Positions 1 through 38,641 of a stretch of DNA of 38,641 nucleotides are shown here, piece after piece. This DNA comes from a virus. Under the pieces are notes generated by a model that saw only the letters and a program-made list of their open reading frames with translations, was not told the origin of the DNA and did not search any database. The position numbers and the translations under genes were made by a program. Numbering within the stretch: the first letter of the stretch is position 1; the number at the start of each line of letters is the position of its first letter. The stretch spans positions 1 to 38,641 of the IMG/VR virus record IMGVR_UViG_3300042892_002737; one strand, 5' to 3'.

Positions 1-2
1 AT

Positions 3-788
3 ACAGTAGATGCCAACACTGCGTTTCAGTCTAATCTAGATGGCCCATTTATTAATATACCCAATCATGCGGTTACTCATATATATGGAGCAACTCCCAA
101 CTACGCCGTTAAGAAATTTGGCAAAGCCAGTATGCATTTTTCAAATAAAGAAGGTGGAAATCTTATTGATAGGATGAATCTTGGCGGCAGCAGTTGGACC
201 ACACGCCCAATGGACATATATTACAATGATATGACCATTGAATTGTGGGCTAATTGGTGGGACGCTGCAGCCGGCGGCAAAGCACCTACTGCAACATATG
301 GCAATTGCCTGATGCACTACGCGGGATCACTGATGATAGGTATAAATTCCGCCGGACAATGGATTTTTAGACGACAGGGTGGTGGTGGAACCAGCCCTAC
401 TATATACTGGGCTATAACCTCACCCGTGTATGCTGCTACAGTAACTAATAACGCCTGGGATTTTGTAGCATTTGTTCGCAGGGGCGGAAACTATTATTTC
501 TATATTAATGGCGTTGAATATCCTGGAACCAATTATGGTAGTAATTTTGGTACATACGCATCAAATGGTCCTACTACCAATATAAATGATACGCCCACAG
601 GTAACTCACTGCATTTGGGATGTGATACAAATGTGGCAGGAGAGACTTCATGGTCGGGTAATGTACAAGATTTCAGAGTTACGCATATAGCTAGGTATGA
701 TACTGTAGTAATTAATAATGTGCCCACAATGTGTCATAGGGGTACAAGAACGCCGGCGTTGCCCACTGCTCTATTTCCAACTAAATAA
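3..788 (+). CDS. LamG/concanavalin-like structural protein, 5' partial
   Basis: The frame is open from the first bases of the window, so the true start lies upstream and only the C-terminal 261 residues are visible. The segment running from D-G-P-F-I-N-I-P-N through F-G-K-A-S-M-H-F matches the first strands of LamG-like (concanavalin A-fold) domains. A later F-R-V-T-x-I-A-R-Y motif near the end is typical of the last strand of such domains in phage proteins. In tailed phages these domains sit on tail fibres or baseplate parts and often bind sugars; a role in host recognition is inference. The stop is two bases before the next gene, which looks like a fibre-assembly chaperone, so a fibre role fits. 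The 5' part and domain order are unknown. Confidence 0.72.
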   Translation, partial: TVDANTAFQSNLDGPFINIPNHAVTHIYGATPNYAVKKFGKASMHFSNKEGGNLIDRMNLGGSSWTTRPMDIYYNDMTIELWANWWDAAAGGKAPTATYGNCLMHYAGSLMIGINSAGQWIFRRQGGGGTSPTIYWAITSPVYAATVTNNAWDFVAFVRRGGNYYFYINGVEYPGTNYGSNFGTYASNGPTTNINDTPTGNSLHLGCDTNVAGETSWSGNVQDFRVTHIARYDTVVINNVPTMCHRGTRTPALPTALFPTK

Positions 789-790
789 TT

Positions 791-1192
791 ATGATTATAT
801 ATAACTTTCCAACTAGTCCTACTGACAACCAGACTCATACTTATAACGGCAGAGTCTACACTTTTAGCCAAGCTGATCTGGCTTGGTATTCGCCTACAGT
901 AAGCAATGACACAGATCCTGCATTGATATCAGCGGAAACAATAGGCAGCGGCGTTCGTGTGGTATTCAATGTACAAGAACTTGCGGTTGATATGCAGTGG
1001 GCCCAAGTACGCCACATACGTGACATCAAAATCAATGAAATAGAATGGCGTTACAATCGCTATGCCAGACTGGCCAGACTGAACTTGACTCAGATTGATT
1101 CTATCACAGATTTGGACAGTTATGTTCAGGCTCTGGCTGACATCACCTTACAATCCAGTCCCACTGATGTTTCTTGGCCCACAATGCCATAA
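791..1192 (+). CDS. Tail-fibre assembly chaperone-like protein
   Basis: This is a 133-residue protein. The C-terminal part has the layout of phage tail-assembly chaperone domains: a helical stretch with R-Y-x-R-L-A-R-L, then a conserved end with V-Q-A-L-A-D-I and V-S-W-P. The N-terminal 45 residues contain Y-N-G-R-V-Y-T-F and A-W-Y-S, a pattern found in small beta modules of phage fibre proteins. Family members help fold or trimerise the fibre encoded next to them. Its place two bases behind the LamG-like gene supports co-expression with that gene. No membrane segment or signal peptide is visible. The call rests on the C-terminal motif and context. Confidence 0.5.
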   Translation: MIIYNFPTSPTDNQTHTYNGRVYTFSQADLAWYSPTVSNDTDPALISAETIGSGVRVVFNVQELAVDMQWAQVRHIRDIKINEIEWRYNRYARLARLNLTQIDSITDLDSYVQALADITLQSSPTDVSWPTMP

Positions 1193-1237
1193 TTGTATTT
1201 TATGGGCTGATGTTCTATCAAGATAAGTAGTTATCTA

Positions 1238-1672
1238 ATGAACCCATTTCAATTGAACTATGAAACCAGATTGTCTAGTTGGCATGCGTTAAAAGCTGAA
1301 GTGGCACCAGCTGAACTGCAGGTCAAGTGCCAGTCCATTGACAATTGGTGGCAAAGGGCACCACTAGTTGCCCATTACCTACACACTCACGATATCCAAA
1401 GTTGGCCCGGACCCTGGGAACTTTTGGTAGAAAACACCTACTGTGAGGTTGCAAGAGCACTGGGAATGTGTTATACTCTGTACATGACTGGCACACAGGA
1501 CTTTGAATTGGTAGAAGCCACAGACAACATGGGCAATGATGTGGTATTAGTCCTTGTGGACCGCGCAAAATATATACTTAATTATTGGCCCGACACAGTG
1601 TTAAATAACTGTCTACAAGACTTTAGTATCAAAAAACAAATAGACCTAGCTGTACTAGTACAAAAATTATAA
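1238..1672 (+). CDS. Conserved phage hypothetical protein (144 aa)
   Basis: I do not recognise a function. The protein is rich in Trp and Tyr, with W-W (residues 37-38), H-Y-L-H, W-P-G-P-W-E-L and Y-C-E-V-A-R-A-L-G-M-C-Y-T. It reads as a compact alpha/beta protein without membrane segments. It lies 12 bases before nrdA and so is probably co-transcribed with it. There is no clear Shine-Dalgarno before the ATG. Instead a perfect 6-bp inverted repeat (AGATAA, 1221-1226; TTATCT, 1231-1236) ends directly before the start codon and could hide or present it. Codon use resembles its neighbours. Confidence 0.7.
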   Translation: MNPFQLNYETRLSSWHALKAEVAPAELQVKCQSIDNWWQRAPLVAHYLHTHDIQSWPGPWELLVENTYCEVARALGMCYTLYMTGTQDFELVEATDNMGNDVVLVLVDRAKYILNYWPDTVLNNCLQDFSIKKQIDLAVLVQKL

Positions 1673-1684
1673 TACGGAAGATCA

Positions 1685-4009
1685 ATGAACATAAACGTAA
1701 TTAAGCGCGATGGGGAAGTCGTTCCTCTAGACATCAACAAGATTCAACGACAGGTAGCATTTGGCTGCAAGGGCATAGATAACGTCAGTCCCAGCATGAT
1801 TGAAATCAAAGCCCAAATTCAATTACACGATAAGATCAGCACAGAAACAATCGACGAACTATTGCTCAAGGCCATGGTTGATTTGATTGATGAGAGCGAA
1901 AACCCAGATATCAACAATGTAAACTATCAATATGTAGCAGGCAGACAAAAAGTCAGCATGTTGCGTAAAGAAGTATATGGCGTGTATGAACCGCCCAAAC
2001 TGTATGATATCGTTAAGAAGAATGTGGATGAGGGCATGTATACTACTGACTTGCTTGACTGGTACACTGAAGATGAATGGAATATCATTGACCTGTTTAT
2101 TGACCATGGCAAGGATGAACAATACTCCTACGCGGCTATCGCACAATTATGCGAAAAGTACCTAGTACAGAACCGTGCCACTGGTCAAATTTTTGAGACT
2201 CCACAGGTCAGATATGCTATCGCCGCAGCTACTGCGTTTCATAATGAAGATAAAGACAAGAGGTTAAAATATGTTAAAGAATATTATGAATGCGCTAGTG
2301 ATGGTCAGTTTACTTTGGCTACCCCTGTACTTGCAGGCCTGGGTACTACTACTAAGCAGTTTAGTTCTTGTGTTCTTATTACTAGCGATGATACTCTTGA
2401 CAGCATTTTCGCCGCTGGAGAAATGATGGCCAAATATGCCAGCAAACGTGCTGGCATTGGCTTAGAGATTGGCAGAATCAGACCAGTTGGCGCACCCATT
2501 AGAAACGGTGAGATCAAACACACTGGCATGATCCCTTTCCTAAAAAAATGGTTCGGCGACTTACGCAGTTGCAGCCAGGGCGGAGTCAGAAATGCCAGTT
2601 GCACAGTTACATTCCCCATATGGCATTATCAGTTTGAAGATTTAATCGTATTAAAGAACAATCAGGGCACTGAAGAAACACGTGTAAGACAAATGGATTA
2701 CTCGGTGGTGGTGAGCAAGATGTTCTGGAACAGATACAAGAACAATGAGAACATCACACTGTTTGATCCCAACGATGTGCCTGATTTGTATGAAGCATTC
2801 TACAGAGATACAGCAGATTTTGAACGCCTGTACACCATGTACGAAACTAAAAAGGGCATCAAACGTAAGGTGTTGCCAGCAGTTGAGGTATTTAAAAATG
2901 GTATCTTAAAAGAGCGAACTGACACTGGCAGAATCTATTTGGTCAACATTGATAATGTTATCAATCAAGGTCCATTTGATACCAAGGTCAATCCAATCTA
3001 TCAGAGTAACCTCTGCCAAGAGATACTGTTGCCCACTAAGCCATTTCAACGTATTGAAGATGACCGCGGCCGTATTGCCCTATGCACACTGGGCAGTATA
3101 AATTGGGGTAGCTTTAAGAATCCACAGGACATGCGCAAGTCGTGCAGACTGTTAGTACGTAGCCTGAGCAATCTGTTGACATACCAAGATTTCTTGAGTA
3201 TACAAAGCCTGTTGGCCAATAAAGAATTTGAGCCACTGGGTGTGGGTGTTACCAATCTGGCCTACTGGCATGCCAAACGCAGCTTCAAGTATGGCGAACC
3301 AGAAGCACTGGCTGAGGTCAAGCGTTGGATGGAACATCAGGCCTATTATTTGACTGAAGCCAGTGTTGAATTGGCTGAAGAACGTGGTGCATGTGAGTTG
3401 AGCAGCCAAACGTATTACGGTAAAGGCATCTTTCCCTGGGAGCGCAGAGCACCAGGTGCCAATGAACTCACAGACTTTGCTCCCAGCATGGATTGGGAAT
3501 CACTCAGAGTCAAGCTGCTCAAGCATGGTATCAGAAATGCTACACTGATGGCAATTGCTCCAGTAGAATCCAGCTCAGTGGTATTGAACAGCACCAATGG
3601 TATTGAAATGCCCATGGAACTGATCAGCGTTAAAGAATCAAAAGCTGGTTCATTTGTGCAAGTGGTGCCAGAGTACAAACGATTGAAGAATCGTTATCAG
3701 TTGATGTGGGATCAGCGTGATTGCATAGACTACTTGAAGACCTCAGCAGTTTTAGCAGTGTACATTGATCAGAGCATAAGTACTAATACCTTTTACAATC
3801 CAGCTTACTTTGAAAACGGCAAGATCCCTGCAACACTGATAGCCAAGAACTTGATGTTGGCATACAAATTTGGTTTAAAAACAATGTATTACAGCTTGAT
3901 TAATAAGTCAGGCAGCAAAGCACAGCTAACCGATGCCAAAGACAACATCATTGAGTTTAAGGTAGAAACACCAGATGATGACGATTTTTGCGAAGCATGC
4001 GTCCTCTGA
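1685..4009 (+). CDS. nrdA: Ribonucleoside-diphosphate reductase, class Ia alpha subunit
   Basis: NrdA reduces ribonucleoside diphosphates to deoxy forms, giving dNTPs for phage replication. The 774-residue length is normal. An N-terminal ATP-cone (about residues 1-90, opening with V-I-K-R-D-G) indicates allosteric control. The active-site cysteine pair partner is C229 (F-S-S-C-V-L). The N-L-C-Q-E motif supplies N442, the thiyl-radical C444 and E446. The radical-transfer tyrosines are the pair Y735-Y736. The C-terminal C-E-A-C-V-L carries the two shuttle cysteines that are re-reduced by glutaredoxin, encoded downstream at 6166. No intein or intron interrupts it. A weak purine-rich site (GGAAG) precedes the ATG. 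nrdB follows directly. Confidence 0.97.
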   Translation: MNINVIKRDGEVVPLDINKIQRQVAFGCKGIDNVSPSMIEIKAQIQLHDKISTETIDELLLKAMVDLIDESENPDINNVNYQYVAGRQKVSMLRKEVYGVYEPPKLYDIVKKNVDEGMYTTDLLDWYTEDEWNIIDLFIDHGKDEQYSYAAIAQLCEKYLVQNRATGQIFETPQVRYAIAAATAFHNEDKDKRLKYVKEYYECASDGQFTLATPVLAGLGTTTKQFSSCVLITSDDTLDSIFAAGEMMAKYASKRAGIGLEIGRIRPVGAPIRNGEIKHTGMIPFLKKWFGDLRSCSQGGVRNASCTVTFPIWHYQFEDLIVLKNNQGTEETRVRQMDYSVVVSKMFWNRYKNNENITLFDPNDVPDLYEAFYRDTADFERLYTMYETKKGIKRKVLPAVEVFKNGILKERTDTGRIYLVNIDNVINQGPFDTKVNPIYQSNLCQEILLPTKPFQRIEDDRGRIALCTLGSINWGSFKNPQDMRKSCRLLVRSLSNLLTYQDFLSIQSLLANKEFEPLGVGVTNLAYWHAKRSFKYGEPEALAEVKRWMEHQAYYLTEASVELAEERGACELSSQTYYGKGIFPWERRAPGANELTDFAPSMDWESLRVKLLKHGIRNATLMAIAPVESSSVVLNSTNGIEMPMELISVKESKAGSFVQVVPEYKRLKNRYQLMWDQRDCIDYLKTSAVLAVYIDQSISTNTFYNPAYFENGKIPATLIAKNLMLAYKFGLKTMYYSLINKSGSKAQLTDAKDNIIEFKVETPDDDDFCEACVL

Positions 4010-4035
4010 TTGAATTACATAATAAGAAAACACTA

Positions 4036-5136
4036 ATGAGCACAGAACAATATAATATAAGCAAGCAGACCAATTATCTAAAACGCACAATGTTTTTAGA
4101 TGAGGCAGGTCCAGTTACCGTACAACGATTTGAAGAAGTCAAGTATCCGCGTTTAGCCAAGTATGAAGAAACTGCACGTGGATTCTTTTGGGTACCAGAA
4201 GAAATCAGCTTGACCAAAGACAAGATGGATCACAAAGATTCAAGTGATGCTATCAAACATATCTTTACCAGCAACCTATTGAGACAAACTGCGCTGGACA
4301 GTATACAGGGCAGAGCACCAAGTCAGGTATTCAGTCCAGTTATCAGTATCCCGGAACTGGAAGCACTGGTAAGCAACTGGAGTTTTTATGAGACAAATAT
4401 TCACAGTAAATCATACAGTCATATCATACGCAATGTGTACAATGTGCCCAAAGAGGAGTTCAACAAGATACATGATACAAAAGAAATAGTAGAGATGGCT
4501 GCCAACATTGGACGCTACTATGAAATATTGCATCAGTTAAATTGCAAGAAAGAATTAGGTCAACCAGTAAGTACCCACGAACACAAGCGAGCAATTTGGA
4601 TGGCATTGCATGCCAGCTATGCACTGGAAGCACTGCGCTTTATGGTAAGTTTCGCAACAAGCTTGGCCATGGTAGAAAACAGAATCTACATTGGCAATGG
4701 CAACATCATCAGTTTGATCCTACAAGACGAACTGCTACACACTGAATGGACCGCATGGCTGATCAACAATGTGAAAAAAGATGATCCTGTATTTCAGGAA
4801 TTGGAAAACGAATGCAAGGAAGAAGTATATGATTTGTATAAAGAAGTAATCAAGGAAGAAAAAGAATGGGCAACCTACCTGTTTAGTAAAGGGGTAGTAA
4901 TTGGATTGAATGCTGAAATTCTACAAGATTTTGTAGACTGGACCGCATTCAACAGACTGAAGGATATTGGCATTCGCTATATGGACAATCATCCTAAAAT
5001 TAGTCCTATTCCCTGGTTCAACAAGCACCTGAACATCAACAAGAAACAGTCAGCACTACAAGAGACTGAATCAACCAACTATGTTATTGGTGCCATGTCA
5101 GACACAGTGAATTACGACGAATTACCAGAATTATAA
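4036..5136 (+). CDS. nrdB: Ribonucleoside-diphosphate reductase, class Ia beta subunit
   Basis: NrdB holds the diiron-tyrosyl radical cofactor that starts catalysis in NrdA. I chose the ATG at 4036 (366 aa) because the family-like sequence begins there. Open frame extends further upstream into nrdA (ATG 3997), so an overlapping start is possible. Ligands are visible in order: Asp in L-D-S-I-Q-G-R, Glu and His in F-Y-E-T-N-I-H-S-K-S-Y with the radical Tyr at its end, Glu in L-E-A-L-R-F, and Glu/His in Q-D-E-L-L-H. The spacing between the second ligand pair is E-x3-H, not the usual E-x2-H. The C-terminal tail ending in N-Y-D-E-L-P-E-L would dock on NrdA. A diverged copy of this tail lies at 5765-5851. 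Confidence 0.95.
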   Translation: MSTEQYNISKQTNYLKRTMFLDEAGPVTVQRFEEVKYPRLAKYEETARGFFWVPEEISLTKDKMDHKDSSDAIKHIFTSNLLRQTALDSIQGRAPSQVFSPVISIPELEALVSNWSFYETNIHSKSYSHIIRNVYNVPKEEFNKIHDTKEIVEMAANIGRYYEILHQLNCKKELGQPVSTHEHKRAIWMALHASYALEALRFMVSFATSLAMVENRIYIGNGNIISLILQDELLHTEWTAWLINNVKKDDPVFQELENECKEEVYDLYKEVIKEEKEWATYLFSKGVVIGLNAEILQDFVDWTAFNRLKDIGIRYMDNHPKISPIPWFNKHLNINKKQSALQETESTNYVIGAMSDTVNYDELPEL

Positions 5137-5145
5137 GAGGTCATT

Positions 5146-5721
5146 ATGTTAAAAAAGATTATAGCTATTGGAATTCTTGCTGCTGCCACCGGTACAATTA
5201 CGTATACTGCATTTCCCACTGCAGTAAACGATCAAATTACCGATTCAGTTACACAAGTAAATCCCAACATTGAGCAATCAGACAAGATCAATGGTAAAGT
5301 TCCACCGAACAAGCCAAGTAAGACTATGTTTGAATCTAGAGTAATTACGCAAGATATATTGGATGCTAAGGGCAAGCCAACAGGATGGACAATCGTAACA
5401 TCACGTAGTGTAAGAGATCAAAATACACGTAGCCCTATTCATGTACATCCTCACGGTGGTCAAACGTGTGTAGTATCTGGAGAGATGAGTTTGTACCTAG
5501 ACGGTGAACCCACAGTACAAACAGCTGGACCTGGTGAATGTTATTGGATGCCATCTGGGCGTAGAATGAGTGGAGTTAACTCTGCTGACAGTCGTACTAT
5601 AATGATTGACACATTTGTAGTACCTAAAGGAGAGCAGGTTTGGATAGTAGTAGAACCAGGCATGACAGATGCACAAGATCAATTTGATAAATTATTCAAG
5701 ACAGAGAAACATTCACATTAA
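5146..5721 (+). CDS. Exported cupin-domain protein
   Basis: The 191-residue protein starts with K-K and a hydrophobic stretch (residues 4-25), so it is exported or membrane-anchored. The rest forms a single cupin barrel. Motif 1 reads H-V-H-P-H-G-G-Q-T-C-V-V-S-G-E: the two metal-type histidines are present but Gln stands where Glu is usual. Motif 2 (P-S-G-R-R-M-S-G-V-N) lacks the usual histidine. Metal binding is therefore uncertain; a sugar- or signal-binding role or a divergent oxygenase are alternatives. It sits between nrdB and a decayed second copy of the nrdB 3' end, which suggests that the gene was inserted here. GAGG before the ATG is a plausible ribosome site. Confidence 0.75.
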   Translation: MLKKIIAIGILAAATGTITYTAFPTAVNDQITDSVTQVNPNIEQSDKINGKVPPNKPSKTMFESRVITQDILDAKGKPTGWTIVTSRSVRDQNTRSPIHVHPHGGQTCVVSGEMSLYLDGEPTVQTAGPGECYWMPSGRRMSGVNSADSRTIMIDTFVVPKGEQVWIVVEPGMTDAQDQFDKLFKTEKHSH

Positions 5722-5764
5722 GAGAAAAATTATATGTTAAACAAAAGTAAACAATAATTAGTAA

Positions 5765-5851
5765 TCAGCAGTACAAGAAACTGAATCAACTAACTATGTA
5801 ATTGGAGTAATGTCCGATACAGTAAATTATGATGAATTACCTTCGTTGTAA
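5765..5851 (+). pseudogene. Remnant second copy of the nrdB 3' end
   Basis: These 29 codons including the stop read as the C-terminus of NrdB. They match the real end (5050-5136) at 25 of 28 amino-acid positions, but differ by many synonymous third-base changes. Directly upstream the frame is closed by stop codons, so the piece is not translated as part of a protein. The pattern (protein conserved, codons changed) means it came from a homologous, once functional nrdB. The cupin gene lies between the two copies. The simplest reading is that a recombination event brought in a foreign nrdB end plus cupin, or displaced the resident end. Confidence 0.85.
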
Positions 5852-5897
5852 TAATCAGCAGAGCAATACCAAAAACACACTATACTAGGAGAAATAT

Positions 5898-6164
5898 ATG
5901 GAAACAATTTTAGGATCAATTTTATGGTTGTCATTTGCATGGACACCAATGGGAACATTTGAAGCCAATGGGCAATGTTTAAACGTCAATTCCAATACAG
6001 CATTATTTAGTTTAGTCGGAACCACATATGGTGGCGACGGCCGAAATAATTTTTGCTTACCAGATTTACGCCCCAAGAACAAAGACGGAAAGCCAGATCC
6101 AACTTGGGCCAATGGTCCACGTGCAGTCATTGTAGCCAATGGCATTTATCCATCACGCCCATAA
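5898..6164 (+). CDS. Small tail-collar domain protein
   Basis: This 88-residue protein is essentially one tail-collar domain (the family named after phage tail collar and microcystin-dependent proteins). Recognisable parts are the opening I-L-G-S-I-L-W, C-L-N-V-N-S-N-T-A-L-F-S-L-V-G-T-T-Y-G-G-D-G and F-C-L-P-D-L-R. Such domains occur at fibre tips or as stand-alone minor tail proteins. A good Shine-Dalgarno (AGGAG) lies before the ATG. The gene directly precedes glutaredoxin with one base between stop and start, so structural and metabolic genes are mixed in one transcript here. Confidence 0.85.
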   Translation: METILGSILWLSFAWTPMGTFEANGQCLNVNSNTALFSLVGTTYGGDGRNNFCLPDLRPKNKDGKPDPTWANGPRAVIVANGIYPSRP

Positions 6165-6165
6165 T

Positions 6166-6399
6166 ATGAAAGCAATAGTATGGAGCAAGTATTTTTGCCC
6201 TCACTGTGAGCAAGCAAAGGCATTGCTCACTCAACGGGGCATTGAGTTTGAAGAAAAGAAGATAGGCGACGGGTTTACCAAAGAAGATTTATTAGAAGAA
6301 ATCCCAACAGCCAGAACAGTTCCGCAGATTTATCTTGACGGTCAATTGATAGGTGGATTTACAGAACTTAAACAACACTTACAACAGAAAGCTATATGA
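6166..6399 (+). CDS. Glutaredoxin
   Basis: The 77-residue thioredoxin-fold protein has the active site C-P-H-C at residues 11-14, the cis-proline loop T-V-P-Q-I-Y and the G-G-F-T-E glutathione-binding turn. It would re-reduce the C-terminal cysteine pair of NrdA, as phage glutaredoxins do, acting in the cytoplasm. Length and motif order are normal. I chose the ATG at 6166 because it starts the first beta strand (M-K-A-I-V-W-S-K). The stop overlaps the start of the next gene by four bases (ATGA), which indicates translational coupling. Confidence 0.93.
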   Translation: MKAIVWSKYFCPHCEQAKALLTQRGIEFEEKKIGDGFTKEDLLEEIPTARTVPQIYLDGQLIGGFTELKQHLQQKAI

Positions 6400-6692
6400 T
6401 TAAAGAAAACCAAATCTATGTATTTAAATTGAATTCAGGCGAAGAATTGCTGGCCAAAGTGGTAGCAATTGCAGATGCATACTATACAATAACCAACCCA
6501 GTGTCAATTGCACCCAGTCAACAGGGTTTGGGCATGGTTCCCAGCTTGTTCACTGCAGATATGGACAGTGAAATTAGACTAAATACTAGTGCAATAACAG
6601 TTAGTGCTATACCAGCTGAAGAAATTCAAGTTAAATATATAGAAGCAACAACTGGTTTAGTAGTTCCCGAAAAGAAGGTTATTTTAGGATAA
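6396..6692 (+). CDS. Conserved phage protein, possible Sm-like barrel
   Basis: The 98-residue protein begins V-F-K-L-N-S-G-E-E-L-L-A-K-V-V, followed by Y-Y-T-I-T-N-P-V-S-I. This strand-turn pattern is seen in small Sm/LSm-like beta barrels and in a family of small phage proteins; I infer the fold from the pattern only. No catalytic residues are evident. It is coupled to glutaredoxin by an ATGA overlap and sits three bases before the PAAR gene. A role in virion assembly or RNA binding is possible but not shown. Confidence 0.7.
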   Translation: MIKENQIYVFKLNSGEELLAKVVAIADAYYTITNPVSIAPSQQGLGMVPSLFTADMDSEIRLNTSAITVSAIPAEEIQVKYIEATTGLVVPEKKVILG

Positions 6693-6695
6693 GAT

Positions 6696-6968
6696 ATGCC
6701 AAAGTTGAGCAGACAGGGTGATAAGAATCAAGCAGGCGGCGCCATACAGCGCGGCGCAGCTACGGTGTTTGCCAACGGCACGGCTGTGGGCCTGCATGTC
6801 AGCTCAATCACTGCTCATGCTCCCTGGGAATCTCCCCACTCAACTGCTACAACTTCCAGTGCCAGTCCAACTGTCTTCTGCGAAGGTGCCCAAGTACTCA
6901 GAGTGGGATCCACTAATACCTGCGGTCACAGTATAGTAACAGGCAGCGAGGACATTTTCGTACCATGA
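6696..6968 (+). CDS. PAAR-domain tail spike tip protein
   Basis: The 90-residue protein has the PAAR family layout: R-Q-G-D at the start, an early G-G-A-I-Q-R-G-A segment, a central P-H-S and a late C-G-H-S. PAAR proteins form the sharpened, metal-binding cone at the tip of contractile tail spikes (T4 gp5.4 type) that pierces the host envelope. This supports a contractile-tailed phage. His and Cys residues near the middle and end are candidate metal ligands. The stop overlaps the next start (ATGA), tying it to the large protein that follows, perhaps its structural partner. Confidence 0.88.
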   Translation: MPKLSRQGDKNQAGGAIQRGAATVFANGTAVGLHVSSITAHAPWESPHSTATTSSASPTVFCEGAQVLRVGSTNTCGHSIVTGSEDIFVP

Positions 6969-8998
6969 GTCAACAGGGAAAATTAAGTCCATTGGGAATC
7001 AATGTGCTGACCTCACTGTTAAGCAGTCAGGGTTTGGCCATCAACGCCACTGCATCACAGTACATGGGATCCAGTACTGGTGTATCACAGTATACCAAGG
7101 GCTCTATAATTTCTTCTACTGTACTAGACAAACTGGTCAGTGCAGTCAGATTGGCCTACACTCAAATAGGCACTACGGTAAGTCAACCAGTATATGACAG
7201 TTTGATAGCCCTGGGATCTAGTACAATACCAGCCTTGGGCAACAGCAAGCCCACAGCCTATACGCCCACTTATACAGGCGAAGCCACCAGCTATGGATTC
7301 TTGCGTACACTGCCACTACAAGCACACACTGTGTTTAACTATGGGAACAGTTACGCTGCATTTGTAAACAGCTTTATGATGGCACATGGGTTCGCACAAC
7401 AGAGCAATAAAACCATAGCCAGCTTGATCAATTCCAAAGACTATTTGTCTGGTGTGTACAGCAACATGAATGATTTAATCACTGGTGATGTCACTGGTGT
7501 ATCAATAGCAACTACCTATTGGGGACAGGATCTAATAGCCACTGGCAGAGCAATTGATCTGACTAAAATTGCCACCTTTGGTAATCCACACGATTTACTG
7601 GTCACCCTGGCCACTAACAATTCAATAACCAAGGCAGTGAACATAGCATTGGTGGCTGCTGGACTAACCACTACAGAAATAAATCAGTTGGTATCTGGTG
7701 CCACTGTGACCACTGTAGATCAACAGAGAAAGATATACAGTGCGTTCTCCATCGTCATGGGCAATGATCTAAGTGAAGTGGTGATACCACTGAATGTGCA
7801 GATACCCATTAGAACGGTGCCCACTGGAGTTGGCCTAGATTCACTGGCTGATTTACTAAATCCAAGAAAACTATTTCCCACCAGTTATGTAACGCTCACT
7901 GTGCCCAGATACAACGTTACCAGCCAACCCACCAACAGCAAGATTTATTATCTGGTGTACAATAACACTGGTATAAATTCACAGCTGGCTGAGTTTGGCT
8001 ACGGTAAGACTCTCATGGGCATCATTCCAGATGATGTGGCTGTTGCATGTGGTGCATTCAGTGCCAGTATGCAGCAAATTAAAAACATCAGCTCAATGAA
8101 CATTGAGAAGTTTGCTCAAGTGGTCACTCACTTAGAACCCACTACTGAATTGCCATTGGTCAACGGAACCGATCTGCCAGTGGCAACTGCCGGTATAGAT
8201 GCAATACTCAGCACCATAAGTAAGGGCGCAGGCGACAACGGTACATACTCAATGTATGATTTCTTTGGATCAATGACAGGAATTAACTACGCATTGAGTA
8301 GTGTGCAGGATCTGATCACTGAACTGCAGACCACTGATTTGGTTAATATTTACAGTGGTATATTGGCAGAAGTAGCTTCACCAACTGCCGCCACAGATGC
8401 CAATTTAACTGCACTGATAGCACAGGCTAATGCAGAGATACAATCAATATATAACAACAAACCAGCGCAAGCACAAGTATTAAATGATTCATGGAGAAAT
8501 ATAGGAACACTATTAAGTAACGAAATCGCAGCAAGAACTGAAGCAATACCTGATGCCACTAATGTGTTGTCCAATAACGCAACAATTTATAGTTTTATTG
8601 ACAACATTAACGGGGTATATGCTGAAGAAACAGAGGGAAAACGGGCAGCAGACGTTTTGGAATCAATCTGTGACTTAACAACAATAGGAGGGCAAAGTAT
8701 AGTAGCAACAATGCGTGAAACACGAAACGCAAAAAGGTTAGGGTTTGTGGGAGGAGTATTAGACAATGATATTCCAGATGTAATACCCACTGCACCCGTT
8801 AATGGATTGGGAATAACACGAGTAACCGGTGCCGCAATTGTACCCGGTAGTTTCGCAGGATCTCCAGAAACTAATCTCATTCCGTCAAATTTAGATATAT
8901 TTAATATATCGTCAGTTTTATTACCATCAGTAGTCACACCACAGGATGCCGTTGAACAGGTCATCTTTTGTAATTGTGATTGCTGGAGTGATCTTTGA
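6965..8998 (+). CDS. Probable virion structural protein (677 aa)
   Basis: I do not recognise a named family. The protein is long, rich in Thr, Ser, Asn, Ala and Gly, with no membrane segment or enzymatic motif. Repeated short hydrophobic helices are interspersed with beta-prone stretches. It ends in C-N-C-D-C-W-S, a cysteine cluster that could bind metal or form disulphides. Four-base overlap with the PAAR gene and the general composition suggest a baseplate or tail component. Codon use changes slightly in the last third (from about 8600), which is more A-rich than the first two thirds, perhaps a domain from another source. Confidence 0.75.
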   Translation: MSQQGKLSPLGINVLTSLLSSQGLAINATASQYMGSSTGVSQYTKGSIISSTVLDKLVSAVRLAYTQIGTTVSQPVYDSLIALGSSTIPALGNSKPTAYTPTYTGEATSYGFLRTLPLQAHTVFNYGNSYAAFVNSFMMAHGFAQQSNKTIASLINSKDYLSGVYSNMNDLITGDVTGVSIATTYWGQDLIATGRAIDLTKIATFGNPHDLLVTLATNNSITKAVNIALVAAGLTTTEINQLVSGATVTTVDQQRKIYSAFSIVMGNDLSEVVIPLNVQIPIRTVPTGVGLDSLADLLNPRKLFPTSYVTLTVPRYNVTSQPTNSKIYYLVYNNTGINSQLAEFGYGKTLMGIIPDDVAVACGAFSASMQQIKNISSMNIEKFAQVVTHLEPTTELPLVNGTDLPVATAGIDAILSTISKGAGDNGTYSMYDFFGSMTGINYALSSVQDLITELQTTDLVNIYSGILAEVASPTAATDANLTALIAQANAEIQSIYNNKPAQAQVLNDSWRNIGTLLSNEIAARTEAIPDATNVLSNNATIYSFIDNINGVYAEETEGKRAADVLESICDLTTIGGQSIVATMRETRNAKRLGFVGGVLDNDIPDVIPTAPVNGLGITRVTGAAIVPGSFAGSPETNLIPSNLDIFNISSVLLPSVVTPQDAVEQVIFCNCDCWSDL

Positions 8999-9000
8999 AC

Positions 9001-9020
9001 TTATAACTAACCAGTTATAA
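9001..9020. promoter_or_regulatory. Perfect 20-bp inverted repeat
   Basis: Two 8-base arms (TTATAACT and AGTTATAA) flank the four bases AACC. The repeat begins three bases after the stop codon of the 677-aa gene and lies just upstream of the -35 box of the hydrolase promoter. It has no T-run behind it, so it is not a typical terminator. It has the size and symmetry of an operator for a dimeric regulator, but a 3' mRNA hairpin is also possible. Confidence 0.45.
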
Positions 9021-9029
9021 CCAAACTTC

Positions 9030-9058
9030 TTGTAATACTATATCCTATAGTGTATACT
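9030..9058 (+). promoter_or_regulatory. Sigma-70 type promoter for the cell-wall hydrolase
   Basis: TTGTAA and TATACT are separated by exactly 17 bases, about 20 bases before the start codon of the SleB-type gene. The inverted repeat just upstream may regulate it. Confidence 0.55.
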
Positions 9059-9077
9059 ATGGGTGAAAGGAAACTTT

Positions 9078-9716
9078 ATGAAATACCTACCTTGGGTAAG
9101 TGCCAAAACATTTCTAACAACAGTTGGAATCTTTTTCTTTGGTTTATTCTTACTAGCAAACAGTAGCACACTGTTAACTCTTGTACAACCAAAACAAGAG
9201 TTAGCCGAAGTAAAACCCATTGCAAAACGGGTGGATGCAAAACAACTTAAATGTTTAGCAACCAACATATTCTTTGAAGCGGGCAGTGAGAGCGAAGCGG
9301 GCAAAGCAGCAGTTGCGCGAGTGGTAATGAACAGAGTAAAACATGGATTTGGTTCCACTCCCTGTTCAGTTGTATATCAGACTGCCATGGTGTCAAAGTC
9401 CAATGAAAACACTGAGGGCACAACCGATACTCGCAGTGTCAAGCTGTGTCAGTTCAGTTGGGTGTGTGAGGGTAAAAACTCTCCACATACATCGGATCCC
9501 AGATACAAACAAAGTGAGCACATTGCATATCGTGTGTTAGCATTTGATGATTACAAAAACGTGATCCCCAGCACTGTGTTGTTCTTTCATAACCTAATGG
9601 TAAGTCCCTCTTGGCCACACAAGCGAGTGATCAAGATTGGCAACCATATCTTTTATGAGAAAACCAGTAAGCACAAACGTGGGCAAAAGAAGGTTATAGT
9701 AGCAGACGCTAATTGA
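9078..9716 (+). CDS. SleB-type cell-wall hydrolase with N-terminal membrane anchor
   Basis: The 212-residue protein starts with a membrane segment or uncleaved signal (about residues 10-36). The hydrolase domain follows: N-I-F-F-E-A-G-S-E-S-E-A-G-K-A-A-V-A-R-V-V-M-N-R-V carries the catalytic Glu, then C-S-V-V-Y-Q and C-Q-F-S-W, as in cell-wall hydrolases of the SleB/CwlJ family. These cut glycan strands of peptidoglycan. Here it may act as lysin or in envelope entry, with the anchor placing it in the periplasm. I chose the ATG at 9078 because GAAAGG lies seven bases upstream. Its own promoter suggests control separate from the structural genes. Confidence 0.9.
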   Translation: MKYLPWVSAKTFLTTVGIFFFGLFLLANSSTLLTLVQPKQELAEVKPIAKRVDAKQLKCLATNIFFEAGSESEAGKAAVARVVMNRVKHGFGSTPCSVVYQTAMVSKSNENTEGTTDTRSVKLCQFSWVCEGKNSPHTSDPRYKQSEHIAYRVLAFDDYKNVIPSTVLFFHNLMVSPSWPHKRVIKIGNHIFYEKTSKHKRGQKKVIVADAN

Positions 9717-9726
9717 TAGGTGATAT

Positions 9727-9936
9727 ATGACTACCCAATCCAAAAACAAGTCAGGCCCCATATGGGGAACTATAGTAACTGTGATATTAATAATCGGTTG
9801 TGTGTTGACGGGACCAATTGTGGGAATATGGGCGCTGAACACCCTATTTCCGCAATTGATGATTCCATATACTGTGCTCAGTTGGTCAGCATTTATGGCA
9901 CTGATTGGCATACTGCACATAGCGTGTGCCAGCTAG
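9727..9936 (+). CDS. Small two-helix membrane protein
   Basis: The 69-residue protein has a charged N-terminus and two membrane helices (about residues 14-38 and 44-68) joined by N-T-L-F-P-Q-L-M-I-P-Y-T. This layout, with W-A-L-N-T-L-F-P before I-P-Y-T, is widespread in small phage membrane proteins. It lies directly behind the cell-wall hydrolase, so a part in lysis (holin-like) is an attractive inference, not a demonstrated one. Confidence 0.75.
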   Translation: MTTQSKNKSGPIWGTIVTVILIIGCVLTGPIVGIWALNTLFPQLMIPYTVLSWSAFMALIGILHIACAS

Positions 9937-9940
9937 CGCA

Positions 9941-10459
9941 ATGGCCACCCTACTCCGAAGTCCTCTCAGAGGCAAATGGCAGTTGTCCAAGTATGAAGAA
10001 CGAGCAGAAGCCGATCCCAGTGACACGGTTGCTCATGACATGATTGATTACTATCAGCATGAAAGTGCTCTCAAGCTGGAGAGGGAACAAGATCCTGAAT
10101 GGCAACAGAATAACCTAGAGTATGATTTGCGTACCAGTGATGCTATTGCTGAAAAATGTAAGAATGACGATTACGCACAGCACTTGTACGCTGCCATGTG
10201 TAATAATGATTTTATGAAAAATGCAGTTATACCAATACTCACTGAGCAAACGTGGGGATGCAGCTGGAGATATGCTGGCGGTATTGTAGCTGACATACAA
10301 CAGCAGGGTGATTATATAGATTGGTATTGTTCTGGCATACAGGACGAAAAACCTGAACACCCAGAGTTTGTATCAGAAGGAACAGTAACAGAGGAAATAC
10401 GACAGGACCTGTTTGACCTGGGTTGGTTAGTGGTTGATGGCAACGATAAATATAAATGA
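9941..10459 (+). CDS. Conserved phage hypothetical protein (172 aa)
   Basis: Function is not recognised. The first third is charged and helical. The C-terminal half carries a distinctive block, W-G-C-S-W-R-Y-A-G-G-I-V-A-D, then G-D-Y-I-D-W-Y-C-S-G and V-T-E-E-I-R-Q-D-L, ending L-G-W-L. This block looks conserved and may be a small folded domain. I use the ATG at 9941, four bases after the upstream stop. A GTG at 9926 is an alternative start that would overlap the upstream gene. No export signal is visible. Confidence 0.72.
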   Translation: MATLLRSPLRGKWQLSKYEERAEADPSDTVAHDMIDYYQHESALKLEREQDPEWQQNNLEYDLRTSDAIAEKCKNDDYAQHLYAAMCNNDFMKNAVIPILTEQTWGCSWRYAGGIVADIQQQGDYIDWYCSGIQDEKPEHPEFVSEGTVTEEIRQDLFDLGWLVVDGNDKYK

Positions 10460-10472
10460 TAGGAGAACTACT

Positions 10473-10589
10473 ATGTTAGAAACCATGTTTTATATATTAG
10501 TTGGTGCATTCGTTGGTTGGAATTTTCCTCAGCCATTCTGGGCCAAGATCATTGAAGAAAAGATCAAGACAATACTGGCAAAAAAATAA
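10473..10589 (+). CDS. 38-aa single-pass membrane protein
   Basis: The tiny protein has one hydrophobic helix (residues 4-20, with V-G-A-F-V-G-W-N) followed by a basic tail ending K-K. AGGAGA lies at the right distance before the ATG, and the stop comes shortly before the terminator at 10611, so it is the last gene of this transcript. Small proteins with G-W-N-F/W-P-Q-P after a membrane helix are common in myophages. Function unknown. Confidence 0.75.
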   Translation: MLETMFYILVGAFVGWNFPQPFWAKIIEEKIKTILAKK

Positions 10590-10610
10590 CAGTACCAGCA
10601 GTGTGTTACA

Positions 10611-10640
10611 ACATGGGAGCCACTGGCTCCCATGTTTTTG
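10611..10640 (+). terminator. Rho-independent terminator between converging operons
   Basis: An 11-bp perfect stem (10611-10621 with 10625-10635) with a three-base loop is followed by TTTT on the plus strand. It ends the leftward half of the window's plus-strand genes exactly before the stop codon of the opposing fibre gene. On the minus strand no T-run follows the hairpin, so termination there is less likely. Confidence 0.85.
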
Positions 10641-13600
10641 TTACTTGACTTTTGCTTCTAGTACTGCTATTTTAGCTTTTAGTTCATTGACAGTGGCCGA
10701 TAGTTCTTGCATGGCCTTGATCATTGGACTTATAAATTCTTCGTAGCGTAGGCTTTGCTGACTGGTGGCATCGTCTTTGTCAGCCAATGTCCATCCAGCA
10801 AAATCTGTGTTACCCACTGCCTCCAGTGCAGCCTTTACTTCTTGTGCAATCAGACCCCAGTGAGTTCTTGTACCAGGAATCACTTCAGTAATAATTCTAC
10901 CTGCAGTAGCATCCTTCGGTACCGCCACTCCCTCAGGAATTTCAACACCATCTTTGTCAAGATATGCTTGTCTTATCGTTTTATTCTCACCTGCTATCAG
11001 CTTGTATGATACCGGTCGCAGCTTGTTAATAAAAGCCAATCCCAGTGTAGCAGTGGCAATTTCAGTTTTTAATCTCTGGTCAGATCCAACTATAGCAGCG
11101 TTTACTAGATACAGGTTTCTCCACCTAACACCAGTTGCCCCAAGATCAGCATTGTTGTTAGAAATTGGTGTTAAATGTCCATCACTGGAAACCATAACTC
11201 TATCTACTGCTCCATTAGTTGTACCAGCAGTTGAGAAAATTATATTAGTTGGAGCACTGTTTGTGGTGAAGTTAGCCTGCGCATGCATCCTGAACCCAGC
11301 TGAATACATCCATGCGGTACCACTCCAACCATACGACCTATAACTACTCAATGCATCATACGCCGCAGTCGCTGTTTTAGCACTCACGCTACCTCTAGCA
11401 AAATAGTTATTTACCAGTGGAGCGTTATCTATTCCGTACCCTATGTTATTAACACCATATGGCTGATTTACATACTGAGCGGCTCGTAGTCCGGTACTAG
11501 TATTTACATACTGCATATTATACCCAATTGAGCCTTTTTGATCGGCTAATGCATCGATTTCAAAAGCTTTTCCTACACTGTCAAGTATAGTGTTATCAAT
11601 CATGTAGCCGGCCACATTTGGTCCAATTTTTATTGCAGCATTATATGGAGGATCGTACAGCAGACAATCATCTATCATCACTCTTCCTGCTTCGATAGAA
11701 ACGTGATATTTAGTAACAGGAGACCAAGAGGTACATCCTATCATTCTGTGCGCTTTCCCTCCGCCGGCGTCAAACTGATATCCAATTTCGTGACTGGCAT
11801 GCTTACAATCAGTCAGTGCGATACCACTAGCACCTCCTGTTATATAGAATCCTTTAGTACCCGCTCTTGCTGCGACTGATGCCGCACTTAGTCCTGTGTC
11901 ACTGCCAAATGCATCTGAACCACACGCATATAACGACATATTCCAGCCCTCTAATTGGAACCCTATCTTATATCCAAATGAGAAACAATTACTTACTTCG
12001 CTCCAATCATTGCCTGCAGCGAATCTGAACGCAATACCATTACGCCAACTTTGAATGGATTGATTGGATTGATTTACAAAACCCCAAAAATGACAGGACA
12101 TAGTTCTACCCACATCAAATACCGCCGTGGTATAAATTCCATTAATATTATCACCAGTTACATGTTCGAATACGTGTCTGCCACAACCGTTACCATATAT
12201 GGCTTGATTAAATCCTGCAATATGACAGTATCCCACATAACAATCATTTCCAGTTTGCATTCCATTACCTACCCAAACTGCAGTGCCAGCGTATTGACCA
12301 ACTACAGTTTGTGCATCAAGATCAGTAGTAGGTATTCTTAAGCCTTTTCTAAGAATATACAGCCCTTTAACGCCACCTGCTGCACTACCTGTTGTATGAC
12401 ATACTTTAATGCTATACAAAGAATTGAGTATAATAGTGCTTTTTATCGCGTTGAGAGTGGTATCATTGAACCCAAATCCTTGCGTACCAATGGCAGGAGT
12501 GGTATGAAATCCTTTAAGTACGGTTCTAGCTGGAATTAATATGTGCCCACTGTCAACTAAACATCTCATATCTTGTGGGATAACCACTTCACCACCACCT
12601 GCAGCACCTACTGCGGCTAATGCAGCATTGATCGCAACTGTATCATCATTGACTCCATTTCCCACTGCACCATATGCCTTGACACTTACTACGTTATTAG
12701 TAGCTGCAGTGCCGGCACCACTGGCTGCTGTTTTGTCGATGTTATTCAATATCTGTTTTACAGGAGACCCAGTGGAATAGTCATTTACTGCACCCAACTT
12801 GGCCTTCAGTATATTACCCATGATAGAGTAATTGGTAGTGCCTGTGCCACCCACCGTGACTCCGTAATCTGCAGTAGTCAGGCTGTTGGTCAGTTGATTA
12901 TCTGTTATTATCATGTCAGTACACGAAGTCAGTGATATCACATTGGTAGCAGTGATGGCATCAAATTGTACTCCTCGGATTGATACCCCAGTAACACCAG
13001 TACAGTAAATTGCAGCAGTTCCTGAATTGGCATTACCGGTGATCAAGTTCATGCCACCACCATTGATATTGATTTGTTTTACAGTACCAGTTCCAGATTT
13101 AGTAATGTGTATTGCGGCGGAAGTGTAATTGACAAAATAGCAACTTAATATATGTATTTGAAATATATTACTGGTGTCTGTTCCACTGATTCCCAGAGCC
13201 CATTCTCCAGCTGGAGAACCTGGTCCGTCAAATTGACAGTTACTAAACCAAATATCACCTATACTGGCTGAGCTGCTTGCTGATATACTAGTGCCTGAAA
13301 AGTAAATGTCACAATCCTGAAAATGTATTCCGCGTACCTCACCACCGGCCACAGCCGATTTTATCAACAGTGGTGGATATGTGTTGTTACCGCCAAAGTC
13401 ACATGAATACAACATGATGTCACCGGTAAACGAGCTTGCCAATTTAGTTTCAAATACTACACTGCTTGAGCGCATAACTAATCTGCTGACTGCAATATGT
13501 CTGCATTCTTCAAATCTTATTTCACCAGCAGGTCCCATTGTTTGTGAACCTGCGCCATTAAAATTGGCGGTGGTGATGTCACTTATTGAACCCCATTGCC

Positions 13601-16061
13601 AATTATCACACCAGTAGCCGGTCTGTCCTATTTTCATTGCCTTAGTGGTGGTACCTGCAAGAAAGCCATCAAACCAAATACCGGATATTTCTATGTCGCC
13701 TGTACCTCTGCCAGTGGACCTGTCTGCAAAAATACAACGCGGTACCACTTTGATAGCATAGTCGTTGGCAATAGCACTGGTGGGCAGTATGAGAGCATTA
13801 TTTCCGCGCAGCTTGGCATGGTATGATTTGGTATCTGTACTACTTTTACCATGCTTGAAAGTTAGTGGAGCAGTAATTTTATATTTTTTACCCTCAACCA
13901 GTTCAACAATCAAATCATTGGTTTGTGCGTAGTTGATCGCAGCCTGTATACTTAGGGTATCATCGGTGACGCCATCACCAACCGCGCCATATGAGGATAC
14001 TGATACTCCACTAGTAGTTGCACTAATTTTACCATCGGCTGCCACTTTGATTGTGGTGTTGTCTACATACACTCCACCTACTGCAGTTGAGGTGATACCA
14101 GCTTTTGGCAATACATAGCTGCTTGACACTGCACTGATTTTACCATCGGTTGCCACAGTGATAGTTGTGCCATCGGCTATCACTCCACCCAACGCACTGG
14201 TTGTGGCTTTTGGTAGGGTGTAGCTACTTGCAGGTACAGTGAGTTTACCATCGGCTGCCACTTTGATTGTGGTGTTGTCTACATACACTCCACCTACTGC
14301 AGTTGAGGTGATACCAGCTTTTGGCAATACATAGCTGCTAGCAGCCGCACTGATTTTACCGTCAGTACCTACTGTGATAGTTGTACCATCTGCTATCACC
14401 CCACCTTTGACACTGGTGGTAGCAGTTGGTAACACACTGGCAATTTTACCATCGGCTGCTACCGTGATAGTTGTACCATCTACATATACCCCACCTTTGA
14501 CACTGGTGGTAGCAGTTGGCAAGGTGTACGCTGCTGGTATTGGTGGTTTGTTAGTCAAGTCAGTATAACTGCCTGAGAACAATGGTGGTTTGCTAGACAA
14601 GTCAGTGTAGCTACCAGAGGTTGCCACGGTGGCTAGTGCAGTCCATGTTAGCGTACCTGAGCCGTTATTTTTTAATACGCCCGCAGCATTGGTTGGCAAA
14701 GCTACACCAGTGCTAGTAACAATTCCTGTAACCGAATCAACACTTAATCCAGCGCCAATTTTAATGCCTCCCAGGGTGGATGAACTGGCTTTTGGCAATG
14801 TGTAGCCGCTGGTACCTCCGCCGGTGGCTGTAATTTTGCCGGTACCATCAACTGTGATGGTAGTACCATCCACTGTTACTCCACCCAATACACTGGCTGT
14901 GGCTTTTGGTAATGCGTATGCAGCGGCCGCAATTTTACCATCGGCTGCTACTGTAATAGAGGTACCATCCACATACACTCCACCTTTGACACTGGTGGTA
15001 GCAGTTGGCAAGGTGTACGCTGCTGGTATTGGTGGTTTGTTAGTCAAGTCAGTATAACTGCCTGAGAACAATGGTGGTTTGCTAGACAAGTCAGTGTAGC
15101 TACCAGAGGTTGCTACTGTGGCCAACGGAATCCAGGTCAATGTTCCACCGCCATTATTTTTTAATACGCCTGCAGCATCAGTTGGCAATGTTACGCCACT
15201 ACTGGCCGCAGATGCATTCAAGAAGCCAGCAGCATTTACTGACAAATTGGTTCCTACTTTAACTACACCTGCCACACTAGTGCTGGCAGCTGGCATACTA
15301 GCGGTCAAGTTTCCGTTGCCATCGATACCTATATTGCCTGTTGCTGGTACTTTGACAATGCCCAGAACAGATGAACTGGCCATGGGAACGTTAGCCCATG
15401 TCAATGTACCTGATCCATTGTTTTTTAAATATCCAATTGCATCTGTGGGTAATGTAGTTCCACCACCTGCGCCTGTTGCACCCCTGGGTATAGTAAAATT
15501 AAGAATCGCAGCACCAGTTGTACCTGAGTTAGTAACACTGGCTGTTCCGCCTGCAGGTCCTGTTGTAGTAGTACCCACTGTTACTGTAGCAGCTAAGCCC
15601 TGAATTCCCTGTGGTCCTTGAAGTCCCTGAATTCCCTGCGGTCCTGGTCCACCTGGAGGTCCAGCTAACCCAGATAATCCATTGGGGCCTGTTGGACCTG
15701 GAGGTCCTGCCACTGTACTGGCTGGTCCGGTTGGCCCAGTAGGTCCGGTTGGCCCAGCTGGTCCAGTAAGTCCAGTTCCACCTATAGCAACCCAACTGGC
15801 CGCCAGTAGGGTATTGTCAGCAGGACATACTCTCAGTGTATCATCAGTGGTGTTATACCAAAGCTGACCTTTTAGGGGATTTGCGGGAGGGGTAGTGCTG
15901 GCAAAATTCTCAAGCAGTTGAACAAAATTAGTGTTAAGTTCGTCTCCGTAAGCGGGATATCCCTTGCCCATGAGGGCTAAAGACGAACTGGTAGTGTCTA
16001 GCGTACTATCTGCTACTGTGGTTAATGTGGTTCCATCGCTTCTGACGATTATATATGGCAT
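10641..16061 (-). CDS. Giant tail fibre/tailspike with two beta-helices and S74 chaperone
   Basis: This 1806-residue protein has clear modules. Residues 1-90 are an N-terminal anchor (with [10 protein letters not shown]) shared with the 630-aa fibre. About 97-155 is a collagen-like Gly-x-y stretch. About 160-680 are many copies of a short shaft repeat, of the type [11 protein letters not shown]-x-I-T-V. Near 687 and 1127 begin two pectate-lyase-like beta-helix domains ([12 protein letters not shown] and [12 protein letters not shown]), the fold of tailspike depolymerases. From about 1650 lies an S74 intramolecular chaperone with S1660 in S-D-Q-R-L-K, which normally cleaves itself off after trimer folding. 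A coiled coil ends the protein. It likely binds or degrades host surface polysaccharide. AGGAAA precedes the start. Confidence 0.92.
14028..14339 (-). repeat. 96-bp direct repeat inside the giant fibre gene
   Basis: Bases 14028-14123 and 14244-14339 are identical over 96 bp and code for one shaft-repeat unit each. Identity at third codon positions implies recent duplication or gene conversion. Confidence 0.85.
14491..15113 (-). repeat. 134-bp direct repeat inside the giant fibre gene
   Basis: Bases 14491-14624 and 14980-15113 are identical over 134 bp and code for the shaft segment that includes [12 protein letters not shown]. The two copies are 489 bp (163 codons) apart, so recombination between them would remove or add an in-frame piece of shaft and change fibre length. 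Confidence 0.88.
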
Positions 16062-16089
16062 GTGGAAATTTCCTGGTTATAAGTATCAT

Positions 16090-16099
16090 CTATTTATCA
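16090..16099 (-). promoter_or_regulatory. Candidate T4-like late promoter
   Basis: On the minus strand the sequence TGATAAATAG lies about 30 bases before the giant fibre start. It resembles the T4 late -10 element (TATAAATA), and a GATAAATA copy sits at a similar place before the 630-aa fibre gene. The assignment is by resemblance and recurrence only. Confidence 0.35.
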
Positions 16100-16117
16100 G
16101 GAAATTATCCAGACTGG

Positions 16118-18984
16118 TTAGGGCTTTATGCCTTTGTCAGAGAAATCACCATTGGTCCAGTAACCGCCTTGATAGCTTAATGGGAAAAAGAAGTTGGCAA
16201 AATCAGCTCCCGGACCGCCGGCATGAACTCCATCGCAGAATGCTTTTTTAAACACAGTTGATTGATAGTCACCTGCGGTCCAAGTGTCACCGGGATTAAT
16301 ATACGCTGGATTTGTTTTTAAGCATCTTCTGGTCCAATACTCTAATCCTGCAGTGTCAGGTTTTCTGTTTAAGCCATACACATCAAGCGTAACGTTAAAG
16401 TCTAATGTACCTATAGTGTTGGTTGCACTAGATTGAATAGCGACGCTATATTGCATGGTGTCGTTAATCCAAGAACCAGTAGACGATACAGATGAAATAG
16501 TGGTGGTGTTGCCTCCACCAAACGCGCCAGTACCGCTTAATTTGGTGATAACCATACCAACAGTTAATCCGGAATTTGTAGGACTGGCATCTGAACGAAC
16601 GGTCATATTAGTGTTTGCATTCGCGCTTACTATCGTGCCATAAAAAGTTAGAGGATATTGAAATCCTAATTTTATCTTGCTTAAGAACAATAAATTGGCT
16701 ATATTAATACCAAGCAATTTTTCTGTGTTGGTTAATCCATACTCTGCTGCCCAGTTATCGTATGTATATGCAATGGGTGCTATTTTTAAGTTGTTAGCTT
16801 GACCCCCCTCACCGGTTAATGTCACATCTGCTCCTAATCCATTGTCATTGGCATATGGAAAATATAGCAATCTATTAGGACCTCCCCTAATACTATCTAA
16901 ATCAGTGTACGAGAAGGGTACCGCATCGTACATAGCGTTTTTTACGCTACTGTTAATGATGAATTGCTTAGTTTCCGCAGGAGTAGCATCTGGGTTTAGT
17001 TGTAAGTATAGGGCAACCACGCCGGCCACCTGAGGACTAGCCATACTAGTTCCACTGATACATCGTTGCTTATAGTTTGCATTTTCGTTGTATGCATATA
17101 CTGGCAGGGTACTAGTGCTTGAAATATTAGTTGTTGCTACCCCTAGAGGCCATGCAGCAGTTATATTAGTACCAGGCGCCCATATGTCAACAAAAGGACC
17201 TCTGTTTGAATAACTAGCCGAACGTTCAAGTGCAGCAGTTTGTGCTAAATAGTCTACCGATCCTACTCTAATACTTTTATCCGAATACGGACTTCCAGAC
17301 CGATGGTACCTGGTCATTTGCGGCTGACCCACAGCTACCAAAGTTCTAACACTCCTAGAAAACGGAGCAGTGAATATGATACTACCTGCAACATTGCCTG
17401 CACTACTACTTGAGTTAATCGTAATTTGCGATGTGCTGTCAACTGAAACGATTGTACTAGTGGCACCCATTAAACCGGCCGCACCGCCTGTTTTGGTGAT
17501 AACCATACCGGCAGTTAATCCAGTAGTTGATGCAATTCCAGTGATAGTAGTTGTTTGGGTAGTACCAGTAATGGTTCCAAATAACGTTGTTGGATTAGTA
17601 GTCCTCATTATCCCAAAACTATTATAAGGTGGCCATATCTCTATCGCACTATCACTGACTACTCTGGTCACTTTGTAATAAATTGTATCGTGGGTGTACG
17701 TGCCAATGTTGCTAGGTATGGGTATGTACGGTATCAGTACTATCTCATCATCTACTTTAACAAGGGTACCCAAATTTGGCTCATTTATCACCATGCTACC
17801 CTCAGCAATATCATCAAGGTACTTCAGATAAATATTAGTATATTTGGTCAAAAATCCATCATTATAACTAGCACCAGTAGGAATGTCACCGTATAAGTTA
17901 TCGTTTCCGGCAGCAACACATACGTGTACCCCTGCATCAACTAAATCGTCCAGTTCAGCATCATATGCAATTGCACTGCCCATAGAATAAGTTCCCTTCA
18001 AGCGCAGATCATATTTGTCACGTAAGGTTGCTGCAGTATCTATATTGGATTTTGTCCAGCTTACCCCTTTATGAATGCCTCTGGTTACTGACAAAAGATT
18101 TCCAGACTCAGTGGAGTTTGCATTCCATGCATTAACCGGCCTTACCCAACTCATGTTTACTACCGTTGGTCTTTTTTTCCCAGTTACTGTATCTACTGGT
18201 TTATTCTCGTGCCACTGTCTCATAATAGCCATTCCCTGCAGGCCCGTATATCCAGTAAAGGTCTTAGTACCAATTTCATAGTCGGGTTGACCAAAATCTA
18301 TCTTCATCAGATATATTCTGGCATTTTTTGCCCAACCAAAAGTTTTACCCACGCTGGTACTGGCCACGTGGGTGCCGTGCCCATTAAAATCACGGTAGAA
18401 CAACGAGCTTTGTGTTTTATACCCACGGTCTACTCCATCTAATAGGCTCTCTTTAAGCCAATCTATTTGCTGTATCCTATTAATCCCATTAGCGTCTTGA
18501 AATTCTGGATGATCAAGTTCTATTCCAGAATCGTTAACTATGTAGTCTACCCCAGTTCCATCTAGATGATATGGGTAACCACTGGTACTAGGATTAGTAC
18601 CAGTGCCATATATGTTTGTAGGGAATGCACTGCGCAATAACCCCCAATTTTTGTAAGAACCTTGACCCCCAACTTTACTGTTTGTTGGTCTAATGAAGTT
18701 GCTGGTTTGTATATTGGATGGAACTACCACATCATCCGGCCCACCCTCAATAGAAAAAACCACAGCCAATACTCTACTGTCGTTTTTTAGTTCGTATGCT
18801 TCAGCATCGGTTAACAAGTAGAAAGTGTTTCTTGAACTGTGTGGTAACCACGTGGCAATAGCCACTGCTCGGTTGGGTATATGAGGAATATTATCAGTGA
18901 CAGTTTCCATGTCATGATAGAAGCTGTCATAGTCCACGCCCTTTTTAAGCGTTACTATGTATCTTCTTAGTGTTTGAGTTTCCA

Positions 18985-18985
<1 letters not shown>
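16118..18985 (-). CDS. Subtilisin-like (S8) serine protease with inserted beta modules
   Basis: The catalytic triad is complete: Asp in Y-I-V-N-D-S-G-I (near residue 151), His in G-H-G-T-H-V-A-S (near 204), Ser in S-G-T-S-M-A-S-P (near 647), with the oxyanion Asn in A-A-G-N-D-N (near 358). Total length is 955 residues. A roughly 75-residue Gly/Thr-rich module (G-L-T-A-G-M-V-I-T-K) is inserted between the oxyanion Asn and the Ser, and a related copy (G-L-T-V-G-M-V-I-T-K) follows the protease domain. The C-terminus (N-R-K-P-D-T-A-G-L-E-Y-W) resembles DUF4214. The ATG overlaps the stop of the 630-aa fibre by one base, with GGAGAG upstream. Being in the fibre operon, it is probably virion-borne and may cut host surface proteins or mature the fibres. 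Confidence 0.9.
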
Positions 18986-20877
<1,892 letters not shown>

Positions 20878-20895
20878 GGATTGTTCCGTTTACTT

Positions 20896-20905
20896 GTATT
20901 TATCG
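20896..20905 (-). promoter_or_regulatory. Candidate T4-like late promoter of the fibre operon
   Basis: The minus strand reads CGATAAATAC about 20-30 bases before the first fibre gene, matching the element before the giant fibre in seven core bases. Resemblance to T4 late promoters is the only evidence. Confidence 0.35.
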
Positions 20906-20943
20906 TCAAATTCAAATAAGTTCCGGCAATTTAACCAGACTGC

Positions 20944-20972
20944 TTGCGCTCACTGGCCAGCCAGCGTATAAT
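20944..20972 (+). promoter_or_regulatory. Sigma-70 promoter of the rubrerythrin operon
   Basis: TTGCGC and a perfect TATAAT are 17 bases apart. AAGGAG follows before the rubrerythrin start at 20995. It diverges from the fibre operon in the same short intergenic region. Confidence 0.7.
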
Positions 20973-20994
20973 AGCTATAAATTAAGGAGAAACT

Positions 20995-21444
20995 ATGTCA
21001 GTTACACTACAGAATTTAGAATCAGCACTGGCTGGTGAGAGCATGGCTCACATCAAGTATCGTTATTTTGCTAAACTAGCTCGTGCTGAGGGCTTTGAAG
21101 AAATTGCTCGTCATTTTGAGCATACAGCAGATCAGGAATTGCTGCATGCCTGGGGACATTTGGAATTGCTGGTTGGCAAGCCCAGTACTCGTGAATGCCT
21201 GGAAAAAGCAATTGAGGGTGAAACATACGAATTCACTCAGATGTATCCACAGTTCAAAGCCATCGCAGAACTGGAAGGCAATATGCATGCTGCCCAGATT
21301 GCCAAAGAGCAAATCACCGAAAGCCAAGCTCATGCTGAGCAATTTATGGCTGTTTTGAACAAAGCAGAAAAACGTTTTGCAGCACTGGCCAAAGTTGAAC
21401 AACGTCATGCTGCAGCCTATCAACAAGTATTGGAGACACTATGA
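20995..21444 (+). CDS. Rubrerythrin-type diiron protein lacking the rubredoxin domain
   Basis: The 149-residue four-helix protein shows the rubrerythrin ligand pattern: A-G-E-S-M-A-H-I-K-Y in helix A, Q-E-L-L-H-A-W in helix B, E-G-E-T-Y-E-F with M-Y-P-Q-F in helix C, and A-H-A-E-Q-F in helix D. Rubrerythrins reduce hydrogen peroxide in the cytoplasm. The usual C-terminal rubredoxin domain is absent, but a separate rubredoxin-like gene starts inside its stop codon (ATGA), so electron transfer is probably supplied in trans. A strong promoter and AAGGAG suggest high early expression. An alternative is a bacterioferritin-like storage role, but the motif order favours rubrerythrin. Confidence 0.88.
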   Translation: MSVTLQNLESALAGESMAHIKYRYFAKLARAEGFEEIARHFEHTADQELLHAWGHLELLVGKPSTRECLEKAIEGETYEFTQMYPQFKAIAELEGNMHAAQIAKEQITESQAHAEQFMAVLNKAEKRFAALAKVEQRHAAAYQQVLETL

Positions 21445-21575
21445 GCGAAACTCACGTATGTGTGGTATGTGGCCACGAACACGATGAAGCACTAGAAGGT
21501 GCATGGAACACACTGCCAGATGATTTTGCCTGCCCAGAGTGTGGTTGCGGCAGAGAAGATTACGAGGTCTTGTAA
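21441..21575 (+). CDS. Minimal rubredoxin-like protein (44 aa)
   Basis: The 44-residue protein has C-V-V-C-G near the start and C-P-E-C-G-C-G near the end, with L-P-D-D-F-A before the second pair. This is the Cys4 iron-binding knuckle pattern of rubredoxins. It overlaps the rubrerythrin stop by four bases and its own stop overlaps the next start, so all three are translationally coupled. The likely role is electron donor to the diiron protein, equal to the domain missing there. Confidence 0.85.
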   Translation: MSETHVCVVCGHEHDEALEGAWNTLPDDFACPECGCGREDYEVL

Positions 21576-21715
21576 TGCAAGTTAGAGTAAACGAACAAAT
21601 TGGCAGATGTGGATGTGGTCGTAGCCCAACGGGTAAATGCATTGGTTGGCATGGCTTGACAGAAAATGAATTTCAGAGTAAACTGGCTGAATACAAATTA
21701 AACGAATCAAAGTAG
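21575..21715 (+). CDS. CDGSH-like iron-sulphur mini-protein (46 aa)
   Basis: The protein carries C-G-C-G-R-S-P-T-G-K-C-I-G-W-H: three Cys and one His spaced as in CDGSH [2Fe-2S] proteins, but one residue shorter between the second and third Cys and with I-G-W in place of D-G-S. The rest is a short helical tail. Its start overlaps the rubredoxin stop by one base (TAATG), so it belongs to the same redox operon. A labile cluster that senses or transfers electrons is the likely role; zinc binding is the alternative. Confidence 0.65.
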   Translation: MQVRVNEQIGRCGCGRSPTGKCIGWHGLTENEFQSKLAEYKLNESK

Positions 21716-21745
21716 CAGTTATTAACCACAGTATAGGGGAATTAA

Positions 21746-21946
21746 ATGGAAATCGCAATGGCAGCAAACTTTTTGGCAGGTTCAATATTGATGATGCTGG
21801 GACTCACCGTATTAATTATTGGCGTAGTTGCCATCAATAACATTTTGCACAAGTATTGGAAGCCTGTGAAGGTAGCAGTTTTCCATTCAATTAACTCTGA
21901 CGAGAAGCCCAAACAAAAAACTGCGCTGGCTAAATCAGCTGGTTAA
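21746..21946 (+). CDS. Small single-pass membrane protein (66 aa)
   Basis: One strong membrane helix spans about residues 8-32 (G-S-I-L-M-M-L-G-L-T-V-L-I-I-G). It is followed by I-N-N-I-L-H-K-Y-W-K-P-V and a basic tail rich in Lys. AGGGGA lies before the ATG. Similar proteins are common in small-gene regions of aquatic myophages; function unknown. Confidence 0.75.
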   Translation: MEIAMAANFLAGSILMMLGLTVLIIGVVAINNILHKYWKPVKVAVFHSINSDEKPKQKTALAKSAG

Positions 21947-21953
21947 ACAAAAA

Positions 21954-21982
21954 TTCGCATTTAATGCACTTAAATGTATAGT
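21954..21982 (+). promoter_or_regulatory. Candidate sigma-70 promoter of a small RNA
   Basis: TTCGCA and TATAGT are 17 bases apart. The next elements are a self-complementary segment (22003-22161) and a strong terminator (22168-22200), with no coding gene that has a ribosome site between them. Confidence 0.45.
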
Positions 21983-22002
21983 ATTTTCAATCAGGACTAA
22001 AT

Positions 22003-22161
22003 AAAGCACGATGACTACTTTAACATTCAAACAACACGGCTCACATATTGCTCAGTTATGGGCGATAAATGTGCCGGCGTTTGGAATGGAAGCCACAACC
22101 AGTATCCGCAATTATGATAGAGTTGAGGGGCTTAGTTAAAGTACAGTACACATCGTGCTTT
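22003..22161 (+). ncRNA. Candidate stem-closed small RNA
   Basis: The two ends are perfectly complementary over 11 bases (22003-22013 and 22151-22161), which would close a RNA domain of about 160 nt. A promoter lies upstream and a rho-independent terminator begins seven bases later, so it has the layout of an independent RNA gene of about 210 nt. I do not recognise the family. A 42-codon frame lies inside it, so a leader or a dual RNA is an alternative. Confidence 0.45.
22011..22139 (+). CDS. Possible 42-aa small protein inside the candidate RNA
   Basis: An ATG-started frame of 42 codons fills the candidate RNA. The peptide (start M-T-T-L-T-F-K-Q-H-G) has a protein-like composition but no recognisable motif. 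No Shine-Dalgarno precedes it, and its start codon is buried in the closing stem. I list it only as possible. Confidence 0.25.
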   Translation: MTTLTFKQHGSHIAQLWAINVPAFGMEATTSIRNYDRVEGLS

Positions 22162-22167
22162 TTATCT

Positions 22168-22200
22168 AAACCCTGAAAATTCAAACTTTCAGGGTTTTTT
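22168..22200 (+). terminator. Rho-independent terminator
   Basis: An 11-bp stem built on CCCTGAAA/TTTCAGGG with an eight-base loop ends in six T's. It closes the transcript of the candidate small RNA. Confidence 0.88.
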
Positions 22201-22216
22201 GTTATATGGAGACTAA

Positions 22217-22375
22217 ATGAAAAATGACAATCATTTTGTCAACGAACATGTATTAGACAAGGAAACTTTTGATAGACTGATACATGAAAAAATTGAACGT
22301 GCCAGACAGCAATTGCTGGCCAAAAAAGAAGTTGACAACAAGATGCAGTGTGTGATAGAATATCACATAGACTAA
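22217..22375 (+). CDS. Small hypothetical protein (52 aa)
   Basis: The 52-residue protein is mostly one charged helix (K-E-T-F-D-R-L-I-H-E-K-I-E-R-A-R-Q-Q), then K-K-E-V-D-N-K and a short end. GGAG lies seven bases before the ATG. No family recognised. It follows the terminator at once, so it must use its own promoter or readthrough. Confidence 0.55.
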   Translation: MKNDNHFVNEHVLDKETFDRLIHEKIERARQQLLAKKEVDNKMQCVIEYHID

Positions 22376-22390
22376 ACTAGTAAGTGTAAC

Positions 22391-22551
22391 AGGAGGAAAC
22401 GAGGTCCTCATAGCGCACTCAAAACATGCTATAAACGGGCGGAGCCGAGGTATAAAAGCTATGCGGGTAACATAGTGAGTAAGAATCGGATGATAAAATG
22501 CATTGGATGAACATACTCCTGCTTGAACCGGGAGCCAGTGTATTTTATCAT
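22391..22551 (+). ncRNA. Candidate structured RNA before the HNH gene
   Basis: The stretch 22376-22596 has no credible reading frame but folds well by eye. Helices are GAGG/CCTC (22393/22406), ATAGC/GCTAT (22410/22428), CTATG/CATAG (22459/22471) and a 17-bp helix with two G-U pairs (22490-22506 with 22535-22551) that encloses a small C-T-C-C hairpin. It could be a 5' leader that controls the HNH gene 45 bases downstream, or an intron-derived remnant. It does not show the group I core found at 31117. Family unknown. Confidence 0.45.
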
Positions 22552-22596
22552 ACGCTCTAACAAGAACGTCTAAATATATAATACAAGGGAGATATA

Positions 22597-23160
22597 ATGA
22601 GCGTCCTGGCATTGGATATATCAGGGATACCAAGACAATGGATCTCTAACGAAAGCGCCATCACGTACCACGCTAAAAATTCAGTTGCTTGGAGCCTGGG
22701 CGAAGTTGTGGCCAAGTTCAGAGGTGGAATTCAGCGTGATGGTACAGCCAGTTACATTGAGTCACCCAGCATCATTGCAATCAGAGGCAATGGATTTGAT
22801 CCCAACAAACATGGTAAAGTTGCACTCAGCAACAGAACACTGTTTGGACGTGACCGAAATGTCTGTGCTTATTGTGGTGACAGCTTTCACAACCATCACC
22901 ACTTGTCACGTGACCACATTGTTCCAAAAAGCAAAGGTGGCACCAACACTTGGATGAATGTGGTCACTGCCTGCAAACCCTGTAACGGTAAAAAGGATGA
23001 CATGACACTGAAAGAAAGTGGCATGCAATTGCTTTACATTCCCTATAGGCCAAATCATTTTGAAAACATGATTTTACAAAATCGCAACATTCTGGCAGAC
23101 CAAATGGACTACTTGATGTCTGGCGTTCCCAAACACAGCAGAATATTGCGCACGACTTGA
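22597..23160 (+). CDS. HNH endonuclease
   Basis: The 187-residue protein has a C-terminal HNH nuclease: a zinc knuckle C-A-Y-C-G (about residues 89-93) paired with C-K-P-C-N, around the catalytic L-S-R-D-H-I-V-P-K-S-K-G-G-T-N-T-W-M-N. The N-terminal 80 residues (L-A-L-D-I-S-G-I-P and S-I-I-A-I-R-G) match those of free-standing HNH proteins in proteobacteria and phages, not IscB, since no RuvC motif is present. It may be a homing-type nuclease or serve phage DNA processing. GGGAG lies before the ATG. Its stop codon is inside the -35 box of the tRNA promoter behind it. Confidence 0.88.
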   Translation: MSVLALDISGIPRQWISNESAITYHAKNSVAWSLGEVVAKFRGGIQRDGTASYIESPSIIAIRGNGFDPNKHGKVALSNRTLFGRDRNVCAYCGDSFHNHHHLSRDHIVPKSKGGTNTWMNVVTACKPCNGKKDDMTLKESGMQLLYIPYRPNHFENMILQNRNILADQMDYLMSGVPKHSRILRTT

Positions 23161-23185
23161 CAGTAAATCAAGCATCTTGTATAAT
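23157..23185 (+). promoter_or_regulatory. Perfect-consensus sigma-70 promoter for tRNA-Arg/Tyr
   Basis: TTGACA and TATAAT are both perfect and 17 bases apart. The -35 box contains the HNH stop codon, so the two genes are packed without spare bases. Confidence 0.88.
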
Positions 23186-23210
23186 GCTTGTATTGAATGA
23201 AATACACAAT

Positions 23211-23285
23211 CTGGCCGTAGTTAAATGGATATAACACTAGCCTTCTAAGCTTGCGTTCCAAGTTCGATTCTTGGCGGCTGGACCA
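23211..23285 (+). tRNA. tRNA-Arg(TCT)
   Basis: Acceptor CTGGCCG pairs with CGGCTGG (two G-U). The anticodon loop is CTTCTAA, the T arm is CCAAG-TTCGATT-CTTGG and CCA is encoded. The anticodon stem has one T-T mismatch. Confidence 0.9.
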
Positions 23286-23296
23286 AAGATTAAAAT

Positions 23297-23380
23297 GGGG
23301 TGGAAGCATCAATGGTGATGCAGTGGACTGTAAATCCGCCGCCTAAGGCATGACTGGTTCGATCCCAGTACACCCCACCA
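23297..23380 (+). tRNA. tRNA-Tyr(GTA)
   Basis: The anticodon arm is GTGGA-CTGTAAA-TCCGC with a long class II variable arm, as in bacterial tRNA-Tyr. CCA is encoded. The last acceptor pair is G-A, a mismatch. Confidence 0.9.
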
Positions 23381-23398
23381 AACAACACGGAGATAACA

Positions 23399-23560
23399 AT
23401 GCAATATAAAGTTATCAATGCAACATATGAGGAGTTTCACAAACAAGTTGCAACTTTGATAAGTGAAGGATGGGTACCTCAAGGGGGTGTCAGTGTGATA
23501 AGAGAATATATTACTGTTCCGACAACTTATTACTTTCAAGCTTTCGTCAAAAACACTTGA
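23399..23560 (+). CDS. DUF1737-like protein (53 aa)
   Basis: The pattern Y-K-V-I-N-A, then V-A-T-L-I-S-E-G-W-V-P-Q-G-G-V-S-V and a final strand is that of the small DUF1737 family (one helix packed on a three-stranded sheet). No biochemical role is known for the family. CGGAG lies before the ATG. The TGA stop forms part of the -35 box of the next promoter. Confidence 0.75.
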   Translation: MQYKVINATYEEFHKQVATLISEGWVPQGGVSVIREYITVPTTYYFQAFVKNT

Positions 23561-23585
23561 CGCTAATTCGTTTTGGGTGTATAAT
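23557..23585 (+). promoter_or_regulatory. Sigma-70 promoter, copy 1 of a duplicated cassette
   Basis: TTGACG-17-TATAAT. The sequence through the spacer and on to the GAGAAAAC before the gene is almost the same as at 23949, so promoter and leader were duplicated together. Confidence 0.85.
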
Positions 23586-23615
23586 AGCTTCATACACTGA
23601 GAAAACGGAGAAAAA

Positions 23616-23945
23616 ATGAACAACGAAATAGAACTTAATCGTCATTCAGCAGGCAAATTTGCTTGGTTCGCCGCACGTGATGCAAGGCAACGTAGTCTTA
23701 CTAACTCAACATTGTACACTGATGCACAAAAAGTAACAGCAGAACGAGTTAAATTGGGACTAGAAATATGCTACTCTGCAAAAGATATTTACATTGAGTA
23801 TCGCAAAAAGTTTATCTCTATCAAACTCAATCAGCCCACAGTGCGTGATCGCAAAGCTTTGGCGTTGTTAGAATCTGATTACGATAAATTTGGTTACGAA
23901 AAATGCAAGACTGCAGCGGGTGTTACTTATAGACTGTTTAAGTAA
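23616..23945 (+). CDS. Hypothetical protein (109 aa)
   Basis: This basic, helical protein is not recognised. It opens N-R-H-S-A-G-K-F-A-W-F-A-A-R-D-A-R-Q-R, then V-K-L-G-L-E-I-C-Y-S-A, and ends G-V-T-Y-R-L-F-K. Many Lys and Arg residues could fit nucleic-acid binding, which is only a guess. CGGAG precedes the ATG. It has its own strong promoter. Confidence 0.65.
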   Translation: MNNEIELNRHSAGKFAWFAARDARQRSLTNSTLYTDAQKVTAERVKLGLEICYSAKDIYIEYRKKFISIKLNQPTVRDRKALALLESDYDKFGYEKCKTAAGVTYRLFK

Positions 23946-23948
23946 CAC

Positions 23949-23977
23949 TTGACACTAATTCGTTTTGGGTGTATAAT
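23949..23977 (+). promoter_or_regulatory. Sigma-70 promoter, copy 2 of a duplicated cassette
   Basis: TTGACA-17-TATAAT, both boxes perfect. The spacer is identical in 16 or more of 17 bases to that at 23563-23579. Confidence 0.88.
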
Positions 23978-24010
23978 AGCTGTATAAACTGAGAAAACAA
24001 GGAGAAACAA

Positions 24011-24199
24011 ATGAGCAAAAATACTGAATTGGCTAAGCGTCTGCGTTGCAATATATTTGCAAATCGTGACACAGTAGATGAAGCATTGGCTTATGCTTAT
24101 GAAACACTTAAAAACAACCCCACTGGACTCACTGCGCTGTATGTAGTACTTAACACAGTGTGCAATGAAATTGAAGCAAACGAAAAAGAAGTTGCATAA
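24011..24199 (+). CDS. Small hypothetical protein (62 aa)
   Basis: An all-helical, acidic protein: an N-terminal K-R-L-R-C-N-I-F, a middle D-E-A-L-A-Y-A-Y-E-T-L and a final helix ending E-K-E-V-A. AAGGAG lies before the ATG. No family recognised. It is the last coding gene before the large RNA region. Confidence 0.65.
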   Translation: MSKNTELAKRLRCNIFANRDTVDEALAYAYETLKNNPTGLTALYVVLNTVCNEIEANEKEVA

Positions 24200-24203
24200 A
24201 CGG

Positions 24204-24232
24204 TTGACACAAAATCAGTAGTTTGCTATAAT
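24204..24232 (+). promoter_or_regulatory. Perfect sigma-70 promoter for tRNA-Glu and the large RNA
   Basis: TTGACA and TATAAT are perfect and 17 bases apart, just after the stop of the 62-aa gene. The predicted transcript passes an rrn-like boxA (24288), tRNA-Glu and then the structured region. Confidence 0.88.
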
Positions 24233-24287
24233 AGTGGTATTGAATCAAGCAGCAAGCAGCAAGCACCAAACAGTGCGCTGACATGAG

Positions 24288-24301
24288 TACTCTTTAACAA
24301 T
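24288..24301 (+). promoter_or_regulatory. rrn-type boxA antitermination element
   Basis: TACTCTTTAACAAT differs by a single base from the E. coli rRNA boxA (TGCTCTTTAACAAT). In rRNA operons boxA RNA loads NusB and S10 and lets polymerase cross long untranslated RNA without Rho termination. Here it lies about 55 bases after a strong promoter and before tRNA-Glu and more than 1 kb of non-coding sequence, where the same function is needed. The match is direct; the function is inferred. Confidence 0.65.
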
Positions 24302-24317
24302 TTAGAGCAGTAACAAT

Positions 24318-24392
24318 GTACCGTTAGACTTCTGGTGAGGTCATCACCCTTTCAAGGTGACTAGATGGGATCGTAACCCATACGGTATACCA
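24318..24392 (+). tRNA. tRNA-Glu(TTC)
   Basis: The acceptor GTACCGT pairs with ACGGTAT. The anticodon arm is TCACC-CTTTCAA-GGTGA, the T arm ATGGG-ATCGTAA-CCCAT (unusual loop), and CCA is encoded. Its 3' strand plus CCA is also one arm of a 19-bp helix with 24532-24550, so tRNA folding and that helix exclude each other. Confidence 0.85.
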
Positions 24393-25512
24393 TAGTAAAA
24401 CATATTAGTTGCCCTTGCAAGCAATTGCATTGAGGACTGCGGAATCCTGAACATACAGATTACCTAGAAAAGCGAGAAACAAATTGGAAACGATTTGCCA
24501 AGCGTAAGGCTGCGTCAGGCTGGTTCATTAGTATGTTTTACTATGGTATAGTCTACCAAAAGAACGTTCCAGCGTCACTGGATACTCTGACCCGGAGGAT
24601 GAGAAGTGCTATGACAAGCACGGGTGGTACACTTTAAACCGAAAGTGCGCTGGCAATGCGAGAACGGAACCTGTCGTGGAGAGGGTGGAGGCCGTGCGTG
24701 ATGAAAGACTAATTGGTGAGTGCAAACTTGCTGACCAAATTTCTGATACGGTATAATTACCTCCGGGGTTCGCAGAGCATTTAACTTGAGTTATGGCAAG
24801 CGGTCCATAGACGGGAGTGTAACCCGATAGATACAGAACATAAGTATCCAACGTGATGAGCCTTGTTTGACCGTAGAGTTTAGGCAAGAAACACATAACG
24901 AAACGGCAGGCGTTAAACGGGATTACAATCGCCTAGGTAATCAAGAATATTGGGGCATTGCGCCAGATGAGACTCTCCCTTGCATACGGAGTATAATGTG
25001 ATAAGTTGTATGCAGTCTACATACCTCGTCCTAGCAGATTCAGACGTTAAATGAATCTGCATATTGAAACACATTAATCTTGGGTAGTTTCGCCAAGTCT
25101 GACCGGCTTGGGTTTCCGCTATAAGATGCAAGGTAAACTAGTCCTCTCGTCAAGGTTCTTGCTAGTGTGTTTCAATATGGTATATCAGTTGTTAGTGAGT
25201 CATTCACGGGACTGGCGAAAGCACATCAAGACTCGGAATCTTGGACACTGACTACAGACGCAATGGTAGGTGCACCTGCTGTTGTTGATACACCATAATT
25301 AAGTGCTATAAGGTATGTGATCTGATCAATCACTATACGGGTCAAAGCCGCCGGCGACTGATCCTGATATAACTGCATCGGCTATGACTGGGAAGCACCC
25401 AACGTCTAAATTTGCATATAGCACTTAATTATGGTATAGCTTAATACAAGAGCAGTGGGAACACAGGTATCAACGCCTACCCATGAGTACAGGTGCAACT
25501 CCTGTTACCATA
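24386..25512 (+). ncRNA. Large structured non-coding RNA region (candidate giant ornate RNA)
   Basis: About 1.1 kb has no believable gene on either strand but many perfect helices. Long-range: 24386-24404 with 24532-24550 (19 bp), 25060-25076 with 25163-25179 (17 bp), 25293-25310 with 25417-25434 (18 bp) and 25177-25187 with 25287-25297 (one mismatch). Local hairpins: 24606/24617, 24630/24642, 24713/24734, 24750/24758, 24982/25008, 25034-25042/25052-25060 (9 bp) and 25227/25239. It follows a perfect promoter, boxA and tRNA-Glu, and ends in a tRNA-like fold. Size, phage origin and tRNA neighbourhood fit the GOLLD and ROOL classes of large bacterial RNA, but I cannot match a conserved core, so a new class is equally possible. 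Boundaries are approximate. Confidence 0.6.
25430..25512 (+). other. tRNA-like terminal structure without a normal anticodon arm
   Basis: TATGGTA and TACCATA form a perfect 7-bp acceptor-like stem. It is followed inside by a D-like arm (GCTT/GAGC) and a perfect T-like arm (ACAGG-TGCAACT-CCTGT). The space for the anticodon arm holds about 35 nt that do not fold into a 5-bp stem with a 7-nt loop, and no CCA follows. The 5' strand also belongs to the 18-bp helix of the preceding RNA, so it could switch. Confidence 0.5.
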
Positions 25513-25532
25513 ACATTATTTGATTTGTGCAG

Positions 25533-25760
25533 CTATTTGTTGAACCTGCGAACATGTGTCCATATGGGAGCGTCAAGCACATGCGTAGTACCCTCATCGC
25601 CACCTATACGTAATCGTAGTTCGGGGTCTACTCCCTGATCAACGTGTTTGGATACAAAACGAGCAAGAGTGGCGTCACTGGTGTATATTAACATAACGCC
25701 CTGATCATTGCACACGGTGTACATGGTAATACCAAATCTGTCTCTGGATATGTCTAGCAT
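25533..25760 (-). CDS. Possible hypothetical protein on the opposite strand (75 aa)
   Basis: The only good frame in 25513-25795 lies on the minus strand, against the tRNA direction. The peptide is protein-like: M-L-D-I-S-R-D-R-F-G-I-T-M-Y-T-V-C, then L-I-Y-T-S-D-A-T-L-A-R-F-V. No Shine-Dalgarno is clear before the ATG and no family is recognised. It could be a gene moved in with the surrounding RNA elements. Confidence 0.42.
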   Translation of the reverse strand: MLDISRDRFGITMYTVCNDQGVMLIYTSDATLARFVSKHVDQGVDPELRLRIGGDEGTTHVLDAPIWTHVRRFNK

Positions 25761-25798
25761 CACATATTTATTATGGTACAGCGTTATATAATGAGCAT

Positions 25799-25873
25799 AT
25801 ATTGAAACACATTAGTTCTTGGGGTTGTTCCCAAGATAATTGTATCCAATGGATCCCTAGTGTGTTTCAATAT
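25799..25873 (+). ncRNA. Leader hairpin fused to tRNA-Ala, copy of a large-RNA helix
   Basis: A 17-bp helix (25799-25815 with 25857-25873) encloses a 7-bp hairpin (TCTTGGG/CCCAAGA) and a small second hairpin. It ends exactly one base before the first base of tRNA-Ala. The same helix sequence (ATATTGAAACACATTA and its partner), followed by CTTGGG, is found in the large RNA at 25061 and 25163. It may guide tRNA 5' processing or be a shortened duplicate of the RNA element. Confidence 0.6.
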
Positions 25874-25947
25874 GGGCTGGTAGTATAATGGGATTACGGT
25901 AGCTTTGCAAGCTATTTATAGGAGTTCGATTCTCCTCCGGTCCACCA
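25874..25947 (+). tRNA. tRNA-Ala(TGC)
   Basis: Acceptor GGGCTGG pairs with CCGGTCC. The anticodon loop is TTTGCAA, the T arm AGGAG-TTCGATT-CTCCT and CCA is encoded. The expected G3-U70 identity pair for alanine is present. Confidence 0.92.
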
Positions 25948-25953
25948 TTAAAT

Positions 25954-26029
25954 GGAGTAGTAGCATAGCGGCAAATGCATCTCCCTGTCTAGGAGACCAT
26001 CGTGGGTTCGAGTCCCATCTACTTCGCCA
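25954..26029 (+). tRNA. tRNA-Asp(GTC)
   Basis: Acceptor GGAGTAG pairs with CTACTTC, discriminator G, encoded CCA. The anticodon arm is TCTCC-CTGTCTA-GGAGA. Confidence 0.93.
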
Positions 26030-26050
26030 AACAAACTGATAGGAAATAAC

Positions 26051-26191
26051 ATGGCCAATGTAAAGCAGGGCAATTTGACAAGACCACCACAGTGGTGGAA
26101 ACACTTGAAAGATTGGAAACGAGTATTTTGGAAAACAGAGCGTCAAGCGCACAAAGATGCAATCAAAAAAGACTGTCCCAATGGACAGTGA
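26051..26191 (+). CDS. Small basic conserved phage protein (46 aa)
   Basis: The 46-residue protein is very basic, with R-P-P-Q-W-W-K-H-L-K-D-W-K-R-V-F-W-K-T-E-R-Q-A-H-K. The Trp/Lys-rich helix recurs in small proteins of aquatic myophages and suits nucleic-acid or membrane contact; no function is known. AGGAAA lies before the ATG. The next 89 bases (26192-26280) hold nothing I can identify. Confidence 0.7.
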   Translation: MANVKQGNLTRPPQWWKHLKDWKRVFWKTERQAHKDAIKKDCPNGQ

Positions 26192-26280
26192 CAAGAGTGG
26201 TAAACGAATGCAGGTGAAACTTTAAGATGAAGCAATTAACAGCGTAACCTAAAGTCGGCACCAAATTCTATGGAGAGTAT

Positions 26281-26577
26281 ATGTCAGACGAAAACGATAA
26301 GTTACAACACAGTACCCGACTGCATCAAAAAGAAAAAAAGATCAAGCGTCAAGTGCAGTTGGCCAAGAACTATTCATACCATAAACTCGGTTCTACCATG
26401 AATGATTGGAAGTATCTGACACAACCTCACCGCAACCACAAGACTGCAATCTTTAACTGCGGTGACCCCAAATGTTCAATGTGTATGAATCCCAGAAAAT
26501 CTACGGGTGAAGAATCTATGCAAGAGCGTAAACACAAACAAGATAAATTATACCGGGATGATGGCAAGGGGGATTAA
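26281..26577 (+). CDS. Conserved phage protein with G-D-P-K-C-x-M-C motif (98 aa)
   Basis: A charged protein whose centre carries H-R-N-H-K-T-A-I-F-N-C-G-D-P-K-C-S-M-C-M-N-P-R-K. The three cysteines (and nearby His) could bind zinc. The motif is recurrent in small proteins of T4-like aquatic phages, function unknown. GGAGAG lies before the ATG. Its stop interlocks with the stop of the opposing gene. Confidence 0.75.
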   Translation: MSDENDKLQHSTRLHQKEKKIKRQVQLAKNYSYHKLGSTMNDWKYLTQPHRNHKTAIFNCGDPKCSMCMNPRKSTGEESMQERKHKQDKLYRDDGKGD

Positions 26578-26852
26578 TCTTCCTCGTCTTTAACTTTGCC
26601 CCAATCACTTTTTGCACGAATAGCAAATGCCAGTTCACGCATACGCCCGAACTCTGGTGAGGACTTTTTATGTGGGCCTGATTTTTTAAGAGCATTGTAC
26701 GCTTTCAATAGCTCGGCTTTGCTCTTACCTGCATACTTGCCACGTTCTTCTGGGCTAACCACTGTGGGTTCTCCCCATTTTTCAACCAGCTGCTGATCGG
26801 CCATTTCGCTCAGAATGTCTAGGTACTTGCGTAAGAATTGTTGGTTGCTCAT
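26574..26852 (-). CDS. Conserved phage hypothetical protein (92 aa)
   Basis: The ATG at 26852 follows AAGGAG on the minus strand, so I prefer it to upstream codons. The protein is helical, with Y-L-D-I-L-S-E-M at the start, K-S-K-A-E-L-L-K-A-Y-N-A-L-K-K-S-G-P-H-K-K in the middle and M-R-E-L-A-F-A-I-R-A-K near the end. The last part is a recurrent block in aquatic phages. It is one of few minus-strand genes in the tRNA region. Confidence 0.78.
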   Translation of the reverse strand: MSNQQFLRKYLDILSEMADQQLVEKWGEPTVVSPEERGKYAGKSKAELLKAYNALKKSGPHKKSSPEFGRMRELAFAIRAKSDWGKVKDEED

Positions 26853-26918
26853 ATTGTAACTCCTTTGATAATACTTAATATGATGCACTTGCCCATTACT
26901 ACTACTTAAGTATGATAG

Positions 26919-26947
26919 TTGACACTAAATGCACAATCAAGTATAAT
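26919..26947 (+). promoter_or_regulatory. Perfect-consensus sigma-70 promoter
   Basis: TTGACA-17-TATAAT, serving the 69-aa gene and the tRNA-Ile/tRNA-Met pair behind it. Confidence 0.88.
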
Positions 26948-26975
26948 ACACATATACAAATTTAAAGAGAGCACA

Positions 26976-27185
26976 ATGTTTAAGGTATATTGGACTGACC
27001 ATCAAGACGTATCGTATGGCAAACAATTTGAAAAAATGACAGATGCCCTGAATTTCACACAAGAATTGCGCAACGTGCACCAGCGTAGGTTTGTTACCAT
27101 GGTGAGCGAGAACCCCGACTGTACCAATCTGTTGGGTGTGAGTGAAGCCAATGCAGACTACAATTGGAAAAAACGCAGAGCATAA
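26976..27185 (+). CDS. Conserved phage hypothetical protein (69 aa)
   Basis: The start at 26976 follows AGAGAG and lies 28 bases after the -10 box. The protein opens F-K-V-Y-W-T-D, has F-T-Q-E-L-R-N-V and R-F-V-T-M-V-S-E-N-P, and ends N-W-K-K-R-R-A. A small alpha/beta fold is likely. No function recognised. Confidence 0.72.
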   Translation: MFKVYWTDHQDVSYGKQFEKMTDALNFTQELRNVHQRRFVTMVSENPDCTNLLGVSEANADYNWKKRRA

Positions 27186-27190
27186 ACAAT

Positions 27191-27265
27191 ACCCGGTTAG
27201 CTCAGTGGTAGAGCAGCAGCTTGATAAGCTGTTGGTCGCAAGTTCAAATCTTGCACCGGGTACCA
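27191..27265 (+). tRNA. tRNA-Ile(GAT)
   Basis: Acceptor ACCCGGT pairs perfectly with ACCGGGT, the anticodon arm is GCAGC-TTGATAA-GCTGT and CCA is encoded. Confidence 0.93.
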
Positions 27266-27269
27266 TTAT

Positions 27270-27345
27270 GGTAGAGTAGCATAGTGGCCAATGCAGCACC
27301 TTCATACGGTGCCCATCGTGAGTTCGAGTCTCACCTCTACTACCA
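27270..27345 (+). tRNA. tRNA-Met(CAT), elongator type
   Basis: Acceptor GGTAGAG pairs with CTCTACT, the anticodon arm is GCACC-TTCATAC-GGTGC and CCA is encoded. It lacks initiator features, since the first acceptor pair forms (G-U). Confidence 0.88.
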
Positions 27346-27447
27346 AAATAATGAATATCATTTGCTATTAGGAATAAATAATAACATCAGTGTGCCGCAA
27401 GGGCATTGGTATATAAACAATCTTGCTTAACTTAAAGGAGAAAAATT

Positions 27448-29358
27448 ATGTCAAAGATTATCGGTATCGATTTGGGTACTACAAATTCATGTGTAGCAAT
27501 CATAGATGGAAAAACAGCAAAGGTCATTGAGAATTCAGAGGGTGCGAGAACCACTCCCAGTATCATTGCCTATATGCCAGACGGTGAAATTTTGGTGGGT
27601 GCTGGCGCCAAGCGTCAAGCAGTTACCAACGCCAAGAACACGATTTACGCAAGTAAGCGATTGATTGGCAGAAAGTTCAACGAAAAAGCAGTACAAAAAG
27701 ACATTAACCTAATGCCATTTACCATTGTAGAAGCAGACAATGGCGATGCATGGGTACAGGTAAACGACCGGCGCCTGGCACCACCGCAGATCAGTGCAGA
27801 AGTATTGCGCAAGATGAAAAAAACGGCTGAAGATTTCTTGGGTGAGCCTGTTACTAAAGCAGTTATCACAGTGCCCGCCTACTTCAACGACAGTCAACGT
27901 CAAGCAACCAAAGATGCAGGCACCATTGCCGGTCTTGAAGTGTTGCGTATCATCAACGAACCCACTGCAGCAGCATTGGCCTATGGTGTTGATAAAGCAG
28001 ACAAGGCCGATCGTAAAATTGCAGTGTATGACTTGGGCGGCGGCACATTTGATATCAGTATCATTGAGATTGCCAACGTAGAAGGCGACAAGCAGTTTGA
28101 AGTACTCAGCACCAATGGTGACACATTCTTGGGTGGTGAAGACTTTGACCAACGCATTATGGATTTCATCATTGATGAATTCAAACGAGAATCAGGTGTT
28201 GATCTGAGCAAAGACGTACTTGCACTGCAGCGTTTAAAAGATGCAGCAGAAAAGGCCAAGATTGAATTGAGTAGTAGTAACCAAACAGATGTTAACTTGC
28301 CATATATCACGGCTGATGCCACTGGTCCTAAACATCTCAATGTTAAAATCACTCGTGCGAAATTGGAAAGCATTGTTGAAGAACTGGTCATGCGCAGCAT
28401 TGAGCCATGTAAGACTGCTATTGCTGATGCTGGCATCAGTGTTGCTGACATTGATGAAGTTATCTTGGTTGGTGGTATGACTCGTATGCCCATGGTAGTA
28501 GAGCAAGTGGAAAAGTTCTTTGGTCGGTCACCTCGCAAAGATGTGAATCCAGATGAAGCAGTGGCCGTGGGCGCAGCTATTCAGGGACAAGTGTTGGGTG
28601 GTGGACGTTCAGACGTACTGTTACTTGACGTAACTCCACTGAGTTTGGGTATTGAGACTCTGGGTGGTGTAATGACCAAGATGATCCGAAAAAATACAAC
28701 TATCCCAACCAAGCACAGTCAGACTTATAGCACAGCAGATCATAACCAGCCTGGTGTCAGCATCAAGGTCTATCAGGGCGAGCGTGAAATTGTAGTGGGC
28801 AACAAGGCCCTGGGCGAGTTCATGTTAGAAGGTATTGAGCCAGCACCCAAAGGCGTACCACAAATTGAAGTGACGTTTGATATTGATGCCAATGGTATTC
28901 TTGATGTTAAGGCAGTGGACAAGAAAACAGGCAAAGAAAAGCAAATCACCATCAAGGCCAGTTCAGGGTTGAGTGAAGAAGAAATTGAACGCATGGTCAA
29001 AGATGCTGAATTGAATGCTGAGGAAGACAAGAAGATTGTGGATTTAGTATTAGCTCGCAATCAACTGGATGGCAGCATTGGCAACTTAGAAAAGAAAGTG
29101 GAAGAACTGGGTGACTATGTTCCCACTGAAGACAAGACAGCCATTGAACAGGCTATCACACAAGCAAAAGCCACTGCCGCTGGTGATAACAAAGATGACA
29201 TGGACAAGGCAGTGGAAACCCTACAAGAATGGTATCAAAAAACTATTCCTTGGGAAGGTGAGAAGCGCAACAAAGAAATGCCTGCGGGAGATCCAAGTCA
29301 ACAAGGTGATCCAAACGTAGTAGATGCAGAAGTCAAGGAAACAAAAGAAGCTGTATAA
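27448..29358 (+). CDS. dnaK: DnaK, Hsp70 chaperone (complete)
   Basis: The 636-residue protein is full length (E. coli DnaK has 638). The nucleotide-binding domain begins [13 protein letters not shown] and has D-L-G-G-G-T-F-D near residue 195. The interdomain linker [12 protein letters not shown] lies near 390, then the substrate-binding sheet and helical lid. It ends V-D-A-E-V-K-E-T-K, like bacterial DnaK. No DnaJ or GrpE gene is in the window, so it would use the host's or others elsewhere. It probably aids folding of virion proteins or stress survival of infected cells. GGAG precedes the ATG. It sits among tRNA genes and was probably taken from a host long ago, as its codon use matches the phage. 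Confidence 0.97.
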
Positions 29359-29365
29359 GTTTCAA

Positions 29366-29440
29366 GCGGGTATAGCTCAGGGGTAGAGCGAAACATTGCC
29401 AATGTTTAGGTCGGGAGTTCGAAACTCCCTACCCGCTCCA
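29366..29440 (+). tRNA. tRNA-Gly(GCC)
   Basis: Acceptor GCGGGTA pairs with TACCCGC, discriminator T, encoded CCA. The anticodon arm is AAACA-TTGCCAA-TGTTT. It begins seven bases after dnaK and is probably on its transcript. Confidence 0.93.
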
Positions 29441-29447
29441 AATTAAA

Positions 29448-29524
29448 CCGTCTTTAGCTCAATTGGATAGAGCGTCGGGCTTCGAACCCGAAGGTTGTGG
29501 GCTCGAATCCTGCAAGACGGACCA
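29448..29524 (+). tRNA. tRNA-Arg(TCG)
   Basis: Acceptor CCGTCTT pairs perfectly with AAGACGG, the anticodon arm is TCGGG-CTTCGAA-CCCGA and CCA is encoded. Confidence 0.92.
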
Positions 29525-29570
29525 GTATTAAAATAATCAGTAGCTGGCGTTGTCAGTTAAATAACTATAC

Positions 29571-29660
29571 GGAAATGTGGCAGAGTCCGGTTTATTGCAG
29601 CAGTCTTGAAAACTGCCGAGTGTTAAAGCTCCGTGAGTTCGAATCTCACCGTTTCCGCCA
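29571..29660 (+). tRNA. tRNA-Ser(TGA)
   Basis: Acceptor GGAAATG pairs with CGTTTCC, the anticodon arm is GCAGT-CTTGAAA-ACTGC. It has a long class II variable arm, discriminator G and encoded CCA. Confidence 0.92.
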
Positions 29661-29679
29661 GAATATGGTAAAATAACAG

Positions 29680-29708
29680 TTGACATTAATTGGCAAATCA
29701 TGTATAAT
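29680..29708 (+). promoter_or_regulatory. Perfect-consensus sigma-70 promoter
   Basis: TTGACA-17-TATAAT ahead of the 72-aa membrane protein and the following tRNA-Ser and tRNA-Asn. Confidence 0.88.
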
Positions 29709-29733
29709 TGTTTCTTTAGTTGAAAGGCCTAAT

Positions 29734-29952
29734 ATGAATCTGAAATTAAAAGCAATTGGTATCACCCTAGGATTTTTTGTAATGACTGCTACAATAGGAG
29801 CAGTGGCGGCACATTTACCAGTACAGGCGATTGGCGCACTGGTGTGCATTGGTGTAGCATATTTGTTTTACACGCTGGTGTTGGGACAGTTGGAAATTAC
29901 CGAATCCCTTAAAAATATTGGTAACAAAAACACAGAAGTAAAAACCAAGTAG
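29734..29952 (+). CDS. Small two-helix membrane protein (72 aa)
   Basis: Start at 29734 follows GAAAGG. Two membrane helices (about residues 6-28 and 31-50) are followed by a polar tail with Q-L-E-I-T-E-S-L-K-N and a Lys-rich end. No family name recognised; such small inner-membrane proteins are frequent in this part of aquatic myophage genomes. Confidence 0.72.
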   Translation: MNLKLKAIGITLGFFVMTATIGAVAAHLPVQAIGALVCIGVAYLFYTLVLGQLEITESLKNIGNKNTEVKTK

Positions 29953-29958
29953 TAATCT

Positions 29959-30052
29959 GGAGACGTGGCCGAGTGGTCGAAGGCACTTCCCTGCTAAGGA
30001 AGCATATGGGCTTAAACCTGTATCGTGAGTTCAAATCTCACCGTCTCCGCCA
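29959..30052 (+). tRNA. tRNA-Ser(GCT)
   Basis: Acceptor GGAGACG pairs with CGTCTCC, the anticodon arm is CTTCC-CTGCTAA-GGAAG. It has a long variable arm, discriminator G and encoded CCA. Confidence 0.92.
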
Positions 30053-30076
30053 AGAACATGCAGTAAGTAAATATAT

Positions 30077-30152
30077 TGGCTAATAGCTCAGTCGGTAGAG
30101 CAAATGACTGTTAATCATTAGGTCCGTGGTTCGAGCCCACGTTAGCCAGCCA
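30077..30152 (+). tRNA. tRNA-Asn(GTT)
   Basis: Acceptor TGGCTAA pairs perfectly with TTAGCCA, discriminator G, encoded CCA. The anticodon arm is AATGA-CTGTTAA-TCATT. Confidence 0.93.
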
Positions 30153-30172
30153 AATATTATAAAGAGGAAACT

Positions 30173-30379
30173 ATGGCAGCAAAAAAAGTATTGACACGTG
30201 ATTCAATGAAAACTAAAACAGGCAAGACACGTTTGGGACCATTGAATGTAGCACAGTTGACCAAGTTGTTGGAAGGTGCTCGCAAGAAACATGCGCCTAA
30301 AATCAAACGTGCTATCGCTGAACGAACAGTCACACAACAAGTTTCAACAAAAGTTTCTGCTGAGGCAGTAGCAGAGTAA
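30173..30379 (+). CDS. Small basic conserved phage protein (68 aa)
   Basis: The protein begins A-A-K-K-V-L-T-R-D-S-M-K-T-K-T-G-K-T-R-L-G-P-L and continues as a Lys/Arg-rich helix, then an Ala/Val-rich end. The opening is a conserved block in small proteins of aquatic phages. The charge suggests nucleic-acid binding; function unknown. GAGG lies before the ATG. Confidence 0.72.
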   Translation: MAAKKVLTRDSMKTKTGKTRLGPLNVAQLTKLLEGARKKHAPKIKRAIAERTVTQQVSTKVSAEAVAE

Positions 30380-30389
30380 ATAAAATAAC

Positions 30390-30465
30390 GCCCCCTTAGC
30401 TCATTTGGTAGAGCAACTGATTTGTAATCAGTAGGTGACCTGTTCGAATCGGGTAGGGGGCACCA
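30390..30465 (+). tRNA. tRNA-Thr(TGT)
   Basis: Acceptor GCCCCCT pairs perfectly with AGGGGGC, the anticodon arm is ACTGA-TTTGTAA-TCAGT and CCA is encoded. Confidence 0.93.
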
Positions 30466-30473
30466 AACACTAT

Positions 30474-30701
30474 ATGTCATCATCTTCAGCCAAATTAGCA
30501 ACCCAATTAATTGAGAGAGTTAAGAATCTCAAGAAGCACACTGTCATGCTAAAAATAGATGGATTCACTGGACATGGACCAGTGCCATTTGATCTCAAGA
30601 TCACCAAAGGTTTGGCCACTGTAACACTGCTGGCAACTGATATGCTTGATGCCAAGCGACAAGTGAGTGCATATTTTGGCAGTGATGATTGGGTAGATTA
30701 G
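30474..30701 (+). CDS. Small hypothetical protein (75 aa)
   Basis: An alpha/beta mini-protein: a helix with K-L-A-T-Q-L-I-E-R-V-K-N-L, then strands T-V-M-L-K-I-D-G and F-D-L-K-I-T, and an acidic end. The ATG lies nine bases after tRNA-Thr and no Shine-Dalgarno is clear, so translation may start inefficiently. Not recognised. Confidence 0.6.
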   Translation: MSSSSAKLATQLIERVKNLKKHTVMLKIDGFTGHGPVPFDLKITKGLATVTLLATDMLDAKRQVSAYFGSDDWVD

Positions 30702-30713
30702 TTAACAATAGAT

Positions 30714-30742
30714 TTGACAATTAACCAGTAAGCATGTATAAT
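30714..30742 (+). promoter_or_regulatory. Perfect-consensus sigma-70 promoter
   Basis: TTGACA-17-TATAAT followed by AGCTGTATTGAATG, a downstream stretch close to that behind the promoters at 23157 and 24204. It drives the tRNA block 30779-31378. Confidence 0.88.
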
Positions 30743-30778
30743 AGCTGTATTGAATGAATTAAGTAGTAAACAGAGTTT

Positions 30779-30855
30779 GTCTCTATAGCTCAATTGGTTA
30801 GAGCATCCGACTCATAATCGGCAGGTTCCAGGTTCAAGTCCAGGTGGAGGCACCA
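30779..30855 (+). tRNA. tRNA with anticodon CAT (Met or Ile2)
   Basis: Acceptor GTCTCTA pairs with TGGAGGC, the anticodon loop is CTCATAA and CCA is encoded. As another elongator-type CAT tRNA exists at 27270, this one may be the lysidine-modified tRNA-Ile2 that reads ATA. The sequence alone does not settle it. Confidence 0.85.
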
Positions 30856-30864
30856 AGTAGCAAA

Positions 30865-30938
30865 GCGGGATTAGTTTAATGGCAAAACAGCAGATTTCCA
30901 ATCTTCGGTCGAGAGTTCGATTCTCTCATTCCGCTCCA
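30865..30938 (+). tRNA. tRNA-Gly(TCC)
   Basis: Acceptor GCGGGAT pairs with ATTCCGC, the anticodon loop is TTTCCAA, discriminator T, encoded CCA. The anticodon stem has one mismatch. Confidence 0.9.
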
Positions 30939-30949
30939 AAGTTTTAAAC

Positions 30950-30964
30950 GTTCTTTAGACAATT
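30950..30964 (+). promoter_or_regulatory. Weak boxA-like element before the tRNA-Leu pair
   Basis: GTTCTTTAGACAATT resembles rrn boxA with one extra base in the core. It lies before tRNA-Leu(TAG) and the intron-bearing tRNA-Leu(TAA). The match is much weaker than at 24288. Confidence 0.3.
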
Positions 30965-30977
30965 CAAGTAGTACGAT

Positions 30978-31060
30978 GCGCATATGGCGAAATTGGTAGA
31001 CGCGCCAGATTTAGGTTCTGGTCTCAACGGGTGGGGGTTCGAGTCCCTCTATGCGCACCA
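30978..31060 (+). tRNA. tRNA-Leu(TAG)
   Basis: Acceptor GCGCATA pairs perfectly with TATGCGC, the anticodon arm is CCAGA-TTTAGGT-TCTGG. It has a class II variable arm and encoded CCA. Confidence 0.92.
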
Positions 31061-31081
31061 AAGATTTACAGTAGAATGTAT

Positions 31082-31378
31082 GCCCGAATGATGGAATAGG
31101 TAGACATAGCAGACTTGAGAGTAAAATTTGAGTGCCCTGGGGGAAATCCTAGGAGTAGAATTCGTCAAATTCGGTGAACGCTTTAAAATGCCAATACCGA
31201 GCGAAGCTAAGTAAGAAATTACTTTGAACGTGTAGAGACTAGACGGCGAACATCTAAGGTAGCAATACTATGATGAAGGTATAGTCCAGACCGCAAACTG
31301 AAAAGGTAGCGAAAGCTATAGTGGTAAGAAAATCTGCCGGCGCGAGCCGTCCCGGTTCAAGTCCGGGTTCGGGTACCA
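31082..31378 (+). tRNA. tRNA-Leu(TAA) interrupted by a group I intron
   Basis: Exons 31082-31116 and 31329-31378 join into a complete class II tRNA: acceptor GCCCGAA with TTCGGGT, anticodon arm GCAGA-CTTAAAA-TCTGC and encoded CCA. The joined loop reads anticodon TAA (leucine). The break lies between U34 and A35 of the anticodon, the same site used by the tRNA-Leu(UAA) intron of cyanobacteria and plastids. The 5' exon ends in U and the intron ends in G, as group I splicing requires. Confidence 0.93.
31117..31328 (+). other. Group I intron (212 nt, no reading frame)
   Basis: Core elements appear in order: GCCAATACCGAGC (P4/Q region), AGAGACTAGACGG (P7/R region), AAGGTATAGTCC (S region) and GGTAGCGAAAGCT, a hairpin closed by a GNRA loop as in P9. 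Their sequence and spacing follow the tRNA-Leu(UAA) introns of cyanobacteria. It carries no endonuclease; the nearest homing-type gene is the HNH at 22597. At 212 nt it is among the small group I introns and is probably self-splicing. Confidence 0.92.
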
Positions 31379-31397
31379 GATTATAATAAATAGATAT

Positions 31398-31577
31398 ATG
31401 AAATTTAACATTTATGTAAACAGTATGTTTTACAGGTCACTGGACTTGGGAGATGTAGAAAAGTACAATCCCAAGACTATCACTGATATCGTATTTGCCG
31501 ACAGGGATGCAGGTCGTATTCCTGATAGTTTTAATACCAGTCAGGGCTTGTCAATTCGTATTGAAAAAGTAATTTAA
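31398..31577 (+). CDS. Small hypothetical protein (59 aa)
   Basis: The 59-residue protein opens K-F-N-I-Y-V-N-S-M-F-Y-R-S and has D-I-V-F-A-D-R-D-A-G-R-I and L-S-I-R-I-E-K at the end, a beta-rich mini-fold. No Shine-Dalgarno is obvious before the ATG; the A/T-rich TAATAAATAGATAT upstream could be a promoter -10 region. Not recognised. Confidence 0.55.
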   Translation: MKFNIYVNSMFYRSLDLGDVEKYNPKTITDIVFADRDAGRIPDSFNTSQGLSIRIEKVI

Positions 31578-31586
31578 CCAATTAAT

Positions 31587-31662
31587 GCATCGTTAGCTCA
31601 GTTGGTAGAGCGTCGCCTTTACACGGCGAATGTCGGCGGTTCGAGCCCGTCACGATGTACCA
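31587..31662 (+). tRNA. tRNA-Val(TAC)
   Basis: Acceptor GCATCGT pairs with ACGATGT (first pair G-U), the anticodon arm is TCGCC-TTTACAC-GGCGA and CCA is encoded. Confidence 0.93.
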
Positions 31663-31686
31663 TTCACCCTAACAGAAGAAAACACA

Positions 31687-31923
31687 ATGAACAAGATATA
31701 CGGACTTGATGGCATGGACGGCAGAACATCATCATTAGCTGCCAAACAAATTGGCGGCAAAGGTGGATTGTTTGATTTGGTGCTGGTGGCCAGTATCAGA
31801 GTAAGAGAACTTAAAAAAGGCCATGCTCCCAAAATAAACACTGGTCATGGCATCACCGTAACAGCACTGTGTGAAATTGAACAGGGTTTTATTGGTAGAG
31901 ATTATCTACGCAAATTAAAGTAA
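31687..31923 (+). CDS. RNA polymerase omega subunit-like protein
   Basis: The 78-residue protein holds the omega core: F-D-L-V-L-V-A-S-I-R-V-R-E-L-K-K-G (bacterial omega has F-x-L-V-L-x-A-x-x-R-A-R-x-L), and later V-T-A-L-C-E-I-E-Q-G-F-I (bacterial A-L-x-E-I-x-x-G-x-I). The N-terminal 20 residues differ from cellular RpoZ. Omega binds the beta-prime subunit and supports polymerase assembly and ppGpp response. A phage copy could replace host omega and alter promoter choice. There is only a weak purine-rich site before the ATG. It lies between tRNA-Val and tRNA-Trp. Confidence 0.78.
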   Translation: MNKIYGLDGMDGRTSSLAAKQIGGKGGLFDLVLVASIRVRELKKGHAPKINTGHGITVTALCEIEQGFIGRDYLRKLK

Positions 31924-31931
31924 TAACATAA

Positions 31932-32007
31932 GGCTCTCTAGTTCATGTTGGCAGAACATCGGTCTCCAAAACCGAAGAGCGCGGATCGTCACCGTGGAGA
32001 GTCGCCA
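31932..32007 (+). tRNA. tRNA-Trp(CCA)
   Basis: Acceptor GGCTCTC pairs with GAGAGTC, discriminator G, encoded CCA. The anticodon arm is TCGGT-CTCCAAA-ACCGA. Confidence 0.92.
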
Positions 32008-32014
32008 AAACAAT

Positions 32015-32092
32015 GCATCAGTGGCAGAGAGGTCCAATGCACGGGACTGCAAATCCTGAAAACCACAGGTTCAAATCCTGTCTGATGCTCCA
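32015..32092 (+). tRNA. tRNA-Cys(GCA)
   Basis: Acceptor GCATCAG pairs perfectly with CTGATGC, discriminator T, encoded CCA. The anticodon arm is CGGGA-CTGCAAA-TCCTG. Confidence 0.92.
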
Positions 32093-32129
32093 AGTGCAGG
32101 TAGCAACACATTAACATAAAGGAAAAATC

Positions 32130-32399
32130 ATGCAAGTAAGCGCAAGTCATATCTTAGTAGAAACAGCAGAACAAGTGAATCAATTGAAGGCACAGATTCA
32201 AGCAGGCGAATCATTCAGTGAATTGGCCAGAAAAATCTCCAAGTGCCCCAGTGGTGGCAATGGTGGTAGTCTGGGTACATTTGGCGAAGGTCAAATGGTC
32301 AAGCCTTTTCAGGATGCAGCATTTGCACTAGAAGTAGGTGGATTGAGTGAGCCTGTCCAAACACAATTTGGATATCATTTGATTCAACGTACTGCCTAA
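32130..32399 (+). CDS. Parvulin-type peptidyl-prolyl isomerase
   Basis: The 89-residue protein is a minimal PpiC/parvulin domain: S-A-S-H-I-L-V at the start, F-S-E-L-A-R-K-I-S-K-C-P-S, G-G-N-G-G-S-L-G-T-F-G-E-G-Q-M-V, F-Q-D-A-A-F-A-L and a final F-G-Y-H-L-I. Parvulins speed cis/trans change at proline bonds and so assist folding in the cytoplasm; no signal peptide is present. AAAGGA precedes the ATG. Together with DnaK it gives the phage two folding helpers, which suits its very large fibres. Confidence 0.95.
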   Translation: MQVSASHILVETAEQVNQLKAQIQAGESFSELARKISKCPSGGNGGSLGTFGEGQMVKPFQDAAFALEVGGLSEPVQTQFGYHLIQRTA

Positions 32400-32406
32400 G
32401 CACAAT

Positions 32407-32481
32407 CGCGGGATAGAGAAGTAGTATCTCGTTTGGCTCATAACCAAAAGGTCGCTGGTGCGAATCCAGCTCCCGCAACCA
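32407..32481 (+). tRNA. Initiator tRNA-fMet(CAT)
   Basis: C1 faces A72 unpaired, the hallmark of bacterial initiators, next to GCGGGA/TCCCGC. The anticodon loop is CTCATAA and CCA is encoded. The anticodon stem TTTGG/CCAAA has only two of the usual three G-C pairs. Confidence 0.9.
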
Positions 32482-32484
32482 ATA

Positions 32485-32521
32485 ACCCTGTCAATTTAAC
32501 TGTTGACAGGGTATTTTTTTA
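32485..32521 (+). terminator. Rho-independent terminator ending the tRNA region
   Basis: A 10-bp stem (ACCCTGTCAA with TTGACAGGGT) and an 8-base loop are followed by a run of T. Its 3' arm contains the -35 box of the next promoter. Confidence 0.88.
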
Positions 32522-32531
32522 AGTGTACAAT
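32503..32531 (+). promoter_or_regulatory. Sigma-70 promoter nested in the terminator
   Basis: TTGACA, formed by the terminator's 3' arm, lies 17 bases before TACAAT. The T-run of the terminator is the promoter spacer. Confidence 0.72.
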
Positions 32532-32555
32532 AACTAACTCAACAGGGAGATTACC

Positions 32556-32750
32556 ATGAAAGACGAGAGCCATTTACCAGTAGCAGAGCAAAGTCTGGTG
32601 TTCAGACTGCGCAAACGAGCAGAGATACGCAGACAGATACCCAGCCGCAAAAGTGTGGAAGAAGGCCGGAGTGACCGCATGGCAGACTTGCTGGATGAAG
32701 CGGCTGACTGTATTGATGCACTCACCAAACGAATCATCAGCCGTGGTTGA
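32556..32750 (+). CDS. Small conserved phage protein (64 aa)
   Basis: The protein has L-V-F-R-L-R-K-R-A-E-I-R-R-Q-I-P-S-R-K-S-V and then D-R-M-A-D-L-L-D-E-A-A-D-C-I-D. A basic helix is followed by an acidic helix. This block recurs in small proteins of aquatic T4-like phages; function unknown. GGGAG precedes the ATG. Its stop codon directly abuts the stop codon of the opposing protease gene, with no base between. Confidence 0.75.
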   Translation: MKDESHLPVAEQSLVFRLRKRAEIRRQIPSRKSVEEGRSDRMADLLDEAADCIDALTKRIISRG

Positions 32751-33503
32751 TTAGACCAGTGCAATGTCAAATACCCAACTGTCCATTACCTCATCAGTAA
32801 CGTACTCAAAGGGTATCCAACAATAGCCACGCATACACCAATCATCCCCAAAACTATTTCTGGCCAAGAACAATCGTTTTTCTAAATCATATCCCACGAA
32901 GCACATTGCATGACCGCCCAGTGGCTGTTCAGTTTTACCTGGCATGTCCAGTATAAAATCTTTGGTATACTCTAAATTATCAAATGCTGAGTATACTCTG
33001 AAACTGAACATCACTGGCAAATCATTGGTCAGCGCATCAACTGTGTCATTGACATTGAGCAACCTATAGTAGTTTCTAATATTTCTGCTTTTGCCATCCT
33101 GGTAACTTTCTACCGTGGGTGCCATGGCAAAATTATTTATATTATATGGCCACTTGGATTCACTGCACACACCATACTGGTATACTGCCTTTATGGCATC
33201 ACGTAGATAAGCACCCTCATCTTCATCAGTATCTCCTTCAATCAGTCTGGCGTTATAGTATACGTACAGTCTACTCAAATCAATGAACTTGTCAGGCACT
33301 TCTTTGTTCATCAACAGTTCATAAGCTCCCACTACTGATTGCCCAGTACAACTGCCCAAGTGCCCCTGATCTTCTACACTACTACACCAGGGACGTAAGT
33401 CCACACGCTCTTTGAGAGGAATTTGGCTTGACATGTAAATAAAATCTCGCCAATCCTCTCTATCTGCTTTTACTTTATAATTATTATTTTTTTGTATAAG
33501 CAT
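32751..33503 (-). CDS. Papain-like (C1) cysteine protease
   Basis: With the ATG at 33503 the protein has 250 residues. The papain-family active site is complete: Q46 and C52 in E-D-Q-G-H-L-G-S-C-T-G-Q-S, H198 in G-G-H-A-M-C-F-V-G-Y, and N216 in A-R-N-S-F-G-D-D-W. The W-x-x-x-G-Y-C-W-I-P end strand also fits. No signal peptide or pro-region is clear. It is the last gene of the minus-strand virion cluster, so it may mature or remain with virion proteins, or act inside the host; the substrate is unknown. Open frame extends further upstream into the preceding gene, so a longer form is possible. Confidence 0.9.
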   Translation of the reverse strand: MLIQKNNNYKVKADREDWRDFIYMSSQIPLKERVDLRPWCSSVEDQGHLGSCTGQSVVGAYELLMNKEVPDKFIDLSRLYVYYNARLIEGDTDEDEGAYLRDAIKAVYQYGVCSESKWPYNINNFAMAPTVESYQDGKSRNIRNYYRLLNVNDTVDALTNDLPVMFSFRVYSAFDNLEYTKDFILDMPGKTEQPLGGHAMCFVGYDLEKRLFLARNSFGDDWCMRGYCWIPFEYVTDEVMDSWVFDIALV

Positions 33504-33513
33504 TGGTTTATCT

Positions 33514-34191
33514 TTAGTATTTGAACTTGTTGGGAAACTGCTGAATAATTCCATTAGAAAAGATATCAGCAAAGCTCATGGTGCCATCAGGTTGACCAGC
33601 AATCATTATGGCATTTACTCGGTCCACTGATTCAGCATCTGCAGTCCAATCTTTCTTTTCTCTGGCTTCAGCCTGAACAATCCACTCATCAGCAACTTTG
33701 GTAAGTATGCCCATTACTGCATCCTCTGGCCAAAATCTCATGTTCACATTGTCCAACAATCTGGCTATGTCCTTGATATCAACGGTGAGTCTTTGTTTCA
33801 AGTCAGTGGTACTCTTGCCCGACTTGATGGCTTTTACTATTTCACCCAATGATTTTACCATTGAGGTAACGTGCTCGTTGAATCTGATGGAAGCAATGGT
33901 GCCATAGTACTCATTGATCACTTGACTCAATGCTGTTACATCTTTCTTTAATTGATCAGCAATTGCATCAACGTCATTGCCACCATTAATTGCACTGACA
34001 ATATAGCCGTGTACTCTGTTGACAAAATTACCAAACAGATATCTGGATGCCAACTTCAGGTCAACCATTGACTGTGTGTCTGCCATTGTGGGAGGCACTG
34101 GCGGCTCGCAACTCATAGCAGCTTTGATCTCGTTTGCTATGGGATGGTCAAAATGTTCTTCTACGATGGTATGTGTTATTTTTTTGTACAT
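33514..34191 (-). CDS. Hypothetical virion-cluster protein (225 aa)
   Basis: An all-helical protein with no recognised family. The first residues (Y-K-K-I-T-H-T-I-V-E-E-H-F-D) resemble an internal segment of the 167-aa protein at 37104-37607 (Y-K-R-I-S-T-N-T-L-E-E-H-F-N), hinting at a shared docking peptide. GAGAAAA precedes the ATG. It lies ten bases before the protease start, so both are probably made together; it could be a substrate or partner of the protease. Confidence 0.72.
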   Translation of the reverse strand: MYKKITHTIVEEHFDHPIANEIKAAMSCEPPVPPTMADTQSMVDLKLASRYLFGNFVNRVHGYIVSAINGGNDVDAIADQLKKDVTALSQVINEYYGTIASIRFNEHVTSMVKSLGEIVKAIKSGKSTTDLKQRLTVDIKDIARLLDNVNMRFWPEDAVMGILTKVADEWIVQAEAREKKDWTADAESVDRVNAIMIAGQPDGTMSFADIFSNGIIQQFPNKFKY

Positions 34192-34213
34192 GATTTTCTC
34201 TTTTTAGAATTTA

Positions 34214-34990
34214 TTAAATTATACGCCAAGCACCAGCACGGAACACAACTGAAAGACTTGCATTGTTCCCTAAACTCTTAGTAGCAGTGCTATCTAATAA
34301 TTGTCCACCGGTGCCAGTTACTGTGGTAGCACCACCTGCACCTTCATTCTTGACGATGTAAGTTTTACCGGTAACACCTGTGGGTAATGTGACAGTGGTT
34401 GGGTTAGCAGTAACACCAATATACTCATCAGTTGCAAGTGCGGTGTAATTTACCGCAGTGCCAACTGTTTGTAAGATGCCTTCGGCTGCAGCGTTAATAG
34501 TAACGTCACCTGTACCGCCAATTGGTGATATCGTAATATTAGTGCCTGCAATAATCTTAGTGACACCAGTGTTATTAACTGTAAATGATGCGTCAGGTCC
34601 TGAACTAACTAAACTGGTGATACTAATACCATTGCCTGCTGAAGGCGTGACACTGGTGATAACGCTGTTGCCATTTAGTGTTAAGTTACCTGACACATTG
34701 GCATTTACAATGTTAGCATTACTTGTAACTGTTACATTAGTAACTGACAAGGTATTTGTAGTTGGATCAAATGTTAGGTTACCGCTGTCAGTAAGTAATC
34801 CACTTGCACCTGCAAATGTGATTCTACCCTGAGTCAATGCACTGTCAGTAATATTACCAAATGTAATATTGGCTGTTGGTGCTACACTCTGTTCAATAGA
34901 TATAACGCTATTTGCGTCAACATTGATATTTGCACCAACTTGTACTACGCCAAGTTCGGTAGTGCTTGCATCTGGAAATAAGTATGACAT
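34214..34990 (-). CDS. Beta-structured virion protein, module family (258 aa)
   Basis: It starts with the shaft-type peptide T-E-L-G-V-V-Q-V-G-A-N-I-N-V, also seen in the tail fibres. The middle is Thr/Asn/Val-rich beta sequence. The last 75 residues are the common module of this cluster: A-T-D-E-Y-I-G-V, V-T-L-P-T-G-V-T-G-K-T-Y-I-V-K-N and a final A-W-R-I-I. The module suggests a decoration or fibre-like protein on the virion surface. AAGGAG precedes the ATG. Confidence 0.75.
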   Translation of the reverse strand: MSYLFPDASTTELGVVQVGANINVDANSVISIEQSVAPTANITFGNITDSALTQGRITFAGASGLLTDSGNLTFDPTTNTLSVTNVTVTSNANIVNANVSGNLTLNGNSVITSVTPSAGNGISITSLVSSGPDASFTVNNTGVTKIIAGTNITISPIGGTGDVTINAAAEGILQTVGTAVNYTALATDEYIGVTANPTTVTLPTGVTGKTYIVKNEGAGGATTVTGTGGQLLDSTATKSLGNNASLSVVFRAGAWRII

Positions 34991-35017
34991 TTTTTCTCCT
35001 TGTTGTGAATGTCGGTT

Positions 35018-35542
35018 TTAGCTTGCGCTAATGTAAGTAATAGTACCTACAAATCTTGTTGGGGTCGCCCCTGCTTGAACTTCAGCATAGGTCAATCTGC
35101 TGTTGTCTGCGTCATTGTGAATTTCGTACAGCAACACTGAAGTTGATGAGCCTGCGACGGTGCCTGTAATATATGATGCGTTAATGTTTAAGTTTTGAAA
35201 AACACTAACAGTTAAACTACCCTGTATGCCAGTACCAGCAATGCTGGCGAATGGTAATCCATTTAACGTTAATGTGTTGGTATTGGATCCACCTGCTTTT
35301 GTTGCCACAGTGATATCAAAGTAACAGATAACTTGTTGGCCCATCTTAGCATAGGTAGCTGTGTTGACGGTTAGCGTAATAGTTCCAGCAGTAGCAACAG
35401 CAACAGTTGGTGTCCAAGTACCGATGGTGGATCCACCTCCACCACCAGTGCTTGATACTACCCCGTCTGTGATGGTAATATTAGTTCCGGCGCTGACTAT
35501 GCCAAGTTCTGTACCGTTTGCAATTGGGAATAAGTATGACAT
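35018..35542 (-). CDS. Beta-structured virion protein (174 aa)
   Basis: I use the ATG at 35542, which follows AAAGGAAA and gives the same start peptide as its neighbour (M-S-Y-L-F-P). The N-terminal T-E-L-G-I-V-S-A-G-T-N-I-T-I unit is followed by a Gly-rich linker and a beta-rich domain ending G-T-I-T-Y-I-S. The C-terminal L-P-T-G module is lacking. A minor capsid or fibre component is likely. Confidence 0.72.
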   Translation of the reverse strand: MSYLFPIANGTELGIVSAGTNITITDGVVSSTGGGGGSTIGTWTPTVAVATAGTITLTVNTATYAKMGQQVICYFDITVATKAGGSNTNTLTLNGLPFASIAGTGIQGSLTVSVFQNLNINASYITGTVAGSSTSVLLYEIHNDADNSRLTYAEVQAGATPTRFVGTITYISAS

Positions 35543-35552
35543 TATATTTCCT

Positions 35553-35822
35553 TTATAATATTTTCCAGATTGTGCTGTCAAACACACACGTGATTGCGGC
35601 ATTGCTGCTCAATGTTTTAAAGGCACTTCCCTCAACAGTCTCGCCTCCGGTTCCTTGAACTCGTATATTTCCAGCTGATTGATTTTTTACATAATAAACT
35701 CTACCGAGAATGCCTGTGGGTAAAGTAATGGTTATGTTACTAACAGTAGCACAGACATATTGGTCAACGGCCGAAGCTGTATAATCAACAGCGGTATATT
35801 TTATAGTTAAAAAATCATTCAT
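35553..35822 (-). CDS. Single-module virion protein (89 aa)
   Basis: The protein is one copy of the cluster module: V-D-Q-Y-V-C-A-T-V, I-T-L-P-T-G-I-L-G-R-V-Y-Y-V-K-N and a final W-K-I-L. It ends ten bases before the next start. As a free module it may cap or decorate another protein. Confidence 0.72.
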   Translation of the reverse strand: MNDFLTIKYTAVDYTASAVDQYVCATVSNITITLPTGILGRVYYVKNQSAGNIRVQGTGGETVEGSAFKTLSSNAAITCVFDSTIWKIL

Positions 35823-35826
35823 GATA

Positions 35827-36225
35827 TTAGAGAATTTTCCACTCTACGCCACTATACACCAGTGTCAGTGCTCCGTATGGTGCATTGATAATTGCTGTAG
35901 CAGCACCATCAATGGTACCAGCGGCTGGAGTGATAGTAATAGGTGTTGCTGGAGCAGCTAATCCAAGACCATCTTTAAGATAGAATACTTGTCCTGTTAC
36001 GCCAGCAGGCAATGCTACTGCAACCGCAACTGGGCCTGGCACTTCATAACTGACAACTTCATCTGTAAGTAATACAGTGTCTGGGGTAGCAACTGCAATA
36101 CGCACTGCTAAGATATCTGGACCAGTTGCTGCAATAGTAATAGTAGTAGCACCAGTGTTTGTTACTGGCGTGACTGTAATGCCGGCGCCAGCGGCGATTG
36201 ATAGCGAATTATTTGTATATGACAT
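35827..36225 (-). CDS. Module-family virion protein (132 aa)
   Basis: The first 45 residues are a beta repeat (I-A-A-G-A-G-I-T-V-T-P-V); the rest is the cluster module, with V-A-L-P-A-G-V-T-G-Q-V-F-Y-L-K-D, I-D-G-A-A-T-A-I and E-W-K-I-L. AAAGGAAA lies before the ATG. Four bases separate it from the next gene of the family. Confidence 0.72.
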   Translation of the reverse strand: MSYTNNSLSIAAGAGITVTPVTNTGATTITIAATGPDILAVRIAVATPDTVLLTDEVVSYEVPGPVAVAVALPAGVTGQVFYLKDGLGLAAPATPITITPAAGTIDGAATAIINAPYGALTLVYSGVEWKIL

Positions 36226-36237
36226 TTTAGTTTCCTT

Positions 36238-36540
36238 TTAGTTGGTTAGTGTTTGCCAGTTTGAGCCATCCCAAATAACTTGGATATGGCTGTAGTCCAC
36301 ATTAAGGATGGCAAAACTCACTCCGTTAATGGTCGCACCGCCTGAGGCAGTAATGAAAATAGGGTTTGTTTTAGCATTCCCCGAATAGTCTTTGATATAG
36401 TAAGCAGTATTTTTGCCCGCCGCAATAGTGGGCAACACAATTGATGAGGTGGCGGGGACGTTTACCAATACCACTTCGTCAGTGTCTTTAACTGAGTAGG
36501 GTGTTACAGTAACTACGTTGAGATTATAATTAATTGTCAT
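36238..36540 (-). CDS. Single-module virion protein (100 aa)
   Basis: Another copy of the module: D-T-D-E-V-V-L-V-N-V, I-V-L-P-T-I-A-A-G-K-N-T-A-Y-Y-I-K-D, then N-P-I-F-I-T-A-S-G-G and G-S-N-W-Q-T-L. It is the most diverged of the set, lacking the second Gly of L-P-T-G. Confidence 0.7.
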   Translation of the reverse strand: MTINYNLNVVTVTPYSVKDTDEVVLVNVPATSSIVLPTIAAGKNTAYYIKDYSGNAKTNPIFITASGGATINGVSFAILNVDYSHIQVIWDGSNWQTLTN

Positions 36541-36549
36541 AGTGGTTCC

Positions 36550-37101
36550 TTAACTGATTCTGGTCAGTGTTACTTTAACACTGTCACCTGTTGGTCGTAC
36601 CGGTCCCACTGCGGCTGGAAGTGCTGCTAATTGCACAGTTACATCAGCACTCGACCAACACATTTCAATATTACCACCTGCGGGTATGTTCAATGTAAAA
36701 TTACCACTGGTGAAAATTTGACTTAATGTATTAGTGAGTTCTAAATCTTGTCTAGATCCTGATACATCAACACCGTTCAATCGTAACCAAACACTCATTG
36801 AACTTGTGCCACCTGATGTTTTATTCACAATAAGTGTAAACATCTTGGTGTAGGTACCGGCATTGACTACAGTAATAGCAGTACCACCAACAACACTTAT
36901 CCCATTCGCAGGCCCTGTGTTAGTAAAGGTAACTATATTGATGGCATTTGCAACAGGATTTGTCTGCGTACCGTCTGTAAAGAATCCATAATTTAATAGA
37001 CCAAGTGTAGCGGTGACTAATCCGTTAGTGACGCTCAATCCAGTGCCAACTTGCATAAGACCAAAGTCGGCTGTGGTTGCTAAGGGTGCTTTATAACTCA
37101 T
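36550..37101 (-). CDS. Beta-structured virion protein (183 aa)
   Basis: It begins with the fibre-type unit A-D-F-G-L-M-Q-V-G-T-G-L-S-V-T-N-G. The remaining 140 residues look like a compact beta-sandwich (F-T-L-I-V-N-K-T-S-G-G-T-S-S-M-S-V-W-L-R-L-N-G), of the kind found in receptor-binding or head-fibre tips; this is judged only from the strand pattern. It has no L-P-T-G module. Confidence 0.68.
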   Translation of the reverse strand: MSYKAPLATTADFGLMQVGTGLSVTNGLVTATLGLLNYGFFTDGTQTNPVANAINIVTFTNTGPANGISVVGGTAITVVNAGTYTKMFTLIVNKTSGGTSSMSVWLRLNGVDVSGSRQDLELTNTLSQIFTSGNFTLNIPAGGNIEMCWSSADVTVQLAALPAAVGPVRPTGDSVKVTLTRIS

Positions 37102-37103
37102 TA

Positions 37104-37607
37104 TTAATCCTCGGATCCAACGATGTACTCATAGTCCTTCATTTCAAGAACATCGCCTTCCTCACATAATTCTATTAATCGTTCTGTGACTAAATGAAGA
37201 TCAACATCCTGTTGGGCATCTTCTCTTGCATACTCCAATAAACGGATCATTAATGGAACATTAATATGAATCACATCTTCTTCATCTTCTAACCGAACTT
37301 TCATAGCTGGCAATCCATTAAAATGTTCTTCCAGCGTATTAGTTGATATTCGTTTGTACAGTTTTACTTCTTTATCTATTTTGCTTTTATAGCTTGGTGC
37401 ACCTGAGGCCATCCATGACTCACACCACCATTTTGGTTTTACTATTGCATCCCATTTAGCACATCGTCTGGATGCGAAGTCAAATGCCTTACAGGTAAAA
37501 CAACTTTGTCCTGCCGGTGCGTTACCGTATACTGCAGGCTGATAACTATCGGGCAGTGATTTTGGGATCGGAGTCCCGTTTGGATATAGGTCTGGTCTTT
37601 TATACAT
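37104..37607 (-). CDS. HiPIP-like cysteine-motif protein (167 aa)
   Basis: Residues about 33-70 carry C-F-T-C-K-A-F-D, then R-R-C-A-K-W and K-W-W-C-E-S-W. Four cysteines with this spacing and the final C-x-x-W recall high-potential iron-sulphur proteins. The rest is helical and acidic and includes Y-K-R-I-S-T-N-T-L-E-E-H-F, similar to the start of the 225-aa protein at 33514. An iron-sulphur cluster in a virion gene block would be unusual; zinc binding is the alternative. GGAGAG precedes the ATG. Confidence 0.7.
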   Translation of the reverse strand: MYKRPDLYPNGTPIPKSLPDSYQPAVYGNAPAGQSCFTCKAFDFASRRCAKWDAIVKPKWWCESWMASGAPSYKSKIDKEVKLYKRISTNTLEEHFNGLPAMKVRLEDEEDVIHINVPLMIRLLEYAREDAQQDVDLHLVTERLIELCEEGDVLEMKDYEYIVGSED

Positions 37608-37625
37608 AATTGCTCTCCTTTAATA

Positions 37626-38105
37626 TCATGCAATACTCCATTCAGTTCCGTTGAATACAAATTGTAAATTACCATAGTTGGCGTCAATGGTAGCTGCAGC
37701 CGATCCGTCAATTTGCTGTCCAGCTGTGCCTTGGACAGTAATGGGAAAATTAAACGCATTTCCAAAACAATCCTTAACCATATACACTGTGCCTAGTATA
37801 CCGGTCGGTAATGTAATTGTAACCAACCCATTTGTTAATACGCACATGAAGTAATCGGTACTTAATGCAGTATACGTCGGAGTAACTACATTAGTAACGG
37901 CAACTGGACTTGGTAGACCTGGAGGTCCGGGAGGGCCTGGAGGGCCAGGCGGTCCTACTGGACCAACACCATTATTGACAAAAATATCAGTACCAGCGCC
38001 ACCATACTGTGCAATCACAGGATATACTCGTCGTGCAATAGGTCTACGAAATACTCTACGAACTGGCATTCTGGTACGTAATAATCCCAAATTATTAAAA
38101 AACAT
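37626..38105 (-). CDS. Collagen-like virion protein with module domain (159 aa)
   Basis: A basic N-terminus (R-T-R-M-P-V-R-R-V-F-R-R-P-I-A-R-R) is followed by a short collagen stretch ([15 protein letters not shown]) that should form a trimer. The C-terminus is the cluster module with I-T-L-P-T-G-I-L-G-T-V-Y-M-V-K-D, I-D-G-S-A-A-A-T-I and E-W-S-I-A. The basic end may bind the capsid and the module point outward. Its ATG overlaps the upstream stop by one base (TAATG). Confidence 0.8.
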   Translation of the reverse strand: MFFNNLGLLRTRMPVRRVFRRPIARRVYPVIAQYGGAGTDIFVNNGVGPVGPPGPPGPPGPPGLPSPVAVTNVVTPTYTALSTDYFMCVLTNGLVTITLPTGILGTVYMVKDCFGNAFNFPITVQGTAGQQIDGSAAATIDANYGNLQFVFNGTEWSIA

Positions 38106-38641
38106 TATTTATCTCCGTTGGTTTCACGCTGACGCCAAAAATTAGGTATCATATTTTTCACTGAGGCTGAGAATGTGCTTTCATTAACATCATCAGGTTC
38201 TTTAACTACTGGCGCAGCAGCTACTGTTGGCTCAGGCACAACAACTGCGGGTTCAACCATACTGGTTGGAATAGGCATCACTGGCATTACCGGTGCTATG
38301 GGCGCTACTGGTGCTATAGATGCCACAGGAGTCACAGTGGCTTCAGGAGTTTCTATTCCTGTTGCCAAGTATGTTTGCCAACGAGAATCAATTGGTGAAG
38401 GAGTGTAGGTGACTTCAGTTTTATTTTTAGTTATTTCACTGATAGCAGCCACTTCTCTTTTGGTCAAGCCACCTTCAGCCTCAGCCTCAGCAGGTTTGGC
38501 ACTGTCTGGATTTACAAAATTATACAGTGTGAGAGCCTTGGTCACTATCTCTGCCTCTGAGGGATAGGGAGCGAAGGGTGGGTAGGGTAATTTGATGCGC
38601 CTAGTGCGCCAAGATTCATCACATTCGGCCAGCCACTTGTT
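38105..38641 (-). CDS. Structural or assembly protein, 5' partial
   Basis: The frame stays open to the window edge, so the true start is beyond 38641; the visible part has 178 residues. It includes E-S-W-R-T-R-R-I-K-L-P-Y-P-P-F-A-P-Y-P-S-E and a Pro/Val/Ala-rich, low-complexity linker (A-P-V-A-P-I-A-P-V-M-P-V-M-P), ending in a charged tail. A GTG at 38545 could start a shorter form, but the upstream residues look like real protein. Function not recognised. Confidence 0.68.
   Translation of the reverse strand, partial: NKWLAECDESWRTRRIKLPYPPFAPYPSEAEIVTKALTLYNFVNPDSAKPAEAEAEGGLTKREVAAISEITKNKTEVTYTPSPIDSRWQTYLATGIETPEATVTPVASIAPVAPIAPVMPVMPIPTSMVEPAVVVPEPTVAAAPVVKEPDDVNESTFSASVKNMIPNFWRQRETNGDK

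What the first reader, a model, noticed from the sequence alone, without database searches (positions are those of the whole stretch)
24386..25512. About 1.1 kb giant structured RNA inside a phage tRNA cluster
Between tRNA-Glu and tRNA-Ala no gene is visible on either strand, yet perfect long-range helices of 17-19 bp and about ten local hairpins fill the sequence. It has its own perfect sigma-70 promoter and an rrn-like boxA. GOLLD and ROOL, large RNAs of unknown function, are known from phages and prophages next to tRNAs. This may be a member or a new class. I saw the pairing directly; the class is inference.
Basis: partly seen in the sequence, partly recalled or inferred. Interest (0 to 1): 0.88.

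Follow-up and report, generated by a model that had tools for sequence, protein, structure and literature searches.

The report
Phage tRNA array with RNA cassettes
The stretch is not one giant RNA but a row of separate small structured RNAs, several of them new families, packed between the tRNA genes of a large water-dwelling virus of bacteria, many of them closed by a long RNA stem that starts exactly on the 3' CCA end of a tRNA.

Summary
The helices, promoter and boxA are real, but 24386-25512 is not one giant RNA, and it is not GOLLD or ROOL. It is a tandem array of independent non-coding RNAs inside a tRNA operon. Element E (24560-24781) and element G (25288-25440) are new phage-only RNA families: 48 and 22 distinct sequences, compensatory changes in 29 of 35 and 37 of 46 pairs, single copy per phage, shuffled order in relatives. 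Around them lie "stem cassettes": 17-24 bp helices closing a variable structured payload. In relatives such stems start on the NCCA end of the preceding tRNA (170 of 2,069 tRNA ends, 0 in shuffles), mostly Lys-UUU, Glu-UUC and Gln-UUG. All lie on the tRNA strand (150/150). Close relatives carry different payloads between the same flanks. The boxA leader is conserved (48 versus 1.5 expected). Cultured phages (Acinetobacter Saclayvirus, Bacillus FADO) have the same layout. Most likely mechanism (inferred): one antiterminated precursor, stems cut by host RNase III, payloads released as small stable RNAs with host-takeover or anti-defence roles. No transcript data were available.

The parts
24204..24232 (+). 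sigma-70 consensus promoter TTGACA-17-TATAAT of the tRNA/ncRNA operon
   Evidence: sequence; the same promoter plus boxA layout found in 43 contexts
24290..24299 (+). boxA-like antitermination motif CTCTTTAACA
   Evidence: conserved 16-17 nt before first tRNA in relatives, 48 observed versus 1.45 in shuffles
24318..24392 (+). tRNA-Glu(UUC); its 3' TATACCA is the start of the first long stem
24386..24550 (+). stem cassette A: 24-bp stem anchored on the tRNA-Glu CCA, 117-nt payload without known relatives
24560..24781 (+). element E: new phage ncRNA family, 176-283 nt, 8 covarying helices plus a probable pseudoknot
   Evidence: 220 bits to model R2; covariation
24783..24948 (+). element F: separate conserved ncRNA candidate of about 165 nt
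   Evidence: 89-96% identical copies in L088 (after E) and L093 (apart from E)
24949..25059 (+). unassigned spacer; 39-47 nt within it are similar to tRNA-array spacers of L166, L251, L178
25060..25179 (+). stem cassette B with the widespread arms CATATTGAAACACATTA / TAGTGTGTTTCAATATG
25176..25297 (+). unassigned stretch whose ends can form a 13-position helix with one mismatch (read by eye); no relatives found
   Evidence: sequence
25288..25440 (+). element G: new phage ncRNA family, core of about 110 nt closed by a 19-20 bp stem of freely varying sequence
   Evidence: 138 bits to model R1; covariation
25430..25513 (+). tRNA-like sequence with 7-bp acceptor stem and T arm but an enlarged anticodon loop; homologue in L107
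   Evidence: Rfam tRNA 42.6 bits
25799..25873 (+). stem cassette D, reaching the 5' end of tRNA-Ala; payload related to L155 and L229
25874..25947 (+). tRNA-Ala(UGC)

Best explanation
SHOWN: the region is a chain of independent RNA units inside a tRNA operon of a large aquatic phage: cassette A, ncRNA E, ncRNA F, cassette B, ncRNA G, a tRNA-like unit and cassette D. Many units in this phage group are 'stem cassettes': a 17-24 bp helix whose 5' strand begins on the NCCA 3' end of the upstream tRNA and whose 3' strand ends at or near the next unit, enclosing an exchangeable structured payload. INFERRED: one transcript from a strong sigma-70 promoter is kept going through structured RNA by boxA antitermination, as in rRNA operons. 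Host RNase III cuts the long stems and RNase P cuts the tRNA 5' ends, so that tRNAs and payloads are released as separate small stable RNAs; pairing of the stem with the CCA keeps the tRNA immature until the stem is cut. The payloads, together with E and G, most likely act in trans on host components (host takeover or counter-defence), which would explain their rapid exchange between relatives.
For: Independent units: E, F and G occur apart and in different orders in relatives; E is single copy in 18 and G in 13 of 25 large contigs of 80-400 kb. RNA-level selection: E 99.1% paired, 29/35 pairs compensatory, 48 sequences (unbiased MAFFT alignment 97.1%, 18/39, slid controls 30-51%); G 97.6%, 37/46 (unbiased 96.9%, 31/46). 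Stems on tRNA ends: score >=14 in 170 of 2,069 contexts versus 0 in shuffles, start peak at -5 to -3 from the tRNA end. Same strand as tRNA 150/150 for cassettes, 43/43 for E and 20/20 for G. Cassette exchange: same tRNA-Lys site, arms and downstream flank with unrelated payload, L006 versus L005/L007/L011/L114; tRNA-Arg site of Saclayviruses with three unrelated stems and payloads. boxA. Processing-stem analogy: long freely covarying stems, as around rRNAs (established knowledge).
Against: No RNA-seq or cleavage data; transcription and RNase III cutting are not shown. None of 14 large related contigs encodes an RNase III recognisable by Pfam, so the host enzyme must be assumed. Stem arms of the commonest cassette type are conserved in sequence, more than an RNase III site needs. 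No payload has a known target. Nearly half of window 24393-25873 has no relatives, so those parts could be inert.
Confidence: 0.6

Rival explanations
1. One giant ornate RNA of about 1.1 kb, a GOLLD/ROOL relative or a new class of that sort.
For: Size, position in a phage tRNA array, long helices. GOLLD does occur in the tRNA arrays of related phages (L136, L244; a 344-kb contig).
Against: No GOLLD or ROOL match even at E = 5. Constituent elements occur independently and rearranged; E is directly followed by a tRNA or a protein gene in several relatives. The stems are local closures of units, not a shared global fold.
Confidence: 0.04
2. Mobile DNA cassettes: the stem arms are terminal inverted repeats or recombination sequences, and the payloads are passengers; the RNA stem is a by-product.
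For: Conserved arms with interchangeable contents, payload families found at several tRNAs, exchange at fixed sites, homing endonucleases nearby (GIY-YIG-like frame inside E of L015).
Against: All 150 cassettes with a nearby tRNA lie in tRNA orientation and within 1.4 kb of a tRNA. Arms vary with compensation: T-A, A-T, G-C at arm position 6. At one site stem and payload both differ completely while pairing is kept. No transposase or integrase was seen with them.
Confidence: 0.15
3. tRNA maturation gate: the stem sequesters the NCCA end so that particular tRNAs stay immature until a signal acting on the payload opens or cuts the stem.
For: Stems start on the discriminator and CCA; strong preference for Lys-UUU, Glu-UUC and Gln-UUG, 22/44 versus 5/334 other tRNAs, P = 5e-19 without correction for shared descent.
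Against: Payload families are shared by tRNAs of different identity; cassettes B and D and many others do not follow a tRNA. No ligand-like core is common to payloads.
Confidence: 0.12
4. Inert spacers or degenerate tRNAs kept only as processing substrates.
For: Some payloads contain a T-arm or a tRNA-like body (L006, L114, L117, L166); local folding of much of the window stretch is at chance level.
Against: E and G have invariant unpaired cores and extensive compensatory change; several payload families recur in different phages.
Confidence: 0.09

Closest known systems
GOLLD RNA (Rfam RF02032) and ROOL RNA
   Same: Structured phage/prophage RNAs of unknown function encoded near tRNA islands (PMC12286853); GOLLD occurs in tRNA arrays of related phages here.
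   Different: GOLLD often exceeds 800 nt and both are single RNAs forming homo-oligomeric cages (PMC12286853); the window stretch matches neither model and consists of units of about 75-220 nt.
Phage T4 stable RNAs C and D (species 1 and 2)
   Same: Small stable RNAs of 139 and 119 nt directly downstream of a tRNA in a phage tRNA cluster with a GIY-YIG endonuclease; RNA C carries a T-arm-like hairpin.
   Different: No relation to E by model; no long stem on a tRNA CCA in the T4 cluster; two RNAs only, no exchangeable cassettes seen.
Ribosomal RNA operons (processing stems and boxA leader)
   Same: Promoter, boxA, long complementary stems around each RNA, tRNAs in the same transcript.
   Different: No rRNA; stems enclose small variable RNAs; RNase III dependence not shown.
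MITEs and integron-type gene cassettes
   Same: Conserved inverted arms around variable contents.
   Different: Fixed orientation, tRNA-array confinement, pairing kept while sequence changes, no recombinase seen.

Membership tests
GOLLD RNA | match to the Rfam model of the conserved domain | tested here: not met
   no hit at gathering or E<=5; positive controls L136 198 bits, L244 189 bits
GOLLD RNA | one long RNA, often above 800 nt | tested here: not met
   units found apart and reordered
GOLLD RNA | phage or prophage location near tRNAs | tested here: met
GOLLD RNA | homo-oligomeric RNA cage | not testable with these tools
   needs cryo-EM
ROOL RNA | match to the Rfam ROOL model | tested here: not met
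T4 stable RNAs C/D | small RNA next to a tRNA within a phage tRNA cluster | tested here: met
T4 stable RNAs C/D | sequence or structure homology | tested here: not met
   model R2 finds nothing in the T4 cluster; no phage BLAST hit for E
T4 stable RNAs C/D | stable transcript seen in infected cells | not testable with these tools
   no RNA data
Group I intron | match to Rfam Intron_gpI | tested here: not met
   absent from 23900-26100 although found at 31113-31309
rRNA-type processing operon (works like) | boxA-like leader | tested here: met
rRNA-type processing operon (works like) | long complementary stems around units | tested here: met
rRNA-type processing operon (works like) | cleavage by RNase III | not testable with these tools
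   needs bench work; no phage-encoded RNase III in 14 large relatives
MITE or transposon | independent of strand and of neighbouring gene type | tested here: not met
   150/150 on tRNA strand, median distance to tRNA 0
MITE or transposon | target-site duplication | tested here: inconclusive
   TA next to arms in many copies but these bases also pair in the stem

The most novel reading that the evidence does not exclude
Large aquatic phages keep a fast-changing library of small structured RNAs in standardised stem cassettes hooked onto the CCA ends of tRNAs, above all the UUN tRNAs Lys, Glu and Gln, which include known targets of host tRNA-cutting defences; payloads are swapped between lineages as an RNA-based counter-defence arsenal, alongside the new single-copy ncRNAs E and G.
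Probability: 0.3. Interest if true: 0.93.

Novelty: new variant of a known kind. Interest (0 to 1): 0.82.

Why it matters
It adds at least two strongly supported new RNA families and shows a general layout of phage tRNA arrays, stems hooked on tRNA CCA ends that close exchangeable RNAs, also present in cultured phages where it can be tested. It places GOLLD and the long-unexplained T4 stable RNAs in a wider setting: tRNA arrays as carriers of many non-coding RNAs. If payloads counter host defences, as phage tRNAs do (PMC11555353, PMC13096335), the arrays would be a mine of RNA inhibitors.

Tried and rejected
Single giant RNA and GOLLD/ROOL membership. Group I intron or other Rfam family for E, G and cassettes: only chance-level hits. 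Bacterial homologues: none of 84,980 genomes carries the E pattern or the common stem arms. Cultured-phage homologues by sequence: none for E; only chance hits for cassettes. HDV-like self-cleavage at the tRNA/E junction considered and dropped because 18 of 44 E copies do not abut a recognised tRNA. CsrB-like GGA sponge considered for E and dropped: the AGGATG motif is not conserved (L005 has ACGATG). Hidden protein genes: ORF 25533-25763(-) has no Pfam hit and no relatives. Phage RNase III: not found. T4 RNA C/D homology: none. Paper searches for an earlier description of such stems gave none, but only open-licence papers are held. F could not be extended beyond three copies.

Full report
1. 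What is in the window. The window is a 38,641-base IMG/VR virus record with 19 ARAGORN tRNAs between 23211 and 32481, ribonucleotide reductase, tail and endolysin genes, and DnaK, a PPIase and a rubrerythrin-like protein. tRNA-Glu (24318-24392) and tRNA-Ala (25874-25947) are separated by 1,481 bases that hold no recognisable gene.

2. The observation. Three helices of 24, 17 and 19 bp are present; the longest helix in 60 dinucleotide shuffles was 10-16 bp. The promoter and boxA-like motif are present and turn out to be a conserved leader: boxA-like motifs precede 48 of 2,046 distinct tRNA contexts in relatives against 1.45 expected, mostly tRNA-Glu, Gln and Leu, 16-17 nt before the tRNA. Local folding energy is unremarkable for most 200-nt windows, so minimum-energy hairpins alone prove nothing. 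The first stem begins inside the CCA of tRNA-Glu and the last 80 nt are tRNA-like, so the proposed boundaries are not natural ones.

3. The stretch is composite. Relatives were gathered through the DnaK neighbour, through conserved DNA patterns and by model search. Element E sits alone after tRNA-Asp in L005 and L011, after tRNA-Tyr in L015, and before a protein gene in L095 and L099. F follows E in L088 but is separate from E in L093. G lies next to tRNA-Glu in L110 and after E in L085 and L086. Separate, reordered occurrence excludes a single obligate RNA.

4. Element E. Twenty-two distinct sequences aligned by MAFFT give 45 RNAalifold pairs, 17 with compensatory change. A curated structure has 97.1% of cells paired against 30-51% when slid, and includes a probable pseudoknot (ACCC with GGGT) that switches to G-C in L085. 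The extended set of 48 sequences has 29 of 35 pairs with compensatory change and 99.1% paired (this alignment is fitted to the model and leans towards it). Many unpaired positions are invariant or nearly so (GATGAGAAG, GGTAC, the AATTACC stretch), the mark of a complex fold or of binding sites. The E pattern is absent from 84,980 prokaryote genomes, E is absent from cultured phages, and it is single copy in 18 of 25 related large contigs. In L015 it is interrupted by an ORF whose sequence I read as a GIY-YIG homing endonuclease (not tested against a family library).

5. Element G. Fifteen sequences give 46 pairs, 31 with compensatory change; 22 distinct model hits give 37 of 46. Its closing stem of about 20 bp changes almost completely in sequence between phages while pairing is kept. 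The window copy scores 138 bits. It is single copy in 13 of 25 large contigs.

6. Stem cassettes. A helix of 17-24 bp starting on the NCCA end of a tRNA is the closing stem of many inter-tRNA units. Among 2,069 distinct tRNA 3' contexts, 170 reach helix score 14 against none after shuffling the downstream sequence, and the 5' strand most often starts 5 to 3 nt before the tRNA end. Part of these loci were fetched by the arm pattern; in the set gathered without it the figure was 27 of 379 against 0. The commonest arms read CCATATNNAAACACATT and AGTGTGTTTCNATATGG; 151 copies were collected, 150 of 150 on the strand of the nearest tRNA (one further copy lies in a locus without a tRNA), and more exist because the scan stopped at its limit. 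None was found in bacterial genomes. Payloads of roughly 30-100 nt fall into 25 clusters plus 70 singletons; one cluster can follow tRNA-Lys, Gln or Thr.

7. Exchange. Around tRNA-Lys, L006 has the same arms and the same downstream sequence as L005, L007, L011 and L114 but an unrelated payload. In cultured Acinetobacter Saclayviruses the tRNA-Arg site carries three unrelated stems and payloads in close relatives, in each case a stem of 20-29 bp starting at or within 4 nt of the CCA; in Aci05 and D22 it ends at the 5' end of tRNA-Phe. Bacillus phage FADO has such a unit after tRNA-Trp. T4, Rhodobacter phage RcXuper and Stenotrophomonas phage DLP6 have none at this threshold.

8. tRNA preference. 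In loci not chosen by arms, 22 of 44 Lys-UUU, Glu-UUC and Gln-UUG contexts carry a CCA stem against 5 of 334 others. E most often abuts Tyr, Asp and Asn tRNAs (20 of 26 abutting cases). Both figures count related phages as independent and should be repeated on a tree.

9. How it probably works (inference). Conserved promoter plus boxA implies antiterminated transcription of a long structured precursor, as in rRNA operons. Long, freely covarying stems are typical RNase III substrates; no RNase III was found in 14 large related phage contigs, so the host enzyme is assumed. Cutting would free payloads and expose tRNA CCA ends. A trans-acting role of payloads in counter-defence is suggested by their rapid exchange and by the known use of phage tRNAs against tRNA-cutting defences (PMC11555353: tRNA-Lys against PrrC; PMC13096335: tRNA-Tyr amplification by SegB against Septu), but nothing here shows it.

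10. Relation to known systems. GOLLD and ROOL share the location (PMC12286853) but not sequence, size or, as far as tested, unity. GOLLD is present in some of the same phage group, so the arrays carry several kinds of RNA. The T4 stable RNAs C and D are the closest functional parallel but are not homologous as far as tested.

11. Limits. No expression data; covariation by pair counts with controls, not by R-scape; contigs mostly fragments; hosts unknown; parts of the window stretch (cassette A payload, cassette B payload, 25180-25288, 25514-25798) have no relatives and remain unexplained.

Noticed in passing
window 22003-22170: Another long stem-closed unit (folding z-score about -8), not next to a tRNA, whose outer flanks match relatives while the stem and contents do not: possibly a further exchangeable cassette.
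   Followed up: partly
window 31113-31309: Group I intron (Rfam, 59 bits) just after tRNA-Leu in the array; a similar hit in L089.
   Followed up: no
window 23297-23377: Additional tRNA by Rfam (35 bits) missed by ARAGORN.
   Followed up: no
L136 7933-8393, L244 311-775: GOLLD RNA (198 and 189 bits) in tRNA arrays of the same phage group; the L136 copy contains a tRNA.
   Followed up: partly
L086 13937-14332, L099 10539-10918: tmRNA genes near the tRNA arrays of related phages.
   Followed up: no
L015 6150-6730: ORF with a GIY-YIG-like motif interrupting element E, similar in setting to segB in the T4 tRNA cluster.
   Followed up: no
L005, L085 and other E loci: E preferentially abuts GUN tRNAs (Tyr, Asp, Asn), whereas stem cassettes prefer UUN tRNAs (Lys, Glu, Gln); the two sets carry different wobble modifications in bacteria (own knowledge). 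Shared descent not corrected.
   Followed up: partly
window 31630-31923: Weak match to the RNA polymerase omega/Rpb6 family (25 bits, just below cut-off) encoded inside the tRNA array.
   Followed up: no

Follow-up and report, generated by a model that had tools for sequence, protein, structure and literature searches.

A predicted group I intron splitting a phage tRNA-Leu(UAA) gene, and its relatives among phages and bacteria

In cyanobacteria and plastids, the tRNA-Leu(UAA) gene is interrupted by a group I intron between U34 and A35 of the anticodon (PMC4476775, PMC4033280). Alpha-, beta- and gammaproteobacterial tRNA-Leu(UAA) introns, identified in this analysis, occupy the same site. In a 2014 review, all of the phage group I introns then known were located in protein genes, despite the many tRNA genes of phages (PMC3984707). 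In 2017, a 'tRNA-Stop' with a 2.5-kb insert was reported from Vibrio phage pVa5 as the first intron-bearing phage tRNA; its authors call it a possible artefact, and it was not reported as a group I intron (PMC5746245). The huge-phage paper (PMC7162821) and the paper on Agrobacterium phage Atu_ph07 make no mention of introns. Searches of open-licence papers turned up no account of a group I intron in any phage tRNA, and an earlier report may exist.

The locus described here lies in the IMG/VR virus record IMGVR_UViG_3300042892_002737, a linear fragment of 38,641 bases that was analyzed over its whole length (the window). Like the cyanobacterial and plastid trnL intron (PMC4476775, PMC4033280), the window intron is small, contains no ORF and interrupts the same tRNA at the same U34|A35 site, but its host is a phage; the likeness is one of site and description. 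With the proteobacterial tRNA introns (those of Azoarcus tRNA-Ile and Agrobacterium tRNA-Arg, and the tRNA-Leu(UAA) introns above) it has in common core blocks, a minimal architecture, GTAGAGACTAGACGG around P7 and GNRA loops on P2 and P9. The phage introns nevertheless differ from the proteobacterial ones in forming a branch of their own, in being shorter and A+T-richer, and in being decoupled from their exons. The phage introns of protein genes (T4 td, Twort and Bastille-type) are likewise group I ribozymes residing in phages, and some relatives carry HNH homing endonucleases, whereas the host gene in the window is a tRNA.

The window encodes a 1806-aa tail spike/fibre protein, a tail fibre assembly protein, a baseplate-like protein and ribonucleotide reductase subunits (closest to Xanthomonas phage X1, 60 %). 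A rubrerythrin-like protein (20995-21444) and a 961-aa protein with a subtilase domain (16118-19003) adjoin the tail spike genes. The split gene is held in an array of about 20 tRNA genes (23211-32481, + strand), interspersed with small genes and a DnaK gene. The latter codes for a full-length DnaK/Hsp70 homologue (636 aa, 27448-29358), a protein also carried by huge phages, and near it are a PPIC-type peptidyl-prolyl isomerase (32130-32399) and a weak Rpb6/omega-like protein (31630-31923). A weak tRNA at 23297-23377 (35.2 bits, Rfam) was unreported by ARAGORN and is 84-87 % identical in the related contigs L008 and L012. At the edge of the array there is a free-standing HNH endonuclease (22597-23160, + strand), with 68-73 % amino acid identity in six related contigs; it is a possible, though speculative, mobility partner of the window intron.

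When introns were allowed, ARAGORN called a tRNA-Leu(taa) at exactly 31082-31378; default ARAGORN (no introns) missed this gene. The 5' exon (31082-31116, 35 nt) ends in GCAGACTT (C32 U33 U34), and the 3' exon (31329-31378) starts with A35 (AAAATCTGC) and includes a long variable arm and an encoded CCA. The 212-nt intron between them (31117-31328) has G as its last base; these parts, and all helices given below, are on the + strand. When the exons were joined in silico, ARAGORN recognized a complete 85-nt tRNA-Leu(taa) with its encoded CCA, and all exon stems are intact. A sequence-only reading had proposed the same split gene, which is confirmed by these coordinates and by the complete spliced product. 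It had also equated the insertion point, exactly between U34 and A35 (the classical trnL site), with that of cyanobacteria and plastids, as is borne out by the ARAGORN exons and the literature (PMC4476775, PMC4033280). In the larger genes of the window, UUA makes up 145 of 547 Leu codons, and UUA and UUG are the two commonest; the tRNA presumably supplies UUA decoding. Phage tRNAs may replace host tRNAs cleaved by anticodon nucleases (PMC10264068), and an intron within the anticodon could in principle protect the precursor tRNA from such nucleases, which is a guess.

Rfam model RF00028 matches positions 31113-31309 over its full length (model positions 1-253 of 253) with 59.2 bits against a gathering score of 50, and with E-values of 1.1e-12 (window) and 9.3e-15 (short stretch). 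A group I covariance model had been suggested as a check in the sequence-only reading, and the general one, RF00028, gives this result. The splice-site rules of group I introns are also followed, as U(-1) pairs with G in P1 and the final intron base is G. P1 (31113-31133) is formed by exon ACTT (31113-31116) and the internal guide GAGT (31130-31133), with the U.G pair at the 5' splice site. This U.G pair was found in 46 of 46 viral homologues, and three of the four P1 pairs are identical across all 46 sequences.

The group I helices P1-P9 (55 pairs) were written by hand on the window sequence, and pairs were counted in a MAFFT alignment of the 46 viral homologues, the window among them. P3 (31161-31166 with 31245-31250, span 31161-31250) encloses P4 (31171-31175/31196-31200), P5 (31180-31181/31190-31191), P6 (31201-31203/31229-31231) and P6a (31209-31214/31219-31224). 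P7, the helix of the guanosine site (31237-31241 with 31282-31286, span 31237-31286), crosses P3 as in the group I pseudoknot. P8 (31251-31254/31272-31275) and P9 (31290-31294/31321-31325, span 31290-31325) follow in the same fold and alignment, and a P9b stem (31307-31310/31315-31318) is closed by a GAAA tetraloop. Standard pairs occupy 96.1 % of 2390 cells, a percentage that is favoured by drawing the fold on one of the 46 sequences; two-sided changes, which are not favoured in this way, occur at 31 of the 55 pairs (364 cells). The covariation score was 0.374, compared with 0.044-0.078 when the partners were slid by 1-3 columns, and it was unreached by any shuffle. P3, P4, P6, P7 and P8 are paired in 100 %, 99.1 %, 100 %, 99.6 % and 100 % of cells, respectively, with two-sided changes in each (at four of the six pairs in P3). 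The model match, the splice-site rules and the covariation together uphold the earlier claim that a group I intron splits this phage tRNA gene. The intron is far beyond chance, because its site and core recur in more than 100 other contigs and its fold is held by covariation. From the fold and splice-site rules it probably self-splices as a group I ribozyme. We assume a likeness to the Azoarcus tRNA-Ile intron in core and architecture and, on this and on anatomy, take the intron to be IC3-like.

When databases were scanned with a pattern for the intron core (P7 region) and the 3' exon junction, at least 118 IMG/VR viral contigs and at least 119 GTDB genome contigs matched; both counts are lower bounds, not frequencies, and the pattern used for the GTDB genomes is of the proteobacterial type. 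Alpha- and gammaproteobacteria make up most of the bacterial matches listed; the rest include Bacteroidota and Acidobacteriota. Among the fetched loci, ARAGORN modelled 94 viral and 79 bacterial split Leu(UAA) genes. A 735-kb uncultured phage, with 77.7 % over the intron, and Agrobacterium phage Atu_ph07 give the nearest matches among public phage records. Each has a split tRNA-Leu(UAA) gene, which is unannotated in Atu_ph07. The sequence-only reading had regarded an intron in a phage tRNA as unusual, and this view is not supported, such introns being present in the viral contigs, in huge-phage records and in Atu_ph07. The family is common and, it appears, undescribed.

Plasmids of Bradyrhizobium and Mycetohabitans carry the same intron type at the same tRNA-Leu site. 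Split tRNA-Leu(UAA) genes were observed in conjugative or mobilisable plasmids and a megaplasmid (L222, L223 and L224), and one plasmid copy, in a record filed as E. coli, lies beside an IS6 transposase. Putative group I introns in other tRNAs were noted in eight viral contigs (L162, L169, L157, L161, L187, L209, L213 and L159), in Arg(UCU), Asn, Ala(UGC), Lys, Thr, Ser(UGA) and a CAU-anticodon tRNA; they always lie after U or at CAU, and the ARAGORN isotype labels are uncertain. The 484-kb huge phage LR756508.1 (L006) has two consecutive split genes, tRNA-Lys(UUU) and tRNA-Arg(UCU), with group I-like inserts (1323-1591 and 1722-1973). Genes labelled by ARAGORN as 'Tyr(ata)', 'Ser(aga)' and, in some cases, 'Phe(gaa)' and 'Stop(tta)' are Leu(UAA) with the splice site a few bases off. 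Because the labels are partly wrong, counts of split genes per isotype are rough.

The closest relative of the window intron is in viral contig L208 (92 % identical). At least the best 25 relatives are all viral (92 % down to 77 %), and the best bacterial intron, in a sample of mostly proteobacteria, is 71 % identical. The intron tree was drawn from 131 distinct introns and 228 columns; the sequences are short, the bootstrap did not settle, and the bacterial sample was gathered with one pattern. In this tree, most of the distinct viral introns (54 of 59) cluster in a single branch dominated by viruses, with moderate support (81/94); it includes one Bacteroidetes MAG contig, and the window intron lies deep within it. 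Alphaproteobacterial introns form a separate branch (95/89). The virus/bacterium label changes 7 times on the tree, compared with 43 in shuffles. The AU test allows a single clade of the main 54 viral introns (p-AU 0.40) but weakly rejects one of all 59 (p-AU 0.033), which suggests that a few of them were acquired separately. The virus-dominated branch could be biased, because phage and bacterial introns differ in G+C (0.41 vs 0.56). With these reservations, the tree suggests that the phage tRNA introns are long resident in phages and not recent host copies.

The phylogeny proposed in the sequence-only reading was obtained for a set of phage and mostly proteobacterial introns, with most viral introns in their own branch. 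A core signature of the cyanobacterial type matched five viral contigs, all of them chance hits in coding DNA. RF00028 does match in Synechococcus elongatus. The proposed link between the phage intron and the cyanobacterial one is their common insertion site.

The histories of introns and exons were also compared. In viral pairs above 70 % intron identity, the intron was more conserved than the exons in 84-90 % of pairs; in bacterial pairs this was so in 0-29 %, and the exons were mostly more conserved, as expected of shared descent. AU tests reject the exon tree on the intron data (p 1e-40) and the intron tree on the exon data (p 4e-4). L190 and L355 have introns that are 97 % identical and exons that are 55 % identical, the variable arm being long in the L190 tRNA and short in the L355 tRNA. 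Intronless viral tRNA-Leu(UAA) genes with 99-100 % identical exons were found for intron-bearing ones (L360/L643 over 80 nt, L394/L628 and L402/L643), and L211 matches the intronless L594 across the flanks (82 % over 319 nt). The tree conflict, together with these intron-plus and intron-minus twins, means that the intron comes and goes and changes partners. Patchy presence combined with intron/exon conflict, a criterion for mobile introns, is therefore seen in the viral intron family, and these comparisons indicate that the intron circulates among phage UAA-tRNA genes. The earlier idea that tRNA introns travel is supported in spirit by the conflicting histories and the two kinds of allele. Rapid change in phage tRNA exons, or recombination of tRNA bodies, could account for part of the conflict between exons and introns.

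A short variable arm (class I shape) was seen in 23 of 79 viral intron-bearing UAA-anticodon tRNAs (L105, L190, L207, L355, L356, L387 and others) and in none of 71 bacterial ones. It would be odd for a tRNA that reads UUA to lack the long arm seen in leucine tRNAs.

For the window copy, intron and exon identities to its two nearest relatives are 92 % vs 83 % and 91 % vs 71 %. An intronless twin of its exons was not found in the contigs compared (best exon identity 82 %), and the intron, having no ORF, does not encode a homing endonuclease of its own as mobile introns may. For these two reasons, mobility is shown for the relatives and not for the window copy. About a dozen longer relatives inserted at this site, phage as well as bacterial, contain HNH ORFs in either orientation. 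Examples are L004 (868-1654, LR756511.1), L031, L066, L173, L237 and L251, where the HNH ORFs lie within tRNA-Leu(UAA) introns of 480-810 nt.

We give a probability of about 0.9 to the explanation that a group I ribozyme interrupts a functional phage tRNA-Leu(UAA) and is carried from phage to phage, and maintained there, as a mobile passenger of tRNAs with a UAA anticodon, as judged from the sequence comparisons. The locus might instead be a degenerate remnant, a tRNA pseudogene with an intron that no longer splices, and the window does depart slightly from its relatives by eye: C.C replaces the third P5 pair and there is a G.U in P9. Such decay is very improbable, however, when the exon stems and the encoded CCA are intact, every core pair of the window intron is standard, and a compensated C-G to G-C swap in P6 is common to ten sequences (the window and nine relatives). 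It is also highly unlikely that the phage recently captured an intron-bearing tRNA-Leu gene from a proteobacterial or cyanobacterial host. Many proteobacteria and some plasmids do carry the same intron type at this site, but the 25 closest introns are viral, the best bacterial one is below them in a sample that covers part of bacterial diversity and no cyanobacteria, and the window lies deep in the virus-dominated branch.

Strictly vertical descent in one phage lineage, with a slow intron, fast tRNA exons and no mobility, is rather unlikely as well, even if it finds some footing near the window. The contigs nearest to the window share the HNH gene (68-73 % aa) and other tRNAs (75-92 % nt), so part of the similarity to them is ordinary kinship. 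It is opposed by nearly identical introns shared between tRNA classes (one with a long, the other with a short variable arm), by near-identical exons with and without the intron, and by the AU rejection in both directions. Vertical descent is contradicted for the intron family, and the window's own small clade may still fit it.

If the preferred explanation of a functional, mobile passenger is correct, guanosine would attack the bond 3' of U34, which would be held by the P1 helix of exon and guide. The freed 3' OH of U34 would then attack after the final G and join the exons into a UAA anticodon loop. Comparison of the loci suggests that the intron persists and spreads among phages in UAA-anticodon tRNA genes, with the anticodon arm as the likely target of its movement. 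The intron could move by homing, driven by HNH endonucleases that longer relatives encode or that act from other places, or it could reverse-splice and then recombine.

A group I intron at the trnL site has long been known; what appears new is its wide presence in phage tRNA genes, as a separate branch and with mobility. Split phage tRNA genes are a class skipped by default tRNA finders, as seen for the window gene and the unannotated gene of Atu_ph07. We propose tentatively, at somewhat below even odds, that tRNA group I introns propagate themselves in phages as a long-lived reservoir separate from the introns of bacteria, that they cross between unrelated UAA-anticodon tRNA bodies by recognition of the anticodon arm, and that this reservoir may be a source of the sporadic tRNA introns on chromosomes and plasmids of bacteria. 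How tRNA introns at identical sites came to be scattered over bacteria is an old question, and phage tRNA introns would offer a concrete vehicle for it.
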